Below, one piece after another: positions 1 to 54,021 of a stretch of 54,021 nt of DNA. This stretch comes from an uncultured Bacteriovoracaceae bacterium (GTDB lineage Bacteria > Bdellovibrionota > Bacteriovoracia > Bacteriovoracales > Bacteriovoracaceae). The DNA lies in NCBI GenBank assembly GCA_938034385.1, contig CALHLC010000021.1, positions 1-54,021 of the forward strand, in the 5' to 3' direction. Position 1 is the stretch's first letter; the number at the start of each line of letters is the position of its first letter. Below the pieces are notes generated by a model. It was not told the origin of the DNA, ran no database searches, and saw only the letters and a list, made by a program, of their open reading frames with translations. Both the position numbers and the translations under genes were made by a program.

Positions 1-140
1 GGGTGTATCACTATAATCACTATAGGCCTCATAGTTCATTGAATTACAGGCCACCTGCACCCAAAGCTAAAATTATAAAAATAGAAAAAAGCTATGTTAA
101 ACCGAGTTTGATAGTGGTATGAAATAAGGGGGAAAGGTCA
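1..140 (+). mobile_element. Right end of an IS3-family insertion sequence
   Basis: The window opens inside an insertion sequence. Bases 3-122 encode the carboxyl end of an IS3-type transposase. The stop codon is followed directly by GGGGGAAAGGTCA, ending at 140. Read on the other strand this is TGACCTTTCCCCC, the TGA...CCCC style of terminal repeat common in IS3-family elements, whose OrfB stop codon often lies in or next to the right inverted repeat. Immediately after base 140 an open Cys-rich reading frame begins without a proper start, which fits an insertion into that gene. The left end and most of the element lie outside the window, so the repeat cannot be matched to its partner and the target duplication (perhaps GTG or GTGG from base 141) is not verifiable here. 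Confidence 0.8.
3..122 (+). CDS. IS3-family transposase OrfB, C-terminal fragment
   Basis: Frame 3 is open from the window edge to a TGA at 120-122. Its 39 residues begin VYHYNHYRPHSSLNYRPPAP, the standard end of the IS3/IS150-type DDE integrase core (family pattern YN..RPHSSLGY.PP). The tail is basic. The catalytic DDE residues and the start lie upstream of the window, so this is partial because of the window boundary; whether the full gene is intact cannot be judged. It would catalyse copy-out-paste-in transposition of its own element. The recognition rests on one strong motif. Confidence 0.85.
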   Translation: MYHYNHYRPHSSLNYRPPAPKAKIIKIEKSYVKPSLIVV

Positions 141-1621
141 GTGGTGAGTTGGGAGAAGCATGTTGTGAAGAAGAAAGCGGGACGCAGGTTTGCTCTCAAG
201 TGAATTTAATATGTGGAGAAGGCACTAATGAGTGTGAAGAATGCGGAAGTGCAATCGGACAGTCGTGTTGTAATGATACTAATGGTAATCAAATAGTTAC
301 TAATATCGCAAATACTACTTGCGATGGTGGAGGTAATGTTGCTCCTTGTGGAGGAAGCGGACAATTACCTTGTTGTTCCCAAATTCAACCAGGAGGAAGC
401 TGCATGCAAGCAACCTGTACTCCAGCAGGTCCTCCAGGTTTAGCGGTAATGGATTCAAATGGAACAATTATAACTTCAGGTACAATGAGTATTATTGCTC
501 CTGGATATTTCTCTTCAAAATGTGTTGAGTGTGGAGGTGAAAATCAGATTCCATGTGATTCTGTTAATCCTGAAGATAAAGGATGTGGTGAAGGTTTTGT
601 TTTTAATTCTGAAACAAATCTATGCATAAAGCCAATTATAATAGAAGCTTGTGGTGAATGTGAGCAAGGTGACTTAACTAAGGTATGCTCACTTGATGGT
701 AGTATTACTTGTACACAATTGACTACTCCAAGTGGATTAGTTCCAGGTGTATGGAATAAGTTATATCCTGATCCAATTTTCTATTGCCCACCTAGTTCAG
801 GCAGCTGTGGAAAATGGGGATATACTTTGGCTTGGGATGAAGATTGGATGACAATTGAGAATTGTTCTAGTGATGGAGATATGCAAGTAGATGTAAAGAA
901 GTGTTTAGCAACAGGAGAAAATGGTAGAAGTACGGAAGCTCCCATTTCATTATGTCCAGGGGAACAACCTAGACAAGAAACATTCTGTTGTGATAGTCCA
1001 CCATGTTGTGAGGAAGGAGTTCATTGTGAATGGAATAGATCATCTGGTCCAGAAGAAGATTCTGCTTGCTCTTTTGTTTGTAATACGGAGACATTAACTG
1101 AAACATTGAATTGCCAGGATACGACTTGTAGTAATCATAATACTACGAGAGATAAAACACTTCATTGTGTACCTGAAGGCGGAGGTTGGACAAGTTATAC
1201 TTGTTCCGGATGTATAGGGTCAAATATATGTTGTTTTAATGGGTTGTGTGTAAATGATCCTAATCAATGTTCGAGTCCAATTACATGGAAACATTTTCAA
1301 ACACCGCCTAGTGGATGTAGTTCTACTTATACTCCGCCTTGTGGAGGATATGCAGAGAGTTGTTGTTCGAGTAGTTCGAGGTCAATTTGTAATTCAAATT
1401 TGAGTTGTTCAGGCTCTGGTGGTTGTAATTGTTCAGGAGTGACAATACCATTAACATGTCCTGGGAATACAATAAACGCTGGTACTGTAGTTCAATGCTC
1501 TACCCAGTATGAAACTAACACAGATTCTTGTAGTTATGAACATATACCGGACCATGCATGTATGGGAGGATTTGCTAATAGATGGGAAATATGTGGAGGA
1601 ATATCTTCAGGAAGTAATTAG
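141..1621 (+). pseudogene. Cys-rich secreted-type protein, 5' end lost to IS insertion
   Basis: The frame is open from 128 to the TAG at 1621, but the bases up to 140 belong to the insertion sequence. The only in-frame start codon near the front is a TTG at 149, with no signal peptide behind it. The roughly 490 residues are extremely rich in Cys, Gly, Ser and Asn, with CC pairs and two CGGxxQ(L/I)PC units (about residues 68-75 and 127-134). This composition is typical of disulfide-stabilised surface or secreted proteins, which normally carry a signal peptide. I infer that the native gene was cut by the IS and that this is its 3' part. Transcription from the IS is possible but not visible. No enzymatic domain is recognised. 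Confidence 0.7.
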
Positions 1622-1641
1622 TCTAAAGATAGAGTAAATGA

Positions 1642-1664
1642 ACAAGATGGGTTTTGTCTTTTTT
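1642..1664 (+). terminator. Weak intrinsic terminator after the Cys-rich gene
   Basis: ACAAGA (1642-1647), loop TGGG and TTTTGT (1652-1657) form a 6-bp stem with one G-T pair, followed by CTTTTTTG. The stem is A/T-rich, so strength is doubtful, but the position 20 bases after the stop codon fits. Confidence 0.45.
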
Positions 1665-1716
1665 GAGATTAAATCAACTTTTTTAATAACTTAAAATTTA
1701 AAGATTAAATTTAAAG

Positions 1717-1762
1717 AAGTGTGTAGTTAGAACCAACTTTAATCAGTTCTAACTACTTACTT
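1717..1762 (-). terminator. Long inverted repeat, probable terminator
   Basis: GTAGTTAGAAC (1723-1733) and GTTCTAACTAC (1746-1756) are perfect complements around a 12-base loop. The arms extend through a G-T pair and a T-T mismatch to AAGT/ACTT (1717-1720/1759-1762). It lies between two convergent genes, 22 bases past the stop of the minus-strand protease. On that strand it is followed by a T/A-rich stretch, so it most likely ends the protease transcript. It may work for both strands. Confidence 0.6.
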
Positions 1763-1784
1763 GCAATAAATCATCGAAGGTGGT

Positions 1785-2771
1785 TTATTTATAACTTTTT
1801 ACATAATATTTTTTAGATCTATAGTAAGGTCTTTTTTTCTTTCTAAGTGAATACGTCTTAGCAGCATACTTTTTAGCCTTAGGTCTTTTTTTATAAAATC
1901 GTTTTTGATTTAAAAGTATTTTATCAAAATCTGGAATGATATTTAGTCTAGTTGAATCTTCACCTCTACATTCATTGTCTTCACAAACAAAAGAGACCCT
2001 GCAAGACCTTCCTGGAGCTCTTACATAATCTGTTTCACCTCTTACTAAGATCCCTTCAACCTCTGCTGTTTTATGATTAAAAACTGCTGAGCCTGAATTT
2101 CCACCGTAAGTATCAAGGTTAGCTACAAAATATCCTCTATCATTTGATGGTCGAACAATTGCTCCATCTGCAATTTTAGTAGGTAGTCCAGCTGGGTGAC
2201 CAATTACCAGAAGTTTAGTCCCTGTTTTAAGATTTTTATCTTTATTCATAATAAGTGGAATTCTATTTGTTACTTTTCTCCTGAGTTGAATAACTGCGTA
2301 ATCAACCTCATTAGTATATTCACTCGAGATAATACGGTCACAGTGATAAACATTTTCTTTTAAGGGTGATGTGTTCACACTTCCATCTTTATCAAGCTTA
2401 AAGTCAAAGACGAAGGCAGTTGATTCACACCGTCTTTGATTGGTTACGCAATGACCTGCAGTCATAATTAAATCATCTCCAACTAAAAAGCCTGAACAAT
2501 AAGCTGGGTTCATTTGTTTCGAAAATCTCTCTTCAGGACAGACTCTCATCGAACTCCCAAATGTTTCACTGTTTAGTTTATAATTGTCTCCATCTTGAAC
2601 AATTCCATCACCAATTTTCATTAATGCAACGGTTGATCTTGATAGTTTTCTAAAAAGTGGGTCATTTGATTTCACAACATCAACTCTTCCGTCTTCTCCG
2701 TAAATAACATTTGGGCGTTGAGCAAGAGTATTGAGTGAGAGCATAGTTGAAAGTAAAATTAGTAATTTCAT
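1785..2771 (-). CDS. Secreted trypsin-like serine protease (S1 family)
   Basis: A 328-residue exported protease. An N-terminal signal peptide (about residues 1-18) is followed by a trypsin-fold domain with all three catalytic residues in the expected contexts: His107 in TAGHC, Asp157 in DYAVIQL and Ser226 in YGGNSGSAV. Cys pairs surround the His loop. The last 35 or so residues are unusually Lys/Arg/Tyr-rich and lie outside the protease fold; a surface- or nucleic-acid-binding tail is possible. The ATG is preceded by AGGAG (TTTTAGGAGAAAAC), supporting this start. In a predatory lineage such enzymes are candidates for prey digestion, but that role is inference. It is convergent with the truncated Cys-rich gene and separated by 163 bp from the PAP2 gene upstream, so it probably has its own promoter. 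Confidence 0.9.
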   Translation of the reverse strand: MKLLILLSTMLSLNTLAQRPNVIYGEDGRVDVVKSNDPLFRKLSRSTVALMKIGDGIVQDGDNYKLNSETFGSSMRVCPEERFSKQMNPAYCSGFLVGDDLIMTAGHCVTNQRRCESTAFVFDFKLDKDGSVNTSPLKENVYHCDRIISSEYTNEVDYAVIQLRRKVTNRIPLIMNKDKNLKTGTKLLVIGHPAGLPTKIADGAIVRPSNDRGYFVANLDTYGGNSGSAVFNHKTAEVEGILVRGETDYVRAPGRSCRVSFVCEDNECRGEDSTRLNIIPDFDKILLNQKRFYKKRPKAKKYAAKTYSLRKKKRPYYRSKKYYVKSYK

Positions 2772-2934
2772 ATGTGTTTTCTCCTAAAATGTATTTAGAT
2801 ATCATGCTGAGTTTTATGATCTTTATCAATAACAATTCAAGGTAGTGATCTTATAAATGAACTCATCAACTGAGGGATTTTTGACAATTCTTATATATAG
2901 CAAAATACAAGGTGAGCTTTGATTTTGATGGAAA

Positions 2935-3726
2935 TTAAAAGGAGTAGGTGAGATTTAGGCCCAATTTATTATGTTTTTTTTTTTTTGAAATAATAGGCAT
3001 AAAGAAAAATCTTTTATTTTTTTTAAGCTTTTTAAGAAAGATAGAAGTCACTAATTTTCCTGAATAATACCCTATAGCCGATCCTAAAAGAATGTCTGTT
3101 GGCCAATGAGCATCTACAAAAACTCTATTAAGGGAAACAAGTGTAGCTAGAGTATAAAGGCTGATGCCAAGCCATCGATTATCGTTATTAAGGGTTGCAA
3201 TCACTGTTGCTAATGCCCACGCATTACTAGAATCACCTGAGAACATAGATTTTTGATCATTATCTTTGAATTGCTTAAAGAATGGATCAAATTCGTAAGT
3301 CCCCATATTTCTTCTCGGTCTAGATCGGCCGAAAAAACTTTTAGATAGAGTGACAAGTGAACCAGATAATAAAAGAGCTGTAATTGAAAGCATTCCAGTA
3401 TCAAAGAGTTTTTGGTCTTTAAACAAGTATCCGCCTAGTGCAAATGCTCCGGCAGCATAATAGGTTTTTTGATCTCCAAACTCAATCACGACTTTAGATA
3501 TTTCTTGTAAGAATTTACTATCTTGAGCACTTGTTATGAATTCATGAATTTTTTCATCATTAGCAAAAAACAATAAACTTGCTGTAATTAAGGCAGCACT
3601 TTCCCACTTAAGTGAAGAATAGTTTTCAAGTGAATCATTTACATCTTTATATTCTAAAAAATAGTTTTTAGAATCAGAATAAACCAATCCACTAAAAGTA
3701 ATAAGCAATAGTAATAAGAATTTCAA
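2935..3726 (-). CDS. PAP2-superfamily membrane phosphatase
   Basis: A 263-residue integral membrane protein with a hydrophobic N-terminus and several membrane segments. The three PAP2 signatures can be followed: KSFFGRSRPRR (motif 1, K-x6-RP-like), FSGDSSNAW (motif 2) and LNRVFVDAHWPTD (motif 3, with the nucleophilic His and its Asp). In the usual family motif 2 is PSGH; here the His is replaced by Asp, and motif 3 has Asn where SR is usual. The family hydrolyses lipid phosphates or undecaprenyl diphosphate; activity is uncertain with the changed acid/base residue. The start is TTG without a clear ribosome site. Near the 3' end the gene runs through 13 consecutive A on its own strand (2974-2986), which encodes a Lys run. 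It lies 32 bp behind the SDR gene and may share its transcript. Confidence 0.8.
   Translation of the reverse strand: MKFLLLLLITFSGLVYSDSKNYFLEYKDVNDSLENYSSLKWESAALITASLLFFANDEKIHEFITSAQDSKFLQEISKVVIEFGDQKTYYAAGAFALGGYLFKDQKLFDTGMLSITALLLSGSLVTLSKSFFGRSRPRRNMGTYEFDPFFKQFKDNDQKSMFSGDSSNAWALATVIATLNNDNRWLGISLYTLATLVSLNRVFVDAHWPTDILLGSAIGYYSGKLVTSIFLKKLKKNKRFFFMPIISKKKKHNKLGLNLTYSF
2974..2986. repeat. 13-base T/A homopolymer inside the PAP2 gene
   Basis: Thirteen consecutive T on the plus strand (A on the coding strand) lie about 15 codons before the PAP2 stop. A one-base slip would change or shorten only the basic C-terminal tail. Tracts of this length are prone to slipped-strand errors and also to sequencing error. 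Confidence 0.85.
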
Positions 3727-3758
3727 TAACTAAATTTTAATCGATTTTTGAGTTTGAG

Positions 3759-4541
3759 TTAATGGAAAAAGTTTTTGAATACAGTATTGAATGTTGAGTT
3801 AAACACATTTTCCGGCAAAATTCTCTTAAGCATATATGCAAGATAATTATCAACACCAACTATATAATGTCTTTTTTTAGCAAACATTGCCTTAATAGAT
3901 AGGCTAGCAACTTGTTGAGCTGATTTAGAATGTTTCTTTGCAAAGGCAGTCGGTTTTTGATTTGCATTTTCTGAAAACTCTGTAACAACTCCACCAGGAG
4001 ATACTGTTGTTAAAGATATGTTGGTGTCTTTAAATTCATAATAAAGAGAATCCATCATATGTTTTAAATAGGCCTTACTTCCACTATAGACTGAAAGGTT
4101 CTCTATTGGAAAAATTGCTGCAAGAGAAGCAACATTTAGAATATAAGAACTTTGCTCATGCTCAAGCATGTGAGCACTAAAGAGATAGCTTAGTTGAGTG
4201 GGGATAGTGGAGTTTAGTTTTATAATGTTCTCATGCATTTCCCAGGAAGTATCAAGGAATTTATCTTGGTAGCCAATTCCAGCGTTATTAATTAAAATAT
4301 TAATATGACCAATCTTTAGAGCTTGTTCGAAAACTTCATTAGCAGCATTAGGAGCTAATAAATCCTTCACAATATATTCACATTTAACATTATGCTTTTC
4401 TATAATTTCATTACTTAATTCAATGAGTCTGTTTTCCCTTCTAGCAACAATGATTAGATTATGAGACTTGGCCGCAAGGTCTAAAGCCATCTCTTTTCCT
4501 ATACCGCTTGAAGCTCCTGTAATGAGTGCAAAACTTTTCAT
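3759..4541 (-). CDS. Short-chain dehydrogenase/reductase (SDR)
   Basis: A classical SDR of about 260 residues. The NAD(P)-binding motif TGASSGIG is at the N-terminus, an Arg pair (ARREN) after beta-2 suggests NADP preference, NNAGIG is present, and the catalytic Ser...YxxxK appears as NVASLA...YSGSKAYLK. The best match in my judgement is the fatty-acyl/ketoacyl reductase-like SDR group (DltE/YqjQ type), but the substrate is unknown. I chose the ATG at 4541 over a TTG one codon earlier. It is divergent from the P450 gene with about 110 bp between them, and it leads the PAP2 gene. The pairing with a P450 suggests oxidation or reduction of a lipid or hydrophobic substrate; this is inference. Confidence 0.88.
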   Translation of the reverse strand: MKSFALITGASSGIGKEMALDLAAKSHNLIIVARRENRLIELSNEIIEKHNVKCEYIVKDLLAPNAANEVFEQALKIGHINILINNAGIGYQDKFLDTSWEMHENIIKLNSTIPTQLSYLFSAHMLEHEQSSYILNVASLAAIFPIENLSVYSGSKAYLKHMMDSLYYEFKDTNISLTTVSPGGVVTEFSENANQKPTAFAKKHSKSAQQVASLSIKAMFAKKRHYIVGVDNYLAYMLKRILPENVFNSTFNTVFKNFFH

Positions 4542-4655
4542 CAATTAATTCTACTTATTAATGGCTTAGATTTCTACTTCTATTTCTATTGCTATCAGTC
4601 ATAAATACAAGTGGAGAATTTTTTAAAAATTTTTATAATTAACTAGGAGGTTGTC

Positions 4656-5933
4656 ATGGAATCAATACCTAAAGTTACACATCTAGAAATGTTGGCGCTT
4701 GGAGCTTTGTTAAAGAAGAAAGATTTGCCTATCTATCAGTTAATCCATGATTTATGGGGCGATAGTGTACGAGTTAATTGGCCAGGCCAACATGTTACGT
4801 TCATGTTTAATCAAAAAGATATTCAAGAAGTATTAGTTTCCAAAGCAAATCATTTTCATAAAGAAGATGGTTATAAATATTTACGTGGACTCTTGGGTAA
4901 TGGGCTTTTATTAAGTGAAGATCAAGTCTGGAAAAAGAATCGAAAACTTATGAATAAATCATTTTCAAAGTCTATGATGATGAATTTTTATCGTGATGAA
5001 ATTTGTGAGTTAACCGATCAAGTATTGAATTCATTAAGTTCTGGGGAGTTATATATAGATGACATTTTCTCAGATCTTACTTTAAAAATTATTATAAAGA
5101 TTTTTCTAGGTGTCGAGGTTCCAGATCTAAATATTATAAAAAATGCTATGAATCTTGAGCTAGAGAGATCAGACATTAAGATGAAAAGCTTGTTTGGTAT
5201 TCCTGATTTTTTACCAACAAAGAAAAATTTAAAAACAAATCATGCATTGAGAAAATTTGATCAATTAGTTTTAGGAATATTGGAAGATAAGAAATCTGAT
5301 AATCTATTAACTCAATTTAAATCAGAGCTTATCAATGATGAAATTAGTAAACAGGAAATAGTAGATGAAATAAAAACTCTTCTTCTTGCTGGCCATGAGA
5401 CAACATCAAACTTGTTGACTTGGAGCTTATATCATTTGAGTCAAAACCTGGAAGTTTTAAGTAAGTATAAAGAGGACTTTGATGAAGAGTATCTTGAAGC
5501 GATTTTAAAAGAATCAATGCGCTTAAGTCCTCCTATACCAGTGATAGCCAGGCAATGTATAAAAGATGTTTGTATTGGAAATAAGGAAATTAAATCTGGA
5601 GATAAAATAGCTTTAACTCAATTTGTAACTCATAAAGATAAACGTTATTGGGAAAAGTCTTCACAATTTTATCCTGAGAGGTTTTTGAATATAAAAAAGG
5701 TGAATTCCTCTGGGATTAGATATTTTCCTTTTGGAGCAGGGATGAGAATGTGCATAGGAGATAAATTTGCCATGATGGAGGCAAAAATCATTTTGCAAAC
5801 GTTTTTAACTCAATTTGATTATGAAATTTTAGATTTTATTAATGAGAGTCATCATTTTGTTTTGAAACCTGAAAAAGGATTAAGAGTGAATTTAAAGAAG
5901 CAATCAGAAAGCTTAGTTAAGTTGAGGTTCTAA
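4656..5933 (+). CDS. Cytochrome P450
   Basis: A complete 425-residue soluble bacterial P450. The I-helix oxygen-binding motif is AGHETT (245-250), the ExxR pair is Glu286/Arg289, PERF lies at 340-343, and the haem-ligand loop FPFGAGMRMCIG places the thiolate at Cys366. The family inserts one oxygen atom into an organic substrate using electrons from ferredoxin or flavodoxin partners; no such partner is encoded nearby. The sequence resembles CYP102/CYP4-like fatty-acid hydroxylases more than class I camphor-type enzymes, but the substrate cannot be deduced. The start has an excellent AGGAGG seven bases upstream. Its 3' end overlaps the convergent TetR gene by 21 bp, which makes this regulator a candidate controller. 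Confidence 0.95.
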   Translation: MESIPKVTHLEMLALGALLKKKDLPIYQLIHDLWGDSVRVNWPGQHVTFMFNQKDIQEVLVSKANHFHKEDGYKYLRGLLGNGLLLSEDQVWKKNRKLMNKSFSKSMMMNFYRDEICELTDQVLNSLSSGELYIDDIFSDLTLKIIIKIFLGVEVPDLNIIKNAMNLELERSDIKMKSLFGIPDFLPTKKNLKTNHALRKFDQLVLGILEDKKSDNLLTQFKSELINDEISKQEIVDEIKTLLLAGHETTSNLLTWSLYHLSQNLEVLSKYKEDFDEEYLEAILKESMRLSPPIPVIARQCIKDVCIGNKEIKSGDKIALTQFVTHKDKRYWEKSSQFYPERFLNIKKVNSSGIRYFPFGAGMRMCIGDKFAMMEAKIILQTFLTQFDYEILDFINESHHFVLKPEKGLRVNLKKQSESLVKLRF

Positions 5934-6530
5934 ATAAGATAGAATCGCAATCTTTAGTTCTCTTTGAATAATAGAGTGATCAAATTTAATTTCTTGATAA
6001 AAAATAGAAGAAACAATTGAGTATCTTACCATTTGAATAACTAATAATAACTTCACATCTAAGTCTGGATGTTTAACATGTGGGAAGACATTACTTTTTA
6101 AAATATCAATAAAGATAAGATCAAATTTCTCTATGAGACTTGTATTTTGAAAATCAAAGATAGTAGAAGCAAAAAGTTTAACGATCTTTTTTCTTTTTAA
6201 ATTATGTTTATAAGTAAAATCAATAAACTTATCAATTTTTTCTTCTGGAGAGCAATCAGCGACTGAATGCAAAACATTGGTGAAAAACTTAGCTTCTTGA
6301 TTGATGAACACTTTTAAGACCATTTGGAGAACAGAGTTTTTATTAGGGAAATATTGATAAAGAGAAGAAATATTAACGCCGGCCCTATCTGCGATTTTAT
6401 TGGTTGTAAGAGAATCTAGTTTATCATGCTCTATAAACTCCTCAGTTGCCTGCAAAATAGCATCTACTGTCTCTACAGATCTTCTTTGGGTCGCTATTTT
6501 TTTAGGGTCTAAATCTTCTTTTTTTGCCAT
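5913..6530 (-). CDS. TetR-family transcriptional regulator
   Basis: A 205-residue regulator. The N-terminal 60 residues form the TetR helix-turn-helix: ATQRRSVETVDAILQATEEF, then TTNKIADRAGVNISSLYQYF, matching the family pattern TxxxIAxxAGVSxGxLYxYF. The remainder is an alpha-helical ligand domain without recognisable specificity. TetR proteins usually repress themselves and a neighbour. The candidates are the divergent alpha/beta hydrolase gene 86 bp away and the convergent P450. The last 21 bp overlap the P450 3' end, so transcripts of the two genes are mutually antisense there. Confidence 0.92.
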   Translation of the reverse strand: MAKKEDLDPKKIATQRRSVETVDAILQATEEFIEHDKLDSLTTNKIADRAGVNISSLYQYFPNKNSVLQMVLKVFINQEAKFFTNVLHSVADCSPEEKIDKFIDFTYKHNLKRKKIVKLFASTIFDFQNTSLIEKFDLIFIDILKSNVFPHVKHPDLDVKLLLVIQMVRYSIVSSIFYQEIKFDHSIIQRELKIAILSYLEPQLN

Positions 6531-6542
6531 GAGTTACAAACC

Positions 6543-6577
6543 TGAGTATTCTCAAGTATCCCTTGTTAAAAGTGTAC
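6543..6577. promoter_or_regulatory. Possible TetR operator between divergent genes
   Basis: The 86-bp space between tetR and the hydrolase gene contains TGAG-TATT-CTCA (6543-6554) and an imperfect inverted repeat in which GTATCCCTT faces AAGTGTAC. TetR operators are usually short palindromes at such positions. Both repeats are short and imperfect, so this is only a candidate. Confidence 0.25.
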
Positions 6578-6616
6578 CATTGAGATCAATTTAACTGCAA
6601 TGAGGAAAGAGACAAT

Positions 6617-7726
6617 ATGAAAAAATTTCTGTTTATTTTATGCATTCTATTTAATTCTACGATATCCTATTCTAAGGAGATTAGCTCTATGCGACCAGAT
6701 TGGAAGAGCCACATTATAAAATCTAAAAGTGGATTAACAAATAAGACATATGATCTTGAGCTAATAGAGCTTGAGGGTAATGATGATGCTGATTCAATTC
6801 TTTTACTAATACCTGGTTATTTTCAAAATGCTTATAGTTTTGATTTGATGCCGGAGAAAAATATTTCAGTGATGAGATATTTAGCAAAACATTTAAAAGT
6901 GAAAGTGTTCGTCTTGCATCCAAATGGGATAGGTAAATCTGAGTACATTAAGAAAAGCTTAATTGATGATATTGCAATAGATGATATTGATAGTGCCGTT
7001 AAGTTTTTTAAAAAATTAAATAAGAATTTATATACTATGGGACACTCTAATGGTGCCATTGCTTTACAAGCTTATTTGGGTGGACTTGATAGAAGTGGAC
7101 GAGGAAATATCTTTGATGAAGAAATAGCAGAGAAAAGACAAAAGCAATTTAGTGCAATCGCAATTTCAGCTGGCAATGTTTGTATGACTGATACAAGGAA
7201 TTTAAAAGTTTATGATTTTGCAAAAAATACTGGTCGAAAACTTAAAGGATTAATTAAACATCTTGGTTGGATCAATGGTGAGATTTTAACAAAAATTCTT
7301 TCTCCTACTAAGGTTTTTGGAAAACGATCTATTGCCTATAGTAAGTTATGGCAGTTTTTATATAATCGGAAAAACGTATCTAAAGATGCAATGAAGGCCT
7401 TATTTGATTTAACTATTGAAGGAACTAGTGCCAGGTCTTTAGTTCAGTATATAGAGGCGATTAATTCTGAATGTATTCATTCTAGTGGAGGAGATCCATA
7501 TTATAGAGGGTTATATAATATCGAACTTCCTATTATTCAATTAACTTATGAGGTTGATTCTCTTGCTGATCCAACAGCGACCAAAAGAGATAATTTCTCT
7601 AGATATAGCTCTGAGAATAAAAAGTTTTTTATGTTTCCTAATCAAGGACATGAAGATTTTATGATGAGTGCTATTGAACAAGAGAACTTGAAAGAAGTTG
7701 TTAATTTCTTTGAAAATATTAAATAG
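6617..7726 (+). CDS. Secreted alpha/beta hydrolase (lipase/esterase-like)
   Basis: A 369-residue exported alpha/beta hydrolase. A signal peptide spans residues 1-19. The nucleophile elbow GHSNG places Ser144, and the family triad is completed by a candidate Asp314 (EVDSLADP; Asp318 is the alternative) and His345 (NQGHEDF). The GYFQNAYSFD stretch matches the oxyanion-hole region. Membership of the esterase/lipase superfamily is clear; the substrate is not. The start has a good GAGGAAAGAG site. It lies next to a TetR regulator and close to the P450 and SDR genes, which suggests a lipid-processing neighbourhood. It converges with the following gene with 14 bp between the stop codons. Confidence 0.87.
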   Translation: MKKFLFILCILFNSTISYSKEISSMRPDWKSHIIKSKSGLTNKTYDLELIELEGNDDADSILLLIPGYFQNAYSFDLMPEKNISVMRYLAKHLKVKVFVLHPNGIGKSEYIKKSLIDDIAIDDIDSAVKFFKKLNKNLYTMGHSNGAIALQAYLGGLDRSGRGNIFDEEIAEKRQKQFSAIAISAGNVCMTDTRNLKVYDFAKNTGRKLKGLIKHLGWINGEILTKILSPTKVFGKRSIAYSKLWQFLYNRKNVSKDAMKALFDLTIEGTSARSLVQYIEAINSECIHSSGGDPYYRGLYNIELPIIQLTYEVDSLADPTATKRDNFSRYSSENKKFFMFPNQGHEDFMMSAIEQENLKEVVNFFENIK

Positions 7727-7740
7727 TTTAATTATATCCT

Positions 7741-9261
7741 TTAGATATTAGTGAGATAATTTTTAATTATTTGTTCAATTTTTTTTCTGCCTTCTTCATT
7801 TTGTAGGATTTTTTTACCTTGGTAGTATCTATCTTCTAGAAACTTAAGAGGATCAGCTGCGAAGTTAGTATTTGCATACTCTTTTGAAAGCCATCTGTCC
7901 TTAGGAGGAGACCATGGTTGAGATGAGAAAGGACTTAAAATATCTATAAGAAAGACATGATAAATAGATAAGTGTTTATCTTCATCATACTCAAATTCAT
8001 ATTCAATTAGAGATGTTAAAGTTGCTTGAACCCTTTGATCATCAAGATAAGGTAATAAGTTGAAAATATTTCTCATTAGATCTCTTAATCTTAAGTCTCT
8101 ACTAGGTGTAGAGTGACTATAATATAAATTATGAGAATTCTGGTTTTTAACGGGAAAGATATTTAAATAGTCTAATGATTGATTTTTAAATTCCTCTAGT
8201 TTGATTTTATTTTTCTTACTTTGGCGACCAAATTTCATGCTCCCTTGAGATTTAAAATGATCTGATGCACTTGTCTCGACAAACTTTGAGTACCCTAAAT
8301 CCACAGCTTCAATTCGTTCTTGGACTTTGAGCTTTAATGTCTCTACAAGTTGTTTTACTTCATTATAAGCCATGAAGATTTCATCTTCTCTAGTTATTCC
8401 AGGGTTAAATTTATTTCTCAGTTGCATTTGAATCTTATCTACTATATCAGCTTCTTCGAAGCTAGGATCATAAGTTGGTGAATAATTTTCCATCATTTTT
8501 GCTGGAACTGTTTTAAACTTACCTTTACAGTTTATTATTGGTTTCCAAGAATTGAAACTATAACCAGCTCCTAAACTTCGAACGACAAGTGGAACAACTC
8601 TAATTTCAGCTGGTATTTTAGATGTTGTTAATTTATAAGGAAGGAATGCATCTCTTTGAATGTTGACAATAGAAGCGTGACCTGGAGATATTAAGACTTG
8701 TCCACTTCTTAATTGATTAGTTAAGATTTTGTTTTCTAAGACTTTAATAGGGTAGATATCTTGTTTTAAGTGATATTGTCCAGCCGAATCGGCCCATTGT
8801 GTTAGAGCCGCTTTGAATCGCTCATCTTGAGCATAACTTTTTTTCCAATTTTTAATATCCCAAATCGTATTACTTTTTAAATCTTTCCATTTAGTCTGAA
8901 AATTTGAAGCTTTTACCGTGTGAATTGAGAAGGGAAGATTATTCATTCTGGCAAAGACAGCTCGAGCAAAAAATACAATATCAGCACAATCTGCCTTAAT
9001 ATCTAAATCTATTAAAAATGAATCATTTAACTCAGCCTCTATCCATTTAGAATATAGACTTTCATAAGCTGGGGTCCATCTGCGATTTCCTATTCTCCAA
9101 ACTTGTCCATTATCAGGAAGGTCGTAGGGAGTAATCTCTGAGTTTTTAGTCTCTTGGGCCGGACAATATTTTAGATCATATTCAGTAATTATTTGAAAAT
9201 CACTCATTGCATATGCTGATAGACTTGATAATATTACTAGTATAGATAGAATTTTCTTCAT
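7741..9261 (-). CDS. Exported protein with a possible NlpC/P60-like cysteine-hydrolase domain
   Basis: A 506-residue secreted protein (signal peptide about 1-18) that I do not recognise as a named family. In the N-terminal half, KADCADIVFFARAVFARM puts a Cys (92) at the start of a helix, and GQVLISPGHASIV puts a His (195) on a strand after a Gly-Gln-Val. That Cys-helix then GH-strand order is what NlpC/P60 and related papain-fold hydrolases show. The C-terminal 300 residues are helical and charged with no motif that I can place. A peptidoglycan- or peptide-cleaving function is possible but unproven. It is divergent from the large exported protein at 9411, sharing a 149-bp intergenic region. 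Confidence 0.55.
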   Translation of the reverse strand: MKKILSILVILSSLSAYAMSDFQIITEYDLKYCPAQETKNSEITPYDLPDNGQVWRIGNRRWTPAYESLYSKWIEAELNDSFLIDLDIKADCADIVFFARAVFARMNNLPFSIHTVKASNFQTKWKDLKSNTIWDIKNWKKSYAQDERFKAALTQWADSAGQYHLKQDIYPIKVLENKILTNQLRSGQVLISPGHASIVNIQRDAFLPYKLTTSKIPAEIRVVPLVVRSLGAGYSFNSWKPIINCKGKFKTVPAKMMENYSPTYDPSFEEADIVDKIQMQLRNKFNPGITREDEIFMAYNEVKQLVETLKLKVQERIEAVDLGYSKFVETSASDHFKSQGSMKFGRQSKKNKIKLEEFKNQSLDYLNIFPVKNQNSHNLYYSHSTPSRDLRLRDLMRNIFNLLPYLDDQRVQATLTSLIEYEFEYDEDKHLSIYHVFLIDILSPFSSQPWSPPKDRWLSKEYANTNFAADPLKFLEDRYYQGKKILQNEEGRKKIEQIIKNYLTNI

Positions 9262-9301
9262 TCTAGCATTTTAGGTTATTTAAGAGCTTTGCTTATATTC
9301 T

Positions 9302-9330
9302 TTGTAATCAATACAAATTGTGGTTATAAA
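9302..9330 (+). promoter_or_regulatory. Sigma-70-type promoter overlapped by a palindrome
   Basis: TTGTAA (9302-9307), a 17-base spacer and TATAAA (9325-9330) form a good vegetative promoter for the gene starting at 9411, leaving a leader of roughly 75 bases. The -35 box lies in an interrupted palindrome, TTGTA-ATCAA-TACAA (9302-9316), a plausible operator that could also serve the divergent gene. Confidence 0.5.
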
Positions 9331-9410
9331 TTAGACATTTTCTAGCAAATGGGCCTGAAGTTAGTTTCCGGCAAGAAATAGTCAGGTATTTTCTAATATA
9401 TCCTAATATT

Positions 9411-11582
9411 GTGTATATAGTTGTTCTATTTTTAAGCCTTACTACTTTGTCTCAAAGTACTTTTGAGCGTGGGCTTAATTTCTTCTCTGATCGAAATGAA
9501 CCCTGTCTTGATAATTGTATCAAGAATATTGATCAGGAAGTGACTAAGTTTAAAAAAAAGTTAAATAAGTATTCTACTCTTATTAGGAAAAATAAAAATG
9601 CCCAGATATTAGAAGCAGCAGATAGATGTCTAGCATCAGATCAGGTATGTTTAGATCGCTCTTTTATACCTACTAATAATATTAAGTTTCCATTTGTAGA
9701 AAAAATTTTTCATAATAGTAATTTAAAAATTAATGAGTACTCTCGTTTAGTTCTTCTACATAAGATGGGGTTTAGTTATGAAGATGTATATGTTCCTGAT
9801 ACAGCTTCACTGATTAAAGAATTTTGTAGTGATAAATTCGAAATATCAACAATGATAGATGAGTGTAAAGTAAGTGATAAATTCAATATTTATCAACCAA
9901 TTAAAACGACGGATTGGAATGGTAAGCTAGCAGCTGCTAGAAAGTATTTGGGAAAACCTGAATATGGAATTAATATTTATGATTATGCAAAGTCTCTTGT
10001 AGTTAAATCTGAATTTTTAGGACTTGAACTTACTAATGACGAAAGAGATGTACTTGATAGCTATAGGGAAATGTTTGTTGCAAGATTGATAAGGAATGGA
10101 GGAACGCTCTATGAACCTCTCTTATTATTTGATGCAAAATTATATAAGGCACAACAATGCCTTGAGCCTGTACAGTTTTATGCTTCCGGAGCAGTCAATT
10201 ATGTAAACCCACTTGATGATCCTATATTAGGGTTTGTTAGTGGAGCTTACTTAGGGAACCTCATCAGAGGAATGTTTGCTAAATCAGTATTTAAGAAATC
10301 CTCTAAAGTTGCATCTAAACAACTTATTAAAAAGACTAAGAATTTAGTTGATTTTAAAAATATTGATGAAATTAATAGTTTATTAAAGAAGAAGTTACCA
10401 GAAATTAATGCTCAGTTTTTAAAAGTAAAAAGCAGATTGAAAAAAGCAGGAGTCAATCCAGATGATACCCAATTAGATGAGATCTACCAGAAAATCTATT
10501 ATAGGAAACTTTACGCTGAGGAGGCTGGTAAAGTTGGTCGCAAGAACGGAAAAGGAGGACTTGCTATCATTGACCATCCAACACAATTAGATATTTTAAG
10601 ACCTAATGGAATTGTCTTTGATCATCACGGTAAAAGATTTGCCAGTAGTAAAAACTCTGGGATGCAATTACTAGATCATATTGAACAAGCATTAGCTAAA
10701 GGTGAATCAGTGGAGAGCATCAAGAAATCATTTAGAATTTTTAGTACAGATAATATTGCTGATGGTTTAACTTGGCCAAGTTATATAATTAATAATCTTG
10801 ATGAAGTCGCTGGCTCAAAAGCATTGCGTGCTAAAATTTATAATGCTTCTAAATATGAAGACTTTGGAGTTTTTGGTACATCAATGGAGAAAATGGCAAA
10901 AAATGATACTGCTTTGAAAGAAGCAATCGAATTACAAAAAGCCTTATATTCAGATGTAGATAAAATGATAAAGAACTCACCTGATCCACTCTATTTTGAT
11001 AGGTTCAATCATCTAGATAGTGAGACTCAGAAAAAGATGTATAAAGCAACTTATTCTAAAGTAGATACATTATTAAAAGATAAAGAGATAAGAAAAGAGT
11101 TAGCCAATAAATTTGATAATGAAGTTAGAGAATATGCATCATATATATCGAAATCAAGTAAGCAGGTAGTCGAAAAATTTAAGGGCAATAAAAAAATCGA
11201 AGAACTAACTGAAAAAATATATGTGTATGACGAAGATTTAATTGAGCCTGCTGTGAAATCCAAATTGGGAACTTTTGCTAAAGCGGCAGCACCGTCTAAG
11301 AGTTCAAGTAAAGAAATGATTTTAAGCTTTTCAAAGCTGAGTAACGAAAAAACGAAATTTATTCTCGCTATTCCTGAAGGTAGGGTTTCTAAGTATTCAT
11401 TACAAGAAATTTCACAAGCTTTAATAGATGCTGAAAAAAAGAAATTAAGTGATGTTGTTGAAAACTCATCAGTAATGACGCGGGTAGGAGCCAGTCTTAC
11501 TGAAGATCTTGCCTTTTCTTTTGAAGGTGTAGGACTATCAAAAAAAGAAATCCTTGAAGTTATCGCTGATCAACTCAAGTAA
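9411..11582 (+). CDS. Large exported protein of unknown function with a DHH-like motif
   Basis: A 723-residue protein starting at GTG; no ATG lies in frame just upstream, and residues 1-16 look like a signal peptide. The N-terminal third has scattered Cys and the centre a hydrophobic stretch (GFVSGAYLGNLIRGMF). The middle contains GIVFDHHGKRF (Asp404-His405-His406) followed about 40 residues later by FSTDNIADG. An Asp-His-His pair plus a second acidic cluster resembles the metal-binding residues of DHH-type phosphoesterases, but the motif order is not the standard one. The C-terminal 250 residues are Lys/Glu-rich helices. I cannot name a family. It is divergent from another exported protein and ends 13 bp from the convergent topoisomerase gene. 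Confidence 0.6.
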   Translation: MYIVVLFLSLTTLSQSTFERGLNFFSDRNEPCLDNCIKNIDQEVTKFKKKLNKYSTLIRKNKNAQILEAADRCLASDQVCLDRSFIPTNNIKFPFVEKIFHNSNLKINEYSRLVLLHKMGFSYEDVYVPDTASLIKEFCSDKFEISTMIDECKVSDKFNIYQPIKTTDWNGKLAAARKYLGKPEYGINIYDYAKSLVVKSEFLGLELTNDERDVLDSYREMFVARLIRNGGTLYEPLLLFDAKLYKAQQCLEPVQFYASGAVNYVNPLDDPILGFVSGAYLGNLIRGMFAKSVFKKSSKVASKQLIKKTKNLVDFKNIDEINSLLKKKLPEINAQFLKVKSRLKKAGVNPDDTQLDEIYQKIYYRKLYAEEAGKVGRKNGKGGLAIIDHPTQLDILRPNGIVFDHHGKRFASSKNSGMQLLDHIEQALAKGESVESIKKSFRIFSTDNIADGLTWPSYIINNLDEVAGSKALRAKIYNASKYEDFGVFGTSMEKMAKNDTALKEAIELQKALYSDVDKMIKNSPDPLYFDRFNHLDSETQKKMYKATYSKVDTLLKDKEIRKELANKFDNEVREYASYISKSSKQVVEKFKGNKKIEELTEKIYVYDEDLIEPAVKSKLGTFAKAAAPSKSSSKEMILSFSKLSNEKTKFILAIPEGRVSKYSLQEISQALIDAEKKKLSDVVENSSVMTRVGASLTEDLAFSFEGVGLSKKEILEVIADQLK

Positions 11583-11595
11583 ATTAAAAAAATAA

Positions 11596-13017
11596 TTACT
11601 TTCTTTTCGTTTTCTTCTTTTTCTTTTTAGCAAAAGTTTTAGCTTTAGATGCTTCTTTATCTGACATGATCTTAGTTAGTTTTTCACTTACATCATTTAG
11701 TTCTTCGATAAGTTTCTTCTTAACTTTTGCTGGGCTTTTCACGATCGCTTCATAATCTTTAAGCTTTTTCTTATCTTCCTTGACGTATAGTTCTCTTTTT
11801 CCTACCTCTTCCTTAGTCATTCTATAAATGGCCATATCAGCAAGGTATTCAGCGTATTTAAACTTCTTTTTTCCAAGGTATTCTATATAGGCTGCTCTGT
11901 TAGCCTTCTTTTCTGCTTGAGCATACTGTTTTTCTTTAATAAATCTAATGATTTCACTATTCTTAATGATATTAGTTTTACAATCTATAATTAATAGCTC
12001 GTATCTTCTTTTAACAACTTTTAATCTTTGAGCTGTGAAGAGCTGGATAATTTCTTCAGCTTTTTTAAATATTTTTACACCTCGTTCACTAATGAGAGTG
12101 TAATTAGGGGTTACAGAACCTTTCGCTCCAAGTTTCGTGCGAGCATCTTCTAGAGACAAAGACTTACCTCGTTTAAATAGAAGCTCTATCTCAATAGTAT
12201 TATCGACTGTCGAGTCGATATAATCTTTGATTAAATCTTTATCAATCATTTTATTTAGATGTCTATAAATTCTTTTAGCATCCCATCCTTTAGGAAGTTC
12301 AGTAATATAGAGTGATGAGCCTCTCTCTTCTATACCAAGATGAAAAATAATTTTGCCACCTTTTTCAACTTCAACTGGGAGAGTATAATTTCTAACCCAT
12401 GGTTTAAGCTTTGAGGGTTTGCCTTTTTCTATACACGAAATCATTGATTTCACGATGTCTTTATGATTAAAGCTTGGAATAACTGAAGAAAATCCGGTTC
12501 CAATTCCTTCAGCACCATTTAGAAGCATGATAGGTAGTTTGGGCAATAATCCAAGAGGCTCCAGTTCTCTTTCATCATAATTAGGAACCATTTCTAATTG
12601 ATTCATATCATCAAACAATAGTAGTTCGGCGGTCTTTCCCATCCGACATTCAATATACCTTCCGGCTGCAGCTTGGGTTTCCATTCTTTCACCGAAATAC
12701 CCTTTTTTATCAATGAGTGGATAGTTATTAGAAAAGGTATAATCTTGAGCCATATTAACGATAGAAGTTTCAATTGATGCTGGACCGTGAGGATGAAGAG
12801 TTAAAACTAAACCAGTAAGTCCTGTTACTTTTACTAGACCTTTATTTCTATTTTTAAAAAGTGTATAGAGAATTCTTCTTTGAGATGGCTTTAGTCCATC
12901 TTGAAGGTAGGGGATTGCTCTATCCATGAGAGTATAGATTTGATAAGTCCTATATTCACTTTTAACAACCTTCTCAAGTGAGACTGTCTTTAATTCATTT
13001 AAATTTATTTCATCCAT
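11596..13017 (-). CDS. parC: Short type IIA topoisomerase A subunit (ParC/GyrA-like, no C-terminal pinwheel)
   Basis: At 473 residues this is the breakage-reunion core only. It has GLKPSQRRIL near the N-terminus, HPHGPASIETSIVNMAQ, and the catalytic tyrosine in AAAGRYIECRM (Tyr121, with the preceding Arg). The tower and coiled-coil region follows and ends in a Lys-rich tail, so the roughly 300-residue beta-pinwheel of GyrA/ParC is missing. Chlamydia carries a second, similarly shortened ParC beside a short ParE. Together with the B subunit encoded 15 bp upstream it should form a heterotetramer that passes one duplex through another. Lack of the wrapping domain argues against gyrase-type supercoiling and for decatenation or relaxation. 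Whether it is the only topoisomerase IV in this genome cannot be seen here. Confidence 0.88.
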   Translation of the reverse strand: MDEINLNELKTVSLEKVVKSEYRTYQIYTLMDRAIPYLQDGLKPSQRRILYTLFKNRNKGLVKVTGLTGLVLTLHPHGPASIETSIVNMAQDYTFSNNYPLIDKKGYFGERMETQAAAGRYIECRMGKTAELLLFDDMNQLEMVPNYDERELEPLGLLPKLPIMLLNGAEGIGTGFSSVIPSFNHKDIVKSMISCIEKGKPSKLKPWVRNYTLPVEVEKGGKIIFHLGIEERGSSLYITELPKGWDAKRIYRHLNKMIDKDLIKDYIDSTVDNTIEIELLFKRGKSLSLEDARTKLGAKGSVTPNYTLISERGVKIFKKAEEIIQLFTAQRLKVVKRRYELLIIDCKTNIIKNSEIIRFIKEKQYAQAEKKANRAAYIEYLGKKKFKYAEYLADMAIYRMTKEEVGKRELYVKEDKKKLKDYEAIVKSPAKVKKKLIEELNDVSEKLTKIMSDKEASKAKTFAKKKKKKTKRK

Positions 13018-13032
13018 AATTTTTCCGTTTTA

Positions 13033-14973
13033 TTAATCGTCTAATAAAAGATCTTTTCTTAGTTGGGTATCTTTTCCAAAACAAACATGAAGAATATTTT
13101 TACATTTTTTAGCATCTTTTGCTGTAATGATAGTGAAGTCATCTTTTTGAAGAACATGCTTGAAAGCATTTTGACTCATTTCCCCGAGACCTTTATTTCT
13201 TTGTATTTCTTTTATCTTGATACCTTTTTTCTTTTTAATTTTTTCTAGGGCCTCTGGAGATTCTATATATTCCGTTCCTTTATCGGTTACGACCTCAAAA
13301 AGAGGAGCTTTTGTAATTTGAATCATCTTCATTTCAAACATTTCAGGCCAAAAAGAATAAAAGAAATTTGTTAAGAGAGTATTAATATGCCCACCGTCAA
13401 CATCTGAATCGGATAGGAATACGATCTTAGAAAATCTAAGCATACTTGGATCGGCTTTCACTCCAATTGTTAATCCAACTGAAGCCATGATATTTGAAAA
13501 TTCAACATTATCTAAAACATCTTTTAACGTTGCTTGAGAAACATTCATCGGCTTACCACGTAGGGCGATTCCACCTTGGTTAAGCTTATCACGAGCAGAT
13601 CGTAGACCTCCAATTGCTGAATCTCCCTCACAAATAAAAAGAGTACATTCAGATCTATCTTTTCTAGCGTTAGCATCTAAAAGTTTCTCTATTCTTTGCT
13701 TTTTTGCTTTCTTTCCTTGCTTTGAAGCATCTTTTAAATCTTGAAAGTGCGTTCTAGTCTTTGCTCTTTGTATAATGAGTTCTAAATATTCAGGATGCTT
13801 TTTATAGAATTTCTTAATATTTTTTGTGACAAAAGCATCTATTGCTTTTTCAAGTTGATTATCTCTAACTAACTTTCTTTTTGTTTGAGACTCAAACCTT
13901 GGATTAGGCATAACTATACCTATAATAAATGTTAGGCCTTGTAAGATATCATTATCATTAACTGTGACTTTTTCTTTCTTAGCGGCTCTGGCAAGTTTAT
14001 CTTTAATATGATTAATGAAATGTCTTTTAATTCTATCGTTATGAAATCCTCCATCAAAAGTAGGAGTTGAGTTAACAAATGAGATGAATTTTTCTCTATC
14101 ATCTGATTTTTTATCTACAACTAAAGCAACGGTCATATCAATAAGACCTTTTACTTTTTTCTTTTTAGCATTTAGTGTTTCATATTTATGAGCAACAACT
14201 CCAAATTCATAAGCAGATTTAGGGTTTATTCTATGAGCAAGTTCTAAAAGGCCTTTCTTGTAAAAATGAACTTCTTTATTAAAGATAAATTTTAGCCCTG
14301 GATTATTATAAGCAAGATCAATAATTCTTTTCCTTAAAAGTTCTTTATCAATTTTGGGGTTTTTATAAACTTCTTTAGCTAGCTTTACTTTGATTTTTAC
14401 TCCAGCTGCTCCTCGAAATGCTTTTGCTTTAGATTTTTTTGTTTTTAAGGCACCGTTCGTAAAAGTATAAGTCTGCTCTTTTTTAGAATTGTGATGCTTT
14501 ACCGTAGCTTCAAATAGATCTGAAGTTAAACATGTTGCTGCAGCTCCTAGTCCATTTTGACCTAGAGTTCTAAAAAGGAATCCTTTAGAGTCTGTTTCTT
14601 CATCTTTAAACTTTGAACCAGTCCTAAACTCTGTATAGACCTGCGAAACTTTTGTAAGAGGAAATCCAATTCCATTATCTGCAATAGTAACAGTTTGGCA
14701 GTCATCAGATAAATCTATTTTAATTTCTGAAACATGATTTCTATAAAACTCGTCTATACAATTATCTAGGATTTCCTCTATCGCTTTTGATTTTGCTTGA
14801 TGGAATTGAACAGTCTGGAACTTTACACCTTTACTGGTATAGAGATAAGTATCAAGTTCTTCAATGTCATTACTTCCAAAAACAAGTGTTACTCTGTTTC
14901 TACAATGCCATCGTTGATCTTTACTCTCAATTTCAGCTTCTTTTATTTTTTTGCTTCTTTTACTTGTTGCCAT
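13033..14973 (-). CDS. parE: Type IIA topoisomerase B subunit (ParE/GyrB-like)
   Basis: A 646-residue GHKL ATPase plus TOPRIM protein. The ATP site shows EEILDNCIDE (66-75), IADNGIGF (about 97-104) and GQNGLGAAAT. The TOPRIM metal centre is visible as LFICEGDSA and FLSDSDVDGGH. The end, RNKGLGEMSQ and later, matches ParE/GyrB. It lacks the Enterobacterial GyrB insert. Its start ATG has AGGAAGAG upstream. It is followed 15 bp later by the A subunit, so the two are co-transcribed. ATP binding closes the dimer clamp on the transported DNA segment. The pair is closer in size and architecture to the small chlamydial ParE/ParC than to canonical ParE/ParC, based on length and motif spacing only. Confidence 0.92.
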   Translation of the reverse strand: MATSKRSKKIKEAEIESKDQRWHCRNRVTLVFGSNDIEELDTYLYTSKGVKFQTVQFHQAKSKAIEEILDNCIDEFYRNHVSEIKIDLSDDCQTVTIADNGIGFPLTKVSQVYTEFRTGSKFKDEETDSKGFLFRTLGQNGLGAAATCLTSDLFEATVKHHNSKKEQTYTFTNGALKTKKSKAKAFRGAAGVKIKVKLAKEVYKNPKIDKELLRKRIIDLAYNNPGLKFIFNKEVHFYKKGLLELAHRINPKSAYEFGVVAHKYETLNAKKKKVKGLIDMTVALVVDKKSDDREKFISFVNSTPTFDGGFHNDRIKRHFINHIKDKLARAAKKEKVTVNDNDILQGLTFIIGIVMPNPRFESQTKRKLVRDNQLEKAIDAFVTKNIKKFYKKHPEYLELIIQRAKTRTHFQDLKDASKQGKKAKKQRIEKLLDANARKDRSECTLFICEGDSAIGGLRSARDKLNQGGIALRGKPMNVSQATLKDVLDNVEFSNIMASVGLTIGVKADPSMLRFSKIVFLSDSDVDGGHINTLLTNFFYSFWPEMFEMKMIQITKAPLFEVVTDKGTEYIESPEALEKIKKKKGIKIKEIQRNKGLGEMSQNAFKHVLQKDDFTIITAKDAKKCKNILHVCFGKDTQLRKDLLLDD

Positions 14974-15016
14974 AATCTCTTCCTAAGACATATTCACATT
15001 TAAAGTGGAATTAAAT

Positions 15017-15044
15017 TTGTAGTACTTAAATTAAAACTTATAGA
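15017..15044 (+). promoter_or_regulatory. Candidate promoter of the FHA-RDD/uppP operon
   Basis: TTGTAG (15017-15022), a 16-base spacer and TATAGA (15039-15044) lie 50 bases before the first gene of the plus-strand cluster that starts at 15094. The spacing is acceptable, but both boxes have mismatches. Confidence 0.4.
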
Positions 15045-15093
15045 AAATTAAAAGTCTACTTGCGTTAGTTGAACAAGCTAAGGATAATTAGTT

Positions 15094-15702
15094 GTGAAGT
15101 ATTTATTTTTATTGATAATCCCGATAGTCGAGTTAGTTGCTCTGGATTTAGACACTTTTTTGACGAAAGAGTTAGAAATTGCCAAAGTTTTTTCAAAAAC
15201 CAATCTTCGCTACTTAAAAGATGGAAAAAATATAATAAAAACAGAAGTTACATCTCCGAAGAAATCGTTTCAAAAAATTTCAGAAAAAATTATTTTATTT
15301 CATAAAAAGCAATGTTCATCGGTGGTTTCAACGATAGGGCAGTATGAAAACTATTCTAATTTTTTTGATTTTGTAAATAAGAGTGAATATAAAAATAACC
15401 ATATTTATTTAAAGATTAAGTTCTTTCTTTTGGCCTATGAGTTCCCAATTAATGTCAAAATTGATCGTTTAAGTAGTGCCAAAGCTTATCCGTTTACTTT
15501 TAACACTGGATTTCTTGATGGTTTGCAAGGTATTCTTAATATAAAGGAATTTAATAATAGATGTTTGATACATTTTTCTATGGATTGGGAAGGAAGGTAT
15601 ACTGGGATGTCTAATTTTATTTTAGAAAATTTTTTATACACCATTGCTAAATATGGGATGAGAAAAATGTTATTAATCACTGGACATGGACGGACATATT
15701 AA
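15094..15702 (+). CDS. Exported SRPBCC/START-like protein
   Basis: A 202-residue protein starting at GTG with AAGGA nine bases upstream, and a signal peptide (about 1-16). The remainder resembles the helix-grip (SRPBCC, COQ10-like) fold: a long loop and antiparallel strands with alternating hydrophobics, LKIKFFLLAYEFPINVKI, then GLQGILNIKEF, LIHFSMDWEGR, and a C-terminal amphipathic helix (FILENFLYTIAKYGMRKM). That order is typical of polyketide-cyclase/dehydrase-like lipid-binding proteins. The fold assignment is tentative. The stop TAA is directly followed by the ATG of the FHA-RDD gene, so translation is probably coupled and the product may act in the same envelope process. Confidence 0.6.
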   Translation: MKYLFLLIIPIVELVALDLDTFLTKELEIAKVFSKTNLRYLKDGKNIIKTEVTSPKKSFQKISEKIILFHKKQCSSVVSTIGQYENYSNFFDFVNKSEYKNNHIYLKIKFFLLAYEFPINVKIDRLSSAKAYPFTFNTGFLDGLQGILNIKEFNNRCLIHFSMDWEGRYTGMSNFILENFLYTIAKYGMRKMLLITGHGRTY

Positions 15703-18357
15703 ATGCAAGAGTTATTAGGTTATTTACTTTCGTTTGAAGGCTATGAAGAAAAATTTAAGTTACAAGATGTAGCTTCAATTGGTCGGATGGACCAAAATAT
15801 AAATCTCGATGTAGATGGAATAGATTTTCGTCACTGCACTTTTTATTTTCAAGACAATGTTTTATCAGTCAAAGATCATGATAGTTCAACTGGAACATTT
15901 GTAAATAATAAGAAAATTTCAAGTGAAGAGATGGTGATTCTGTTTCCAGATGATGTATTGAGAGTTGGAAATTTAAAAGTAGGGTTTGAGCCAATAGAGA
16001 AGCCTGAAGCGTCTATATTGCCTTCTGTTCCTATTCTTGAAGAAGCGATTGAGAAAAAAGTTAGCAAGGAAGAGACTCTTGCTGATTTTAGTAATGAGAC
16101 TATGCCACAAATTATGTCTTTTGAAGACCTGAAAAAGGATTCTCAAAAACAAGATGATTTAATTGAAAACCCGGATTTGGATGAGGCTTTCAAGTCTTTT
16201 CCTGAACCTTTTGATTCAAGTGAGAATCTAGAGCCTTTAGCCTTAGAAAACACTGACTTGCCGGCAGAAGTTCTTCCGGAAATTGAAACAAACAATGATG
16301 CTCTAGCTGATTTACCTCCTTTAACTCCACCCGATCCTGTCTCTCTAAAAGAAATTGATAAAATGAGAGCTGAAGCTAGTGTTGAGCCAAATCTTGTACC
16401 ACCCCTTCCAAAGGAAGCTACTAGTACAAGTATAGATGTTACAGATTTAAGTAATACCGAAATACGTGATGGCTTTGAATTTTCTGAATTAAATACAACT
16501 GAGTTTGAACATACTTCTGCTAATAAATCTTTTGTGACTAACACAGTCCAATTCACTTCAGATAAAGCAAAGGAAAAACTTGCGGTTTTTAAAGGGTTGT
16601 TTTCTAAATTTGGTAAGAAGAAAGAACCAATCATAGAAGTAGATCCTACGCAAGTAAGTGTTTCTGTTGATTTAGATAGTACGGGGTTAATTGATAATTC
16701 TAAATTCAGAAAGATTAATAGAGCAAGGTTTAAAGAAGAGGTCTTAAAAAGCGGAATTATATTTCCAGTTAGATTGTTATCCTTAATTATAGATATTAAT
16801 CTCAGTATTATTTTAGGTTATATTTTAACTCAATCAGGAATTACTCTAGATTTTATAGCAACCCCAATTAAAGGACTTTTTAGTTTCTTATTTGGAGAAA
16901 AATTTGGAGGTTTTGGATATTATGTAGGAATCTTTTGTCTTTTAAAAATCATCTCTAATATTATTTTTAGAAGATCTTTAGGTCAATTGGTCTCTTTAGT
17001 TTTTGCAGAGAAAAATAAGAAGGGACACCTAAGGGCCCTAGGCCGAAGCTTTCTAGGATTTATTCTTGGACCTTTGATGATTTTTGATCTGCCAGGATTT
17101 CTATCTAAATCTACGGCTAAAGAAGTATTACTTTTATCACGATTTTATAGTACTTCTCATATGTTTTCTTTTCTAAGTGCACTTGCATTTTCTATTATAA
17201 CTGGTTTCTTTGCTTATTACTTACCAGTAATGAATGGAAGTGAAGCAAAACTTACAAATTTTCAATTTAAAACAGTGAAGTTTACCGAATCAGCAGATGT
17301 AAATGATATTACCGTCTCTAATTACTTTAATATGATTCAACCATCTCATAAGAAAACATTTTTAAAGTATCCTTATTTTAAAACAAAAAAGAGTAAGAAG
17401 AATAGAAAGTATTATCCTCAAATTAGAGTCTATTATCCAAAGAAGAAATTATATGTTGATTTTGAAAAGGTCGAACCTTTTAACTTTAAGAATCTATTAA
17501 ATTCAGCAAAATCTACTAATCCTCTTTTTGCTTCTCAATATCCAGAAGTAAATGCTCATTTGAGCAACGAAAAGTTTGATAAGATAAAGTTTGTTGAAGA
17601 GCTAAAAAAGCTATTAAAAGCTTCATTAGAGCTTGATACTTCTAAGACTCTTAATCACATTTTAACTTATGGCCCTTTTGTAAAAGGATATGTTGATTTA
17701 AGAGGGAATTTATCAAATGCTATAGGACGAGATATAGAAGAAATTAGTTTTTTTAATATTGGTGGGCGAGACTTTTTAAAAGTTAAGGCCCAAGATGGGA
17801 AGTTTGCAGCGGATAAAACTAGAGAAGAGTATTTATTGAGCTTAGATAATGAAAAGGGGCTTATCTACAAGTTCTTTTTTGAAAACCTTGGCTCAAGAGC
17901 TGGTGGTGACATTTCAAAGTTTTATAATGCCTTTCTCGATAATCTTATATGGCAGGAAGGAACCTTTACTGAGCTGAAAGATAAAGCAGAAGCCTATGAT
18001 ATTATTGATTACTTCTTAAAACCAACTGATCGAGCTCATAGTGCTGAAGATCATGATAAAATCTTTAGTTTTTATTTTAAAATGGCTAAGCGATTAGTTA
18101 GAGCTAAGAACGAAAGATTAAAAAAAGATTTTATAGATAAGCATGAAAGTTTTCTTAAGATGATCACCGGTTTAAATAATATGGAAAAAAATAAGTCTAA
18201 TTCACTTGAGAGTAAATTTAAGCCACTTTTATCAAAGAACCTTGAACTCTTAGATGCTTTTAAAAATAAGAAATTAGAGTTTTTTCAAATACCTCTTAAA
18301 AAGCGTGTAGTAAAAAAACCTGTAGAAGAAGAACCAGCACAAGAACCTCAAGAGTAG
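15703..18357 (+). CDS. FHA-RDD fusion membrane protein
   Basis: An 884-residue, multidomain protein. Residues 20-95 are a forkhead-associated domain (SIGR, then the SSTGTFVNN loop) that binds phosphothreonine peptides. Residues 100-340 are an acidic, proline-rich linker. Residues about 342-510 contain the RDD-type membrane region (ISGIIFPVR-like entry with the Arg/Asp pattern LLSLIIDIN, and SLGQLV). The last 370 residues are soluble, Lys-rich and unrecognised. FHA next to RDD implies a membrane protein recruited or switched by a Ser/Thr kinase; the kinase encoded at 23062 is a candidate. It begins at the base after the upstream stop and is followed eight bases later by uppP, which suggests an envelope-linked operon. 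Confidence 0.85.
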   Translation: MQELLGYLLSFEGYEEKFKLQDVASIGRMDQNINLDVDGIDFRHCTFYFQDNVLSVKDHDSSTGTFVNNKKISSEEMVILFPDDVLRVGNLKVGFEPIEKPEASILPSVPILEEAIEKKVSKEETLADFSNETMPQIMSFEDLKKDSQKQDDLIENPDLDEAFKSFPEPFDSSENLEPLALENTDLPAEVLPEIETNNDALADLPPLTPPDPVSLKEIDKMRAEASVEPNLVPPLPKEATSTSIDVTDLSNTEIRDGFEFSELNTTEFEHTSANKSFVTNTVQFTSDKAKEKLAVFKGLFSKFGKKKEPIIEVDPTQVSVSVDLDSTGLIDNSKFRKINRARFKEEVLKSGIIFPVRLLSLIIDINLSIILGYILTQSGITLDFIATPIKGLFSFLFGEKFGGFGYYVGIFCLLKIISNIIFRRSLGQLVSLVFAEKNKKGHLRALGRSFLGFILGPLMIFDLPGFLSKSTAKEVLLLSRFYSTSHMFSFLSALAFSIITGFFAYYLPVMNGSEAKLTNFQFKTVKFTESADVNDITVSNYFNMIQPSHKKTFLKYPYFKTKKSKKNRKYYPQIRVYYPKKKLYVDFEKVEPFNFKNLLNSAKSTNPLFASQYPEVNAHLSNEKFDKIKFVEELKKLLKASLELDTSKTLNHILTYGPFVKGYVDLRGNLSNAIGRDIEEISFFNIGGRDFLKVKAQDGKFAADKTREEYLLSLDNEKGLIYKFFFENLGSRAGGDISKFYNAFLDNLIWQEGTFTELKDKAEAYDIIDYFLKPTDRAHSAEDHDKIFSFYFKMAKRLVRAKNERLKKDFIDKHESFLKMITGLNNMEKNKSNSLESKFKPLLSKNLELLDAFKNKKLEFFQIPLKKRVVKKPVEEEPAQEPQE

Positions 18358-18365
18358 TTTAAGAA

Positions 18366-19178
18366 TTGAGCTTTTTCGAAATAACAATCTATTCTCTCGT
18401 CCAAGCAATTTGTGAGTTTTTACCAATTAGTAGTTCTGCTCATTTAGCTATTATTCCTAAAGTGTTAAAAATTAATGATCCAGGAATTGTCTTTGATCTT
18501 TTTTTACATTTTGGTTCTGTTTTAGCGGTTATTATGTATTTTAGAAAAAAAATCTATAAAATGTTTTATGATTTTAAAATTTTAAAAGATAAAACAAGCT
18601 TTCAAAGCTTATTTCAACTAGATCTTGTTAAAGTCATCATTGTTTCAATTGTATCAATATTTTTCATTCTTATTTTCAAGGGATCAGTAGAAAAACTAAG
18701 AGGCCAATTAATGCCTATTGCTTCTAGCTTGATACTCTTTGCAATTATTCTTTCTCTTTGTGACGTCATAGGACAAAGGAGAAGAAATTATTTTAATGGA
18801 CTTAATTTGAAAAACTTCTTATTTATTGGCTTTGCTCAAGCTCTAGCTGTATTTCCTGGAGTGAGTCGATCCGGAATTACTATTTCAGTTTTTAGGGCGT
18901 TAGGTATTTCAAGAGAGCAGGCAGGAGAGTTTTCTTTTCTTATATCTATTCCAATAATTTTAGCAGGTACGGCCTATAAAATCTTAAAGATTGCTCAAGG
19001 GGAAGTTATACATTTTCAATGGTCCTCAATGTTGCTTGGAGTAGTTTTAACATTTATATTTAGTTATCTTGTTATTCATTTCTTTTTAAAGCTTTTGAAG
19101 AAATTTAGTTTGCATCCATTTAGCGTCTATAGAATTATTTTAGGTGTGATTTTATTGATTCTTGCGGGGCGATATTAA
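18366..19178 (+). CDS. uppP: Undecaprenyl-diphosphate phosphatase UppP (BacA)
   Basis: A 270-residue polytopic membrane enzyme of the BacA family. It recycles the lipid carrier for peptidoglycan and surface polymers by dephosphorylating undecaprenyl diphosphate. Diagnostic motifs are CEFLPISSSAHL (the conserved Glu and Ser-rich region) near the N-terminus and PGVSRSGIT with its catalytic Arg/Ser in the second half. Length and at least seven hydrophobic segments match the family. The best start is a TTG eight bases after the FHA-RDD stop; the ribosome site is weak, so coupling to the upstream gene is likely. It is oriented with the preceding two genes and convergent with yaiI. Confidence 0.95.
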   Translation: MSFFEITIYSLVQAICEFLPISSSAHLAIIPKVLKINDPGIVFDLFLHFGSVLAVIMYFRKKIYKMFYDFKILKDKTSFQSLFQLDLVKVIIVSIVSIFFILIFKGSVEKLRGQLMPIASSLILFAIILSLCDVIGQRRRNYFNGLNLKNFLFIGFAQALAVFPGVSRSGITISVFRALGISREQAGEFSFLISIPIILAGTAYKILKIAQGEVIHFQWSSMLLGVVLTFIFSYLVIHFFLKLLKKFSLHPFSVYRIILGVILLILAGRY

Positions 19179-19188
19179 TTAACTATTT

Positions 19189-19644
19189 TTAGAGCTTTTG
19201 AGCCATTTTTGTAAGAATTTTATTAAGAGAGTTAGCAAATCGCTCTTTATCCTTTGGACCTAAAGGAGCAGGACCTCCAGTATCGACACCACTATCTCTT
19301 AACTCTTGCATGAAGTTTCTCATAGAGAGCCTTTCACTGATATTTTCTTCTGTATATATCTCTCCTCTAGGGTTAATGGCAATAGCACCTTTTTTAACAA
19401 TTAAGTCTGCAAGAGGGATGTCTGCGGTTATGATGAGGTCTTCTTTTTTTGAATGCTCGACTATATAAAAATCTGCAACATCAGCTCCTTGATCTACTTG
19501 AATAAAGCTTATATTGGCTGCCTTGGGAATAGTAAGATAACTATTAGCAACTAAGCAAACAGGGATTTGTGATTTCAAGGAAGCTTTATAGATTAATTCC
19601 TTCACCATTTTAGGGCATGCATCTGCATCGATCCAGATTTTCAT
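19189..19644 (-). CDS. yaiI: YaiI/YqxD family protein (DUF188)
   Basis: A 151-residue PIN-like protein of the DUF188 family: MKIWIDADACPKMVK at the N-terminus, ITADIPLAD in the middle and the Pro-Gly-rich end with DTGGPAPL. The conserved acidic residues of the PIN fold suggest a metal-dependent nuclease, but the cellular role is not established in the family. Length is standard. It ends 10 bp from the uppP stop, and it lies downstream of MarC on the same strand. Confidence 0.93.
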   Translation of the reverse strand: MKIWIDADACPKMVKELIYKASLKSQIPVCLVANSYLTIPKAANISFIQVDQGADVADFYIVEHSKKEDLIITADIPLADLIVKKGAIAINPRGEIYTEENISERLSMRNFMQELRDSGVDTGGPAPLGPKDKERFANSLNKILTKMAQKL

Positions 19645-19692
19645 AATATTGATATTAGTATATTAAGGAAGATAAAACGAATAATAAGTTAT

Positions 19693-20319
19693 TTATAAAT
19701 CAAATAATCCTTTGATTCCACGTGAAATATATTCAACTGAAATGGCCATAAGAATCAAACCAATAATTCTAGTTAAAACATTTAGGGAGACTCTGCCTAC
19801 AAGATCTCTGATTTTACGGCTAAAAGTAAAAATGACTTTAATGATAATAGAAAGAATGATGAGACAGATCAGAGCACTTATCCAATCTTTAGGAGTTTTA
19901 AAATTATAGGAGTGAATAATAGCAGTTGTGATCGCACCAGGACCAGCAAGCATAGGAATGGCCAGAGGAACAATCCCAATTTCTCTGATCTTAGACTGTC
20001 TATCAATTTCATCCTGAGTGATTTTAGTTGGAGCATTTTCTGCTCTGATCATACTAAAAGCAGTTAATGCAATAATTATTCCTCCTGCTACCTGAAAGGA
20101 TGGGAGCTGAATTCCGAAAAATTGTAGGATATTATCACCTAAAATACTTGCTACTAAGAGAGTGATTAAAACAGAAAAGGCACAGTTATTAGCGATTTTT
20201 GAAAGTTCTTTGCTCGAATAGGGCATAGTGAAACTAATGAACACAGGAAGGGCAGCGATAGGATTTAATATCGATAACATTGATATAAAATATTTTAAAA
20301 CCTCAGTAGGCGTTTCCAA
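19693..20319 (-). CDS. marC: MarC family integral membrane protein
   Basis: A 208-residue membrane protein with six hydrophobic segments. LNPIAALPVFISF near the N-terminus and LAIPMLAGPGAITTAI in the middle are the family hallmarks. The function of MarC proteins is unsettled; they were once linked to multiple antibiotic resistance. The only available start that keeps the first segment is a TTG at 20319, inside the last codons of cinA (17-bp overlap), so it is probably translated by coupling. Confidence 0.92.
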   Translation of the reverse strand: METPTEVLKYFISMLSILNPIAALPVFISFTMPYSSKELSKIANNCAFSVLITLLVASILGDNILQFFGIQLPSFQVAGGIIIALTAFSMIRAENAPTKITQDEIDRQSKIREIGIVPLAIPMLAGPGAITTAIIHSYNFKTPKDWISALICLIILSIIIKVIFTFSRKIRDLVGRVSLNVLTRIIGLILMAISVEYISRGIKGLFDL

Positions 20320-21538
20320 TCTCTAATCCTTTGTATTCCAAGAGAACACTTCTTAACAGATGTAGGCTGGCTTTAGCAAATAATTTTTTAGCACTTTTCC
20401 TATCCTTGTAAAATTGAAATGATTTTGAAATGACTCCTTCTTCAGAGGCAATACTGATCCAAATATGAGGAGCTTTTCCATTGATAAATTCAAGATGACC
20501 AGTGGTAGCTATAGAGTAGTTAGAGTGAAATTTTTCACGTGCTTTTAGGGCCATGAGTTCTGAGACTTCTTGGCTGACTACTCCAAATTTCTCAATCAAC
20601 TCCGGATCAATCCCAAGCTGGTTTACTTTAACCTCATTTTGGTAAGCGACTATTGATCCGATGAGATATTTAGAACTACCTGGTTGATTAGTAAGAAGAC
20701 TTGATATGAGTCCACCTGTACAAGATTCAGCAAGACTAAGGCTTTGACCAAGTTGTGTTAGATATTGATGAACTTTTTCTTGGATGTTAGCTCCGGTACT
20801 CCATATATATTGTGAAACCTTTGATGATTTAATGACAGCTTCAACTTTGGTTTGTAACTGTTTTAGTTCTTTGGCACTATTTGCTGATAATCTCACTCCT
20901 AAGTTGACCCCATCCTCTACTGGTAAGGAGGAAACTTCTCCATATTGGCTTAAGTTTTCCCAAAGTGTGGGATCAAGAGTTCTGAAAATCTTAACTTCAA
21001 TAATACCTCTAGTTCTAAAAACTAATTTTTGAGTAAATGTTTTAGATTTTAATAAGGAAGGAAGGTGAGCTTTAATCATGGCCTGAAACTCACGAGGGAC
21101 ACCAGGTAGAGCAATAATATTATGTTTTTTTGAGATCAATCCGGGAGCGTACCCAACTTCATTATAAAGAGGTTCAAAGTTAGTTGGGAGCATATGATAG
21201 TGGTATTGCTTAAGATCATAGTCTTTATTTTTCTCACTAAATTGCTTTTGACAGATCTCAAGAGCAGCGGGATTTTTCTCAATATCCTCCTTGAAATGAG
21301 TGCTTAATACAGACTTTGTTATATCATCTAATGTAGGACCGAGACCTCCAGAGATAATAAGGAGACCTTCAAAATCTAAAAACTCAGAAATGTGTTCAAA
21401 TGAATCCGAGCAAAAAACAGCTTTTTTAAGCTTTATATTATATTCATCCAGGAACTGTCCTAGAAATTTCATATTTAAATCTCGAGTTGATCCATCTAGT
21501 AATTCAGTTCCTATACATTGGAGGGCGACATCATTCAT
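20303..21538 (-). CDS. cinA: CinA family protein (NMN amidohydrolase / competence-damage inducible)
   Basis: About 411 residues with two domains. An N-terminal molybdopterin-binding-like domain has GTELLDG and SGGLGPTLDDITK, and a C-terminal CinA amidase domain has SLAESCTGGLISSLLTNQPGSS. The C-terminal domain deamidates nicotinamide mononucleotide in pyridine nucleotide recycling; the N-terminal half can act as an ADP-ribose pyrophosphatase in some members. I place the start at the ATG at 21538 (MNDVALQCIGTELLDG), because the family normally begins right before IGTELL. A GTG 16 codons upstream would run into the divergent flavoprotein gene. The divergent start codons are only 23 bp apart, so the promoters must lie in coding sequence. 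Confidence 0.9.
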   Translation of the reverse strand: MNDVALQCIGTELLDGSTRDLNMKFLGQFLDEYNIKLKKAVFCSDSFEHISEFLDFEGLLIISGGLGPTLDDITKSVLSTHFKEDIEKNPAALEICQKQFSEKNKDYDLKQYHYHMLPTNFEPLYNEVGYAPGLISKKHNIIALPGVPREFQAMIKAHLPSLLKSKTFTQKLVFRTRGIIEVKIFRTLDPTLWENLSQYGEVSSLPVEDGVNLGVRLSANSAKELKQLQTKVEAVIKSSKVSQYIWSTGANIQEKVHQYLTQLGQSLSLAESCTGGLISSLLTNQPGSSKYLIGSIVAYQNEVKVNQLGIDPELIEKFGVVSQEVSELMALKAREKFHSNYSIATTGHLEFINGKAPHIWISIASEEGVISKSFQFYKDRKSAKKLFAKASLHLLRSVLLEYKGLEIGNAY

Positions 21539-21561
21539 GAGATCAAGTATATTAAGATTCA

Positions 21562-23070
21562 ATGGAAAAACAAATCGAAGTTTCACTAAATTTTGATCAA
21601 GATATTCATGAACATATGAGTAGAAAGTTCTCTAATAGAGAGTTTCAAATCCTCTCAAAAAGTCTAGATGCCAGAAAAGCTCCTCTTGGGAGAAAACCTC
21701 GATATTTGTACAAAATTTTACTTGATGCAACTAAAGTCTACGACTTTTCAGTAACTCCCAAAAGTCTTAACACTAGACCTATTATTATTGGTTTTGGTCC
21801 AGCAGGGATGTTTGCTGCTCTTAGATTTATGGATTATGGGATTAAGGCACGTGTTTTTGAAAGAGGGGAAGACGTTCAAAAAAGAATGTTAAGTATTGCA
21901 AAATATTGGCGATATGGGACTTTGGACTCAGAAAGTAACGTTTGTTATGGTGAAGGTGGGGCAGGCCTATTTAGTGATGGGAAAATCTATACTCGTATAA
22001 AATCAGATTTTATTCATTACGTGTTAGAGAAGTTTGTTGAAGCTGGAGCAGATGAGAAAATTTTGTATGAATCTAATCCACATCTTGGTTCTCATAAAAT
22101 TAGAAAAATAATAAAGAGGTTAACTTCTAAACTTCAGAGCTTTGGATCTGAGATTAATTTTAATACTTCAGTTCAATCACTTCTCATAGATAATAAAAAA
22201 GTGATAGGTGTGAAATTAAATAATGGAGAAGAAGTTTTAAGTGATCATGTTATTTTAGCTGCAGGTCATAGCGCAAAGAATTTGTATAAGAGACTCCATC
22301 AGCAAGGTGTCAAGATGAGTAAAAAGGACTTTGCTCTTGGTGTTCGGATTGAGCATCCCCGAAAATATATGGATAAAATGCAATTTGGAGAATTTGCAGG
22401 AAAACTTGGAGCAGCTACTTATAGAGTGACTCACCATGATCACTCAATTGATATTGGGACTTATAGTTTTTGTATGTGTCCAGGAGGATATGTTTTATCG
22501 AGTACGACTGATCAAAATACCTTGGTGACAAATGGAATGAGTAATGACTCTCATAATTCTCCTTGGTCTAATGCTGCAATAGTTGTTTCAGTTAAATCTG
22601 AAACTCTTGGAGAAGATGTGTTTTCTGGTTTTACTTATATTGAGGATATAGAAACGAAGGCCTACAAAGTTTCTAGTGAACTAGCGAGTGGAAAGGAAAT
22701 GCCAGCTATTACTCTCAAAGAGTTCTTAGAAGACTCTGTAAGTGATGGACCATTACCAAAATCATCAGTTCCTTCAAAATTAGTAAAAGCGGATTTTAAA
22801 AAGATCTTTCCAGATAATATTATTGCACAATTAAAAATAGCATTTATGGAATTTGATAAAAAAATAAAAGGGTTCAATTTAGATAATGCTATTTTGATTG
22901 CTCCAGAAACTAGAACTTCTTCTCCTATTAAAATAGATAGAGACAAAATCAAACTCTCTAGTGATTCGACCTTGGGCCTTTATCCATGTGGAGAAGGTGC
23001 AGGATATGCGGGAGGAATTACTTCAGCGGCCGTTGATGGGATTAAGGTTGTTGATTCGATTTTATCTTAG
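21562..23070 (+). CDS. FAD-dependent dehydrogenase of the COG2509 type
   Basis: A 502-residue flavoprotein. An N-terminal stretch (1-70) is followed by the dinucleotide-binding GFGPAGMFAAL, then FERG, GEGGAGLFSDGKIYTR and the signature CMCPGGYV; the C-terminal GEGAGYAGGITSAAVDG completes the FAD fold. These match the large, functionally uncharacterised COG2509 family of predicted FAD/NAD(P) oxidoreductases. Residues 1-60 correspond to the family's N-terminal alpha/beta domain. No ribosome site precedes the ATG. Its last nine bases overlap the convergent kinase gene. It is divergent from cinA, with no sign of a functional link. Confidence 0.87.
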   Translation: MEKQIEVSLNFDQDIHEHMSRKFSNREFQILSKSLDARKAPLGRKPRYLYKILLDATKVYDFSVTPKSLNTRPIIIGFGPAGMFAALRFMDYGIKARVFERGEDVQKRMLSIAKYWRYGTLDSESNVCYGEGGAGLFSDGKIYTRIKSDFIHYVLEKFVEAGADEKILYESNPHLGSHKIRKIIKRLTSKLQSFGSEINFNTSVQSLLIDNKKVIGVKLNNGEEVLSDHVILAAGHSAKNLYKRLHQQGVKMSKKDFALGVRIEHPRKYMDKMQFGEFAGKLGAATYRVTHHDHSIDIGTYSFCMCPGGYVLSSTTDQNTLVTNGMSNDSHNSPWSNAAIVVSVKSETLGEDVFSGFTYIEDIETKAYKVSSELASGKEMPAITLKEFLEDSVSDGPLPKSSVPSKLVKADFKKIFPDNIIAQLKIAFMEFDKKIKGFNLDNAILIAPETRTSSPIKIDRDKIKLSSDSTLGLYPCGEGAGYAGGITSAAVDGIKVVDSILS

Positions 23071-24996
23071 ATTGTGAATTTTATCTTTTTTGATGTTTAG
23101 CATGATTCTTTTTTCAATCTTATGTTTTTTATTAATGATAATGGCCTGATGAGAACCAGCTGGCATTATGTAATTACTAAAAGGCATCTTCTTATTAAAA
23201 GTCTCATTTTGATATCTATATTTTAAAATTGTTCCAGGAGGAAATACCTTTCCAGAATTTAAGATACCTTCCTCTCGATATTTCAAGTCTTTAATATGAA
23301 CTTTTGTAGTTCTGTTGGTAGAAGTTAATAAAACACTATGATAAAAAGGAGAGTGATTTTTCTTTGATACTTTGATTCTATGCTTTTCATTAAGATTTAG
23401 TTTAATACCAAGATTAGAAAAAGGAACTTGTTCACCATTAATAACAATAGAGGATGATGGATCATAGTTTTCAAAAAAGATGATTCCTTTAGTATCATTT
23501 GCCTTAATAATATCTACAATATTATTAGTATCATCAGTTTTTTTCTTTGTTGCTATTGTTCTGTCAACTTTTGATGATCCTGTTTTACTTTTAATGAAGG
23601 GTAGTGATAAGTATCCTCCACCTGCTAACATCGTAAGCATCATAGCAACCCTAATAACTCTTGATGACTTCTTCTCTGGTCTTTTATAACTAGGATGAGA
23701 CAGAGCAACAGGCTCAGCTCTTCGAACTCTTGTTCTTGTCCGAGTTCGAGTCTTAGCTCTTTGTAAAGCAGGTACGTCATTTAGTGCAGATTGAATCCTC
23801 TCGTTTTCTTTAGAGATAATTTCATTGAAATTATTTCTCTTTGTTGTTCTAGTTAAATCAACACTTAAGGTACCAGTATGATTTTCATTTAAATCTAGAT
23901 CAATCTCTCTGTTTTCTTTCTTAGTAACTATCAATGCTTCGACAGTTGAAGCGTCTATCCCTTCGTAAATATCTTTTTTGGCATGAGATGAATCAAAATC
24001 ATTAAGGTAAGGCTTAATATCAATCTTTCCATATTCCTTTAATCTTTCTCTATCTTTAAAAATATCTTCTTTAAATAATTCTTTTGCAAAGTAGGCTAAA
24101 TCTGTTGCATTAAATTCAGGGAACGTTGAGTATAAGAACCTAACGAGGGCCCTATTGAGAGCATCCATGTTTTTAAATCTATTTGATCTTTCTTTACTTA
24201 AGGCCTTCAAGACAATTTCATCTAATTCCGGTGGAACATTAGGGTTAATTGTTGAAGGAACAGGGATATCACATGCTTGAATTTTTTTCAAAACTGCAAG
24301 ATCATTTGCTGCACTAAAGAGTTTTTTACTACAAAGCATTTCCCAAAGAGTAATTCCAACTGCAAATTGATCATACCTATGATCAAGTTCTAGACCGTCT
24401 AGGTATTCAGGTGCAAGGTAAGATAGCTTCCCTTTAATAGTTCCGGCTTGAGTTGCCTCTGAATTCGTTTCTGCTTTTGCAATACCAAAGTCAATAACTT
24501 TAACCGCTCCATCATAAGTCATCATGATATTATGAGGGGAAACATCTCTATGAACGATATTAAAAGTTTTTCCGGTTAATTTGTCTGTAAAAGTATGAGC
24601 ATAGTGTAATGCTTGGCTCACTTGAGAGATAATATAAGTTGAAATCTCAACAGGAAAGACAAACTTTCTTTTTTTCAACCTATCAAGATATTGTTTTAAG
24701 TTTTTACCATCAACATATTCCATGGCAGTATATAAAACATTTTCAACTTCACCATAATCATACGTTTGAGCAATATTGGGATGAATTAAACCAAAGGTAA
24801 CCTTTAATTCATCTTTGAACATTTGTACAAAGGCTGGATCGTTTGAGAATTGTTGCTGGATCATTTTAATAGCAACAATTTTATTTGCTTGTTCACCTAA
24901 GAAACGTGCACGACAAATTTTTGCCATACCACCATCTACAAGGTGATCTAAGATCAAATAACGACCGAATCTTTTTAACTTTAAGTCTTGCGACAT
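23062..24996 (-). CDS. Transmembrane Ser/Thr protein kinase with PEGA-like domain
   Basis: A 644-residue Hanks-type kinase. The kinase domain is at 12-290, with Lys44 (VAIKM), the catalytic loop HRDVSPHN (Asp151), DFG Asp169 and the APE motif (LAPE). The Gly-rich loop LVDGGMAKI has fewer Gly than usual. A linker follows containing an unusual RTRTRTRVRR run, then one membrane segment (about 448-468) and a periplasmic C-terminus with a PEGA-like repeat (503-570: a beta unit with a KHRIKVSKKN turn). PEGA domains often bind surface polymers. The protein would phosphorylate Thr residues read by FHA proteins; two FHA proteins and a PP2C phosphatase are encoded in this window. Start ATG with AGAGGT upstream. 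Confidence 0.92.
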   Translation of the reverse strand: MSQDLKLKRFGRYLILDHLVDGGMAKICRARFLGEQANKIVAIKMIQQQFSNDPAFVQMFKDELKVTFGLIHPNIAQTYDYGEVENVLYTAMEYVDGKNLKQYLDRLKKRKFVFPVEISTYIISQVSQALHYAHTFTDKLTGKTFNIVHRDVSPHNIMMTYDGAVKVIDFGIAKAETNSEATQAGTIKGKLSYLAPEYLDGLELDHRYDQFAVGITLWEMLCSKKLFSAANDLAVLKKIQACDIPVPSTINPNVPPELDEIVLKALSKERSNRFKNMDALNRALVRFLYSTFPEFNATDLAYFAKELFKEDIFKDRERLKEYGKIDIKPYLNDFDSSHAKKDIYEGIDASTVEALIVTKKENREIDLDLNENHTGTLSVDLTRTTKRNNFNEIISKENERIQSALNDVPALQRAKTRTRTRTRVRRAEPVALSHPSYKRPEKKSSRVIRVAMMLTMLAGGGYLSLPFIKSKTGSSKVDRTIATKKKTDDTNNIVDIIKANDTKGIIFFENYDPSSSIVINGEQVPFSNLGIKLNLNEKHRIKVSKKNHSPFYHSVLLTSTNRTTKVHIKDLKYREEGILNSGKVFPPGTILKYRYQNETFNKKMPFSNYIMPAGSHQAIIINKKHKIEKRIMLNIKKDKIHNLR

Positions 24997-25024
24997 TTAT
25001 TACCTCTGAATACCATTTCGGACT

Positions 25025-25030
25025 AGTATA
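25025..25030 (-). promoter_or_regulatory. Candidate -10 box for the kinase gene
   Basis: On the minus strand TATACT (25030-25025) lies about 28 bases before the kinase ATG, with AGAGGT as ribosome site between them. The 140-bp gap upstream of the gene holds no other recognisable element and no good -35 box is seen, so confidence is low. Confidence 0.3.
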
Positions 25031-25136
25031 GAAAAACTTGAAACATTTCTGAGGCGATAGGTAAAAATGGTTAACTCTTATTGAAAACTTCCTGGAAAAT
25101 TATAAGGGATATAACTAAATACAAGTGTTTTTCTAT

Positions 25137-25976
25137 TTAAGAAAACCGACTCTCTTGCTTGGTTTTTGTGAGTTTTCTTTGATTTAAAACATTACTCATT
25201 TCTATAACGATTTGATCAAGAGATTTCTCTGTTACATTGAAAACAGGCCATATAGGATTCTCTTTAAAAAGCTTATTAGAGGCCTCTAATTGCGTTTGAA
25301 CAAAGCTTAGGTCAGAGTAGTTCTTGGAATATACTTCTTTTGCTTTCATTCTATTTTTACGAATTTCGGCTAATCTTTCAGCATCTATTGTAAGACATAA
25401 TATTTTTTTCTGATCAATTCCTGCAAAGAGCTCTTTTAGATTTAAATTATCGTTAATAGTAATATTAATAACTCTATACCCTTCGGTTGCCAAAAATAGG
25501 GAAAGAGGAGTCTTTGAAGTACCTGAGATACCAAGTAGGATAATATCTGCTTCGCTAAAATCTTGAGTTGAAATATTCTCATCATTTCTAAGAGTAAACT
25601 CTATGGCCTCAATTTTTTTAAAATAAGCATCATCTAGTCGGTTGTTAAGTAGGCCAGGAATATAATTGGGTTCTCGATTCAAAACAGTCGAGAATTGTTG
25701 AATCAATGATCCAAGTAGATCTACAACATTTAAGGATTGAGTGTTATCTACAATATGCTTTCTTAATTTTAAGTCAACAAAAGTAAACGGAATAATATCA
25801 TGATGAATAGAAGCTTCTAATAATATTTGATCAAGCTCTTCTATATTTCGAATATTGTTTCTGACCTCGAGTTCGTAGTCTAAGTCTTGATATTGAGGAA
25901 TGATTGAGTTTATTAAGTTTTTTCCTGTTTTGCCTGTACCATCAGATAAAAGTAAGATTTTAATTTTATTATTCAT
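25137..25976 (-). CDS. ppsR: PEP synthase regulatory kinase/pyrophosphorylase (PSRP, DUF299)
   Basis: A 279-residue bifunctional regulatory enzyme family. Members phosphorylate a Thr in phosphoenolpyruvate synthase or pyruvate phosphate dikinase using ADP, and remove it by phosphorolysis. N-terminal LLLSDGTGKTG matches the family start, and the P-loop-like GISGTSKTPLSLFLATEGY matches GVSRTSKTPxSxxLA, but the usual Arg is Gly here. The C-terminal YSDLSFVQTQLEAS and NVTEKSLDQI are typical. No ppsA or ppdK target gene lies in the window. It overlaps miaA by eight bases and is the last gene of the mutL-miaA-ppsR run. Confidence 0.88.
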   Translation of the reverse strand: MNNKIKILLLSDGTGKTGKNLINSIIPQYQDLDYELEVRNNIRNIEELDQILLEASIHHDIIPFTFVDLKLRKHIVDNTQSLNVVDLLGSLIQQFSTVLNREPNYIPGLLNNRLDDAYFKKIEAIEFTLRNDENISTQDFSEADIILLGISGTSKTPLSLFLATEGYRVINITINDNLNLKELFAGIDQKKILCLTIDAERLAEIRKNRMKAKEVYSKNYSDLSFVQTQLEASNKLFKENPIWPVFNVTEKSLDQIVIEMSNVLNQRKLTKTKQESRFS

Positions 25977-26910
25977 AGATAAATTCTTTAATTGTTGAGG
26001 TTATTTTTTCTCGCTCTTGTAGTGGATTAAATTCTAATTTTTCTTTTTTATTAAACCAAGTTCTTTGTGATTTTGCTAATTGCCTAGTACTTATATTAAT
26101 TCTTTCTATACATTCATCAATTGAATATTCTTTGTTTAAATAGGAGATGATCTCTTTATAACCAATGGATTTTAATGGCTTAGGAAGATTTGGATATTTT
26201 TTAATTAAATACTCCACCTCTTTAATCAGTCCAGCATTGATCATATTTTTAACTCTAGATGAGATAATTTCTAAATGCTGCTCCTTAGGAGGATTTAGAT
26301 AAATATTTAATACATCCCATTTGTGGATATGAGAGTTCCAATTATCTTTCAACTCGTTTTGTTTATCTTTTTTACTCCTTTGGGAGCTAAGTTTATTACC
26401 AGTTAACCAAAAGTACTCTAAAGCACGACGAATTCTATAATGATCATTTTCATGATAACGAGTTAGACTTTCAGGGTCATGTTGTTTTAGTTGTAATACG
26501 AACTCATTGATTCCACTTTCTTGGTAGAGGTGATCTGAGCGTTTTCTAATTTCAGGGTCACTAGGAGGAGATTCGTACATTCCCTGAATTAATGCTTGAA
26601 TATAAAATCCACTTCCTCCGACTATAAAGGGAGTTTTATTTTTATCTAGGATATTATTGATCGTAGTGGTGGCATGCAACATATAATCATGAGCATTGAG
26701 AGGGTTATCAATATGTCTTGTAGAAACGAAGTGATGAGTAATATTTTCCATTTCTTCTTTTGAAGGTTTGGCTGTTCCTATATCCATTTCTTTATAAAAT
26801 AATAGTGAATCGCAATTCACAATTTCTCCGTTGAACCTCTTGGCTGCATCTATAGAGATAGATGTTTTTCCACTAGCAGTGGGACCAGAAATTATAATTA
26901 CAGGTCTCAT
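25969..26910 (-). CDS. miaA: tRNA dimethylallyltransferase MiaA
   Basis: A 313-residue enzyme transferring a dimethylallyl group to N6 of A37 in tRNAs reading codons beginning with U. The P-loop GPTASGKTS, NCDSLLFYKEMDIGTAKPS and the central FIVGGSGFYIQALIQG are diagnostic; the C-terminal half contains KSIGYKE and TRQLAKSQRTWF. I choose the ATG at 26910 rather than a TTG two codons earlier, because it overlaps the mutL stop as TAATG, a normal coupling arrangement. It overlaps ppsR by eight bases. The mutL-miaA order is conserved in many proteobacteria. Confidence 0.96.
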   Translation of the reverse strand: MRPVIIISGPTASGKTSISIDAAKRFNGEIVNCDSLLFYKEMDIGTAKPSKEEMENITHHFVSTRHIDNPLNAHDYMLHATTTINNILDKNKTPFIVGGSGFYIQALIQGMYESPPSDPEIRKRSDHLYQESGINEFVLQLKQHDPESLTRYHENDHYRIRRALEYFWLTGNKLSSQRSKKDKQNELKDNWNSHIHKWDVLNIYLNPPKEQHLEIISSRVKNMINAGLIKEVEYLIKKYPNLPKPLKSIGYKEIISYLNKEYSIDECIERINISTRQLAKSQRTWFNKKEKLEFNPLQEREKITSTIKEFIYE

Positions 26911-28466
26911 TAGCAAAAATGTTGTTGAAGTTGCTCAGATGAAATTGGATGTAAAGTCAGTTCTGAAATATCAGTTTGGTTTAAAAAGTATTGAAGTTCA
27001 TTATTTGAAATAAATGTATTTAAGAAGGCATTTTCAAATGTATCGCTTACAAGGCCAGTTAAAATTGATTGAAAATTAAAATAGCTCAATAAATCAGGCA
27101 AAGCTTTAATAATAGTATCGTTATTTAAATGTTGAGTTTCAAACCCCCATTTTTTTCCAAGATCTTCTTCTATGGTTACGCTTATGGGTTCACTGACTAA
27201 TAGAGGAATTAATTCAAATGAGTTTTTTTCAAGTCTAGCTTGTATGAATTTTTGTAATGATTTTTTAGTTAAAATAAAAACTTTTCTTTCTTTTTCAATG
27301 AGAAAAAGGTCATTGTCTGACCATGAATAGATCACTTTATAAAACTCTTGTTTCGCAAAAACCTCCAAATGAGACTTTGGATTTGAACTTTGATCATTGA
27401 ATTGAAAAGTATTCTGAGTATGATCAGAGTTATGAATTGGACTTTGGCTAATTGAACTTTTTATAGGATCCATAGCAGGTTGTCTATATTCAGTTTTTTC
27501 AAGTATTTGTTTGAGAGTATTTGAAACCAGAGAGGTGATGACAGATTGCTGGAAGAATAAAATACTAGTTTTTTTAGGGTGAATATTTACATCTATTTTA
27601 TGACTTGGGACATTTAGAAAAACTAACCAATCTACATTTTTATCATGGCCAGCATTAAGAAGAGTAAACATCATTGTATTTTTTATTTTCTCATCTAATA
27701 CTATTCGACCATTTACTAAAATAAATTGTTTAGGTCTTGACTTTGCTAGTCTTGATATAAAAATCTCAGTAGTGACGTCTTCATATTGAGAAGCTTTAGT
27801 TTTTAAATCCTCACTACTTAATTTAAGGACCTTTTCGATACGTTTTTGTAGAGTAGTCGCTTTAAAAGAAGTTTTGTCTTTGTCGTCAAATTTCAGGTGA
27901 AAAGAAATATTAGGGTAAGTTAATAAAAAACCATTGAAGATTTTAACAATATCATTTTTTTGCTTAGATTTGGAATGTAAAAATTTATGTCTAACAGGAG
28001 TATTAAAAAAAAGATCTTTAATAATAAGCTGAGTTCCAGTTTTAGAAGGAGTCTTTTTAGATTTTTCATGAATAAGAATAGACTCAGCTTTAATCTGAAA
28101 CTGAGTTGTTTCAACTGTAGTGCTTGTGATACATTTCACATCAGCAACACTTGATAAGCTTGCCAGTGCTTCTCCTCGAAATCCAAGTGTATTTAAATGA
28201 TAAAGGTCTTTAAAAGTTTCTAGTTTACTTGTGGCATGCCGTGAAAAGGCCAGTGGTAAATCTTTAAAGTGAATTCCAAATCCATTGTCTTTAATATTAA
28301 TTTGATCTATCCCATTATTGATAAGCTCTAGAGTAATCTCATTGGCTCCAGCATCTATAGAGTTTTCAATTAATTCTTTAACAATCCCTGCAGGAGAGTC
28401 TATAACCTCACCGGCCTTAATTTGATTAATTACTGATTCTTCTAATAATTGAATGTTTTTTTGCAC
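26910..28466 (-). CDS. mutL: DNA mismatch repair protein MutL
   Basis: A 518-residue MutL. The GHKL ATPase has GEVIDSPAGIVKELIENSIDAGA, DNGFGI and GFRGEALASLSSV; the transducer domain (about 215-335) includes NVPSHKIDVNIHPKK. The C-terminal dimerisation region (370-518) is short and shows no DQHA(x)2E(x)4E endonuclease motif, so this is likely a non-nicking MutL like that of E. coli. No MutH or MutS gene is visible in the window. The start codon is GTG, six bases behind a TATAAT on its own strand (28473-28478), with no ribosome site. It may therefore be leaderless or coupled to upstream transcription. It leads miaA and ppsR. Confidence 0.95.
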   Translation of the reverse strand: MQKNIQLLEESVINQIKAGEVIDSPAGIVKELIENSIDAGANEITLELINNGIDQINIKDNGFGIHFKDLPLAFSRHATSKLETFKDLYHLNTLGFRGEALASLSSVADVKCITSTTVETTQFQIKAESILIHEKSKKTPSKTGTQLIIKDLFFNTPVRHKFLHSKSKQKNDIVKIFNGFLLTYPNISFHLKFDDKDKTSFKATTLQKRIEKVLKLSSEDLKTKASQYEDVTTEIFISRLAKSRPKQFILVNGRIVLDEKIKNTMMFTLLNAGHDKNVDWLVFLNVPSHKIDVNIHPKKTSILFFQQSVITSLVSNTLKQILEKTEYRQPAMDPIKSSISQSPIHNSDHTQNTFQFNDQSSNPKSHLEVFAKQEFYKVIYSWSDNDLFLIEKERKVFILTKKSLQKFIQARLEKNSFELIPLLVSEPISVTIEEDLGKKWGFETQHLNNDTIIKALPDLLSYFNFQSILTGLVSDTFENAFLNTFISNNELQYFLNQTDISELTLHPISSEQLQQHFC

Positions 28467-28472
28467 AGGGTA

Positions 28473-28478
28473 ATTATA
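28473..28478 (-). promoter_or_regulatory. mutL: -10 box just before the mutL start
   Basis: TATAAT on the minus strand lies six bases before the GTG start of mutL. A transcript starting about seven bases after the box would begin at the start codon. The -35 region is weak (TTCTTA at 17 bases spacing). Confidence 0.35.
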
Positions 28479-28494
28479 GCGAAGGTGTTGCTAT

Positions 28495-29427
28495 TTAAGA
28501 AGGATCTTTATAGAAACTTACTTGATTTCGTCCATTTTTCTTGGAAATATAAACAGCACTGTCAGCGCGTTTAAAGAGGTCTGTTCCATCTTCTACGCCC
28601 TTTCTATAATCAGCTACGCCAATCGAGGCAAATACTGGAAGTCTTTTATTATCATATCTAAACTCATGATTTTCTATCATTTTTCTGATTCTTTCAGCGA
28701 TCTCAAATCCTTGCTTTAAATTGGTTTTAGGCAATAAAATAACAAATTCCTCTCCACCATATCTAGCAAAAGTATCGATGTCTCTGATTCCATGCAGTCT
28801 GATCACTTGAGCTACTTCTCTAAGAACATAATCTCCTGCATCGTGTCCAAAATTATCATTTAAAGATTTGAAGTGATCCAAATCAAAAACTAATAAAGTA
28901 AGTGGATCACCTGTGACCTTAGATTTTTTTACTTCCAAACCACAAGCATTATTAAAATACATTTTATTAAAGCATTTTGTGAGGCCATCAGTATTAGCTT
29001 CTCGGTGGAGTTTGTCGTAAGCAAGTCTTTCAGAATCTCCCTTGGGAATAAATTTAAAGGCCATGGTTCCAACTTTTACCATATCACCTTTTTTTAATAT
29101 TCTTGGATCGATGACTTGTTCATTATTTACAAATGTTCCATTACTTGAACCAAGATCTTGAATAGTACAACTTGCTTGAATTTTATTAATGTCTTTTGTT
29201 TTTATTTGGAAATGTTTTCTTGATATACCTTGAAAATCTAGAGTTACTCCGTTGCCTGGACTTCTTCCAAAATTTAATACACCTTCGTTTAAATCAAAAA
29301 TTGTTCCATTTAAATCTCCGCCAACAACAACAAGACAGGCAACACTTTTCTTGGCTTCGTTGTCAGTTGTATTCAAAGCTTCATGAATATCCGTAATCAA
29401 GACGGTTGAATTTTTATCTTCAGACAT
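28495..29427 (-). CDS. Diguanylate cyclase with N-terminal FHA domain
   Basis: A 310-residue cytoplasmic c-di-GMP synthase. The FHA domain (about 48-105) contains NFGRSPGNG, ISRKHFQI and the SSNGTFVNN loop, so it should bind phosphothreonine. The GGDEF domain has FDLDHFK metal residues, the active-site signature GGEEF (224-228), and the inhibitory site RDID (215-218) five residues before it, which implies product feedback. Control by a Ser/Thr kinase through the FHA domain is known for similar proteins of this group, and kinase genes are in the window. A PilZ protein gene lies 2.6 kb away. The ATG lacks a ribosome site and sits six bases behind a -10 box. Confidence 0.94.
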   Translation of the reverse strand: MSEDKNSTVLITDIHEALNTTDNEAKKSVACLVVVGGDLNGTIFDLNEGVLNFGRSPGNGVTLDFQGISRKHFQIKTKDINKIQASCTIQDLGSSNGTFVNNEQVIDPRILKKGDMVKVGTMAFKFIPKGDSERLAYDKLHREANTDGLTKCFNKMYFNNACGLEVKKSKVTGDPLTLLVFDLDHFKSLNDNFGHDAGDYVLREVAQVIRLHGIRDIDTFARYGGEEFVILLPKTNLKQGFEIAERIRKMIENHEFRYDNKRLPVFASIGVADYRKGVEDGTDLFKRADSAVYISKKNGRNQVSFYKDPS

Positions 29428-29433
29428 AGACTT

Positions 29434-29462
29434 ATTTTATAAAGCTATTGAACCTTACACAA
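29434..29462 (-). promoter_or_regulatory. Promoter positioned for a leaderless diguanylate cyclase mRNA
   Basis: On the minus strand TTGTGT (29462-29457), a 17-base spacer and TAAAAT (29439-29434) precede the ATG at 29427 by six bases. The expected transcription start coincides with the start codon, and no Shine-Dalgarno sequence is present, so the message may be leaderless. Confidence 0.45.
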
Positions 29463-29478
29463 GGGCGGTAGAGATTGA

Positions 29479-30714
29479 TTAGCTGTGAATATTTTTTAAT
29501 TGCTCTAGACAAAGTTGTTTACTCAGCTCAACTCCAGGCTGATTAAAGGGGTCAAGCTCGGCCAAATGCCCCACCATAACAGTGAGCGTTTCCATGAAGA
29601 GCATAAGGTAGGTGAGTCCATGCTCATCTAGTAAAGGAATTTTCAGCGTTATATGAGGAAGCTTCTGGTCATCTAGTGCCGATTTAACTCCTTGAAGGTG
29701 AGAATTCATAATTTTTTGAAACTCTAAATTAGTAGAGTGATTTAGTTTTTGACTGCCGAGATTGTCTGAAATTTTTAAGGAATTTTTTGAGTTTTCAATT
29801 TTAATAAATACAAAAAATTTATTTTTTGGGCCTTCGATAAATAATTGAAGTTGAGAGTGCTGTCCAGTTGTTCCATAGGATAAGACTGGGGTTAGACCAA
29901 AGGATTTACCATTTGTTTTTTTCCCTAAGCTTTCGGCCCATAATTGAACAAACCAATCACCAAAAGATCTTAATTTGCTAGAGTAGGGCATGAGTACAGT
30001 TTCATCAATTCCACTTTTATATTGTTCTAATAAGATTAAGCTAATTTTTGAAATTTGGTCACCAAGCTCATATTGAAGGTCAGACTTGAAACTTTTTTGA
30101 GCACTAATAAAAGTGTCAATTGAAATATTTGTAAAGCTTGCAGGAAAATACCCAACATTACTTAAAACACAGAATCTACCACCAAGGGTGGAAGGGAAAT
30201 CAAGAATAGGAATGTCCCATTTTTTAGAAAGATTCCATAGAAAACTATTAGCTTCAGTACAACTGGCTAGGTAATTTTTCTTTTCATAGTTTGGAGAAAT
30301 ATTTTTTGCTAAGTATTCATCAACTAAAGATAACAGAAGCATTGTTTCATGAGTTCCACCAGATTTAGAAACAATATAAAAAAGTGATTCTTTTGGATCA
30401 ATTTGTTTGAAAATATCACTAATATCATCGGGATCTATATTGTTTAAATAGAAAAATTTAATATCTTGAAGATCATGAAGAGAATTTAATATTGCTTCTG
30501 TTCCTAAAGAGCTTCCACCAAGACCAATATGTACAAAATATTTTTTATGACTAAATTTATTTTTTAATAATTGGGTCAGTTGGTGATCATGAACTTGATT
30601 TAGGTAATCAGATTTTTGATCTGATGTAATAAAACTATCTAAAAAAGTTTTTTGCTTTGAAATTTCTTCATTTTTGGGAAGAGATAAGACTTTAGAGTAT
30701 TCAATAGATATCAT
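29479..30714 (-). CDS. pgi: Glucose-6-phosphate isomerase
   Basis: A 411-residue Pgi, interconverting glucose-6-phosphate and fructose-6-phosphate. It is shorter than the 549-residue E. coli enzyme but within the range of compact bacterial forms. The SIS-fold signatures are HIGLGGSSLGTEAI, IVSKSGGTHETM and GGRFCVLSNVGYFPASF; the C-terminal part has LDEHGLTYLMLFMETLTVM and PFNQPGVELSK. It overlaps the upstream acyl-CoA dehydrogenase as ATGA, so the two are translationally coupled, although there is no obvious metabolic reason. Confidence 0.95.
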   Translation of the reverse strand: MISIEYSKVLSLPKNEEISKQKTFLDSFITSDQKSDYLNQVHDHQLTQLLKNKFSHKKYFVHIGLGGSSLGTEAILNSLHDLQDIKFFYLNNIDPDDISDIFKQIDPKESLFYIVSKSGGTHETMLLLSLVDEYLAKNISPNYEKKNYLASCTEANSFLWNLSKKWDIPILDFPSTLGGRFCVLSNVGYFPASFTNISIDTFISAQKSFKSDLQYELGDQISKISLILLEQYKSGIDETVLMPYSSKLRSFGDWFVQLWAESLGKKTNGKSFGLTPVLSYGTTGQHSQLQLFIEGPKNKFFVFIKIENSKNSLKISDNLGSQKLNHSTNLEFQKIMNSHLQGVKSALDDQKLPHITLKIPLLDEHGLTYLMLFMETLTVMVGHLAELDPFNQPGVELSKQLCLEQLKNIHS

Positions 30715-31841
30715 GAGTATTGCTTTTTTATTTCTCGTCCAATAATAACTTTTTGGATTTGATTTGTTCCTTCAACAATTTGTAAAACTTTAGCATCTCT
30801 CATAAATCTTTCAGTAGGGTATTCACTAGTATAGCCAACTCCACCTAAAATTTGTACTGCATCAGTAGTTACTTTCATAGCAGTATCTGTAGCTTTAAGT
30901 TTTGCCATAGCAGCAAGCTTTCTATCAATCTTGCCTTCATCAAAGTTTACAGCAGCTTGATTGACAAGGTATCTACTGGCTTCAATTTCTGTTGCACAAT
31001 CAGCAATCATAAATTGAAGTCCTTGGAAGTCATAAATAGGTTGTTCAAATTGTTTTCTATCAAGAGCGTATTTTACGGCAACTTCTAAAGCTCTGTCACT
31101 TAGGCCAAGAGCTACTGCACCAATAGTTACTCGTCCTCGGTTGAGAGCCTCAAGGGCGATCTTGAATCCACTTCCTTCAGTTGATAAAAGATTTTCCTTT
31201 GGAACGAAACAATTTTCAAAAATTAATTCTCTAGTAGGGCTTACTTTCCAGCCCATTTTCTTTTCTTTTTTTCCATAAGTGAAGCCATCCATACCATCTT
31301 GGAGGATAAAAGCTGAGATTCCTTTTGCTCCAGCCTCGCCGGTTCTTGCCATAACTATATAGGTCTTGGCCTCCCCACCTGAGGTGATCCACATTTTGGA
31401 TCCGTTTAAGATATAGCCACCATCTGATTTTTTAGCAGTTGTTTTTAATGAAGCAGCATCTGAACCAGAATGAGATTCTGACAAGGCAAATGCAGCTATT
31501 TCTTTTCCACTTGTTAACTCTGGAAGATATTTCTTTTTTTGATCATCATTTCCAAAAGTTTGAATAATTGATTGGGCCATGACAGAGACACTTAAAGTTA
31601 CAGCGTATGAGACTGAATACTGAGCGAGTGTTGCAAGTACTGGACAAAAGCTTTGATAATCTAGATTTGCTCCTCCGAAAGTATCATCAATTGTGAAACC
31701 GGTTAGTCCTAATTCTCCTAGGCCTTGGTAGATTTCTTTTTTGAAGATTCCTTGCTCATCATCGGTTTCGATGTGAGGTTCTATTGTGTTTTGGCAGTAT
31801 TTTTTGATTTGATTGGATATTTGAGATTGGAAGTTAGTCAT
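30711..31841 (-). CDS. Acyl-CoA dehydrogenase
   Basis: A 376-residue FAD enzyme performing the first oxidation of fatty-acyl-CoA beta-oxidation. Helical N-terminal domain, FAD-binding FALSESHSGSDAASL and MWITSGGEA, and the C-terminal catalytic base Glu357 in QIVEGTNQIQ, placing it with short/medium-chain (butyryl-CoA) dehydrogenases rather than the isovaleryl type. Other family marks: YALDRKQFEQPI, ILGGVGYTSEYPTER. It is the first gene of a minus-strand run, with AAGGA 11 bases before the ATG. Electron-transfer flavoprotein genes are not in the window. The overlap with pgi is four bases. Confidence 0.95.
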   Translation of the reverse strand: MTNFQSQISNQIKKYCQNTIEPHIETDDEQGIFKKEIYQGLGELGLTGFTIDDTFGGANLDYQSFCPVLATLAQYSVSYAVTLSVSVMAQSIIQTFGNDDQKKKYLPELTSGKEIAAFALSESHSGSDAASLKTTAKKSDGGYILNGSKMWITSGGEAKTYIVMARTGEAGAKGISAFILQDGMDGFTYGKKEKKMGWKVSPTRELIFENCFVPKENLLSTEGSGFKIALEALNRGRVTIGAVALGLSDRALEVAVKYALDRKQFEQPIYDFQGLQFMIADCATEIEASRYLVNQAAVNFDEGKIDRKLAAMAKLKATDTAMKVTTDAVQILGGVGYTSEYPTERFMRDAKVLQIVEGTNQIQKVIIGREIKKQYS

Positions 31842-32029
31842 TAGTAAGTCGATCCTTAATTTAGTATTTTTTCAGTAAAATAGCACTTAATAGAAGAAAC
31901 GTCGAAAATAGAAGTATATTTAGATACAAAGATTCAATGGTTTAATACTGAATTATCTCCAATTTTATAATCTATAGGACAGAATTTCTAAAGGGACTAA
32001 AGCTTGAGGGTTTTTGTTCCGAATGGATT

Positions 32030-33436
32030 ATGATGCAAAACCGGAAAATTATTAGATCTCATCATTGTCTTGCTAATGCATTATTAGTTGCTAAGATCCA
32101 TGTAGAATCTCTTGAACATAGCTTTATTGTTGAGTTTCAAGATCTAGATTTTGCTGGTTGTTTAGTTACTTTTAATAATAATAAATTATTTCGCTATTTA
32201 AGCTCTAATATTAATCAAGAAGTAGACCTAACCTATCAATTTGGTAAAAATGGAAAAGAAATTCCAATTCAATCGAGAGTTGTGTGGGTAAGTGATAAAA
32301 GTGAGAAAGATAAGTTTTGTTGCGGTTTTGAGTTTTATTCTCAAATAGAAAATTTTGAAAGTGAAGTTTTTATAGATTCACACCCAGATTTTAAACCTAA
32401 TATAACTTCAAATGATCCATTAGATTTATACAGAAAATTACTTTTTACGATTGAAGGGATATCTCCTCAATATTTGAGATTAAAGTCTAGCTTAAGTAAT
32501 AAGCACTTGCTAAATGGTATGATCTTTACTTCCTGTACTTTAAATATATTAGATTATAGGAGTAGTAAATTAGACTTTAAAATTGTTTCTACTTCCTATG
32601 AAGCTAATGGGCAATTTAGTCTAATCATTAAACTTATCTCTCCAAGTGATTCGATCACCAAGGAATTAAGAAAATATGCTTATTCCTTCGGCAAGGTTAC
32701 GAAACATAATACTATTAGAGAAGTACTAGGCTTTGAAAAGGGTGTAAGAAACTTAATCAACTATAAGATAGTCTCTTCTGAACAAGAGTATCAAAAGGTG
32801 TTGGAATTAAGATTTGATGCATATAAACATAAAAATAAGCTTGGAAGTAAAACTACTTTAAGTGAATTTGGAACAAGTTATAAGCATGAAGGTACAATTA
32901 TTTACGGAACCCTCAATAATGAAGTTATTTGTTCATTTGAACTAATTAGCCAAAGAAGTAATGTAGATTTTTGGTTTAGAAGATGTTTAAAATTAGAGAC
33001 TATTCCTGGAGTTCCAGAGAATGAACTTCTAGAGGTTAATAAATTTTCGATCAGTCCATTATATCACCGAACTGACGTACTTTTATCGCTATTTCAACAA
33101 GTACACTTTTTCTCTCTTTTAGATGAGTGTTCAACTGGAGTTTTATCTTGTACAGATAGTTTAAAGAGTACATATATAAAAATTGGAGCAGTAGATTCGA
33201 AAATAAGGCGAAAACATCCTTCGATTGAAAATGAATTTCTAAATATAATGCTTATACCCAAAGATGTATATTTAAAGTCGGAAAATTTAAGTGCTTTTGC
33301 ATGGGCCTTCCTTTATGAGAAACAAAATGAATTAGCAATTAATTTAGGGTTTATAGAAAAAGCAAAGTTATCACTTCCAAAAAGAATAGGTATCTATGTT
33401 TTTAATAAAATAATACGGAAAAGAAATGAGTCTTAA
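32030..33436 (+). CDS. PilZ domain fused to a FeeM-like N-acyltransferase
   Basis: A 468-residue protein. The N-terminal 105 residues look like a PilZ domain: RKIIR gives the c-di-GMP motif RxxxR (Arg5, Arg9), and DLDFAG (38-43) fits DxSxxG with Asp in place of Ser. A middle segment (about 130-225) may be a second, degenerate beta barrel. Residues 240-410 resemble GNAT-fold N-acyl amino acid synthases of the FeeM/autoinducer-synthase type: EYQKVLELRFDAYKHK, then EVNKFSISPLYHR, with a central substrate strand. Such enzymes use acyl-carrier-protein thioesters to acylate amino acids. I infer c-di-GMP-gated acyl-lipid synthesis. Two adjacent ATGs are possible starts (32030, 32033) and the ribosome site is weak. 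It overlaps the next gene by 11 bp. Confidence 0.72.
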   Translation: MMQNRKIIRSHHCLANALLVAKIHVESLEHSFIVEFQDLDFAGCLVTFNNNKLFRYLSSNINQEVDLTYQFGKNGKEIPIQSRVVWVSDKSEKDKFCCGFEFYSQIENFESEVFIDSHPDFKPNITSNDPLDLYRKLLFTIEGISPQYLRLKSSLSNKHLLNGMIFTSCTLNILDYRSSKLDFKIVSTSYEANGQFSLIIKLISPSDSITKELRKYAYSFGKVTKHNTIREVLGFEKGVRNLINYKIVSSEQEYQKVLELRFDAYKHKNKLGSKTTLSEFGTSYKHEGTIIYGTLNNEVICSFELISQRSNVDFWFRRCLKLETIPGVPENELLEVNKFSISPLYHRTDVLLSLFQQVHFFSLLDECSTGVLSCTDSLKSTYIKIGAVDSKIRRKHPSIENEFLNIMLIPKDVYLKSENLSAFAWAFLYEKQNELAINLGFIEKAKLSLPKRIGIYVFNKIIRKRNES

Positions 33437-35519
33437 GAAAAACAGAGAACATTTTGACAGTATTCATCCTGATTATAGTCAGAAGCATTATTCTGTTTGT
33501 TTACTTAGAACCTATTTACTTGCTTTTTCGAAGCTGACAAGTCCGGAAACTTTAAATCAGTTGTTAGATCAACTAAATGTAAAACCAAGCTATTTTCATA
33601 AAAAAACAAATTGGGTAAGTGTTAAGTTTTTTAATGATTTTAATGAGGAAGCCTCAAAATATGTCAATCTGGAGCAGTTAAACAAGGTTGCAGGGCGAAT
33701 TTCAATCTCACCTGAGTTTTTAAGAGAAAGATATTATGTAACGAAGTATTTTGCGACACCAAAAATGTTTGTTAAGGCCGTTCAAGATTCATTTGATGAA
33801 ATGAATGTGACAAGAACTTGCCAAGGTCAAGTTTTAAGCGACAATATGGTGGAATTTATTCTACATACCAAAGAGGGCTACTCCCTTCCCAAGGATCGAG
33901 CATTTCAAGCTAATTTTATCGCAATGTTTCAAAATGCATTTTCAACAATTGCGGGTCATGGTTTAAGCAATGTAAAAGTCATTCAAACTCATAACTCGCT
34001 AGATGGAGATGACCAATGTAGATATGAAGTTTCATGGGAGAGTTGTAAAGACAAGAAGTTTAATTATATGATTGCTCTCTTGTCGATTATCACTCTCTCA
34101 ACAGGTGTGTTTTATAGAGAAAAACTTTTGGCAGTCACGTTTATATCAGTAGCTCTTATATGTCTTTTTGTTATGTATAAGAAGTTGAAAAATTTATTTT
34201 CTCTCAAAGGAGACCTGGTCGCAATCCAACAAAAGTTTGAAGAATATCAAGAAGATTCTAAGACACAATATTCCAATTTGCAGAGAATGAAATATAACAT
34301 TCAGAGAAGTTATGACGAGTTAGATGTCTTATTACAAACAAATAATCTTTTATTAGAAGAGGAGAATATTCAAGCAATCTTAGACAACTCTGTTAAGAGT
34401 TTATGCGTGAAGTTTAACTTTAATAGATCTGTGATTCTATTGCATCACAAAGCTAAGAATATATTGAAAACTTCCTCATTATTCTCGGAAGAAAATGAAG
34501 AGAATGATAGAATCTGGAATTTCGAAGTGAAACTAGATAATAAAAGAGAAAATCCTAACGTAGTATCTAGCGTGTTTTATAACCAAAAAACTGCAGTGTT
34601 AAATAATGTTATGAAAAATATCGATCAATTTAATGATGAATCAAAAGCTTTAATAAGGAACTTTAATGCAACGGCCTTTGTTTCTTCTCCTATTGTCTTT
34701 AAGGGAGATTCTATTGGGGTTCTTATTGCTGATAAAGGAATGAACTTTAATGGGACTATCGGAGATCAAGATAAAGAAATTATTGAAAATATATGTCAGC
34801 AGATAGGTATAGCTCTATCTAAACAAATGAAAATTGATGAATTAGATCAAACTCTGTCCTTGTTTAAAAAATATAATCCAAGTTTATTCAATCAAAATGA
34901 AGTATTTGTACCAGAGAGTGCACTTGGAGGAAAAGAAGAAGAAATTATTTGTATGTTTTGTGATATCAGAAAATTTACACTTATCTCAGATAAGTTTCCT
35001 CCAGATGTAACTTTGTCATTGTTAAATAGTTTCTATTCCATCGTTCAAGAGTCAGTAAAGATCTCTGGTGGAATTATAGATAAATTTATTGGGGATGAAG
35101 TTTTTGTTATTTGGAAAAGCTCTATAACTGATCCAACTGCGGTTATGAATTCTTGTAATTTAATAATGTCAAAATTAAAGACTTATAATCATACCCAAGC
35201 CAAGCAGGGCTTACCGGAAATAGTTGTGGGCTTTGGTCTTCATAAAGGTAAAGTCATTATGGGAAATATCGGTACTAAGGATAGAATGGATTTTACCTGT
35301 ATAGGAAAAGCAGTAAACGTCGCATCTAGACTTCAGACCATGTGTAAAGAGTTAAATACATCAATGGTTGTGAGCAAAGATTTTTATTCTCTTTGTTCTT
35401 TGAATGATAGTTCTTGGGAATCCAAAGAGGTGCAGATTAGAGGAATTGTCGAGAAAATGTTTGTTTATTATCAAAAATATATTTGTGAAAAGGAAAGAGA
35501 AGATGAAAGAGCTGCATGA
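33426..35519 (+). CDS. Membrane adenylate cyclase with GAF domain (class III)
   Basis: A 697-residue sensor cyclase. Residues 1-205 are an unassigned domain that ends GDDQCRYEVSW, reminiscent of small-ligand sensors. Two membrane segments lie at about 214-250, then a coiled coil, a GAF domain (about 305-470) and a class III cyclase domain (505-690). Catalytic residues are visible: metal Asp513 (FCDIRKF) and Asp557 (FIGDEV), purine-selecting Lys553 and Thr624 (DFTCIG), and transition-state Asn631 and Arg635 (VNVASR). The Lys/Thr pair indicates ATP, so the product should be cAMP (class IIIb). It begins inside the last codons of the acyltransferase gene and ends inside the start of the next gene, so the three are coupled. 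The convergent gene encodes a cAMP-binding-type domain. Confidence 0.88.
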   Translation: MSLKKNREHFDSIHPDYSQKHYSVCLLRTYLLAFSKLTSPETLNQLLDQLNVKPSYFHKKTNWVSVKFFNDFNEEASKYVNLEQLNKVAGRISISPEFLRERYYVTKYFATPKMFVKAVQDSFDEMNVTRTCQGQVLSDNMVEFILHTKEGYSLPKDRAFQANFIAMFQNAFSTIAGHGLSNVKVIQTHNSLDGDDQCRYEVSWESCKDKKFNYMIALLSIITLSTGVFYREKLLAVTFISVALICLFVMYKKLKNLFSLKGDLVAIQQKFEEYQEDSKTQYSNLQRMKYNIQRSYDELDVLLQTNNLLLEEENIQAILDNSVKSLCVKFNFNRSVILLHHKAKNILKTSSLFSEENEENDRIWNFEVKLDNKRENPNVVSSVFYNQKTAVLNNVMKNIDQFNDESKALIRNFNATAFVSSPIVFKGDSIGVLIADKGMNFNGTIGDQDKEIIENICQQIGIALSKQMKIDELDQTLSLFKKYNPSLFNQNEVFVPESALGGKEEEIICMFCDIRKFTLISDKFPPDVTLSLLNSFYSIVQESVKISGGIIDKFIGDEVFVIWKSSITDPTAVMNSCNLIMSKLKTYNHTQAKQGLPEIVVGFGLHKGKVIMGNIGTKDRMDFTCIGKAVNVASRLQTMCKELNTSMVVSKDFYSLCSLNDSSWESKEVQIRGIVEKMFVYYQKYICEKEREDERAA

Positions 35520-36135
35520 ATTAGTAGAAAAGTCTCAGGAAGATCTGAACGATCTTTTGCGTGGTAAAGAACTGGATATAACCGGATTTAGCAAAGAACA
35601 ATACATTCGTTACTTGCAAATGCAATATCATCTAACTAATGGTGTTCAAAAACATTTTATGCGAGTAGCCAGTCATCATAGTTTCAGAACTAAAAAAAGT
35701 TTTAGATCATTTCTTGTGGATTTTGCATATGAAGAAGAAAGTCATTATTTAATAGCTCAGAAAGATCTTGAAAAGCTTGGAGCATCTGTCGGAGATGTGC
35801 CATTAGGAGTTACTTTATGGAAACTATACTTTGAATCAATCTTAGATTCGAATCCATTGATTCGTTTAGGAGCAACTGCAATTCTTGAGAATATATCAAG
35901 TGGAGTTGTTAAGCCAACACTTGATAAAGTAATGAGTAACTCAAACTTTCTAACAGAATCCAATACTCGTTTTATAAAAGTTCATAGACATGAAGAGCTT
36001 CCTCACGGAGATGAAATTTTAAGAGAGTTGTCAGAGTACGGACCTTCTCAGGAAGAATATAATGATATTTTACTAGGAGCCAAAAATGGGAGTTCTATTT
36101 TTCAAGGTTTACTTGAATGGATAGTAGGTGATTAA
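35503..36135 (+). CDS. Haem-oxygenase-fold putative di-iron protein
   Basis: A 210-residue all-helical protein. I place the start at ATG 35503, which has AGGAAAGAG upstream; a longer frame runs back to 35404 but lies wholly inside the cyclase gene. Candidate metal ligands are distributed as in haem-oxygenase-like di-iron oxygenases: His43, Glu77/Glu79/His81 (YEEESH), Glu129 (ILEN) and His161-x-His163-Glu-Glu...His168-x-Asp170-Glu171. Such proteins (iron-containing redox enzyme family, including UndA-like enzymes) oxidise fatty acids or amines. Coupling with a FeeM-like acyltransferase suggests oxidative tailoring of an acylated product. Ligand assignment is by pattern only; other helical bundles are possible. 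Confidence 0.6.
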   Translation: MKELHELVEKSQEDLNDLLRGKELDITGFSKEQYIRYLQMQYHLTNGVQKHFMRVASHHSFRTKKSFRSFLVDFAYEEESHYLIAQKDLEKLGASVGDVPLGVTLWKLYFESILDSNPLIRLGATAILENISSGVVKPTLDKVMSNSNFLTESNTRFIKVHRHEELPHGDEILRELSEYGPSQEEYNDILLGAKNGSSIFQGLLEWIVGD

Positions 36136-36497
36136 AGACTTAAATCTTGATCTTCATCATTTTTTTGAGTGATCTCTTTATTCATTTTTTTCATTTTTTT
36201 TATTAATTTATTTATTACAAATTTTGCATTTGGACTAAATTCTTCGAAAAGCTCTTCATCTAAAACTTTAAGGGTTACGTTTGTTAGTGCCATCACGGAA
36301 GCTGTACGTTCGAGATTATCAAAAAATGCAAATTCTCCAACAAAATTTCCTGCATCTATAGTTGTAACTGGAACATTATGTTCAGAATCATCTTTACAAA
36401 GAATGGCAACCTGTCCTTTTTCAATATAGTAAAGTTCTGTACTAATATTCCCTTCACGAAATAAGAAATCACCAGTTTTTAAAGTTTTAATTTTCAT
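36132..36497 (-). CDS. Stand-alone cyclic-nucleotide-binding domain protein
   Basis: A 121-residue CAP-type cNMP-binding domain without a DNA-binding or effector domain. The beta-roll carries GDFLFREGN and YYIEKGQVAIL, and the phosphate-binding cassette reads GEFAFFDNLERTASVMAL, with the Glu and Arg that contact cAMP in CAP and protein kinase A regulators. The C-terminal 30 residues are a Lys-rich helix and coil. I chose ATG 36497, which has CAGGTTAAT upstream, over a TTG 14 codons earlier. It converges with the di-iron gene with a four-base overlap and lies beside the adenylate cyclase, so it is a plausible receiver of the same cAMP. Confidence 0.85.
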   Translation of the reverse strand: MKIKTLKTGDFLFREGNISTELYYIEKGQVAILCKDDSEHNVPVTTIDAGNFVGEFAFFDNLERTASVMALTNVTLKVLDEELFEEFSPNAKFVINKLIKKMKKMNKEITQKNDEDQDLSL

Positions 36498-36562
36498 ATT
36501 AACCTGAACGGTATATTTTGCTAAATACTTAAACCTCAAGAATAAGTAATTATCGGTAGATA

Positions 36563-36979
36563 CTAATGACCGACTTTAAGTCGAGGATATCTAATTAACT
36601 CTTTCAAAGAAGAATTGATTTTAATTAAAGAATCACCTGAGACATTATTTAGAGCAGAGGCTCTTGTAGGTAGTTGACCTTTAGAATTGCTTGTTGAAAT
36701 TTGATTCAGCCTTTGAAGTTTTGAAACATGTGGAACAGAAGTTATAACTTTTGGAACACACTTGCTATTAGTAACAAAACCTTTCAGCTTAGATTTTCCA
36801 CAATCAACTTTGAAAAACTCAATATCGCTTATTCTTTTGGCTCTTGTTACAGAGATAGGTTGGTAATTGCAGCCTTTCTTTTTGAAAGATTCTATTTTAT
36901 CTTCACAGGCCAAGAAAGCTTGTAAATGAGTCAAGTCTTTTGCAGAAGTAGTGAAAGACATAAAAAATAAAATTATCAT
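36563..36979 (-). CDS. Small exported protein of unknown function
   Basis: About 138 residues with an N-terminal signal peptide (MIILFFMSFTTSA). Four Cys (LACEDK, KKGCNY, KVDCGK, NSKCVP) are spaced for two disulfides. I choose ATG 36979 because it overlaps the upstream cytochrome-like lipoprotein stop as ATGA; an ATG four codons earlier is possible. No family is recognised. Co-expression with the lipoprotein suggests a shared envelope role. Confidence 0.6.
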   Translation of the reverse strand: MIILFFMSFTTSAKDLTHLQAFLACEDKIESFKKKGCNYQPISVTRAKRISDIEFFKVDCGKSKLKGFVTNSKCVPKVITSVPHVSKLQRLNQISTSNSKGQLPTRASALNNVSGDSLIKINSSLKELIRYPRLKVGH

Positions 36980-38619
36980 GGTCCCATACATTGCGTGACT
37001 CCTAGGAAAAATTCGAGATCATCTTTTCTTAATAATAAATCTTCTTCAATAAAAGGGGATAATGATCCATCTGCTCCTATATGAACAAATTCAATAGATT
37101 CTGTAATAGATTGGAAGTCGATTACTCCCATTCCAAGGTTTGTTCCAGTTTGGGCCAATGTAGGTAAATATCCGCCTTGAGCTGGTGCTTGGTGAGAATT
37201 AAATCCACCTGCATGACAAGAGTTACATGTATTTAAAGAAGTTCTATACATTGCATAAGTAGCTTCATGAGGATCGAGAACAACTGCGTTGAAAGGAGGA
37301 TTATTTGCTTCTTTATTCATAAAAAAGTTTTTTCCCCAATTTGATCCATCTTCTGTTGCGAGTCCACTAATAACTTGAAATTCTAAATGCCAAGCTAGAT
37401 GCTTTTGTTCAAACTCATAGTCTAGGTCTGGACTCTTAATTGTTTGAAAATTATCTGTGAAGAACTTCATAATATCAAAAGATCCATTAGGCGATGGTTG
37501 TGATACATCTGAATTTATAATTAGAGCTTCAGCTACATCTGCATAATTATCTTTAGGTGTCTTGGGCATTCTATGTCTATGTAGCCTTCCATCAGTAGGG
37601 TCAAGACGAAATTCGAAAATTCCCCAAGCAACATCAGTTGCATTTGTATTCTGATCAGATCGTAATTGTAAAAAATCTGCAATTCTTAATTGTCCAAGAG
37701 CACTTCCGTTTACCCACTTATTAGTAGGGTAGTCAGCATAGCTTACTCTTTTTGCTAGTTTCTGAAGATGATCAGTATGATCTTGCCCGCTAAGACAGTT
37801 TAATTTTCCAAACTCTACTGCCCAATCTTCTCTTGTGAATGCTTCTTGAGACTCACCATTTAAAGTAGCTGCTTCAAGAGGTAATTTAAATTCAAAGATG
37901 ACATGGTTTTCTAGTTTAATTGGAAAGCCTTCATGCATAACAGTTCCAGCGATATCGTCTTTTAACTTATATAAAAATCTGAACTCCCCAGCATTAATTT
38001 CATTGCCATCGGCATCTACTTCGAAGAGATCAGGTCTATAAACAATTGCTTTTAAAGTATATGGGCTTGAGCTAGGAGATAATACCTTATCAACTTGTGG
38101 TCCAATTGGGGCCCAATTATCTCTGATTTTATCAGCACTAATATTTCTGGATCTCATATCATTAATTTCACCTGTAAGAATTTTAGTAGGATCTATTTGA
38201 GTTAATCTATAGCCATCAATATAATCACGAGTAAAAAGATTGAATGATCTTGCTCCCCTTAAAGTATTGATAACTTGGTGAAATCCAAAAGTAGAATTAA
38301 AACTTGTTAGTAATGCTGGGTCTTTAAAAATCAAGACTTTATTAATATCCATTGATTTAATTTCAGAGTTTCCATTACAAAGACAGGCCTTAACATTCAT
38401 CGTCGTTGTAGTAGTAGATGAAGTAGAGGTGGAGGTCGATGTAGAAGTGGATGTTGAAGTCGATGTTGACGTAGAAGTCGAAGTTGATAGAGTTGTTGAG
38501 CTCGAAGTTGATGTTGAACTAGATGTAGTTGTTGATTTTTTAGAATCTAGTGAACTTTCCATCGTTGGGTTACAACTAAGAAAACTAATTAATAGTATTA
38601 TTAACAATGACTTATTCAA
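36976..38619 (-). CDS. Lipoprotein with Ser/Thr repeat linker and a c-type haem motif
   Basis: A 547-residue protein starting at TTG with a strong GGAGG seven bases upstream. A signal peptide ends in FLSC, a lipobox-like site. Residues about 25-75 are almost only Ser and Thr, in an ST-type repeat, probably an extended, flexible tether. The globular part follows. Near the C-terminus CNSCH (465-469) is a canonical covalent haem-binding site, inside TSLNTCNSCHAGG, so the mature protein should be a surface or periplasmic cytochrome. No axial Met can be assigned with confidence. Other Cys occur at KACLCNG and at the extreme C-terminus (QCMGP). It leads the 138-residue exported protein. A TATAAT (38653-38648 on the minus strand) is a possible -10 box. 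Confidence 0.72.
   Translation of the reverse strand: MNKSLLIILLISFLSCNPTMESSLDSKKSTTTSSSTSTSSSTTLSTSTSTSTSTSTSTSTSTSTSTSSTTTTTMNVKACLCNGNSEIKSMDINKVLIFKDPALLTSFNSTFGFHQVINTLRGARSFNLFTRDYIDGYRLTQIDPTKILTGEINDMRSRNISADKIRDNWAPIGPQVDKVLSPSSSPYTLKAIVYRPDLFEVDADGNEINAGEFRFLYKLKDDIAGTVMHEGFPIKLENHVIFEFKLPLEAATLNGESQEAFTREDWAVEFGKLNCLSGQDHTDHLQKLAKRVSYADYPTNKWVNGSALGQLRIADFLQLRSDQNTNATDVAWGIFEFRLDPTDGRLHRHRMPKTPKDNYADVAEALIINSDVSQPSPNGSFDIMKFFTDNFQTIKSPDLDYEFEQKHLAWHLEFQVISGLATEDGSNWGKNFFMNKEANNPPFNAVVLDPHEATYAMYRTSLNTCNSCHAGGFNSHQAPAQGGYLPTLAQTGTNLGMGVIDFQSITESIEFVHIGADGSLSPFIEEDLLLRKDDLEFFLGVTQCMGP
38400..38540. repeat. Degenerate hexanucleotide-like repeat encoding a Ser/Thr tract
   Basis: An imperfect tandem repeat of GTAGAA/GTCGAT/GTTGAT-like triplet pairs on the plus strand (minus-strand codons for Ser and Thr). 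The units are degenerate in the third position, which limits slippage, but in-frame length change of the linker is likely between strains. Confidence 0.8.
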
Positions 38620-38729
38620 AAACGTGCCTCCGTAAGTCTATTCGTTAATTATAAAAGAATTCATTAGATTCTAAGAATTAGGCGGCAAATTTTGTTTTAT
38701 AGGATATAATCGGGTTAAAAAGTGGTCGT

Positions 38730-39875
38730 TTATTTTACCAGACATTCCTTTAAGAGGTTTTTAGCAATAATCATAATCATGACTTCATTGGTTCCTGCTC
38801 CAATTTCCATCAGTTTATTATCTCTGAGGTATCTCTCAACAGGGAATTCCCTAGAGTATCCATAACCTCCATGGAGCTGAATTGCATCAAGAGCTATCTT
38901 AGTAACCATTCTTGGGATGACAAGTTTAACTTGAGCGGCAAGAGCATTTCCGCCTTTACCCTCATCGTATTCTTTACAGGCACTATATAAAAACCTCCTC
39001 ATCATTTCAGTTTCAGCACTCATATCAGCAATCATTTTCTGAATAAGTTGGAAGTTTCCAATTGGTTTTCCAAACTGAGATCTCTCTTTTGCATATTTAA
39101 TACATTGATCAACACAGGCCTGAGCTATCCCTAATGAGATTCCTGAAATAGTAATTCTTTCAAGGTCTAAGTTTTTCATCATATGGTAAACGGAATCACC
39201 TTCCTCTCCAACACGATTACTGATAGGCACTTTGACATTTTCAAGAGTAAGTTCTCCTGTAGGAGAAGCTCTCATTCCCATTTTATGAATTTCTTTACTA
39301 ACACTGAAGCCAGGTGAGTTATTTTCAATTATAAAAGTAGAAATATTTTTCTTATCCTTTCCAGTTCGAGCGTAGATATAAGAAATATCTGAAAACTGTG
39401 CATTCGTGATCCACATTTTATTTCCAGTAATAGAATAATGATTGCCATTTAAAGTTGCTTTGGTTTGTAGTCCTACCGCATCTGACCCGTAACCTGGCTC
39501 ACTCATTCCCATACAACCTATATGTTCACCGGAGATAAGCTTTGGAAGATATTTTTGTTTTTGTTCATGGCTTGCATTCTTATCCATATTGTTTACACAC
39601 AACATTGAATGGGCCAGGTAACTAAGAGTTGAAGAAGCACATACCTTACCGAATTCCTCCATTACAATGGTCGCTTCTAGAGAACCTAGTCCAGATCCAC
39701 CATATTCTGTCCCGGCAGTAATTCCTAGAACACCTAGTTCACCCATTTTTTTGAAAGCATCGATATTGAATGTTTCATTATTGTCATGATGTTCTGCTTT
39801 AGGAGCTAATTCTTTGTTTGCAAAGTCTCTACAAACTTCTTTTAATTGATTTTGCTCTTCAGTGAAAAACCACAT
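38730..39875 (-). CDS. Isovaleryl-CoA-dehydrogenase-like acyl-CoA dehydrogenase
   Basis: A 381-residue acyl-CoA dehydrogenase of the isovaleryl-CoA type. The C-terminal catalytic loop reads IGAGTNEV, without the EGT Glu of most family members. The base is instead Glu239 in NLDLERITISG, matching the position found in isovaleryl-CoA dehydrogenase. FAD-binding marks GMSEPGYGSDAVGL and KMWITNAQ are intact. The expected step is oxidation of isovaleryl-CoA in leucine breakdown. The remaining leucine-degradation genes are not in the window. It stands alone between divergent and same-strand neighbours. Confidence 0.93.
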   Translation of the reverse strand: MWFFTEEQNQLKEVCRDFANKELAPKAEHHDNNETFNIDAFKKMGELGVLGITAGTEYGGSGLGSLEATIVMEEFGKVCASSTLSYLAHSMLCVNNMDKNASHEQKQKYLPKLISGEHIGCMGMSEPGYGSDAVGLQTKATLNGNHYSITGNKMWITNAQFSDISYIYARTGKDKKNISTFIIENNSPGFSVSKEIHKMGMRASPTGELTLENVKVPISNRVGEEGDSVYHMMKNLDLERITISGISLGIAQACVDQCIKYAKERSQFGKPIGNFQLIQKMIADMSAETEMMRRFLYSACKEYDEGKGGNALAAQVKLVIPRMVTKIALDAIQLHGGYGYSREFPVERYLRDNKLMEIGAGTNEVMIMIIAKNLLKECLVK

Positions 39876-39969
39876 AGTGAAATCCTTAAGCTATTAATTG
39901 ACCGGTAACCTCAGCTTATCTCAAATGAAAAGAATTGTAAAAATAGATAGCTTGTCATGAGGTCATAGA

Positions 39970-39998
39970 TTAGGAATAATTTATGTATAGGGTATAAT
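39970..39998 (+). promoter_or_regulatory. Candidate promoter of the GH35-like gene
   Basis: TATAAT (39993-39998) is a perfect -10 box and TTAGGA (39970-39975) lies 17 bases before it as a weak -35. The predicted start gives a short leader, about 13 bases, before the ATG at 40018. Confidence 0.4.
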
Positions 39999-40017
39999 TC
40001 TTCAAGGATTGAGGTAT

Positions 40018-41757
40018 ATGCAAACTCCGAATTCACTTAATCAAAAAATATTTAAATCAAAAGAATATTTTAAAAACATTCCAGAAAATCTTGAAACCAT
40101 AAAATGGTTTAGATATTGGGAAATTCCATCCAAAAATTGGCCAGATTACTTTGAAGCAACTGAAAAGAATCAATTTATTTTTGTTCCAATTCATTGGGGA
40201 TATCATTTTAGGCAAGAACATAATATTTATGATTTTGATTCTAATCAAGATTTTAACTTAGGTTATATTGAAAGGTTGGCTACCGAATATGAGAGAGAAA
40301 TTATATTTTTTATTCCGACTGGTCCTTATCCTTTTGATGTTAGGGGAGGTGTTCCGCAACATCTTTTTCACCAATCAGTAGATTTAAACTCTATACCAAG
40401 AGTAGTAAAAAACTCTAAAAATGAACTTTGTAGGATCCCATCTTTTTATGATCAAAATATGTATAAAGAGTATGCAAGGTTTTTGGTTTCACTTTATGAA
40501 AGTTGCAAAAAAAGAAAATCAAAAGTTAGGATTAAAGGCTTAAGTGCTGGTTACTTTGAAGATAAAAACTTTAATACTTTTTTTAATGATTCTTCTAAAA
40601 CCTTTTTGGAGAGTTTTGAGAGATATCTAAGTGCTAGTGAGATAGAGGATGTAAGCTTGTCTGACGTCTATGACTTCAGAGAAATGGTTTCTAATTTATT
40701 TTTGAGCGCTAGCGAAAAATATTTAGGTGCTTATTGGGATGGAGACTTAAAGATGGTTTTCCATGGAGCAAAGTCTGATGATATTTTATATTCTACTATT
40801 TTTAAAAATGTAGATGAACATTATTTTCATGATTTACAATTAGCAGTGAAGGATGGTTACTTAACTTCTACTGAAATGGTAAATAGCTCTCACGAAGATC
40901 AAGTCTTTAATAGGGCCTATAGTGAAATGATGAACTATTCATATATTGAGTCCATTGTATTTGATGATTTTCATCTTCAGAATAACTTGAGATTTACTCC
41001 TCTTATTTTTGCTAAAATATTTTCTCGTGATAAATTTGATTTAATATCAACCGGAATTTTAGATTATTTTGAAAAAAACTGCTCTCATCATTATCAAATA
41101 ATTGATGGAGTTTATAATGAAGACCTTGAACAAGAAAATGAATCAATTTCGATTTGCTTTTCTAGATATTTAGGAAATAAAGAGTTTCAAGAAATTTTAA
41201 ATAATTTCTCAGAAGGAGCTAATATTATATTAGATCTTTCGTGTATGACTCTAGATCATAGAAAACAATTGGAACTTTTCTTATCTAGTCACGAAACTGA
41301 TTCACAACATATTAACCTCATAGGGCCAGTCTCTTATTATCAATTAGGTCATGGTAATTTAGTAACTTTTGAAAGTGAGCACTTCCAAGGATCTAATCTT
41401 AGTAAGAGAAATCATTTTTGGGGAAGATTATTAAGTGTCTTTTCCTTGAGAACTTTAAAGATTGATTTAGCTCATGGTGTGAGTTGTTTTGTCTTAAAAA
41501 GAGAAGTCACTCCATATGAATTAAATTATAAGGAAGTCAGGAGAGTCTTTTTATATAATACGACTAATTCTTCAAAGTCAGTCTTTATACATTCATCTAA
41601 AGAGTCAGCATTTTTAAAATATAAAAATCAATTAAGCACAGAAGTTACATCTACGCCTAAAGGTGTTGAAATAGAGATGGAAAAAAATGGAAGTGTTATT
41701 TTAGATTTTGGAATAATTAAGGATAATCATGAAAAAAGAACTCATCGTACTATATAG
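40018..41757 (+). CDS. GH35/GH42-like TIM-barrel protein lacking the NE catalytic motif
   Basis: About 579 residues, starting at ATG 40018 (AAGGA nine bases upstream); a TTG three codons earlier sits too close to this site. Residues 51-118 follow the opening of GH35/GH42 glycosidases: FIFVPIHWGYHF, NIYDFD, DFNLGYIERLATE, EIIFFIPTGPYPFDVRGGVPQ, comparable to the family pattern W..HE...G.YDF...FI..A...L.VILR.GPY..EW..GG.P. In the families the next strand ends in ENEYG with the acid/base Glu; here it reads IKGLSAGYF, so the acid/base seems to be lost. The C-terminal part (from about 350) resembles the trimerisation-like region. It may bind or modify polysaccharide without hydrolysis. It overlaps the following gene by 29 bp. 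Confidence 0.6.
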   Translation: MQTPNSLNQKIFKSKEYFKNIPENLETIKWFRYWEIPSKNWPDYFEATEKNQFIFVPIHWGYHFRQEHNIYDFDSNQDFNLGYIERLATEYEREIIFFIPTGPYPFDVRGGVPQHLFHQSVDLNSIPRVVKNSKNELCRIPSFYDQNMYKEYARFLVSLYESCKKRKSKVRIKGLSAGYFEDKNFNTFFNDSSKTFLESFERYLSASEIEDVSLSDVYDFREMVSNLFLSASEKYLGAYWDGDLKMVFHGAKSDDILYSTIFKNVDEHYFHDLQLAVKDGYLTSTEMVNSSHEDQVFNRAYSEMMNYSYIESIVFDDFHLQNNLRFTPLIFAKIFSRDKFDLISTGILDYFEKNCSHHYQIIDGVYNEDLEQENESISICFSRYLGNKEFQEILNNFSEGANIILDLSCMTLDHRKQLELFLSSHETDSQHINLIGPVSYYQLGHGNLVTFESEHFQGSNLSKRNHFWGRLLSVFSLRTLKIDLAHGVSCFVLKREVTPYELNYKEVRRVFLYNTTNSSKSVFIHSSKESAFLKYKNQLSTEVTSTPKGVEIEMEKNGSVILDFGIIKDNHEKRTHRTI

Positions 41758-42115
41758 AAAATTAAATACTAATTCTAAGTCGAGGTCATTTCAATTGTTA
41801 TCATTGTTTTCTTATAAGGGAAGAATTGATTCCGGTAGAATTGCACAATTGTATAGAGAATTTTTTAAGTCTGATAGTAGATTTAGTGAAAAGTTTATTT
41901 TTGATTCCACTGATGAATTTAAAAATTTTATTAATTTAGTGGCCCATGAATATAGATTAACTCATGTGAAGTTTCTTGATCTTAAAAGTTATTATAAAAT
42001 TATTTCTGAATGTGGTAAACAAGAAGATTTTTCTCGCATTATAGAGTCAATTGATCTTCATAAAGTTCAGGGAGTAGAAGGAACAAGCCTAATTGATCGT
42101 ATTTTTTCTTTCTAA
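41729..42115 (+). CDS. Small protein of unknown function coupled to the GH35-like gene
   Basis: A 128-residue basic, helical, cytoplasmic-looking protein with no signal peptide and no motif that I recognise. The start has AAGGATAATC upstream and lies 29 bases inside the GH35-like gene, so translation should be coupled. Its 3' end overlaps the convergent NlpC-like gene by 27 bp. I see no basis for a function. Confidence 0.6.
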   Translation: MKKELIVLYRKLNTNSKSRSFQLLSLFSYKGRIDSGRIAQLYREFFKSDSRFSEKFIFDSTDEFKNFINLVAHEYRLTHVKFLDLKSYYKIISECGKQEDFSRIIESIDLHKVQGVEGTSLIDRIFSF

Positions 42116-43036
42116 CCAAAATGGTTCATCAGGAGTTTGAAGATTAGTTCTGTCATAAAGAACTTCATGGCTACGACCAACCTTTCTTAGTTTGAAATCT
42201 GTATCATCAAGTTTTAATTCTTTAACATCTTTATAAATTTTATCTATATCCCAAAAAGTAATTTTGATATGACTCTCTGATGATTTTGCCCAGGATTGCG
42301 CATCTTTTGAGGAGAAAAACTTAAGCATAGAAACTTTATGCTTAGTATGTGGAGGTCCAATTAAACTCATTGGAATCAAAATATCTTTATCCCATGAAGA
42401 TTGCGACTTATCTGTATCTAGACCGGCAATTTCACTAACTGCATGAGAAAAGGCCATGCAACCTGCACCTTCTAGATATCTAGGGTGCTTATCAAGTCCT
42501 GAATATACTCGATCTTGTTTTTTTTCTTTATACTCAATTAAATATTTTTCAATCCTATCAATAGTCTTCTTAGATAATAGATAGCTAACTGTTTGAACCC
42601 GACCTGATTGTTTCTTTGCGCTAAGTTCTGGTTGAAGGCGATGAGGATTTTCTAAAGTTCCTGGATATTCAGCTAGCAACAAACCAAGACCTACTTGATC
42701 TGATAATAATCTTTTGTAAAGATCTTTGCTGGTATCTGACATGCTTGTAAATCGATAAAAATTACCATCATAACTTTGAACCTCTATGGCAACGTGAGAG
42801 ATTATTCTATTAAAAGGAGATACTGCATTTTTTAAACTCGAAACTAACAATTGTTGTGGACTCGACCAATCAATACCAAAAGGACTAGAGTAAAAGTGAA
42901 TACTTAAATGACCATGGCCTTGATAAAAAGGATCAATCTCATTTAATAATGTTTTATTGGTAGGATATCGATCAGTTCGTTTATAAACTGAAATGATTAC
43001 AATAGGGACAATAAATAAAGTTAACCACTTAAACAT
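42089..43036 (-). CDS. Membrane-anchored permuted NlpC/P60-like hydrolase
   Basis: A 315-residue protein with an uncleaved-looking N-terminal membrane anchor (1-18). His81 lies at the start of a strand (ISHVAIEV) and Cys193 at the start of a helix (GAGCMAFSHAV). This His-before-Cys order is what the circularly permuted NlpC/P60 group (YiiX/YaeF-like, LRAT-like) shows, whereas ordinary NlpC/P60 proteins have Cys first. The third catalytic residue is not assigned. Members cleave or transacylate amide or ester bonds in peptidoglycan or lipids. It lies 27 bp from the coiled-coil lipoprotein, on the same strand, so the two are probably co-transcribed. Confidence 0.6.
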   Translation of the reverse strand: MFKWLTLFIVPIVIISVYKRTDRYPTNKTLLNEIDPFYQGHGHLSIHFYSSPFGIDWSSPQQLLVSSLKNAVSPFNRIISHVAIEVQSYDGNFYRFTSMSDTSKDLYKRLLSDQVGLGLLLAEYPGTLENPHRLQPELSAKKQSGRVQTVSYLLSKKTIDRIEKYLIEYKEKKQDRVYSGLDKHPRYLEGAGCMAFSHAVSEIAGLDTDKSQSSWDKDILIPMSLIGPPHTKHKVSMLKFFSSKDAQSWAKSSESHIKITFWDIDKIYKDVKELKLDDTDFKLRKVGRSHEVLYDRTNLQTPDEPFWLERKNTIN

Positions 43037-43063
43037 TGAGTCTATTCTAGTTTAAATCTTATC

Positions 43064-44767
43064 TTATTTAAAGTCTCTTAAGGAAATATCGTTTAACTCT
43101 TGATCTGTTGTATATTCCTTACAAGTTGCCTGGGCCTCACTTAATCTTGAAATATTGAGTGTTTGAGCATCAAGTTTTAAGAAATAAGGACTTGAACAAA
43201 TTTCCAAGAACTCTGTAAAACTTGGAGCAAACTTTGAAACTTGCTTAGAATATTCACTCTTTGCTTTTGAATTATTTGAATCAAATAAGATTTCATTTTT
43301 TAAGTTTTCTAAAATCGGTCTTAATTGAACGAACTCAGTTTTTCTTTTAAAGAGTCTGCTTGTAATTTGATTAATACTATTTTCTAAGGTCTTACTTGAA
43401 TAATTTGAATAGGCTTGAACTTGGCAATATTGATTATATTTCTTTACATCAACTAACTTCTTATCAAGGCAATGTGGGTTTGATGCTTTAAGCTTAGAGC
43501 AACTTTGAATATAACTATTAAGGTTTTTATTTAAGCTATTCTTAAAAGTTTGTAATATATCTAACATGAAGGTTGTTTTTTTCTTAGATGCATAATGCTT
43601 TTTATAAATTTCCACTAAATCAATATCTTTTTTTAACATCAGGTAATTACTTGAGATTGCCTGATATCCATGAGTGAATTTTGTATTACATAAATCTTTT
43701 TCAATTTCGGCAGGAGTTTTCTTTGGTGGAGCTGGTGTAGGCTTAGGCTTTGGCATTGGCTTTTCCGGCCTTATTACAGTAACTGCTTTTTTATGTGCAT
43801 TATAAGTAGGTAATAACATTTTTCTTGTAGTTTCAATTGAAGAGATATTACAGTTTTGTTTTGAAGCAAGAGCATTCTCTCTTAGGTTTGAATCATTTTT
43901 ACACTTATCATAATCAAAGTATTGGTATGACTTAAGTAGGGTACAGTTGTTTTTTAAACTTTGATATAAATCAGTATATTTCTTCTCTTCATTGTTATAA
44001 AGGTAGAAGTATTTATTTTCAAATTCTTGAGCTAAGGTTTCAATGTTTTCTTGTCGAGCTCTTCCTAATTCTTGTTTTAATTGGATTAAACGTGAGTTTA
44101 CTACATCCACTCTCTTTCTTTGAAGATCTATCCCTTCAACTAATTCGGAATACTTTGTACATAGTAATTGCTCTCTAACGATTTTATCTGGATCTAGATT
44201 GATGTGAACAATATTTTTAACATTGTATTTAGATCGAACTTCATCATTGATTTTATTAATTGTATTTACAAAATAGTTAAAATTACAATATTGTGCAATA
44301 CCCTTATCTTCCAATGTTTTAGTAGATCTTTGAATAACTAAGCTTGTCTGGTTGTTATGATTATAAGAGCAAATAAGATTATCCTTTACTCTTTCTGTCT
44401 TAAAATAAGTTTTCTTCTCTTCTAAGATTTTTATAGTTCCTAGTAATTGATTACAACTTTTTTCAAGCTCTAGGACTGATCCAGTAGTTAATGCTAACTT
44501 TTCTTTATAATTATTGACTTCTTTTTTAGATGTCATTGATTCAAAACTATCGTTTTGGGCCTTTATATTATTAGTTAGAGAGTTGAAGTCCTCTATGAGC
44601 TCTAAGTGTTGTATCTTTAGCTCTGGAGTACATTTTAAAGCTTCTTGCGTTTTAGTAGGAGTAACTTCTGGTTTGTTTTTTACAGATGAACCGATTCTTT
44701 TGATTGGTTGTCCACAGCTCAGTAAAACGAGCATAAGAAAAGGTAGTAATTTCAGTAATTTAGCCAT
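43064..44767 (-). CDS. Long coiled-coil lipoprotein
   Basis: About 567 residues. I choose ATG 44767 (GGAG eight bases upstream) over a GTG three codons earlier. The signal peptide ends in VLLSC, placing the lipidated Cys at residue 18. The mature part is mostly Lys/Glu/Gln-rich helix with Cys scattered in pairs (for example CNQLL, CSYN, CNFN, CTLL). A Pro-Lys hinge (PEKPMPKPKPTPAPPKKTP) separates two helical halves. No family is recognised. A structural envelope role is suggested by the shape only. Confidence 0.65.
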   Translation of the reverse strand: MAKLLKLLPFLMLVLLSCGQPIKRIGSSVKNKPEVTPTKTQEALKCTPELKIQHLELIEDFNSLTNNIKAQNDSFESMTSKKEVNNYKEKLALTTGSVLELEKSCNQLLGTIKILEEKKTYFKTERVKDNLICSYNHNNQTSLVIQRSTKTLEDKGIAQYCNFNYFVNTINKINDEVRSKYNVKNIVHINLDPDKIVREQLLCTKYSELVEGIDLQRKRVDVVNSRLIQLKQELGRARQENIETLAQEFENKYFYLYNNEEKKYTDLYQSLKNNCTLLKSYQYFDYDKCKNDSNLRENALASKQNCNISSIETTRKMLLPTYNAHKKAVTVIRPEKPMPKPKPTPAPPKKTPAEIEKDLCNTKFTHGYQAISSNYLMLKKDIDLVEIYKKHYASKKKTTFMLDILQTFKNSLNKNLNSYIQSCSKLKASNPHCLDKKLVDVKKYNQYCQVQAYSNYSSKTLENSINQITSRLFKRKTEFVQLRPILENLKNEILFDSNNSKAKSEYSKQVSKFAPSFTEFLEICSSPYFLKLDAQTLNISRLSEAQATCKEYTTDQELNDISLRDFK

Positions 44768-44851
44768 AAAAAGCACTCCAGTTTAATATAATCTCTGATA
44801 TTTTCTCTTATTTTGAGATCAGTTACTTAAAAGCTTGTAATCATTTCAGTA

Positions 44852-45991
44852 ATGTTTAAGTTTTTGACACTTTTAGGCTATGGTGAGGCCATGGAATCGA
44901 TATTTGATTTTAACTTTCAAGAGATGCAAGAATATTGTACTGACGAACTTGGTTCTAAGCCTTTCCTTGCTACTCAAATCTTTGACTGGATTTATAAAAA
45001 GAAGAATTTTAATGTCGATCAGTGGACGAATGTCTCGAAAGTAAATAAAGCTAAAATTCTTGAAAATTTTAGTTTTGAGCTTCCTAAAATTATTTGGATA
45101 GGTGAGTCTAAAGATGGAACTAGAAAATTCTTAGTTCGCCTCCATGATAAACAAACTATTGAATGTGTTGTTATACCAGCAAAAGATAGAAGAACTTTAT
45201 GTGTTTCCTCTCAAGTAGGCTGTGCTATTGGATGTACTTTTTGTCATACTGGCACTCAGGGACTAACAAGACATTTAAAAACCTCCGAGATAGTCGGACA
45301 ATACCTTGAGATATCGAGATGGTTAGTTGAGAAAGGTGCTAACCCAATTTCTAATATCGTCTACATGGGACAGGGGGAGCCTTTACATAATTATGACAAC
45401 GTGAAAAGGTCCGCTGAATTATTGATAGATCCAAAGGGAATGGGTCTTGGTCAGAGAAGAATCACACTTTCAACTTCTGGATTAGTCCCTAAAATTGAAC
45501 AACTCTTTAATTTTCCTTCAGTGAATATTGCTATTTCACTTCATAGTGCAAGAAATGACGTAAGAACAGAACTAATGCCCATTAACAAGGTCTATGATCT
45601 AGAACGACTCTTTAGAGCTATCAAGTCTATTCCTTTGAAAGCGAGTCGAAGAATTACTTATGAATATATTTTAATTAAAGACTTAAATGATTCTCCTCAA
45701 GACCTTGATGCTTTAGTTGAACTTCTTGATAGGAAAGAGTCCAAAATTAATATAATCCCTTTTAATGAATATCCTGAATCCAAATTTAAAAGACCAAGTG
45801 ATGAAAAAATTCAGTGGTTTAACGATACTTTAAATAAAAGAGGATTTACTTCTACTGTTAGGATTTCAAAAGGTGATGATATTCTGGCTGCTTGTGGTCA
45901 ATTAAAATCAGAATTTGAAAAGAAGAATCTTTGGAGTGCTGGTAAGCAAAAAGAGATTGAAGAGAATAAAACAACTCAGATCTTCAGGTAG
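44852..45991 (+). CDS. rlmN: 23S rRNA A2503 / tRNA A37 methyltransferase RlmN
   Basis: A 379-residue radical SAM enzyme that methylates C2 of A2503 in 23S rRNA and A37 of some tRNAs. CAIGCTFC (Cys124, 128, 131) binds the iron-sulfur cluster; Cys117 (RTLCVSSQVG) and Cys348 (GDDILAACGQL) are the equivalents of the two catalytic cysteines in the E. coli enzyme. The GQGEPLHNYDNV and LSTSGL motifs are intact. The start is uncertain: ATG 44852 lacks a ribosome site and an ATG at 44891 (MESIFDFNF) matches the usual N-terminus of the family better, so up to 13 residues may be false. Confidence 0.94.
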   Translation: MFKFLTLLGYGEAMESIFDFNFQEMQEYCTDELGSKPFLATQIFDWIYKKKNFNVDQWTNVSKVNKAKILENFSFELPKIIWIGESKDGTRKFLVRLHDKQTIECVVIPAKDRRTLCVSSQVGCAIGCTFCHTGTQGLTRHLKTSEIVGQYLEISRWLVEKGANPISNIVYMGQGEPLHNYDNVKRSAELLIDPKGMGLGQRRITLSTSGLVPKIEQLFNFPSVNIAISLHSARNDVRTELMPINKVYDLERLFRAIKSIPLKASRRITYEYILIKDLNDSPQDLDALVELLDRKESKINIIPFNEYPESKFKRPSDEKIQWFNDTLNKRGFTSTVRISKGDDILAACGQLKSEFEKKNLWSAGKQKEIEENKTTQIFR

Positions 45992-45992
45992 G

Positions 45993-46538
45993 CTAAAATG
46001 AAGACCCAGGTTGCTTTAAGAAATTAATTTCTTCTGAGGTGGATTCTCTGCCTAGTATTTCATTACGATGAGGATATCTATCAAATCGATCAATAATTTC
46101 TTTGTGTTTTAATTCGAAATCAAGACTTTGTTTTAGAACTGGTCGAGTTTTAAATAATTTCACAGCGAATTCATGAATTATTTTAGATTCACTATGCATA
46201 AAAGGCATATAGGCAAAAGGCACCTCGAAATCTGATAACTCTTGATCTAAGTTTAATCGAACTAGCTCTTGGGCTAAGGCTAAACTCATATGGTCATAAG
46301 CAAAAGATAACCTATTCCCTCTATAAATATTTCTAGAGAATTGATCTAAAATAATTATTTCCGCAAGCCTTCCTTGTACACTTTCTCGCCAGGGATAAAG
46401 TTCACCTCTAGTAGCTTGGAAGTGAATTTTTCCAAAACGAGTTTTTATCTTTTTATCCATTAAGTCGTTTTTACTCCACCAGTCTTTAGGAGAGAGTTCT
46501 GAAAACCAAAAATCAAGTATCTCATTGTGTTTTATCAT
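45993..46538 (-). CDS. DUF924 family protein
   Basis: A 181-residue protein of the DUF924 family, recognised by the N-terminal LDFWFSELSPKDWW, the QGRLAEIIILDQFSRNIYRG core and the FAYMPFMHSE segment. It has an alpha-helical, TPR-like fold; the biochemical role of the family is not known. It converges with rlmN with one base between the stops. Confidence 0.93.
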   Translation of the reverse strand: MIKHNEILDFWFSELSPKDWWSKNDLMDKKIKTRFGKIHFQATRGELYPWRESVQGRLAEIIILDQFSRNIYRGNRLSFAYDHMSLALAQELVRLNLDQELSDFEVPFAYMPFMHSESKIIHEFAVKLFKTRPVLKQSLDFELKHKEIIDRFDRYPHRNEILGRESTSEEINFLKQPGSSF

Positions 46539-46651
46539 AATTACATATTCTACATTTATTAGTGAAGAATGTTGATTGATAATAATGGATTAATTTGAAC
46601 TAGGATAAGATGATATAAAAACTGAAGTTTTCTAATTAAGAGAAAAATTAT

Positions 46652-46876
46652 TTATTCATCTAGGATCCAAAACTGAACTTTTCCATCACTAACTTCATTA
46701 TCTTCAGCAGCAATAGATCGAATAACATTATGATTTAATTCAATAGTATTAGGCGTAATCTCAACAGTATCTGGGTAAATTTCTTCAGAAGTGTAATCAA
46801 AGTCTTGATATTCGTCTGCAAAACAAACTCCAGCAAAGCTCCAAATTATTGATCCAATAAATAAAAAATTTTTCAT
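46652..46876 (-). CDS. Small exported protein of unknown function
   Basis: A 74-residue protein with a signal peptide (about 1-20) and an acidic, Thr/Glu-rich mature part (EEIYPDTVEITPNTIEL). It is followed by A/T-rich stem candidates but no convincing terminator. No family is recognised. It is downstream of the PP2C gene on the same strand, 43 bp away, and might share its transcript. Confidence 0.55.
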   Translation of the reverse strand: MKNFLFIGSIIWSFAGVCFADEYQDFDYTSEEIYPDTVEITPNTIELNHNVIRSIAAEDNEVSDGKVQFWILDE

Positions 46877-46919
46877 AATTACTCCCTAGCAAACTACTCG
46901 GTTATTTAGCCAGAAAACT

Positions 46920-47681
46920 TTAATCTTCCTGGACCTGGGCCACAGTCATGATAATTGAAATATTATCATTACCTCCATGATGGTTTGCTCTATCAATTAA
47001 GGCCTGAACCAACTCATCTAAGATTTGAGGTGTTGTCTTACTTGGATCAGGAATATATTGATTAATCATTTCAATCATTTCTTTGTCATAAACCTTACTA
47101 TAAAGTCCATCTGAGCATAATAAGAACATATCATTTTTACTTATAGAGTATTCAAATGAGTCGATTTGCATATCTTCTTCAAATCCAATTGTTCTAACTA
47201 AAACGTTTTTCATTCTATCTCTACTTGCTTCATCTCTAGTGATGATTCCAAGATTAATTTTTTCTTGAACTAAAGAGTGATCTTTAGTTAATTGATATAA
47301 TCTCCCTTCACTAATTAAGTAGGTTCTAGAATCACCAATATTAGCGATATAGGCCTTATTTCCCTCTATACACATACTAACTGCAGTTGTTCCCATTCCT
47401 TTAAGAAGTGGTTCTGTCTGAGATTTTTCCATGATTTTAGTGTTAGCCATTTTAATACATTTTAAGACGTCTTTAATTTTATTTTTAATTGTTCCTTGAA
47501 CAGAATTAAAATGTTCACCAAAAATTTTGGTTGTTAATTGGGAGGCAATATCCCCACCTCTATGCCCGCCCATACCATCAGCGACAATAAAGCATTTATG
47601 ATTTGGATTAATATAGATTGAATCCTGATTAGATTTTCTAACTTTCCCAATATCAGATTTTCCGGTGCATATTAAAGGCAT
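46920..47681 (-). CDS. PP2C-family Ser/Thr phosphatase
   Basis: A 253-residue soluble PP2C (PPM) phosphatase. Metal-binding and catalytic residues appear as SNQDSIYI (Asp20), VADGMGGH (Asp35, Gly36), GDSRTYLI, CSDGLYSKV and GNDNISI, in family order. It dephosphorylates Ser/Thr and would counter the Hanks-type kinase or PrkA. The start has AGGAGGGCGA before the ATG. It is divergent from prkA with a 161-bp shared region, which suggests linked control. Confidence 0.95.
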   Translation of the reverse strand: MPLICTGKSDIGKVRKSNQDSIYINPNHKCFIVADGMGGHRGGDIASQLTTKIFGEHFNSVQGTIKNKIKDVLKCIKMANTKIMEKSQTEPLLKGMGTTAVSMCIEGNKAYIANIGDSRTYLISEGRLYQLTKDHSLVQEKINLGIITRDEASRDRMKNVLVRTIGFEEDMQIDSFEYSISKNDMFLLCSDGLYSKVYDKEMIEMINQYIPDPSKTTPQILDELVQALIDRANHHGGNDNISIIMTVAQVQED

Positions 47682-47842
47682 TCGCCCTCCTAGATTTTTC
47701 TAAATATATTCTAAACTATAAATAGATTTTCTCATAAATCGGCAAGAAAAACTGTAGCATGGCACTCAGGTATCAATTTTAGTTGGCTTTAATCTGATCA
47801 CTTTTAGGGCTACAATAATAGTTAGAAACATCAGGAGGATCC

Positions 47843-49897
47843 ATGTCTATAAATATCCATGACTTTATCGATAAACACTACAATTCTGAAGATTATTCTC
47901 ATTTAAATTGGGAAGGTACTTTTCAAGAATATGTAGATTTAGTTTTAAATAATCCTATGATTACAAGAAACTCATTTCAAAGAATCCATGACATGATTAT
48001 AGCTTCTGGAACTTCTCAATATACTGAGTATAAAAAAGAAATTACTCGTTATCACTTCTTTGATGATTTATTAGAAAATGGAAAAGATGCAATCTTTGGA
48101 ATTGATGTTCACTTAATGAAGTTTGTAAATTTTTTCAAAGCAGCAGCTGCTGGTTATGGAACTGAAAAAAGAGTTTTACTTCTTCATGGACCTGTTGGTT
48201 CAGCAAAATCATCAATCGCTAGGCTTTTGAAAAAAGGATTAGAGCATTATTCTAAAACAGACGATGGAGCGTTATATACTTATGAATGGTTTGATAATGA
48301 AGGATCTGAAATCTTAGGTGGAGAAAAGATTTTTGCTTGTCCTATGCATGAAGAACCACTCAAGTTAATTCCTCTAGATGCAAGAGCAAAACTTTTAGAA
48401 GAGATTAATCAAAAAAGTGATTTTCATAAAATAAATGTTAAAGGTGAAGTTAACCCTGCGTGTAGATTTATTTTTGATCAATATATGAGAAAGTATGATG
48501 GAGACTGGTCCAAAGTAATGGAGCATGTGAGAATAAAAAGATTAATTTTAAGCGAAAAAGATAGAATTGGAATTGGAACATTTCAACCTAAAGATGAAAA
48601 AAATCAAGACTCTACAGAGTTAACTGGTGATATTAATTATAGAAAAATTGCAAAGTATGGATCAGACTCTGACCCTAGAGCATTTAACTTTGATGGAGAG
48701 TTTAATATTGCAAATAGAGGGATAGTAGAGTTTATAGAGATGCTAAAGCTTGATGTTGCATTTTTATATGATCTTTTAGGTGCTTCTCAAGAACAAAGTA
48801 TTAAGCCTAAAAAGTTTGCTCAAACTCATATTGATGAAGTAATCCTTGGTCATACAAATGAGCCGGAGTTTAAAAAATTACAAAATAATGAATTCATGGA
48901 AGCTCTAAGAGATAGAACTGTAAAAATTGATGTGCCTTATATTACGCGTTTGGATCAAGAAATTAGAATCTATCAAAAAGATTATAATGAAAATACTTTG
49001 CCAGTTCATATTGCTCCTCACACGCTTGAGATGGCTTCAACTTGGGCAATCTTAACTCGTTTAGAAGATCCTAAGAAAGCTGATCTTACAGCGATGCAGA
49101 AGCTAAAACTTTATAATGGAAAAACTCTGCCAGGTTATACAGAAGATAATGTTAAGGAGTTAAGAAAAGAATCTGTAAGAGAAGGATTAGAAGGAATTTC
49201 TCCAAGATATATTCAAGATAAAATATCAAATGCTCTTGTTAAAAACACTCACACAGGTTGCTTGAACCCATTCATGGTTTTTAATGAATTAGAAAGTGGT
49301 TTAAAAAATCATGCTCTCATTAATAGTCCAGATAAAATGGATCAATATAAAGAACATCTCTCAATTTGTAGGTCTGAGTATGAAGACATCGTTAAAAACG
49401 ATGTGATGAAAGCAATAAGCGTTGATGAAGGTGCTATTCAAACACTTTGTTCAAACTATATTGATAACGTTAAGGCCTATACTCAAAAAGAGAAGATTCG
49501 AAATAAATACTCTAATAAGCTTGAAGATGCTGATGAGAGATTTATGAGAGCGATTGAGGGGAAGATTGATATTCCTGAATCTCGTAAAGATGATTTTAGA
49601 CGAGAGATAATGAATTATATCGGTGCCCTTGCTATAGAAGGCAAGCAATTTGATTATAAAACTAATGAGAGATTACACAGGGCCTTAGAGTTAAAACTTT
49701 TTGAAGATCAAAAAGATACGATTAAACTGACAACTCTTATTTCAAATGTTGTTGATAAACAGACCCAAGAAAAAATTGATGTTGTAAAATCTAGACTTGT
49801 GAAAAACTTTGGTTATTGCGATATCTGTGCAACAGATGCCTTAAACTATGTAGCAAGTATCTTCGCAAAAGGTGATACTGTAACTAAGAGAGGGTAG
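47843..49897 (+). CDS. prkA: PrkA serine protein kinase
   Basis: A 684-residue PrkA (YeaG) family AAA-like Ser kinase with an N-terminal ATPase domain. The Walker A is GPVGSAKSS (116-124), then a Walker B-like region (RGIVEFIEM) and the C-terminal PrkA domain. The ribosome site AGGAGG is strong. PrkA, YeaH (DUF444) and SpoVR occur together in many bacteria and act in stress or sporulation-like responses; their exact role here is unknown. It is separated by three bases from yeaH and is the first gene of a three-gene operon. Confidence 0.96.
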
Positions 49898-49900
49898 TCT

Positions 49901-51016
49901 ATGGATCACCCAATAAAAAGCGATCACAATCGCTTTAGAAAAATTGTAAAAGGTAAGCTAAGAGAAAATCTTAAAGGATTCGTTTCTCAGGGTAAACAAG
50001 TCATTCCTAAAGGAAAAGATCAATTTACTATTCCTATGCCATCCATTGAAATTCCAAAATTTAAATTTGGTGGGAAGTCTGAAGGTGGTGTTGGTCAAGG
50101 TGACGGGCAAGAAGGACAACCAGTTCAAGGTGATGGTGAAAAAGGCGAAGGTAAGCCAGAAAAGGCCGGTCAAGATGAAGGGCAGAAACAATTAGAGGTG
50201 AATTTTTCTCTTGAAGAACTTGCTTCAATATTATCTGAAGAATTAGAACTCCCTAACATCCAGCCCAAAGGTTCGTCTCAAATTGATGCAACAGTTAATA
50301 AGTATACAAGTATTGGAACGACTGGCCCTGATTCATTAAGGCATTTAAAAAGAACATATAAGCAATCATTAAAGAGACAAGTCTCTATGGGAATGTATGA
50401 CTCTGAAAATCCAGTGATTTTACCAACAAGGAAAGATTATAGATTTCGAGCTAGCCAATCCAAAATAGAAAAAAAAAATAATGCAGTAGTTATTTATATG
50501 ATGGATGTTTCAGGCTCTATGGGTGATGAGCAAAAAGAAATTGTTCGAACGGAGAGTTTTTGGATCAACCTTTGGCTTAAGCATCAGTATAAAGACATTG
50601 AAGTAAGATATATTATCCATGACGCTACTGCTAAAGAGGTAGAGGAAGAAGTTTTTTTTAAAACAAGAGAAAGTGGTGGGACTCTAATAAGTTCAGCTTA
50701 TAAATTATGTAGAGATATTATTAAAGCAGACTATCCTGTGAGTGATTGGAATATCTATCCATTTCACTTCAGTGATGGTGATAATTGGTCGAGTGATGAT
50801 ACTAAGATTTGTCTAGATTTATTAAATACTGAAATTTTGCCAGTATCAAATATGTTTGGTTACGGGCAAGTTGAGAGTCGTTATGGTTCAGGACAATTTT
50901 ATAAAGATCTTTTTGCTGCTTATAATGAAAAAACTGAAAATATTATTTTAAGTAAAATTAAAAACCGAGATGCTATTTTAGATTCTATAAAAGAGTTTTT
51001 AGGGAAAGGTAAGTAA
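49901..51016 (+). CDS. yeaH: YeaH/DUF444 family protein (VWA domain)
   Basis: A 371-residue protein of the DUF444/YeaH family. The N-terminal part is basic, then a Gly/Gln/Lys-rich linker (about 57-95). A von Willebrand A-type domain follows with the MIDAS motif MDVSGSM (Asp202), typical of metal-dependent protein binding. The family's partners are PrkA and SpoVR. An AGGG site precedes the ATG. The stop TAA overlaps the spoVR ATG as TAATG. Confidence 0.96.
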   Translation: MDHPIKSDHNRFRKIVKGKLRENLKGFVSQGKQVIPKGKDQFTIPMPSIEIPKFKFGGKSEGGVGQGDGQEGQPVQGDGEKGEGKPEKAGQDEGQKQLEVNFSLEELASILSEELELPNIQPKGSSQIDATVNKYTSIGTTGPDSLRHLKRTYKQSLKRQVSMGMYDSENPVILPTRKDYRFRASQSKIEKKNNAVVIYMMDVSGSMGDEQKEIVRTESFWINLWLKHQYKDIEVRYIIHDATAKEVEEEVFFKTRESGGTLISSAYKLCRDIIKADYPVSDWNIYPFHFSDGDNWSSDDTKICLDLLNTEILPVSNMFGYGQVESRYGSGQFYKDLFAAYNEKTENIILSKIKNRDAILDSIKEFLGKGK

Positions 51017-52524
51017 TGCTTAGAAGTAAACCTATCAATGAAAAGTTAAAAAAATTACAAATTGAAATACAAGGTTATGCTGATGAGTATGGACTAGATT
51101 ATTTCCCTCAAATTTTTGAGATGTGTGATTATCAAACAATTAATATTCTAGCAGCACAAGAAGGTTTTCCGACAAGATATCCGCATTGGCGTTTTGGAAT
51201 GCAGTTTGATCAAATGAGTAAAGGCTATAGATTTGGAATTCAGAAAATCTATGAAATGGTTATCAATACTAATCCTTGTTATGCCTACCTTTTAGAGGTA
51301 AATAATTGGGTTGATCAAAAACTAGTAATGGCCCATGTTTATGGACATAATGATTTTTTTAAAAATAATGCTTGGTTTGCAAATACTGATAGAAAAATGA
51401 TGGATACTATGGCCAATCATGGTGCCAAAGTTAGAAGGTATATAGAAAAATATGGAATTGATAGAGTAGAGAATTTCATTGATGCGATTTTATCTCTTGA
51501 AAATCTCATTGATATGAATCACCTTTTTGAAACAGATGAAATTAGAAATCAAAGAGAAGAGACTAATAAGCAATTTGCATATGAAAACTCTCTTGAGTAT
51601 GAGGCCTATGATAAAAAATCAGATGCTCTAAAAACTTATCTTCGATCAAAAAATAGATCAGCTAGAAAAGAGATGGAGATCAATGTAGAGGACATTCCTA
51701 ATATTCCTAAAAGCATTCCAGAAAAACCAGTTAAAGATATTCTACATTTTCTTTTAGAGTACGCTCCAATTGAAGAATGGGAAGCAGATATTATCGGTAT
51801 CTTGAGAGAAGAAGCATATTATTATCTCCCTCAAAGAATTACTAAGATTATGAATGAAGGCTGGGCCAGTTATTGGCATTCGAAAATTATGACTGAAAAG
51901 GCCCTAGATGCTTCTGAAATCATCGACTTTGCTGATAAACATGCAGGTGTCATGGTGATGAGTAAAGAGAGAATTAACCCTTATAAAGTAGGAATAGAGC
52001 TCTTTAGAGATATAGAACATAGATGGGATACCGGTAAGTTTGGGAAGGAATATCTAGAGTGCAATAATATGGTTGATAAGCATAGTTGGGATCAAAAGCT
52101 TGGAAAAGGAAAAGAGAAAATTTTTCAAGTAAGAAAAACTCATAATGATATATCTTTTATTGACGAATTTTTAACTCCTGAATTTTGTGAACGTCAACAG
52201 ATGTTTACCTATAAGTACAACCCTAGGTCACATCGATTTGAAATTGATAAAAGAGATTTTGAAGCTATTAAGCAGAAATTACTAATGAGTCTTACGAATT
52301 TTGGATCCCCTGTCATTGAATTAGTTGATGCTAACTTTGATAATAAAGCTGAGATTCTTTTGAGCCATAGGCATGATGGAGTTGATCTTGATGCAAAATA
52401 TGCAAACGAAACTTTAAAGAATATTTTTAGAGTTTGGAAAAGACCTGTCAACCTTGCAACGACTTATGAAGAGAAGGAAGTGATTTTTAGATTTGATGGT
52501 AAAGAGCTTTCGGTTAAGTCTTAG
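51016..52524 (+). CDS. spoVR: SpoVR/YcgB family protein
   Basis: A 502-residue SpoVR family protein. Diagnostic stretches include YFPQIFEMCDYQTIN, the GFPTRYPHWRFGM region, MAHVYGHNDFFKNN, NEGWASYWHSKIM and LEYAPIEEWEADIIGI. The family was first linked to spore cortex formation in Bacillus but is widespread in non-spore-formers, so sporulation is not implied. Translation is coupled to yeaH through TAATG, with AAAGG six bases before the ATG. The 3' end overlaps the convergent lipoprotein gene by four bases. Confidence 0.96.
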   Translation: MLRSKPINEKLKKLQIEIQGYADEYGLDYFPQIFEMCDYQTINILAAQEGFPTRYPHWRFGMQFDQMSKGYRFGIQKIYEMVINTNPCYAYLLEVNNWVDQKLVMAHVYGHNDFFKNNAWFANTDRKMMDTMANHGAKVRRYIEKYGIDRVENFIDAILSLENLIDMNHLFETDEIRNQREETNKQFAYENSLEYEAYDKKSDALKTYLRSKNRSARKEMEINVEDIPNIPKSIPEKPVKDILHFLLEYAPIEEWEADIIGILREEAYYYLPQRITKIMNEGWASYWHSKIMTEKALDASEIIDFADKHAGVMVMSKERINPYKVGIELFRDIEHRWDTGKFGKEYLECNNMVDKHSWDQKLGKGKEKIFQVRKTHNDISFIDEFLTPEFCERQQMFTYKYNPRSHRFEIDKRDFEAIKQKLLMSLTNFGSPVIELVDANFDNKAEILLSHRHDGVDLDAKYANETLKNIFRVWKRPVNLATTYEEKEVIFRFDGKELSVKS

Positions 52525-53807
52525 AATAGTTCGTAAAGTTTCTCTAAGATATTATCATTTAATTCACTATTATTGATATTCTTTAATTCAAATGAATTCT
52601 TGTTTCTAATAGGATCCGAATCAATATTTGAGGAAAAGATTGACTCATAAACTTTAGAGGCAGATTCAAAAGGCTTAGGATCAGTGATTTTTAATGAAAT
52701 AGTATTTGTTAATATTTTTTCAGAACGATCAATGTTCTCATCAAGTAAAACTTCTGTTTCAACAAATAGTGAACTTGCAATAATATTATGGTTTTTCAAT
52801 AATAAGTAATGAGTCATTAAAGTCGCAAGGTGTTCTTTTTCAGTATAGAAACCATATAGTGAGACTCTATCTGAATCTTTAAATAAGCTTACAACTTTAT
52901 TAACCTCAAACTGGCAGTCAATATAATCTATATGAGGAGAATAACCACCAAGGGCACATTTTTCAAATGCATCTAACATAGGACTAACAGGATTTGTATT
53001 AGGATCAAAATACTTTAACGAAATGATATTCTTGTTCGTTTCATTAATTTCAAAAAGATCATAAAAGTTTAATGATCTATCTAATGTCTCTGAGTTTTGT
53101 ATTGTGTGAGCGAAAAAATCAGCGGCATGACTGAGCTCATGATATAAAACTCTAATTAAACTAAGGTTCATTTGTGAAAAGTCTGTTGAGTAGGAGCTTA
53201 ATTTGTAATACTTTGATCTAAAAGTATCCATTGATAGATAGTTGACTACTTTTTTTTCACTATCTTCATCAGTATAGTTATCAGTTCTTTTATCATACAG
53301 GTCATACAAGAAGCTAGCATCTTTATCAGTTCCAAGATCTACCCCTAGATGGTATAGATATTTTGCTTGTATATAAATCATTCCTGTTATAGAAATAAAA
53401 AAAGAATTACTTAAGCGATGACTAATAACTATTCCTGTTGTATGATCAAAAAGTTTAAATAGTTCTTTGTTATCTTTGTTATGTTCTAGAAACTTCTTAA
53501 AGTTATCACCTTGCCACTTTCTAGAAATAATTGTTTTATCAATAATATTTTGAATTTGTGAAGATTTATCGGTTTCGAGTCCTAGGAATGGTGTTTCTAA
53601 TATTTTACAATTGTTACTTTCTTCAAATTTGTTAGCACATTTTATTATATTTTTTGCAGAGGAAGAATTTTTATTAATGGGGGTTTCAGTAATTTTGCTA
53701 TTGAAAAAAGTTATATTTTCTTCAATTTTCTTCACTGAAGGATTCTTTTTTCCTCCACAAGAAATAAGTAAAACTGATAAACCAAGTGTGTATAAAAATG
53801 TATTCAT
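52521..53807 (-). CDS. Lipoprotein with an HExxH (zincin-like) motif
   Basis: A 428-residue lipoprotein: signal peptide ending LLISCGG, lipidated Cys at 17. In the middle, LIRVLYHELSHAADFFAH contains HELSH (223-227), the HExxH zinc motif. The third ligand is not identified. The rest is helical and acidic, with low similarity to any family that I can name. A zinc metallopeptidase is the simplest reading, but HExxH alone occurs by chance. It converges with spoVR and is divergent from the last partial gene. Confidence 0.6.
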   Translation of the reverse strand: MNTFLYTLGLSVLLISCGGKKNPSVKKIEENITFFNSKITETPINKNSSSAKNIIKCANKFEESNNCKILETPFLGLETDKSSQIQNIIDKTIISRKWQGDNFKKFLEHNKDNKELFKLFDHTTGIVISHRLSNSFFISITGMIYIQAKYLYHLGVDLGTDKDASFLYDLYDKRTDNYTDEDSEKKVVNYLSMDTFRSKYYKLSSYSTDFSQMNLSLIRVLYHELSHAADFFAHTIQNSETLDRSLNFYDLFEINETNKNIISLKYFDPNTNPVSPMLDAFEKCALGGYSPHIDYIDCQFEVNKVVSLFKDSDRVSLYGFYTEKEHLATLMTHYLLLKNHNIIASSLFVETEVLLDENIDRSEKILTNTISLKITDPKPFESASKVYESIFSSNIDSDPIRNKNSFELKNINNSELNDNILEKLYELF

Positions 53808-53929
53808 GACTTAAGTTAGCATTATTTTTAATTAGAAAGTTTTTCTATGAAATATCTTCAAATTTTATAGACAGCTCATTCCCTATATGACTGAATAGAT
53901 GTCGCCTCTAATTAACTTTGGAGGAATAA

Positions 53930-54021
53930 ATGGGAATAATAGTCTCAAATGATGAAATCATCTATACAGGAACGCCAAAAGATCTCAAAAAAAGCATATC
54001 TAAGAAGTTTTTAGAGCGAAA
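53930..54021 (+). CDS. Start of an unidentified gene, cut by the window edge
   Basis: GGAGG (53920-53924) lies five bases before ATG 53930, a strong ribosome site. The frame stays open to the end of the window, giving MGIIVSNDEIIYTGTPKDLK and about 10 further residues. No membrane segment or motif is visible in so short a fragment. Confidence 0.6.
   Translation, partial: MGIIVSNDEIIYTGTPKDLKKSISKKFLER

Follow-up and report, generated by a model that had tools for sequence, protein, structure and literature searches.

A pinwheel-less type IIA topoisomerase pair of Bacteriovoracales, a candidate decatenase from the viral and eukaryotic-type side of the family

Introduction

The bacterial decatenase is usually taken to be topoisomerase IV (topo IV), a second type IIA enzyme beside gyrase whose ParC subunit carries a C-terminal domain (CTD). 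Other described type IIA enzymes depart from this layout. T4-type and jumbo-phage topo II (gp39/60 plus gp52; RaK2, Pootjesviridae) consists of a separate B subunit of ~630 to 660 aa and a pinwheel-less A subunit of ~440 to 470 aa. Chlamydiota likewise hold a second pair beside gyrase (NCBIfam PRK09630/PRK09631), with an A subunit that can be just as short. Eukaryotic and giant-virus topo II, finally, form a single fused chain, and the motif NGAEGIGTG occurs in eukaryotic topo II.

Here, we describe a gene pair on a 54,021-nucleotide stretch of DNA (the window; contig CALHLC010000021.1, assembly GCA_938034385.1) from an uncultured Bacteriovoracaceae bacterium, which a first-pass annotation had called a Chlamydia-like small ParE/ParC pair outside Chlamydiae. 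Sequence comparison suggests that this pair is probably the decatenase of the Bacteriovoracales in topo IV's place. The order's ancestor would have acquired it a single time, with a large virus or some other unsampled lineage as the probable source, and passed it on vertically.

Results

The pair is encoded on the minus strand, with the B gene first, and a divergent neighbor lies on the plus strand. The features are as follows.

11596 to 13017, minus strand: A (breakage-reunion) subunit without the C-terminal pinwheel domain, a 473-aa ORF
11599 to 11661, minus strand: short C-terminal tail of A, rich in Lys (residues 453 to 473), where other enzymes have the CTD
12494 to 12519, minus strand: NGAEGIGTG motif of A (residues 167 to 175), from sequence comparison
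12655 to 12657, minus strand: codon of the catalytic Tyr121 of A, with Arg120 just before it, from the alignment
13018 to 13032, minus strand: 15-nt gap between B and A, a close spacing also seen in relatives
13033 to 14973, minus strand: B (ATPase/Toprim) subunit, first gene of the pair, a 646-aa ORF
13393 to 13410, minus strand: Toprim DSDVDG motif of B (residues 522 to 527), from the alignment
13615 to 13629, minus strand: Toprim EGDSA motif of B (residues 449 to 453), from the alignment
14773 to 14775, minus strand: Glu67 of B, invariant in the aligned family and phage rows
15094 to 15702, plus strand: 202-aa protein of unassigned function

The 15-nt gap is consistent with one transcript. 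The A subunit matches the Pfam family DNA_topoisoIV (PF00521; 290 bits) over profile positions 1 to 431 of 432, and B matches DNA_gyraseB, Toprim, and HATPase_c above their cut-offs and DNA_gyraseB_C below its own; with the ORF at 13033 to 14973, these domains bear out the annotated complete B of 646 residues. Arg and Tyr occupy columns 120 and 121 in all 84 aligned A subunits, which identifies Tyr121 as the catalytic tyrosine of A. Glu67 of B aligns with the GyrB residue that acts as the general base of the GHKL ATPase. The pair combines the hallmarks of type IIA enzymes: the Arg/Tyr pair in A and a GHKL ATPase plus a Toprim E...DxDxDG signature in B.

Beyond the column of window residue L440, the 16 family members hold 30 to 47 residues, compared to 228 to 398 in canonical ParC (11 rows) and 343 to 428 in GyrA (15 rows), so that A stops shortly after its coiled coil. 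In agreement, a long helix closes the AlphaFold model of A (pLDDT 90), and the model has no beta domain. A lacks both the ParC pinwheel of canonical topo IV and the CTD with GyrA box of DNA gyrase; its length, R/Y columns, tail, and model agree with the short, pinwheel-less subunit with Tyr121 that had been annotated. Its dN/dS of ~0.02 to 0.07 against three congeners (with dS saturated) indicates purifying selection, which argues that the ORF is not a chance one.

PF00521 and PF00204 each match exactly twice in the host genome. Besides the pair, they hit an adjacent 832-aa GyrA and 843-aa GyrB, and the search for a second ParC/ParE and for GyrA/GyrB suggested by the first-pass annotation thus returned a normal gyrase as the sole other pair; the occurrence of a short A and a complete B outside Chlamydiae stands. 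Across the order, the short A was found in 114 of the 129 Bacteriovoracales genomes searched, one of which matches Halobacteriovorax marinus SJ, and in 70 of the 73 that are ≥90% complete and ≤5% contaminated. It was not found in three order genomes that are ≥90% complete (G065, G074, and G078), and G022, one of the 15 genomes without it, retains B together with the beginning of the A gene. The trait thus spans the order and is inherited vertically. Elsewhere in the phylum, no family member was seen among 193 sampled Bdellovibrionota genomes, three weak single PF00521 matches aside (G185, G251, and G321). PF00521 matched once in 178 of these genomes, more than once in 9, and not at all in 6, the additional matches being fragments that resemble gyrase or, in three genomes of another family of the phylum (f2), a second A of 713 to 778 aa. 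Likewise, no family member appeared in 1,367 sampled genomes from four other phyla at thresholds of 1e-36 or 1e-38, with a query that hit family members, fragments included, at 7e-76 or better.

Trees were built from author-selected rows (84 for A, 49 for B, and 75 for a wider A tree). The 84 rows were drawn from 164 matches plus viral and plasmid loci added later. Omitting viral contigs that did not have both subunits on the locus or were near-copies (>60%) reduced 117 to 41, of which 34 were used. The labels “giant virus” (L274 to L281) and “phage” (IMG/VR contigs) were assigned from sequence, not names. Under the models used, both subunits place on the phage and eukaryotic-type side of the type IIA tree, on a long stem. 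The family itself forms a clade (support 100/100), and the split between family, phage, and giant-virus-type rows and all bacterial rows received 100/100 in the A tree, 100/99 in the B tree, 100/100 for A+B, and 100/99 in the wider A tree. Within that side, the family falls outside the sampled viral clade (99/98 for A+B; 100/99 in the wider A tree), on a stem of 0.96 to 1.39 changes per column, a length that may pull the exact attachment point. For the approximately unbiased (AU) tests below, identity defined the canonical, Chlamydiota, and giant-virus groups, and the A+B tests used 36/81 rows.

Discussion

How might an order of bacteria have come by such a pair? One candidate source, to which we assign somewhat less than an even chance, is a large phage of the T4-like or jumbo kind whose topoisomerase the order's ancestor took up directly. 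The best scores outside the family come from IMG/VR viral contigs (up to 204 bits for A and 285 for B) that share the layout, with an A of ~430 to 470 aa without CTD and a B of ~630 aa, and T4-type and jumbo-phage enzymes are the top-scoring sequences beyond the family. However, identity to them is ~30%, and the family pair is chromosomal, vertically inherited, and order-wide. Its union with jumbo-type phages was not rejected for B (P = 0.243) but was rejected for A (P = 0.035) and A+B (P = 0.012), the jumbo-phage groups and L445 having been picked after trees or scores were seen. The union with T4-like phages was rejected for B (P = 0.0007). For A, the test also rejected grouping with the viral A of highest score (P = 0.019), and the branching outside the sampled viral clade also speaks against direct capture.

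Scans of viral contigs with single proteins or a family-only alignment found no relative, and two mixed family-plus-phage alignments each found at least 80 loci. A PDB search with a further alignment, 30 of whose 31 rows are viral, favored eukaryotic and phage enzymes; the family-only profile of A gave a smaller eukaryotic lead (161 bits, versus 145 for bacterial topo IV), with the T4/T6 chains (141) below bacterial topo IV. For B, the top PDB chains were gyrase B (155 bits) and then phage T6 (151), and eukaryotic topo II reached 136. Foldseek placed human topo II first for A, yet hardly discriminates, since TM scores span only 0.77 to 0.84 across the best 50 matches listed, gyrase and phage included. 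PHROG matches (364 bits for A and 476 for B) were discarded as a viral sign: the same models give 521/553 for the host's own GyrA/GyrB, 416/497 for Escherichia coli ParC/ParE, and 267 to 449 for chlamydial proteins. NGAEGIGTG, which occurs in eukaryotic topo II, was seen on eight viral contigs, whereas the gyrase, ParC, and chlamydial loci compared all lacked it. Eukaryotic and giant-virus topo II shares the tree side and A's best PDB sequence matches, but it is a fused chain where the family has two ORFs, and union with giant-virus-type genes was rejected for A (P = 5e-5).

In another view of the source, which we consider doubtful, cells would have a third primary type IIA lineage, which survives in this order alone, now as its decatenase. 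Such a lineage would be sister to that of viruses and eukaryotes or would predate the viral/eukaryotic topo II split. The branching position in four trees and the lack of family members in the sampled genomes of four other phyla would fit this idea; nevertheless, the stem is long, the trees are unrooted, and for a trait restricted to one order within a bacterial phylum, gain is the simpler account.

Descent from a bacterial topo IV of the ordinary kind, through loss of the CTD and rapid evolution, appears improbable. Such an origin could be hidden by the long stem, the f2 relatives in the phylum retain a ParC-sized second A, and the top PDB chain of B is a gyrase B. Yet the two subunits agree in rejecting a clade with canonical gyrase/topo IV (A, P = 0.002; B, P = 0.0003; A+B, P = 3e-15), and the best PDB sequence matches of A are eukaryotic topo II, also with the family-only profile. 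All curated NCBIfam cut-offs listed were far missed (best 184 of 654 bits for A and 283 of 740 for B), while the host's own GyrA, as a control, scored 1,173 bits against a cut-off of 902. Grouping of both subunits with ordinary proteobacterial ParC/ParE, which the first-pass annotation had named as the result that would speak against it, is rejected by these same tests.

The proposed Chlamydia-like kinship did not hold up. In the suggested phylogeny against chlamydial enzymes, Chlamydiota fell on the bacterial side in the A, B, A+B, and wider A trees, joined by ParC of Bacteroidota and Planctomycetota in the trees that contained them. The AU tests spoke against a clade of the family with Chlamydiota for A (P = 0.0002), for B (P = 0.017), and for A+B (P = 0.0038), and they also rejected one with Chlamydiota, Planctomycetota, and Bacteroidota ParC (P = 8e-5). 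Chlamydial A frames span 624 to 678 aa in 52 of 73 matches and 475 to 502 aa in 20 small genomes (8 rows aligned), which by their size look Chlamydiaceae-like. Their short A has therefore probably arisen by an independent shortening of a longer protein, and the shared shortness would, judging from the trees, be convergent. Although A sizes are similar, the active-site helix LHPHG is common to 15 of 16 family and 15 of 21 chlamydial rows (differing in the phage and giant-virus rows shown), and long chlamydial A subunits score 122 to 144 bits, higher than most gyrases, a transfer between the two groups is scarcely credible given the tests, the longer A of most Chlamydiota, and two chlamydial NCBIfam models that give real chlamydial proteins 890 and 999 bits and the window protein 165 and 113 (cut-offs, 644 and 598). 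The quinolone-site residues (window A80 and T84) were set aside as a clue and carry little weight, because Ala at the first site also occurs in chlamydial and some phage rows.

Under the favored reading of a single gain by the order's ancestor, with a large virus or some other lineage not yet sampled as the probable donor, followed by vertical descent, the pair would act as an ATP-driven type IIA topoisomerase of predicted A2B2 stoichiometry. ATP binding by B would close the entry gate, B would also supply the Toprim metal site, and Tyr121 of A would cut the gate DNA, through which a second duplex would then pass. Without a pinwheel CTD, the pair should relax and decatenate DNA, not add negative supercoils, which the separate gyrase would bring in.

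A special role in filamentous growth, as had been proposed, is not borne out by a genome that we take to be Bdellovibrio bacteriovorus HD100, whose one A subunit has a GyrA-like score. One paper lists B. bacteriovorus with topo VI and makes the case that this enzyme can supply decatenation where topo IV is absent (PMC11302465), which fits a lineage-specific decatenase in Bacteriovoracales. Together with the pair, the topo VI reported for B. bacteriovorus and the ParC-sized second A in f2 suggest several solutions within one phylum. The enzyme on which a whole predatory order seems to rely belongs to the viral/eukaryotic-type side of the type IIA tree. A parC/parE annotation would mask it as a distinct enzyme, and it provides a cellular outgroup for tracing the origin of eukaryotic topo II.

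Finally, the 202-aa neighbor had no match in Pfam. Four of the 14 family loci searched lacked a homologue, three having short flanks and one ending near A; the other 10 carry one at 25 to 35% identity.

A compact type IIA topoisomerase pair

The pair is encoded by two adjacent genes in the window:

13033-14973, minus strand: B subunit, 646 aa, upstream gene of the pair
11596-13017, minus strand: A subunit, 473 aa, 15 nt after B

The first-pass annotation had described a small A/B pair outside Chlamydiae, and this description was borne out by the lengths of both proteins, their domains and their catalytic residues. Pfam found the breakage-reunion domain of A whole and the ATPase, transducer and Toprim domains of B, while the C-terminal family of B matched under the cut-off. 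Glu67, Asn71, the QTK stretch, EGDSA and DSDVDG are all present in B, and the alignment places Arg at column 120 and Tyr at column 121 in 84 of 84 A subunits. Past the last coiled-coil column, A has 30 to 47 residues in 16 family members and 1 to 32 in 12 phage rows; the same stretch spans 228 to 398 residues in 11 canonical ParC rows and 343 to 428 in 15 GyrA rows. The AlphaFold models (pLDDT 90 for A and 85 for B) end A in a helix. The pair is under purifying selection, as computed for A (dN of 0.03 to 0.11 against a saturated dS of 1.6 to 2.4).

On B, a Lys/Ala-rich tail resembling histone H1 is present in many relatives (including those at loci L271, L023, L269 and L017), reaching 99 residues in L311 and a net charge of +36 in L271. 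Another set has near-neutral tails of 36 to 40 residues, and the tail measures only 12 to 14 residues in the window's genus, L014, L018 and L273. In some members of the order, the Lys/Ala-rich tail may stand in for the absent DNA-wrapping domain.

Distribution within the order and the phylum

The A and B genes number exactly two each in the window's genome (2.67 Mb, 99% complete), and the second pair is gyrase (832- and 843-aa frames). We searched 129 genomes of the order, which carry one family code and span 48 genera, and found the short A in 114, with an identity of 56 to 97% outside the window's own genome. One of the 15 misses, G022, encodes B and the first part of A close to the end of a contig. 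When only the 73 genomes with at least 90% completeness and no more than 5% contamination are counted, the short A was found in 70 and not found in G065, G074 and G078. The last of these holds two gyrase sets (L514, L515, L517) and no short pair, reflecting either a mixed bin or a duplication. One genome with the short A, G043, is taken to be Halobacteriovorax marinus SJ, which NCBI taxonomy assigns to Bdellovibrionota, Bacteriovoracia, Bacteriovoracales; the host's order is thus the one that holds Halobacteriovorax.

The phylum sample comprised 290 genomes, 193 of them outside the host's family, where PF00521 matched once in 178 genomes, two or three times in 9 and not at all in 6. A second full A (713- to 778-aa frame) occurs in G129, G137 and G151 of another family of the phylum, and a second, gyrase-like A (946-aa frame; L080, L086) in G148, likewise of a Bdellovibrionota family other than the host's; the extra pieces in the remaining five of the nine are all nearest gyrase A, and none is nearest the window's family. 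Of the single matches, 175 score as GyrA-like (E of 1e-152 or better) and three are weak (G185, G251, G321). One genome with a single match is G189, which we take to be B. bacteriovorus HD100. Because of this single match, the pair is not generally required for filament growth within prey, and the special role in filamentous growth raised by the first-pass annotation is not supported. In PMC11302465, B. bacteriovorus is listed as having topo VI, and this enzyme is argued to be able to provide decatenation where topo IV is absent.

Phylogenetic placement

Trees were built for A (84 rows, 432 columns), B (49 rows, 587 columns) and A+B (36 rows), together with a wider A tree of 75 rows that adds Planctomycetota and Bacteroidota ParC and further viruses. 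The window's family forms a single clade (100/100, A tree).

The kinship with the Chlamydia pair claimed by the first-pass annotation did not survive: uniting the family with Chlamydiota was rejected for A, B and A+B (AU p of 0.0002, 0.017 and 0.0038), so that under the models used the pair is not chlamydial. In Chlamydiota genomes reached via a 16S signature, the chlamydial ParC model matched at 1e-50 in 73 of 116, with frames of 624 to 678 aa in 52 of these, 475 to 502 aa in 20 genomes of 1.0 to 1.3 Mb, and 500 aa in G435. The short frames (L229-L248, two listed with an internal stop, versus L249-L258 for long ones) are interspersed with the long frames in the A tree, at moderate support (94/84). 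Chlamydiota, Planctomycetota and Bacteroidota ParC join at 100/100 in the wider A tree, and adding the family to that clade was likewise rejected (AU 8e-5). Surveys of sampled genomes, 296 of Bacteroidota (threshold 1e-36), 398 of Pseudomonadota, 294 of Planctomycetota and 379 of Patescibacteria (1e-38 for these three), with the phylum of each survey taken from the title of its central genome, did not find the window's family at these thresholds. They returned 5, 0, 12 and 0 matches, respectively, all in 637- to 884-aa frames; the 13 of these 17 with loci joined the three-phylum ParC clade in the wider A tree.

Union with canonical gyrase/topo IV, including the ordinary proteobacterial ParC/ParE placement named beforehand as refuting, was also rejected (AU 0.002 for A, 0.0003 for B, 3e-15 for A+B), and under the models applied the pair is not an ordinary topo IV. 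The family groups with phages and giant-virus-type topo II against all bacterial rows at 100/100 in the A tree, 100/99 in the B tree, 100/100 in the A+B tree and 100/99 in the wider A tree, and again in a quick 81-row A+B tree; the exceptions, in the B tree, are phage rows L317 and L318 and a plasmid pBS32-type row on the bacterial side.

A simple phage origin fares better for B, where union with the jumbo-type phages was not rejected (AU 0.243). Counting against it are the exclusion of the family from the viral clade (99/98, A+B tree) and the rejection of union with these phages for A (0.035) and A+B (0.012) and with the best-scoring viral A (0.019). Since the family stem is long (0.96 to 1.39 changes per column), the exact attachment is less certain than the rejections.

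Motifs and pairwise scores

NGAEGIGTG, which we take to be the eukaryotic topo II motif, occurs in every family locus that has a complete A, apart from L273 (NGSEGIGTG), and in eight viral contigs, all eight encoding an A-like protein. It was not seen in any gyrase, ParC or chlamydial locus compared. Against PDB, both the window's A and a family-only profile score highest, by a modest margin, with eukaryotic topo II. Scores for B are mixed (gyrase B 155 bits, phage T6 151, bacterial topo IV 144, eukaryotic topo II 136), and the active-site helix of A keeps HPHG like bacterial rows (LHPHG in 15 of 16 family rows), whereas the phage and giant-virus rows shown depart from it. Among the matches listed, same-layout pairs on IMG/VR contigs reach 204 bits for A and 285 for B; chlamydial scores are lower, at most 144 and 200. 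The B-A pairs on uncultured viral contigs (L320-L478) are very diverse, with a B-A gap often of at least 1 kb.

We consider it likely that the pair serves the order as its decatenase and belongs to a deep lineage on the side of the phage and eukaryotic-type enzymes, a confidence slightly lowered by the mixed B scores and the HPHG helix. Full-text searches on topoisomerases in Bdellovibrio, Bacteriovorax and Halobacteriovorax turned up no account of this pair among the papers listed, although one may exist in subscription journals. A viral origin of the eukaryotic type IIA enzymes is reportedly the subject of one paper, and the pair may have been noted there. The terms topoisomerase and gyrase are absent from the main text of PMC11656739 and PMC5760749, and PMC12642874 deals with gyrA in Bacteriovorax.

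Neighboring genes

A divergent 202-aa ORF (15094-15702, plus strand), whose product looks by eye to begin with a hydrophobic stretch, is conserved, with homologues on 10 of the 14 family loci searched, which supports descent in place. It is followed by a gene whose 884-aa product has an FHA domain at its N-terminus (15703-18357, plus strand). Elsewhere in the window, a cytochrome P450 gene (4656-5933, plus strand) converges on and overlaps that of a TetR-family regulator (5913-6530, minus strand).

What the first reader, a model, noticed from the sequence alone, without database searches (positions are those of the whole stretch)
40018..42115. GH35/GH42-like pseudo-glycosidase coupled to an orphan small gene
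The opening of a GH35/42 barrel is clear, but the strand expected to carry ENEYG reads GLSAGYF. The protein lacks a signal peptide and is coupled (29-bp overlap) to a 128-residue unknown. It may have evolved from a hydrolase to a binding or synthesis role.
Basis: partly seen in the sequence, partly recalled or inferred. Interest (0 to 1): 0.55.

Follow-up and report, generated by a model that had tools for sequence, protein, structure and literature searches.

The report
Dead GH35-type enzyme with conserved partner
A bacterium of a predator-rich family, like nearly all its relatives, carries a sugar-cutting-enzyme look-alike that has lost its cutting residues and is always followed by the same small partner gene; gene neighbourhoods hint that the pair helps build or control the outer-membrane lipid.

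Summary
Gene A (40018-41757, 579 aa) has a GH35-type barrel opening, its acid/base strand reads IKGLSAGYFE, it lacks a signal peptide, and it overlaps gene B (128 aa) by 29 bp. 'Orphan' is wrong: A is in 123 and B in 121 of 129 genomes of the family; B follows A in 60 of 60 loci (51 genomes); both are under purifying selection (dN/dS 0.065, 0.055). A second lineage (~430 aa) bridges A to cytosolic GH35 proteins of the GlmA exo-glucosaminidase / IaSGT glucosyltransferase branch. In 30 of 30 A proteins the NE acid/base is absent and two subsite -1 positions are replaced; by length the nucleophile region is probably missing. A is therefore very probably a pseudoenzyme. In the second lineage the barrel gene sits in a lipid A biosynthesis cluster, between LpxH and its own partner gene; in the window's family A-B often lies upstream of RlmN-SppA-LapB (15 of 20 genomes). 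Best guess: a non-catalytic glucosamine/lipid A-intermediate binder or regulator working with B. Pseudoenzyme and pairing are well supported; the LPS role is inference. No usable structure of A was obtained (pLDDT 31).

The parts
40018..41757 (+). Gene A: 579-aa cytosolic GH35-derived pseudoenzyme (GlmA/IaSGT branch)
   Evidence: ORF; homologues in 123 of 129 family genomes; profile matches; dN/dS 0.065
40105..40356 (+). Residues 30-113: barrel opening (W41, H63, D72-F73, GG110-111, P113) matching GH35 strands 1-3
40186..40188 (+). Pro57, in the column of the subsite -1 Tyr (Tyr52 of IaSGT); Pro in 30 of 30
   Evidence: alignment printed; count; residue role from PMC8861115 passages
40333..40335 (+). 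Phe106, near the column of the subsite -1 Glu (Glu102 of IaSGT); F/I/Y in 30 of 30
   Evidence: my reading of the register from the GG motif
40531..40560 (+). Residues 172-181 IKGLSAGYFE: strand 4 without the Asn-Glu acid/base
40588..40590 (+). Asp191, invariant in 30 of 30; matches the Asp that intact GH35-like enzymes keep 12 residues after the acid/base
41140..41442 (+). Residues 375-475: second domain, homologous to the second domain of the sister lineage
41443..41715 (+). Residues 476-566: C-terminal part (conserved R495, E501, R508, R509, N514, K534, G565), absent from the sister lineage
41729..42115 (+). Gene B: 128-aa partner, overlaps A by 29 bp
   Evidence: adjacent in 60 of 60 loci; 121 of 129 family genomes; dN/dS 0.055; model pLDDT 75.8
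42086..42112 (+). C-terminal tail SLIDRIFSF of B; family motif like GLFGKIF in 26 of 30, 0.3 of 30 expected in shuffled proteins
38730..39875 (-). Acyl-CoA dehydrogenase, divergent neighbour (53 of 60 loci); context, not a proven part
44852..45991 (+). RlmN, downstream neighbour (same strand in 17 of 20 genomes sampled); context, not a proven part

Best explanation
Gene A encodes a cytosolic pseudoenzyme descended from a GH35 protein of the GlmA exo-beta-glucosaminidase / IaSGT beta-1,2-glucosyltransferase branch. It kept the first half of the barrel and the second domain. It lost the acid/base Asn-Glu, two sugar-binding positions of subsite -1 and, judged by length, the stretch that should carry the nucleophile. 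It is made together with gene B as a fixed two-gene unit, a single-copy core feature of its family. Most likely mechanism: A binds, without cleaving, a glucosamine-containing cytosolic ligand such as a lipid A intermediate (UDP-diacyl-GlcN, lipid X or the lipid A disaccharide) and, with B, scaffolds or regulates LPS synthesis. Shown: homology, residue losses, pairing, purifying selection, lipid A gene context of the sister lineage. Inferred: a physical A-B complex, ligand binding, the LPS role in this family.
For: Homology: A1 vs sister profile A4 hhalign E 3e-9, 396 columns (column shuffles at best 0.023; unrelated profile pairs 0.075-0.31). A4 vs nine intact GH35-like enzymes 8.7e-8, vs IaSGT 1.3e-16, vs NCBIfam exo-beta-D-glucosaminidase 3e-5. 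Losses: NE in 0 of 30; N175-E176 of IaSGT falls in an insertion and NETNFMW in a gap; Pro57 30 of 30, no Glu in 100-109 30 of 30; acid/base column to second-domain glycine 220-248 residues in 20 f1 proteins against 352-414 in 4 intact enzymes. Pairing: 123 and 121 of 129 genomes, the same six lack both; 60 of 60 loci adjacent. Selection: dN/dS 0.065 and 0.055. Context: sister barrel lies between LpxH-like and partner genes in 8 of 8 regions for LpxH, with LpxB, LpxK and an acyltransferase in the six regions whose contigs reach that far; LapB within 7.2 kb downstream in 15 of 20 f1 genomes.
Against: No structure of A (pLDDT 31), so fold and active site are not seen. Glu occurs at residue 176 in 6 of 30 and at 181 in 13 of 30 members, so single members might keep some activity. 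In f1 the dehydrogenase (53 of 60) and RlmN (17 of 20) are linked to A-B at least as often as LapB, so LapB may be ordinary synteny; in the window's own contig LapB is absent. The partners of the two lineages are not recognisably homologous.
Confidence: 0.45

Rival explanations
1. A-B is a pseudoenzyme pair as above but with a role unrelated to LPS, for example a scaffold in fatty-acid, translation or predation-cycle control; the lipid A context belongs only to the sister lineage.
For: In f1 the most constant neighbours are an acyl-CoA dehydrogenase (53 of 60 loci) and RlmN (17 of 20); the sister locus continues into rpsF and rplI in 8 of 8 regions. A-B is nearly universal in f1 and absent from 238 of 239 other genomes sampled, as a lineage trait would be.
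Against: Two lineages each place the barrel near LPS genes; the ancestral fold handles glucosamine or glucose.
Confidence: 0.35
2. A is an active glycosyltransferase or hydrolase that uses other carboxylates (for example Asp72 and Asp191, or member-specific Glu at 176/181).
For: Asp191 is invariant (30 of 30) and Asp72 nearly so (29 of 30); IaSGT shows that this branch includes a transferase without hydrolytic activity (passages of PMC8861115).
Against: Asp191 matches an Asp that intact GH35-like enzymes keep in addition to their catalytic Glu, and Asp72 lies in the GH35 DF motif, so both look structural; no Glu of the barrel region is near-invariant; subsite -1 residues are gone.
Confidence: 0.12
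3. A-B is a mobile toxin-antitoxin or defence pair.
For: Two coupled genes with a short overlap and no database name.
Against: Vertical, single-copy, near-universal in one family with constant neighbours; no relative in viral contigs. PADLOC was not searched.
Confidence: 0.02
4. A is a decaying enzyme gene or a chance ORF.
For: No database hit for the window protein itself.
Against: dN/dS 0.056-0.071 in all three thirds; long open frames across the family.
Confidence: 0.01

Closest known systems
IaSGT (IALB_1185, Ignavibacterium album), GH35 beta-1,2-glucosyltransferase, PDB 7vkx/7vkw
   Same: GH35-type barrel plus second domain, no signal peptide; best PDB match of the joint profile (2.8e-13) and of the sister profile (1.3e-16)
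   Different: IaSGT has Glu176/Glu343 and subsite -1 residues and is ~720 aa; A lacks them, is 579 aa, and is paired with B
GlmA exo-beta-D-glucosaminidases (GH35; PDB 5gsm, 5gsl; NCBIfam NF041127)
   Same: Barrel opening; joint profile E 1.6e-12 to 5gsl and 1.3e-8 to 5gsm; sister lineage matches NF041127 at 3e-5
   Different: Active enzymes of ~780 aa with the catalytic Glu pair; A and the sister lineage lack it
Secreted GH35-like enzymes of the same phylum (L062-L070)
   Same: Homologous first half of the barrel (A4 8.7e-8, A1 1.6e-4)
   Different: They keep DNET and E(I/T)xGGW in 9 of 9, are ~700-900 aa, and a hydrophobic N-terminus is seen in 4 of 9
Sister lineage in families f3/f23 (barrel ~430 aa plus ~240 aa partner)
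   Same: Full-length homology, NE lost, small partner gene directly downstream
   Different: No C-terminal part, non-homologous partner by hhalign, embedded in a lipid A cluster
Pseudo-glycosidases kept for a protein role (HPSE2 and beetle GH28 pseudoenzymes seen in listings and abstracts; Klotho and YKL-40 recalled)
   Same: Glycosidase fold without catalysis, retained by selection
   Different: Other families, mostly secreted eukaryotic proteins; here bacterial, cytosolic and paired

Membership tests
GH35 (clan GH-A) | Sequence homology of the barrel to GH35 | tested here: met
   Profile only, first ~90 positions: 5gsl 2.7e-5; via the sister lineage 2.8e-13 to IaSGT, 1.6e-12 to 5gsl. The single window protein has no hit.
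GH35 (clan GH-A) | Asn-Glu acid/base at the end of strand 4 | tested here: not met
   0 of 30 members; insertion/gap at this place
GH35 (clan GH-A) | Glu nucleophile on strand 7 | tested here: inconclusive
   No near-invariant Glu in the region and the spacing is ~100-190 residues short, but no reliable alignment of that region and no structure
GH35 (clan GH-A) | Complete (beta/alpha)8 barrel | not testable with these tools
   Model of A unusable, pLDDT 31
GH35 (clan GH-A) | Subsite -1 Tyr and Glu (Tyr52, Glu102 of IaSGT) | tested here: not met
   Pro57 in 30 of 30; no Glu in residues 100-109 in 30 of 30
GH42 | Match to Pfam GH42 | tested here: not met
   GH42 not among the families matched by any of 30 A1 members at E <= 1; 4 of 13 sister members match weakly
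Pseudoenzyme with retained role | Catalytic residue loss together with purifying selection | tested here: met
Obligate two-gene unit A-B | Co-occurrence and adjacency across the family | tested here: met
   123 and 121 of 129 genomes, same six lack both, both A-only cases at a contig edge; 60 of 60 loci
Obligate two-gene unit A-B | Physical complex of the two proteins | not testable with these tools
   Needs co-purification or complex prediction
LPS / lipid A pathway component | Stable gene linkage to lipid A genes | tested here: inconclusive
   Sister lineage: clear. Window's family: LapB in 15 of 20 genomes, not in the window
Toxin-antitoxin / defence system | Match to a known system | not tested
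   PADLOC was not searched; no Pfam or NCBIfam match

The most novel reading that the evidence does not exclude
An undescribed class of lipid A biosynthesis factor in Bdellovibrionota: a GlmA-type glucosaminidase that lost its chemistry and now senses or holds glucosamine-lipid intermediates in the cytosol, always with a lineage-specific partner, beside LpxH in one lineage and upstream of LapB in the other, setting LPS output in a predator-rich group of bacteria.
Probability: 0.3. Interest if true: 0.75.

Novelty: new variant of a known kind. Interest (0 to 1): 0.58.

Why it matters
A single-copy gene pair kept by nearly a whole bacterial family yet unnamed in the family libraries searched is a good candidate for an important, lineage-defining function. 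If the lipid A link holds, it would be a new component in the synthesis or control of LPS in a phylum that includes well-known bacterial predators, and a clear case of a bacterial glycosidase turned into a non-catalytic regulator with a dedicated partner. Both points can be tested directly with a deletion strain and a purified complex.

Tried and rejected
Structure of A: only the window protein plus L031 (88% identical) was sent; pLDDT 31, not used. Structure of B: pLDDT 75.8 for the best of five models (the others 35.5-65.2); Foldseek best E 0.09, VIA-align best Z 5.2 (66 residues, 2.6 A, pantothenate kinase), read as no clear match; this neither excludes a known fold nor shows a new one. Viral contigs: 64 stretches matched a pattern, none encodes a relative. 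Pfam and PDB hits of B and its profile (EST1, G-alpha, sialate lyase) look like chance. Homology of the two lineages' partners: hhalign E 0.075, like the unrelated controls. A first locus script read the main gene in the wrong frame for minus-strand loci and was replaced. The joint alignment A7 sets the sister strand 4 a few residues off from A1 and A4, and in its profile a weak 'e' falls on Glu176 of IaSGT; statements on the acid/base rest on A1 alone, A4 alone and hhalign.

The 60 loci are 51 genomes (nine fetched twice). The 20 regions are 20 genomes of 19 genera. In one search the second-domain glycine pattern was found in only 4 of the 9 intact enzymes.

Full report
WHAT IS THERE. Gene A runs from 40018 to 41757 (579 aa) and gene B from 41729 to 42115 (128 aa), same strand, overlapping by 29 bp. 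The window is a contig of a 2.67 Mb genome. The nearest relative, 88% identical in A, is titled 'uncultured Bacteriovoracaceae bacterium'; that family belongs to Bdellovibrionota. Between the two genomes dN/dS is 0.065 for A (0.056-0.071 in its three thirds) and 0.055 for B, between two housekeeping neighbours (dehydrogenase 0.025, RlmN 0.020) and two less conserved ones (0.108, 0.117). These are real, constrained genes.

NOT AN ORPHAN. A profile of 30 homologues of A (A1) finds A in 123 of 129 genomes of the order, all of one family (f1), and in 72 of 73 of the good-quality ones. In the 368 genomes sampled over the phylum, which include those 129, only one of the 239 others rings, weakly. A profile of gene B (A2) finds B in 121 of the 129 and in two of the other 239 at chance level. 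The six genomes without A also lack B. Two genomes have A without B; in both A runs to a contig edge (G031; G138). In the 60 loci examined (51 genomes) B follows A on the same strand every time, with -1 to 55 bases between the two profile matches; the dehydrogenase lies divergently upstream in 53 of the 60. B ends in a conserved tail (GLFGKIF-like) in 26 of 30 members, against 0.3 of 30 in shuffled proteins.

WHAT A DESCENDS FROM. The window protein alone matches nothing. The A1 profile reaches PDB GH35 structures over its first ~90 positions (5gsl E 2.7e-5). Pfam GH35 matches 11 of 30 members, at best 1.2e-4. While looking for true GH35 genes in the phylum I met a second lineage: proteins of ~370-450 aa in families f3 and f23. 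A search with one of them matched 13 f3 genomes, one f23 genome and one f1 gene A (7e-5), of 290 genomes. Their profile A4 matches A1 at E 3e-9 over 396 columns. Unrelated profile pairs gave 0.075-0.31 and 30 column shuffles gave at best 0.023. The second domain alone also aligns above its 30 shuffles (score 24.9 against at most 13.7). A4 matches IaSGT, a GH35 beta-1,2-glucosyltransferase without signal peptide, at 1.3e-16, nine intact GH35-like enzymes of the phylum at 8.7e-8; one member matches NCBIfam exo-beta-D-glucosaminidase at 3e-5. The joint profile A7 matches IaSGT at 2.8e-13 and 5gsl at 1.6e-12.

WHY IT SHOULD NOT BE A GLYCOSIDASE. According to PMC8861115 (passages) IaSGT uses Glu176, after Asn175, as acid/base and Glu343 as nucleophile, with Tyr52 and Glu102 at subsite -1. 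In A4's alignment to IaSGT the residues N175-E176 fall in an insertion; against the intact enzymes NETNFMW falls in a gap. In A1 no member has NE between residue 170 and Asp191 (0 of 30), and no column of that stretch has Glu in more than 13. All nine intact enzymes have DNET and the nucleophile motif. Asp191 is invariant and corresponds to the Asp that the intact enzymes keep 12 residues behind the acid/base, which supports the register. The subsite -1 Tyr is Pro in 30 of 30, and no Glu occurs in residues 100-109. From the acid/base column to the second-domain glycine there are 220-248 residues in 20 f1 proteins and 180-221 in the 13 sister proteins, against 352-414 in the four of nine intact enzymes where the glycine pattern was found. 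A stretch of roughly 100-190 residues that should carry the nucleophile strand is thus probably missing. Against this: Glu at 176 in 6 of 30 and at 181 in 13 of 30 could serve in single members, and no structure was obtained (pLDDT 31).

WHERE IT SITS. In the sister lineage the barrel gene lies directly downstream of an LpxH-like gene (8 of 8 regions; NCBIfam NF003743 over its cut-off in 2 of 4 tested) and upstream of a ~240 aa partner gene. The partner is an ORF in all 13 loci aligned and was recognised by a one-sequence search in 5 of 8 regions. rpsF and rplI follow in 8 of 8. In six of the eight regions the contig reaches further and shows an acyltransferase, LpxK, LpxB and an oxidoreductase; LpxA is seen in two. 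In the proteins scanned, LpxA, LpxB and LpxK are over their NCBIfam cut-offs, the acyltransferase and the oxidoreductase below theirs. In the window's family, 7.2 kb downstream of A-B in 20 genomes of 19 genera holds RlmN in 17, SppA in 15 and LapB in 15, co-oriented. In the window RlmN is still at 44852, but DUF924, PP2C, PrkA, DUF444 and SpoVR genes follow instead of SppA-LapB. An LpxH-like gene, below its cut-off, lies elsewhere in this genome. LapB controls LpxC turnover and so LPS output in E. coli (abstracts in the listing).

READING. Shown: A is a GH35-derived protein of the GlmA/IaSGT branch that lost catalytic and substrate-binding residues in all 30 members examined, has no N-terminal hydrophobic segment, and forms a fixed genetic unit with B. 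Shown for the sister lineage: embedding in a lipid A gene cluster. Inferred: A and B form a complex; A binds a glucosamine-type ligand without turnover; the unit serves LPS synthesis or its control. The LPS step is the weakest, since in f1 RlmN and the dehydrogenase are linked at least as often as LapB.

NOVELTY. Pseudo-glycosidases are known as a kind. A bacterial, cytosolic GH35 pseudoenzyme with an obligate partner and lipid A context did not appear in the paper searches made. That library lacks most subscription journals, and I saw listings and abstract openings, with passages only of PMC8861115 and PMC11656739. The latter counts 564 gene clusters conserved in and specific to Bacteriovoracaceae in its data set; this pair may be among them unnamed, which I could not check. 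I file the finding as a new variant of a known kind.

Noticed in passing
L124, L126-L130 (family f3): Lipid A supercluster: oxidoreductase (UDP-GlcNAc 3-dehydrogenase-like), LpxB, LpxK, acyltransferase, Cmk, inverted IspE-like gene, LpxH, barrel, partner, rpsF, rplI; LpxA seen at the end in L124 and L126.
   Followed up: partly
L074 (G031, 1.6 Mb genome): In the smallest family genome seen, gene A runs into the contig end (261-aa open frame), so whether this small genome keeps B is unknown.
   Followed up: partly
L062, L064, L065, L066, L068: Some f1 genomes also carry a separate, intact GH35-like enzyme of ~820-880 aa with DNET and PEIQGGW motifs.
   Followed up: partly
window 47843-52524 (+): PrkA kinase, DUF444 and SpoVR genes in a row, with a PP2C phosphatase gene upstream on the other strand (46920-47681).
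   Followed up: no
window 36976-38619 (-): 547-aa protein with a long Ser/Thr-rich tract near its N-terminus after a lipoprotein-like start; no credible family match.
   Followed up: no
window 42089-43036 (-) and 43064-44776 (-): Two ORFs without credible Pfam or NCBIfam match between gene B and RlmN; no relatives found in the 20 downstream regions of other f1 genomes.
   Followed up: partly
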